From NCBI GenBank assembly GCA_945871545.1, contig CAMBWJ010000068.1, positions 1 to 7,991 on the forward strand: a stretch of 7,991 nucleotides of DNA, written 5' to 3'. The translations under genes and the position numbers were made by a program. The notes beneath the pieces were generated by a model that was not told the origin of the DNA, did no database searches, and was given only the letters and a program-made list of their open reading frames with translations. This DNA is from an uncultured Clostridia bacterium (GTDB lineage: Bacteria > Bacillota_A > Clostridia > Christensenellales > Aristaeellaceae). Below, piece after piece: positions 1 to 7,991 of the stretch. Every line of letters begins with the position of its first letter. Within the stretch, counting starts at the first letter, position 1.

Positions 1-725
1 GCGTGAACCTCCACCTGGAGGACGGCGACTTTGTGACCGTCATCGGCGGCAACGGCGCGGGCAAGTCCACCATCCTCAACGCCATCGCCGGTGTGTGGCC
101 GGTGGACGAGGGCAGGATCCTCATCGACGGCGCGGACGTGACCAACCTCTCTGAGCACCGCCGCGCGAACCTGCTGGGCCGCGTGTTCCAGGATCCCATG
201 ACCGGCACCGCCGCCACCATGCAGATTGAGGAGAACCTTGCGCTGGCTGCGCGACGCGGTCAGAAGCGCACCCTGCGGATTGGCATTACCAAGGCCGAGC
301 GCGAGGGCTACCGCGAGAAGCTCAAGACCCTGGGCCTGGGCCTGGAGGACCGCATGACCACCAAGGTGGGCCTGCTCTCCGGCGGCCAGCGCCAGGCGCT
401 GACCCTGCTGATGGCTACGCTCAAGAAGCCGAAGCTGCTGCTGCTGGACGAGCACACCGCTGCGCTGGATCCCCGCACCGCCGCAAAGGTGCTCCAGCTC
501 TCCCGGCAGATCGTCGAGGAGAACCACCTGATGACCATGATGGTCACCCACAACATGAAGGACGCCATCGCCTACGGCAATCGGCTCATCATGATGCACG
601 AGGGCCGCGTGATCCTGGACATCAAGGGCGAGCAGAAGAAGCACCTCACCGTCGAGATGCTGCTGGAGCAGTTCGCCCGGGCCAGCGGCGACGAGTTCGT
701 CAACGACCGCGCACTGCTGGGTTAA
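1..725 (+). CDS. ABC transporter ATP-binding protein, 5'-truncated by the window edge (COG1101-like)
   Basis: This is the ATPase subunit of an ABC importer; it hydrolyses ATP at the cytoplasmic face of the membrane to drive a partner permease. Numbering from the GTG at base 3, the sequence shows the Walker A motif GGNGAGKST (15-23), a Q-loop glutamine at 63, the signature LSGGQ (125-129), Walker B KLLLLDE (144-150), the D-loop ALD (154-156) and the switch histidine H183. All catalytic elements are intact. The GTG at base 3 is probably an internal valine: about 20 residues that normally precede Walker A are missing, so the true start lies upstream of the window. The long insertion between Q-loop and signature (about 80-120) and the phrase FQDPMTGTAATMQIEENLALA resemble, from memory, the ATPase found with TrpX-type substrate-binding proteins and their permease in clostridia. 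If so, the partners lie upstream; the substrate cannot be read from this subunit. The gene ends in TAA, followed by a hairpin-rich spacer. Confidence 0.93.
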   Translation, partial: VNLHLEDGDFVTVIGGNGAGKSTILNAIAGVWPVDEGRILIDGADVTNLSEHRRANLLGRVFQDPMTGTAATMQIEENLALAARRGQKRTLRIGITKAEREGYREKLKTLGLGLEDRMTTKVGLLSGGQRQALTLLMATLKKPKLLLLDEHTAALDPRTAAKVLQLSRQIVEENHLMTMMVTHNMKDAIAYGNRLIMMHEGRVILDIKGEQKKHLTVEMLLEQFARASGDEFVNDRALLG

Positions 726-738
726 TTCTCACCGAAGG

Positions 739-776
739 GGACTGTCTCAAAACGAGAAAGTGCTTTGGGACAATCC
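739..776 (+). repeat. Hairpin, first copy of a duplicated terminator-like palindrome
   Basis: The arm at 739-751 (GGACTGTCTCAAA) pairs with 764-776 (TTTGGGACAATCC) around a 12-nt loop, with one C-A mismatch and one G-T wobble. It lies 13 bases after the ABC ATPase stop codon. The same sequence, diverged, recurs at 824-863. No T-tract follows this copy (CTCC follows), so it is a weaker terminator candidate than the second copy. Confidence 0.6.
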
Positions 777-786
777 TCCAACAGAT

Positions 787-813
787 GTAGGGCGGGGTGC
801 CATCACCCCGCCG
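787..813 (+). repeat. REP-like palindrome, copy 1
   Basis: GTAG (787-790) is followed by a perfect 9-bp stem, GGCGGGGTG (791-799) with CACCCCGCC (804-812), around the loop CCAT, then G. A second copy with the same flank, stem length and loop length lies on the opposite strand at 4098-4124. Short palindromes beginning GTAGGGC are, as far as I recall, dispersed in intergenic regions of GC-rich gut clostridia; that is background knowledge and cannot be tested here. Confidence 0.65.
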
Positions 814-823
814 CAAGCATTGT

Positions 824-867
824 GGGGCTGTCTCAATACGACGAATTGTTTTGAGACGGCCCCTTTT
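824..867 (+). terminator. Terminator-like hairpin just before the DUF3786 ribosome binding site
   Basis: A 13-bp stem pairs 824-836 (GGGGCTGTCTCAA) with 851-863 (TTGAGACGGCCCC), with one G-T wobble and a 14-nt loop, followed by TTTT (864-867). It fits an intrinsic terminator for the ABC transporter transcript. It is also a diverged second copy of the hairpin at 739-776. It ends only 7 bases before the AGGAGG of the next gene. Confidence 0.65.
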
Positions 868-874
868 CACATGC

Positions 875-880
875 AGGAGG
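875..880 (+). promoter_or_regulatory. Ribosome binding site that selects the DUF3786 start
   Basis: AGGAGG at 875-880 lies 2 nt from the ATG at 883 and 11 nt from the in-frame ATG at 892. Only the second spacing is workable, so 892 is preferred. Confidence 0.7.
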
Positions 881-891
881 GAATGGATCGC

Positions 892-1545
892 ATGAGCAAC
901 TACGATCAGATGCTTGCGCTGGGGCAGAAGCTGTTCCTGACCTGGGATCAGCAGGAGATGCTCCGGCGCTACCGCCTGGAAGCAGACGAGAGGTATCTGT
1001 ACCTGCGCTACCTGGGCCAGATGCACCGCATCGACCGCGCCACCGCTGCGGTGGAGAACCTGGACGCGCAGAGACCTGCGGATTGCTCCGCATCGCTGGC
1101 CATATACGATTACCTCTGCCGGGACAACATCCTTCCCGGCATGAGCGGGCACTGGTGCGCGGTCAACGCGCTCAAGCACGCCGGGCAGAGCAGCCCCAAC
1201 GCGGCGGAGCTCCACCAGCGCCATGCCGAGCGCATGCAGGATCACATCCCGGCGCTCAAGGAGGCGCTTCAAAGCCTTGCGCTCGCCCCCTTTCCCCAGG
1301 GCGACGCCGCCTGCACCTTCGAGGTGTTCCCCGGCTTCTACGCGGTGTTCCAGTTCTGGGAGGGCGACGAGGAGTTTCCGCCGTCGGTGCGCTTCCTCTG
1401 GGACGACAACGCGCTCGGGTATCTGCGCTTCGAGACGCTGTTCTACGTGATGGGGGAATTCCTGGAGCTGCTGTGGACAAAGATTGCGGAAATCGAAAGA
1501 AAATCTTGCGTACAGGCAAGACAAACGCGGCGTTGTATGTTATAA
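892..1545 (+). CDS. DUF3786 domain protein, function unknown
   Basis: This encodes a 217-residue protein without signal peptide or membrane segments, predicted cytoplasmic. I place it in the DUF3786 family because of its C-terminal half: a FEVFPGFYAVFQFWEGDEEFPPSVRF-type region (residues 143-168), where a strand leads into the acidic FWEGDEEFPPS motif, then DDNALGYLRFETLFYVMGEFLE (171-192). That pattern recurs in this family in clostridia and other anaerobes, and no biochemical function is established that I know of. The N-terminal part (1-60) is helical and charged. Cysteines at 65, 76, 89, 141, 206 and 215 are scattered and form no obvious metal motif. The last 15 or so residues (basic, from ERKSC) look like an added tail; their DNA also carries the promoter of the next gene, so this tail may be under nucleotide rather than protein selection. 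An in-frame start at 760 lies inside the repeat region and lacks a ribosome binding site, so it was not used. Confidence 0.75.
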   Translation: MSNYDQMLALGQKLFLTWDQQEMLRRYRLEADERYLYLRYLGQMHRIDRATAAVENLDAQRPADCSASLAIYDYLCRDNILPGMSGHWCAVNALKHAGQSSPNAAELHQRHAERMQDHIPALKEALQSLALAPFPQGDAACTFEVFPGFYAVFQFWEGDEEFPPSVRFLWDDNALGYLRFETLFYVMGEFLELLWTKIAEIERKSCVQARQTRRCML

Positions 1546-1546
1546 T
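1518..1546 (+). promoter_or_regulatory. Extended -10 sigma-A-type promoter for the FGGY kinase gene
   Basis: A perfect TATAAT (1541-1546) is preceded by TGT, giving the extended -10 TGTTATAAT. A partial -35 AAGACA (4 of 6 bases) sits at 1518-1523, exactly 17 bases upstream. The stretch is strikingly AT-rich for this window. The site overlaps the last codons and the stop of the DUF3786 gene, and predicts a 5' leader of about 40 nt before the kinase start. Confidence 0.75.
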
Positions 1547-1578
1547 TATAACAGCATATTTGCAAACCATGCTTCAAC

Positions 1579-1584
1579 AGGAGG
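1579..1584 (+). promoter_or_regulatory. Ribosome binding site that selects the kinase start
   Basis: AGGAGG at 1579-1584 directly abuts an ATG at 1585, which is too close to use, and lies 9 nt from the in-frame ATG at 1594, an ideal spacing. Confidence 0.85.
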
Positions 1585-1593
1585 ATGATTTTT

Positions 1594-3171
1594 ATGGCTC
1601 TGAATCTGGAAAAGGCAGTCATCGGCATTGAGTTTGGTTCCACCAACATCAAGGCCGTTCTGATCGACGAAAACCACGTGCCCGTCGCGTCCGGCTCCCA
1701 CGGCTGGGAAAATCAGCTGGTGGACGGCGTGTGGACCTACAGCCTGGAGGCCATTCATGCGGGCCTGCAGGATTGCTACGCCAAGCTGAAGAAGGACGTG
1801 CAGGAGAAGTGCGGCGTGACGCTGAAGAAGGTTGCCGCCATCGGCTTCAGCGCGATGATGCACGGCTACATGGCCTTTGACAAGGACGACAAGCTGCTGG
1901 TGCCCTTCCGCACCTGGCGCAACACCATCACCGGCGAGGCGGCGGCGGCGCTTACCGAGCTGTTCCACTACAACATCCCCCAGCGCTGGAGCATCGCCCA
2001 TCTGTATCAGGCGATCCTCAACGGCGAGGAGCACGTGAAGGACGTGACCTACTTCACCACGCTGGCGGGCTACATCCACTGGATCCTCACCGGCCGCAAG
2101 GTGCTGGGCGTGGGCGACGCCTCCGGCATGTTCCCCATCGACCCCGCGACCAAGGATTACATCCCCGAGATGATCGAGAAGTTCGACGCGCTGGTCGCCC
2201 CCAAGGGCTTTGCCTGGAAGCTGAAGGACATTCTGCCCCAGGTGCTGTGCGCGGGTCAGGATGCGGGCACGCTGACCGCCGAGGGCGCGAAGCTGCTGGA
2301 TCCCGCGGGCGATCTGGAGGCCGGCATTCCGCTGTGCCCGCCCGAGGGCGACGCCGGCACCGGCATGACCGCCACCAACTCCGTGGCCCAGCGCACCGGC
2401 AACATCTCCGCCGGCACCTCCGTGTTCTCCATGGTGGTTCTGGAGCAGCCCCTCAAGGACGTGCACCCGGAGATCGACCTGGTGACCACCCCCTCCGGCA
2501 GCCTGGTGGCGATGGTGCACTGCAACAACTGCACCTCCGATCTGAACGCCTGGGCCAGCGTGTTCAATGAGTTCGCCAAGGCCATCGGCGCGAACATCGA
2601 CGGCAACACCCTCTACGGCGCGATCCTGAACGGCGCGCTGACCGCCGATCCCGACTGCGGCGGCGTGATGACCTACGGCTACTTCTCCGGCGAGCACATC
2701 ACCGGCTTCGAGGAGGGTCGTCCGCTGATGGCGCGCACCCCCGACGCGAACTTCACCCTGGGCAACTTCGCCCGCGCCATCGTGTTCTCCGCACTGGGCG
2801 CGATCAAGCTGGGCCAGAACATCCTGGACGCCGAGGGCGTGAAGGTGGATCGCATGCTGGGCCACGGCGGCCTGTACAAGACCAAGGACGTTGGCCAGAA
2901 GCTCACCGCAGCCGCGTTCAACGCGCCGGTTTCCGTGATGGAGACCGCGGGCGAGGGCGGCGCATGGGGCATCGCGCTGCTGGCTTCCTACATGGTGAAT
3001 CAGGCCGAGGGAGAGACCCTGGAGGCCTACCTGCAGGACAAGGTGTTCGCAGGCATGAAGAGCGTCACGCTGGAGCCCGATCCGGTGGACGTTGCGGGCT
3101 TCGCGAAGTTCATGGAGCGCTACGTGGCCATGCTGCCCGCCGAGCGTGCCGCCGTGGAGACGCTGAAGTAA
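1594..3171 (+). CDS. FGGY-family carbohydrate kinase, substrate unknown (ribulokinase/xylulokinase-like)
   Basis: This 525-residue protein has the length and fold signature of FGGY sugar kinases, which transfer the ATP gamma-phosphate to a sugar or polyol in the cytoplasm. The N-terminal ATPase-fold phosphate motif is [16 protein letters not shown] (10-25). The region [12 protein letters not shown] followed by PFRTWRN (from about residue 85) corresponds to the sugar-contacting MHG and W-x-(D/N) segments of the superfamily. The PEGDAGTGM motif carries the likely catalytic base D253, followed by NISAGTSVF (268-276), the second-domain phosphate loop. [15 protein letters not shown] and the [15 protein letters not shown] region near the C terminus form the adenosine-binding side. 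Residue 13 is Glu where most FGGY kinases have Asp; I recall the same GIEFGST in related clostridial proteins. The gene has its own promoter and terminator and no sugar isomerase, epimerase or transporter beside it, so the context does not reveal the substrate. Pentulose or hexulose kinase is the best general call. Confidence 0.92.
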
Positions 3172-3222
3172 TTTCCATTGAATTGGAACCAATCCGGCGC
3201 AAAATGCGTCGAAATAGCAGGA

Positions 3223-3256
3223 GGGGAGCTTGCCTTTCGGCAGGCTCCCCCTTTCT
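3223..3256 (+). terminator. Intrinsic terminator after the FGGY kinase gene
   Basis: GGGGAGCTTGCC (3223-3234) pairs with GGCAGGCTCCCC (3239-3250) through 12 bp with one G-T wobble, closed by the tetraloop TTTC and followed by CTTTCT. It lies 51 bases after the kinase stop and only 3 bases before the ribosome binding site of the next gene. Confidence 0.8.
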
Positions 3257-3275
3257 GTGAAAGGATGCATTACAG

Positions 3276-4049
3276 ATGAAAAAGTGTGGACGAATCGTCA
3301 ACCGCCTGATTTTGCTTCTCGGAATCGCCATGATTGCCTACTACCTCGCGCTGGGCGTCTTTGTGCGCTTCGGACAGTCTCTGCAATTTCTGTGGCTGCT
3401 CGGAGGCTTTCTGTGCATCGCGCGCTACCTCTACTGGCGGCAGGTGGAGAAGAGCGGAAGGTATCCGCGCCATAGAAAACTGCTGCGCGCGCTGCGGATT
3501 CTGTTCTGTCTGGCGCTGGCGTTTTTTCTCACCGTGGAGGGCGTGATCCTCTGCGGCGGCATGATGGAACCCGAGCAGGGCCTGGATTACATCGTGGTGC
3601 TGGGCGCGCGGGTGAACGGAACCGTGCCCAGCGGCAGCCTGCGCAACCGCATTCGGGTGGGCGTGGAGTACCTGCGGGACAATCCGGGAGCCATTGCCGT
3701 GCTCTCGGGCGGTCAGGGCAGCGGCGAGGAGATCAGCGAGGCGCGCTGCATGTACGAAAACATGCTTGCCGCCGGGATCGACCCCGCGCGGCTGATTCTG
3801 GAGGAGCAGTCCACCGACACCGCCGCGAACCTGCGCAACAGCCGCGCTCTGATCCCCAGGGGCGCAAGCGTGGGCCTCGTGACCAACAACTTCCACATCT
3901 TTCGCGCACTGGCGCTGGCCCGCAATCAGGGCTGGGAGGACGTGCACGGCGTCCCCGTGGCCACCACGATGCTCTCCCTGCCGCACTACCTGATGCGGGA
4001 GTTCGTGGGCGTGGTCTACGAGACCGTGCGGGGGAACCTGACATTCTGA
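3276..4049 (+). CDS. YdcF/SanA-like (DUF218) membrane-anchored protein
   Basis: This 257-residue protein joins an N-terminal membrane region to a DUF218 domain. Hydrophobic segments are visible at about 8-30, 36-54 and 70-95, the last leading directly into the soluble domain. DUF218 hallmarks are present: DYIVVLGARVNG (104-115), NRIRVGVEYL (124-133), AIAVLSGGQGSGEEISEA (139-156), the EEQSTDTAANLRNS block (176-189) and VGLVTNNFHIFRA (199-211). The family (YdcF, SanA, ElyC) is linked in other bacteria to envelope integrity and, for ElyC, to lipid-carrier metabolism; no precise activity is assured here. With three membrane segments the domain is predicted outside the cytoplasmic membrane, but topology is inferred. 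The ATG at 3276 has AAAGGA at 3260-3265, a 10-nt spacing. The gene ends in TGA at 4047-4049, convergent with the reductase gene across a hairpin-rich gap. Confidence 0.9.
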   Translation: MKKCGRIVNRLILLLGIAMIAYYLALGVFVRFGQSLQFLWLLGGFLCIARYLYWRQVEKSGRYPRHRKLLRALRILFCLALAFFLTVEGVILCGGMMEPEQGLDYIVVLGARVNGTVPSGSLRNRIRVGVEYLRDNPGAIAVLSGGQGSGEEISEARCMYENMLAAGIDPARLILEEQSTDTAANLRNSRALIPRGASVGLVTNNFHIFRALALARNQGWEDVHGVPVATTMLSLPHYLMREFVGVVYETVRGNLTF

Positions 4050-4050
4050 A

Positions 4051-4067
4051 TGTGGCGTGGCGCCACA
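4051..4067. repeat. Perfect short hairpin at the YdcF gene stop
   Basis: TGTGGCG (4051-4057) pairs with CGCCACA (4061-4067) around TGG; the centre also reads as the perfect palindrome GTGGCGCCAC (4057-4066). It begins one base after the stop codon of the YdcF gene. No T-tract follows, so it is not a standard terminator. The sequence after it (4069-4098) resembles the tails of the two large repeat units further right, so it may be the remnant of a third unit. Confidence 0.5.
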
Positions 4068-4097
4068 GCCACATGCCTGTCGGCGGCGGCTTGCCGT

Positions 4098-4124
4098 CGG
4101 CGGGATGAGGGCATCCCGCCCTAC
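4098..4124 (-). repeat. REP-like palindrome, copy 2 (inverted relative to copy 1)
   Basis: Read on the minus strand it is GTAG, then a perfect 9-bp stem GGCGGGATG with CATCCCGCC around the loop CCCT, then G. In plus coordinates the arms are 4099-4107 and 4112-4120. It matches the palindrome at 787-813 except for one stem pair (A-T here, G-C there, changed on both arms) and one loop base. Confidence 0.65.
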
Positions 4125-4169
4125 GGGGTGCGAAGCGAATCCGAGCAGTGTTGCCAAAACCGGACGTAA

Positions 4170-4202
4170 GAAATTCGACCCATTCCTGCCGGGTCGAATT
4201 TC
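4170..4202. other. Unit A hairpin 1
   Basis: A perfect 12-bp stem pairs GAAATTCGACCC (4170-4181) with GGGTCGAATTTC (4191-4202) around the 9-nt loop ATTCCTGCC. The outer four pairs (GAAA with TTTC) are shared with unit B. Four of the eight inner pairs differ from unit B, each with a matching change on the other arm. Confidence 0.85.
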
Positions 4203-4239
4203 GTGTAATCGGCTGCAATTTCAATCGGAAAGCAGCACA

Positions 4240-4276
4240 GAGTCCCTATCCCTCTGATCTATGGGGATAGGGACTC
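4240..4276. other. Unit A hairpin 2
   Basis: A perfect 13-bp stem pairs GAGTCCCTATCCC (4240-4252) with GGGATAGGGACTC (4264-4276) around the 11-nt loop TCTGATCTATG. Six stem pairs differ from unit B and all six are compensated. The loop half ATCTATG is identical in both units. Confidence 0.85.
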
Positions 4277-4360
4277 GTTCGCCGAAACCGCGAAGCGATG
4301 TGGCTGCAGGCCCTGCCTGCCAGCGGCGGCTCGCCACAGTATTTTCAAAACTGGACGTAA

Positions 4361-4393
4361 GAAACCCGCCTCATAGCCGCCGAGGCGGGTTTC
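4361..4393 (-). terminator. Unit B hairpin 1, candidate terminator of the MATE-reductase transcript
   Basis: GAAACCCGCCTC (4361-4372) pairs perfectly with GAGGCGGGTTTC (4382-4393) around the 9-nt loop ATAGCCGCC. Read on the minus strand, the GC-rich stem ends in GGGTTTCTTACG, a short interrupted U-tract. It lies about 120 bases past the reductase stop. Its A-rich and T-rich outer arms could also work in the plus direction for the YdcF gene, so it may act both ways. Confidence 0.5.
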
Positions 4394-4430
4394 GTGCCAG
4401 CAGATACAGAATCATGCGGAAGGAAACACA

Positions 4431-4467
4431 GCACCTCTGCCCCTTGAATCTATGGGGGCAGAGGTGC
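4431..4467. other. Unit B hairpin 2
   Basis: A perfect 13-bp stem pairs GCACCTCTGCCCC (4431-4443) with GGGGCAGAGGTGC (4455-4467) around the 11-nt loop TTGAATCTATG. Length, loop size and loop 3' half match hairpin 2 of unit A although nearly half the stem pairs are different. Confidence 0.85.
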
Positions 4468-4497
4468 GTTCGCTCAAACGCCGATAGGCATGTGCCT

Positions 4498-4512
4498 GCG
4501 GCGGCTCGCCGC
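4498..4512. repeat. Small perfect hairpin abutting the reductase stop
   Basis: GCGGCG (4498-4503) pairs with CGCCGC (4507-4512) around GCT. Related, less perfect forms occur near 4322-4336 and 4083-4098, so this is part of the repeated tail rather than an isolated feature. Confidence 0.5.
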
Positions 4513-5715
4513 TTACCACGGCTTCCAGACCTGCATGGCCCAACGGCCGACCCTGTAAAAGGGCGTCTCCAGCTCCTTCGCCGCCACCTTCAGCATCTCG
4601 CGGATGGGAATCTGCTGGGGACAGTGGCGCTCGCACTTGCCGCAGTCGATGCAGCGGGAGGCGCTGCCGGGCACCTTGCGCACGGCGGTCACCTGCCAGT
4701 ACTCCTTGGTGGCCTTCTTCCTGCCGTCGATGGCGATCTCGTTCAGACAGCGGAAGCTGCCGGGGATGTCCACGCCCTGGGGGCAGGGCATGCAGTATCC
4801 GCAGCCGGTGCAGCCCACGCGCACGCTGGCGTTGATCTCCCTTCTGAGTCCATCGATGAAGGCAAAGTCCTCCGCCGTGAAGCTCCCCGCGCGGGAATCA
4901 CAGGCGGCGCGCAGGTTCTCCTGCACCATCTCCATGCTGTTCATGCCGGAGAGCACGCAGGTCACGCCGCTCTGATCCCACAGCCAGTTCAGGCCCCACT
5001 GCGCCGCCGACCATCCATGGGGATGCTCCGCGATGCGCGCCTGCGCGGCCCTGGGCAGCAGGTTCACCAGCCGTCCGCCACGCAGCGGCTCCATGATGAT
5101 GACCGGAATGCCCTTCGCCTGCGCAGCCTCCAGACCGCGCCGTCCCGCCTGACTGTGCTCGTCCATGTAGTTGTACTGGATCTGGCAGAAGTCCCAGTCG
5201 TAGGCGTTCAGGATCTGCAAAAACATGTCGGTATTGCCGTGGAAGGAGAAGCCGATGTGCCGGATCTCGCCCGCCTGCTTCTTCTCGGCGATCCACTCCC
5301 GGATGCCCAGGCCCTCCAGCTTGTGCCAGGAGGCCACGTCGGTGATCATGTGCATCAGGTAGTAGTCGATGTGGTCGGTGCGCAGGCGGCTCAGCTCCTC
5401 GCGGAAGGTGCGCTCCACGCCCGCGCGGGACTTGATCAGATACTGGGGCAGCTTCGTGGCGATGTACACCCGGTCGCGGGCATTGTTCTTCTCCAGAATC
5501 CTGCCCACGGCGGCCTCGCTGCCGGGGTAGATGTAGGCGGTGTCCAGGTAGTTCACGCCGCCGTCGATGGCAGCCATCAGCTCGCGCCCGGCCTTGTCCA
5601 GATCGACGGCGCCGCCCTTCTTGGTAAAGCGCATGCAGCCGTAGCCCAGCACGGACAGCTGATCCCCGCCCGCACCGGGGCGGTACTGCATGCCGGAATT
5701 TTTGTTGATTTCCAT
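4513..5715 (-). CDS. Aldo/keto reductase with C-terminal ferredoxin-type iron-sulfur motifs (COG1453-like)
   Basis: This 400-residue cytoplasmic protein has an aldo/keto reductase barrel followed by an iron-sulfur domain. Barrel landmarks include LGYGCMRF (23-30) and the catalytic tetrad D58 and Y63 (in LDTAYIYPGSE), K88 (ATKLP) and H122 (YYLMHM). IGFSFHG (154-160) and the QIQYNYMD strand (178-185) follow. The C-terminal part carries C302-x2-C305-x2-C308-x2-C311-P and C355-x2-C358-x2-C361-x3-C365-P, consistent with two [4Fe-4S] clusters. Related proteins are common in anaerobes; electrons probably pass between a nicotinamide cofactor or substrate and the clusters, but the physiological substrate is unknown. 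The ATG has AAGGAGG 7 nt upstream, and that site overlaps the MATE stop codon 12 bases away, so the two genes are almost certainly cotranscribed. A very large open frame on the opposite strand here is a GC-driven shadow. Confidence 0.93.
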   Translation of the reverse strand: MEINKNSGMQYRPGAGGDQLSVLGYGCMRFTKKGGAVDLDKAGRELMAAIDGGVNYLDTAYIYPGSEAAVGRILEKNNARDRVYIATKLPQYLIKSRAGVERTFREELSRLRTDHIDYYLMHMITDVASWHKLEGLGIREWIAEKKQAGEIRHIGFSFHGNTDMFLQILNAYDWDFCQIQYNYMDEHSQAGRRGLEAAQAKGIPVIIMEPLRGGRLVNLLPRAAQARIAEHPHGWSAAQWGLNWLWDQSGVTCVLSGMNSMEMVQENLRAACDSRAGSFTAEDFAFIDGLRREINASVRVGCTGCGYCMPCPQGVDIPGSFRCLNEIAIDGRKKATKEYWQVTAVRKVPGSASRCIDCGKCERHCPQQIPIREMLKVAAKELETPFYRVGRWAMQVWKPW

Positions 5716-5722
5716 GGATGCG

Positions 5723-5729
5723 CCTCCTT
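5723..5729 (-). promoter_or_regulatory. Reductase ribosome binding site overlapping the MATE stop codon
   Basis: On the minus strand TAAGGAGG contains both the MATE stop TAA and the AAGGAGG site for the reductase, 7 nt before its ATG. This arrangement favours translational coupling. Confidence 0.85.
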
Positions 5730-7098
5730 AATGGTGCAGGGCGAAGTGCGCGCGGGGGCGTTCAAAGCCGTGCACCCAGTCGGATTTGAGGTAGTAGATC
5801 AGGAAGATGGCCGAGCTGATGGCCCAGGTGAGGGGGTAGCACCAGAACAGCACGCGGATGTCGCGCAAGATTTTCATGGCGATGGAGATGAAGATGATGC
5901 GGAACACGCACCAGGACGAGAGCATCACCAGCATGGGCACCGTGGCCCGACCCGCACCCCGGCACACGCCCGCGACGGCGTGGGAGAAGGCCAGCAGGCA
6001 GAAGAACAGGTTCTCGATGCGAGTCTGGCTCACCGCGATGCGCACCACCTCCGGGTCGCTGTTGAAGAGCCTCGCCATCGGGACGGCGAAGATGACCATC
6101 AAAACGCCGATGATCTCCGCCATGATCACCGTGGACAGGATGCCGAAGCGCGCGCCCTGCCTTGCGCGATCGTACTGTTTCGCACCCAGGTTCTGGCTGA
6201 CGAAGGTGGTCAGCGCCAGCGCGAAGCTGGTGATGGGCAGAAAGCCGAAGCCCTGGAGCTTGGCGTAGGTGCCGCAGGCGGCCATTGCGTCGGAGCCGAA
6301 GGAGTTGATGTAGCTCTGCACCAGCACGTTTGCGATGGAGATGACGGAGTTCTGCACGCCGGTGGGCAGGCCCATGCGCACAATCTCCTTCATCAGATCG
6401 AGGTGCACGCGCAGCCTGCGCAGCCGGAGCTGGAAGATCGTGCCCGGCTTGCGCAGGTGCAAAAAGCTCAGCAGTGCGCTCATCGCCTGGGAGATCACCG
6501 TGGCCACCGCCGCCGAGCCCACACCCAAGTGAAACGCGCCGATGAACAGGAGATCCAGTGCCACGTTCAGCGCGGAGGAGAGCATCAGGTAGTACAGCGG
6601 GCGGCGGCTGTCGCCCAGGGCGTTCATGATGCCGGTGAACACGTTGTAGAGCATCACCGCCATGGAGCCGAGGAAGTAGTTGCGGAAGTAGATTACGGAA
6701 TTGTCCATCACGTCCGGCGCGGTGCCCATCCAGCGCAGCAGGGTGGGGGAGAGCAGCACGCCGATCAGCGTCAGCGCCGCGCCTGCGATCAGGCCGAAGG
6801 AGACCGTGGTGTGGATGGCCCGGGAGAGCGTTTCGTGGTCCTCCGCGCCGAAGTAGCGGGAGATCACCACGCCCGCGCCCAGCGCGATGCCGATCATCAG
6901 CGCGGTGAGCAGCTGAATCAGCGACGCGGACGAGCTCACCGCCGCCAGCGCCTGCTTACCCAGCAGGTTGCCCACGATCACTGAGTCCGCCGTGTTGTAC
7001 AGCTGCTGAAACAGCTGGCTCAGGAAGATGGGCATGGCAAAGCTGACGATCACGCGGCGCACGCTGCCGACGGTCATGTTCCGGGTTCCGGTTTGCAT
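5728..7098 (-). CDS. MATE-family multidrug/metabolite efflux transporter
   Basis: This is a 456-residue polytopic inner-membrane protein of the MATE family, which exports drugs or metabolites in exchange for Na+ or H+. The N terminus is typical: MTVGSVRRVIVSFAMPIF, then LFQQLYNTADSVIVGNLLG, a segment highly conserved in the DinF/NorM-like clostridial branch. The repeat half begins around EIVRMGLPTGVQNSVISIAN, matching the two six-helix bundles. Further landmarks are YFRNYFLGS, GFGFLPITSFALALTTFVSQNLGA and the late helices ending in IFLIYYLKSDW; about 12 membrane segments are expected. The start at 7098 is chosen because AGAGAGG lies 9 nt upstream. An in-frame ATG at 7155 would add 19 charged residues that are not typical of the family and has no good ribosome binding site. 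The reductase gene follows 12 bases downstream. The transported substrate cannot be told from sequence. Confidence 0.93.
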   Translation of the reverse strand: MQTGTRNMTVGSVRRVIVSFAMPIFLSQLFQQLYNTADSVIVGNLLGKQALAAVSSSASLIQLLTALMIGIALGAGVVISRYFGAEDHETLSRAIHTTVSFGLIAGAALTLIGVLLSPTLLRWMGTAPDVMDNSVIYFRNYFLGSMAVMLYNVFTGIMNALGDSRRPLYYLMLSSALNVALDLLFIGAFHLGVGSAAVATVISQAMSALLSFLHLRKPGTIFQLRLRRLRVHLDLMKEIVRMGLPTGVQNSVISIANVLVQSYINSFGSDAMAACGTYAKLQGFGFLPITSFALALTTFVSQNLGAKQYDRARQGARFGILSTVIMAEIIGVLMVIFAVPMARLFNSDPEVVRIAVSQTRIENLFFCLLAFSHAVAGVCRGAGRATVPMLVMLSSWCVFRIIFISIAMKILRDIRVLFWCYPLTWAISSAIFLIYYLKSDWVHGFERPRAHFALHH

Positions 7099-7107
7099 GG
7101 GTACGGG

Positions 7108-7114
7108 CCTCTCT
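7108..7114 (-). promoter_or_regulatory. Ribosome binding site that selects the MATE start
   Basis: AGAGAGG on the minus strand, 9 nt before the ATG at 7096-7098, supports this start over the upstream in-frame ATG at 7153-7155, before which I see no comparable site. Confidence 0.6.
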
Positions 7115-7163
7115 CTTTCGTATTGCAGCTCCCACCCTCGGGAGCGGAGTTTCATCTATTCCC

Positions 7164-7192
7164 ATCTTAGCCCATCTCTGTAAAGCCCGCAA
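7164..7192 (-). promoter_or_regulatory. Weak promoter candidate for the MATE-reductase operon
   Basis: On the minus strand TTGCGG (7187-7192) and TAAGAT (7164-7169) are 17 bases apart, matching the consensus at 3 and 4 of 6 positions. It lies between the ftsH terminator and the MATE gene, where a promoter is needed, and would give a leader of about 60 nt. A 6-bp inverted repeat, GTCCAA (7193-7198) and TTGGAC (7207-7212), lies just upstream. The direct repeat AGATGGG surrounds the -10. Confidence 0.3.
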
Positions 7193-7214
7193 GTCCAAAA
7201 GGGAAGTTGGACAG

Positions 7215-7252
7215 AAAAAGCCCGCACCGTCCGGGAATCCGGCGATGCGGGC
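7215..7252 (-). terminator. Intrinsic terminator of ftsH
   Basis: On the minus strand GCCCGCATCGCCGG (7252-7239) pairs with CCGGACGGTGCGGGC (7234-7220) around ATTC, with one bulged A and one wobble pair, followed by TTTTT (7219-7215). It begins 20 bases after the ftsH stop and separates ftsH from the MATE gene. Confidence 0.9.
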
Positions 7253-7272
7253 GAAGGGGGAGAATGCCGAAA

Positions 7273-7991
7273 TCAGCCGTTGAGGATCTGCATGAACTCC
7301 TCGCCGGTGATGGTTTCGCGGTCGTAGAGGAACTCGGTCAGCTCGTTGAGCTTCTCCCGGTTCTCCATCAGAATCCTTATGGCCTTTTCGTGCTGCTTCT
7401 TGACCAGCTCCACCACCTGCTTGTCAATCTGGGTCTGGGTCTCGGCGGAGCAGGCCAGCGATGCGTCGCCGCCCAGGTACTGGTTCGTCACGGTCTCCAG
7501 CGCCACCATGTCGAAGTCCTCGCTCATGCCGTAGCGGGTGATCATCGCGCGGGCCAGCTTGGTGGCCTGCTCGATGTCGTTGGATGCGCCGGTGGTCACG
7601 GAGCCGAACATCACTTCCTCGGCGGCGCGTCCGCCGGTGAAGGTGGCGATCTTGTTCTCGATCTCGGTCTTGCTCATCAGGTAGTGGTTGCCCTCCTCCA
7701 CCTGCATGGTGTAGCCCAGCGCACCGGAGGTGCGGGGAATGATGGTGATCTTCTGCACCGGGGCGGAGTTGGTCTGCTTCGCCGCCACCAGCGCGTGGCC
7801 GATCTCGTGGGCGGACACGATGCGCTTCTCCTCGGCGGTGAGGATGGCGTTCTTCTTCTGGTAGCCCGCGATGACCACCTCGATGCTCTCCTCCAGGTCG
7901 GCCTGGGTCGCGCCCTTGCGGCCGTCGCGCACCGCACGCAGCGCCGCTTCGTTGACGATGTTGGCAAGCTCCGCGCCGGATGCGCCGCTGG
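7273..7991 (-). CDS. ftsH: ATP-dependent zinc metalloprotease FtsH, C-terminal part (5' end beyond the window)
   Basis: This is the C-terminal 239 residues of FtsH, the membrane-bound AAA+ protease that extracts and degrades misfolded membrane proteins and selected cytoplasmic regulators. The frame is open through the window edge. The fragment begins in the end of the AAA module with SGASGAELANIVNEAALRAVR, the conserved FtsH segment after the arginine fingers. The protease domain follows: SAHEIGHALVA, with the zinc-binding HEIGH encoded at 7795-7809, then IIPRTSGALGYT, then GGRAAEEVMFG and TTGASNDIEQAT, whose Asp is the expected third zinc ligand. RAMITRYGMSEDF and a short helical C terminus ending ILNG complete it. 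No long hydrophilic tail is present. The missing part should hold two N-terminal membrane segments, the Walker motifs and the rest of the AAA domain. The gene ends in TGA with a strong terminator after it. Confidence 0.96.
   Translation of the reverse strand, partial: SGASGAELANIVNEAALRAVRDGRKGATQADLEESIEVVIAGYQKKNAILTAEEKRIVSAHEIGHALVAAKQTNSAPVQKITIIPRTSGALGYTMQVEEGNHYLMSKTEIENKIATFTGGRAAEEVMFGSVTTGASNDIEQATKLARAMITRYGMSEDFDMVALETVTNQYLGGDASLACSAETQTQIDKQVVELVKKQHEKAIRILMENREKLNELTEFLYDRETITGEEFMQILNG

Follow-up and report, generated by a model that had tools for sequence, protein, structure and literature searches.

REP and REPIN elements, which are associated with RAYT transposases, are short dispersed extragenic palindromes that are sometimes paired, and the REP/RAYT palindrome has a GTAG-type foot at its base. 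Two hairpins with six-base loops make up the ANTAR dual-hairpin substrate. The compared text of a survey of stem-loop repeats reports 92 families in 40 genomes, which apparently do not cover the bacterial group of interest here, and the uptake-signal families Hin-1, Nem-4 and Pam-1 are thought to be terminators (PMC2267715). For the terminators of Bacillus cereus, the portion of the literature used here documents compensatory Watson-Crick switches, with invariant columns at 90.7% in stems versus 62.4% in loops, and GU representing 5% of the pairs (PMC5381666).

The window, a stretch of 7,991 nucleotides from an uncultured Clostridia bacterium, harbours two tandem units, A (4150..4284) and B (4341..4475, offset by 191), between two genes whose 3' ends face each other. 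These are a DUF218 (YdcF-like) gene (3276..4049, + strand) and a gene for an aldo/keto reductase with a 4Fe-4S domain (4513..5715, - strand), both with their stop codons toward the units. Unit A is composed of a lead (AAAAC..GGACGTAA), hairpin 1, a 37-nt linker, hairpin 2 and CGTTCGC, and unit B is its tandem copy. Hairpin 1, of 12 bp, spans 4170..4202 in A (arms 4170-4181/4191-4202, loop ATTCCTGCC) and 4361..4393 in B (arms 4361-4372/4382-4393, loop ATAGCCGCC). The linkers occupy 4203..4239 and 4394..4430. Hairpin 2, of 13 bp, spans 4240..4276 in A (arms 4240-4252/4264-4276, loop TCTGATCTATG) and 4431..4467 in B (arms 4431-4443/4455-4467, loop TTGAATCTATG). All four stems are perfect, with 9-nt loops in hairpin 1 and 11-nt loops in hairpin 2. 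The position is not that of a cis-regulatory leader such as a riboswitch or an attenuator: both neighbouring genes end at the units and none starts there. A and B probably represent an interspersed palindromic repeat of gene 3' ends, present in two tandem copies between these convergent genes, and its hairpin 1 would act as an intrinsic terminator, probably in both directions.

The preliminary description had reported tandem units that covary at ten base pairs, which we confirmed: exactly the ten listed pairs differ, and all are compensated. In the ungapped A/B alignment of 135 columns, 46 differ, i.e. 20 of the 50 stem columns and 26 of the 85 unpaired ones. The stem differences correspond to ten pairs changed on both sides and Watson-Crick in A and in B, including six in hairpin 2, every one of them compensated. 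When stem sites were simulated to change independently at the unpaired rate, all pairs remained intact in none of 200,000 simulations. As for the free stems between conserved loops and flanks of that description, conserved patches are indeed present, but the proportion of differing unpaired columns shows that conservation outside the stems is incomplete. The folding z-scores of 145-nt stretches are -5.5 and -5.8 on the + strand and -5.4 and -6.3 on the - strand, and the window units form stable GC-rich stem-loops, as intrinsic terminators do. Clean stem covariation between tandem copies can stem from a terminator-like palindrome, and a new regulatory RNA is not required.

That the units do not belong to a known family holds for Rfam, as no match at the gathering score was found in the whole window, and lax thresholds yielded five sub-threshold matches, the best with an E value of 0.12 at 4041-4096. 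BLAST analyses of A and B returned four short 34-base matches in plasmids (E 0.3) and none in phages, and those of the related piece from genome G458 (see below) returned none in either. Three patterns (3, 5 and 42 contigs) revealed no relative in viral contigs, only one terminator-like hairpin (L107). A strict flank pattern had ten matches in genome contigs, none with a 9-pair stem in the right place. A terminator scan of 3900-4700, which takes loops of 3-8 only, found none, the loops here being of 9 and 11 nt. The element was not found in a limited literature search, which does not prove it undescribed. The ANTAR dual-hairpin substrate was ruled out on the basis of the loop lengths, and integron attC sites, judged by their box sequences, were dropped. 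No promoter match was found in the window region. The A/B similarity is limited to about 4140 to about 4289, and hence there is no conserved promoter outside the unit; a tandem array of small RNAs, each with a promoter of its own, was rejected on these two grounds. Unlike REP/REPIN elements, the hairpins have no GTAG-type foot beside them, their loop rather than their stem is kept, and no partner protein was seen. Like the stem-loop families of the survey cited above, they are dispersed, intergenic and hairpin-forming, but this loop and this two-hairpin unit were not found in the compared text, its tables being outside the comparison (PMC2267715).

The covariance search of related genomes proposed in the preliminary description identified a gap-free relative in G458 and then a multicopy hairpin 1 in another genome, G845. 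The model R1, built from A and B, was applied to 250 genomes of the family of G209, since a comparison with 381 genomes from the class of G002 placed the FtsH fragment of the window closest (86%) to G209. Four of them had a match, of which one is real (G458, at an extreme contig end); by eye, the other three are chance matches or plain terminators. R1 had no matches in a set of 21 genomes. Up to the contig end, which falls at the 5' arm of hairpin 2, the G458 sequence aligns without gaps with A and B, with a 12-bp stem 1 of new sequence, a 9-nt loop and a linker of the same 37 nt. Across the three sequences, all 62 scored pairs are standard, 11 pairs are changed on both sides, and none of 500 shuffles reached any of five measures; this set is strong for pairing and weak for phylogeny. 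A shape under selection with free stem sequence, as had been suggested, is thus supported by a relative that keeps the geometry with a new stem 1, and by the perfect pairing of hairpin 1 described below. In G458, an inverted hairpin lies just upstream (L032 1457-1491); its loop nearly matches the hairpin-2 loop in reverse complement, and one of its pairs is G-U on the + strand. Hairpin 2 is thus known from A, B, this inverted hairpin and one half in G458.

With G458 added to the model (R2), eight of 22 genomes of its genus matched at E values up to 1, and only G458 was accepted. A pattern allowing up to two mismatches matched seven of 398 genomes, and by eye the stem forms only in G458; with up to three mismatches, 50 of 391 genomes matched, and the full stem was again seen by eye only in G458, the G281 match resembling a terminator. 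The genome samples overlap, and the two flank patterns are blind to G845-type copies, in which eight flank bases are missing. The linkers of A, B and G458 (4203-4239, 4394-4430 and L032 1554-1590) have in common, on the - strand, a pyrimidine-rich stretch with TTCC, possibly a single-stranded pairing site. The sister genomes G458 and G657 have a flank in common (L032 1380-1411 and 1609; L038 1-32), and both contigs break at or inside an array hairpin, as if the region were repeated or resistant to assembly.

Among 89 genomes of the order, seven had an R2 match, and 15 of the 21 matched places are in G845. The six single matches in the other genomes were read by eye and left uncounted, and by eye the weak model matches outside G458 and G845 resemble plain terminators. 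Our G845 sample comprises 71 stretches, i.e. 1,228,417 bases of the 2.0-Mb genome, with the matched contigs included. The copies in this genome are made of hairpin 1 only: AAAAC, A and GAAA precede eight pairs that mostly vary, a loop (e.g. ACGCTTACC or ATTCTTACC), the matching arm and TTTCGTAT. The eight bases CGGACGTA, found before AGAAA in A and B, are missing from most of them. Neither the linker of the window nor hairpin 2 is present 3' of the G845 copies, and no ATCTATG loop with a stem was found in the scanned stretches of this genome. Most copies are followed, at about 60 nt, by a different hairpin with the sequence CCTACTTTTCTTCAGAAAAGTAGG or a variant of it. Such CCTACTTTTCTTCAGAAAAGTAGG hairpins and variants (CTTCC..GGAAG, CCTGC..GCAGG) are found 3' of genes in L168, L171, L183 and L213, some of them in runs; many of their arm changes are matched, and a few are mismatched.

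A scan of G845 that left the stem unselected and fixed most of the loop yielded 765 places, of which 25 have at least ten of 12 pairs and 21 have 12 of 12, all of them Watson-Crick. By comparison, five of 3805 displaced-arm controls reach ten of 12 pairs. The 21 hairpins, which were chosen with at least ten contiguous pairs and set loop ends, have variable stems and a common 9-nt loop, A-N-N-C-N-T-R-C-C, whose positions 1, 8 and 9 are conserved by choice. A wider scan, which fixed no more than the closing pair and the final CC, added a 22nd complete copy (L176, loop GTTCTTACC) with one odd pair that reads A-C on the listed strand and G-U on the complementary one; this copy is outside the counts of ORF positions, of T tails and of the 14 sequences below. 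One decayed copy has nine pairs (L207). The hairpin is therefore an interspersed repeat, with 22 complete copies in 1.23 Mb of G845, although nearly all the evidence from copies of hairpin 1 comes from this one genome. In the 14 distinct hairpin-1 sequences from A, B, G458 and G845, 168 of 168 pairs are Watson-Crick, with three pair types at each of stem positions 5, 6, 9 and 11. Within the loop, C occupies position 4 in 13 of the 14, T occupies position 6 in 13 of the 14, and all have a purine at position 7. The structural reading was to fail if homologues had uncompensated stem changes or if no family existed elsewhere. Hairpin 1 withstands this, with one one-sided change and one decayed copy, while hairpin 2 has too few copies. 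The selected form of hairpin 1 may be an RNA or a two-strand or DNA palindrome.

The dispersal of the family bears on a mobile DNA element, in which a nuclease or transposase encoded elsewhere would recognize hairpins 1 and 2 in single-stranded or cruciform form and move the unit, the stem sequence being free and the loops and spacing being the signals. The G845 copies are dispersed and alike beyond the hairpin, with three tandem pairs 82-83 nt apart; the distribution is patchy, with one positive genome among the 22 of the genus (G458); and the G+C content of the units departs from the background, 52-55% versus 63% for the window and 46% versus 34% for the contig stretch of G458. A constant geometry in three sequences and the near absence of G-U pairs also agree with it. 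Nevertheless, there is no transposase or nuclease gene within the window, the copies hold a fixed place and orientation behind genes, no target duplication was established, and gene conversion could equally spread repeats. We consider such an element unlikely. The G+C contrast and the dispersed tandem copies also fit the spread of a 3'-end palindromic repeat through some unseen agent, and a dispersed family at 3' ends raises the question of whether terminators spread as repeats.

Analyses of the surroundings of the G845 hairpins revealed that they are located behind genes. In the orientation that mostly gives a TTTCTGTTTTGG-like tail, an ORF of at least 80 residues ends at most 180 nt 5' of the hairpin in 19 of 21 cases, and between 76 and 140 nt in 16 of them, versus three of 21 with an ORF end within 180 nt in the other orientation. 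For eleven of the 21 copies, one side is hidden by a nearby contig end, and for the remaining ten the numbers are 8 versus 3. The preceding gene within 180 nt is supported by Pfam for 14 of the 21 hairpins, and an ORF with no Pfam match precedes three more, L242 being outside the Pfam test. These genes are unrelated, coding for P-type ATPases, ETF, a HerA helicase, an alanyl-tRNA synthetase and others. In the window, hairpin 1 of A is 120 nt from the ydcF stop on the + strand and hairpin 1 of B is 119 nt from the reductase stop on the - strand. The latter arrangement has the orientation that prevails in G845, whereas ydcF reaches hairpin 1 of A in the opposite one. Thus, the hairpins of both G845 and the window are 3' of genes, as intrinsic terminators are.

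The G845 hairpins have between 4 and 10 T among the 12 bases of the tail on the tail strand. In the window, the tails of hairpin 1 contain 6 (A) and 4 (B) T of 12 on the + strand and 6 in both units on the - strand, and hairpin 2 has no T tail by eye. One G845 copy (L186 7377) is an exception, as its better tail and an ORF close by both belong to the other orientation. Scarcity of G-U pairs distinguishes the family: the 22 complete copies have one in 264 pairs, versus 170 in 1756 pairs for the terminator-like hairpins of G845 with a T tail only and 54 in 1931 for those with a T tail and an A-rich head, a class that can include family copies. Because a G-U pair on one strand is an A-C pair on the other, this scarcity fits a hairpin used on two strands. 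Both departures from Watson-Crick pairing, in the 22nd G845 copy and in the inverted hairpin of G458, are G-U on the T-tail strand and A-C on the other. These two cases, too few to decide, speak for an RNA made from that strand versus strict use of both.

A mutational effect with no selection might also keep stems perfect, if template switching within the quasipalindrome copied one arm to the other. Such repair has been described in E. coli and yeast, according to the parts of the reports considered here (PMC7202029, PMC3820800), and all pairs are Watson-Crick in A, B, G458 and 21 of the 22 complete G845 copies, in line with this reading. We nevertheless regard it as very improbable, since it leaves the kept loop, the linker length and the place at 3' ends unaccounted for and since other G845 hairpins carry 2.8-9.7% G-U pairs.

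The departures on the T-tail strand also agree with an independent structured RNA, a promoterless module that would be cleaved off the reductase mRNA at its 3' end, in the order hairpin 2, linker and hairpin 1 as terminator, with the loops and linker read in trans. The fixed 37-nt linker with its kept bases and its common TTCC on the - strand, the hairpin-1 loop kept in three genomes and the folding z-scores below -5 on either strand are in line with this proposal. We find it improbable nonetheless, as the G845 copies have neither linker nor hairpin 2, folding is equally good on both strands, and neither a promoter nor an Rfam match was found.

The bidirectional-terminator repeat family, listed only as an alternative in the preliminary description, is what the evidence favours for hairpin 1. 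This hairpin is nearly strand-symmetric, with a GC-rich core, an AAA foot and a TTT foot, such that each strand would read as a stem followed by a T-rich tail. The ydcF transcript would reach hairpin 1 of A on the + strand and the reductase transcript would reach hairpin 1 of B on the - strand, and the hairpins might stop these transcripts or protect their ends. Use on two strands would disfavour G-U pairs, and stem changes would come as Watson-Crick doubles. The family resembles bidirectional intrinsic (Rho-independent) terminators by its GC-rich hairpin with A/T runs at the feet just 3' of genes and, as far as the compared part of the B. cereus study goes, by its compensated stem changes and few G-U pairs (PMC5381666). 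It differs from them by its 9-nt loop kept across three genomes with free stems, by the second hairpin, whose spacing is constant in the window and G458, by the existence of a dispersed sequence family, and by the weak T tails in the window. In ordinary terminators, as represented in that same part, the stem is kept and the loop varies, the reverse of this family (PMC5381666). The kept loop, the weak tails of the window and the T-less hairpin 2 count against the terminator reading, and termination does not account for the conserved loop, the constant 37-nt linker or hairpin 2.

A family that keeps its loop and varies its stem at 3' ends makes a case for asking whether a factor reads terminator loops. 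There is a slim chance that many unrelated mRNAs carry the 9-nt loop, GGYANGNNU on the - strand, as a 3'-end signal recognized by a protein or an RNA. If so, a single factor would set the termination, processing or stability of a set of transcripts, somewhat like the 3' stem-loop of animal histone mRNAs, and hairpin 2 with the 37-nt linker would be a second reading site for it.

Other repeats surround the units. Three copies of TGCCNGCGGCGGCTYGCC (4078-4095, 4318-4335 and 4493-4510) alternate with the two units, which both lie inside an inverted repeat of 32 nt (84%; 4054-4085 with 4479-4510). By eye, the short sequence AAACCG is directly repeated at the borders of unit A. Palindromes like GTAGGGCGGGGTGCCATCACCCCGCCG are found in the window at 787-813 and 4096-4123, with co-changed inner pairs (ATG/CAT versus GTG/CAC). 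Palindromes of the GTAGGGCGGGGTGCCATCACCCCGCCG type also adjoin G845 copies in L168, L169 and L171, and similar GTAGGGC..GGCAGGAG palindromes flank G845 hairpins.
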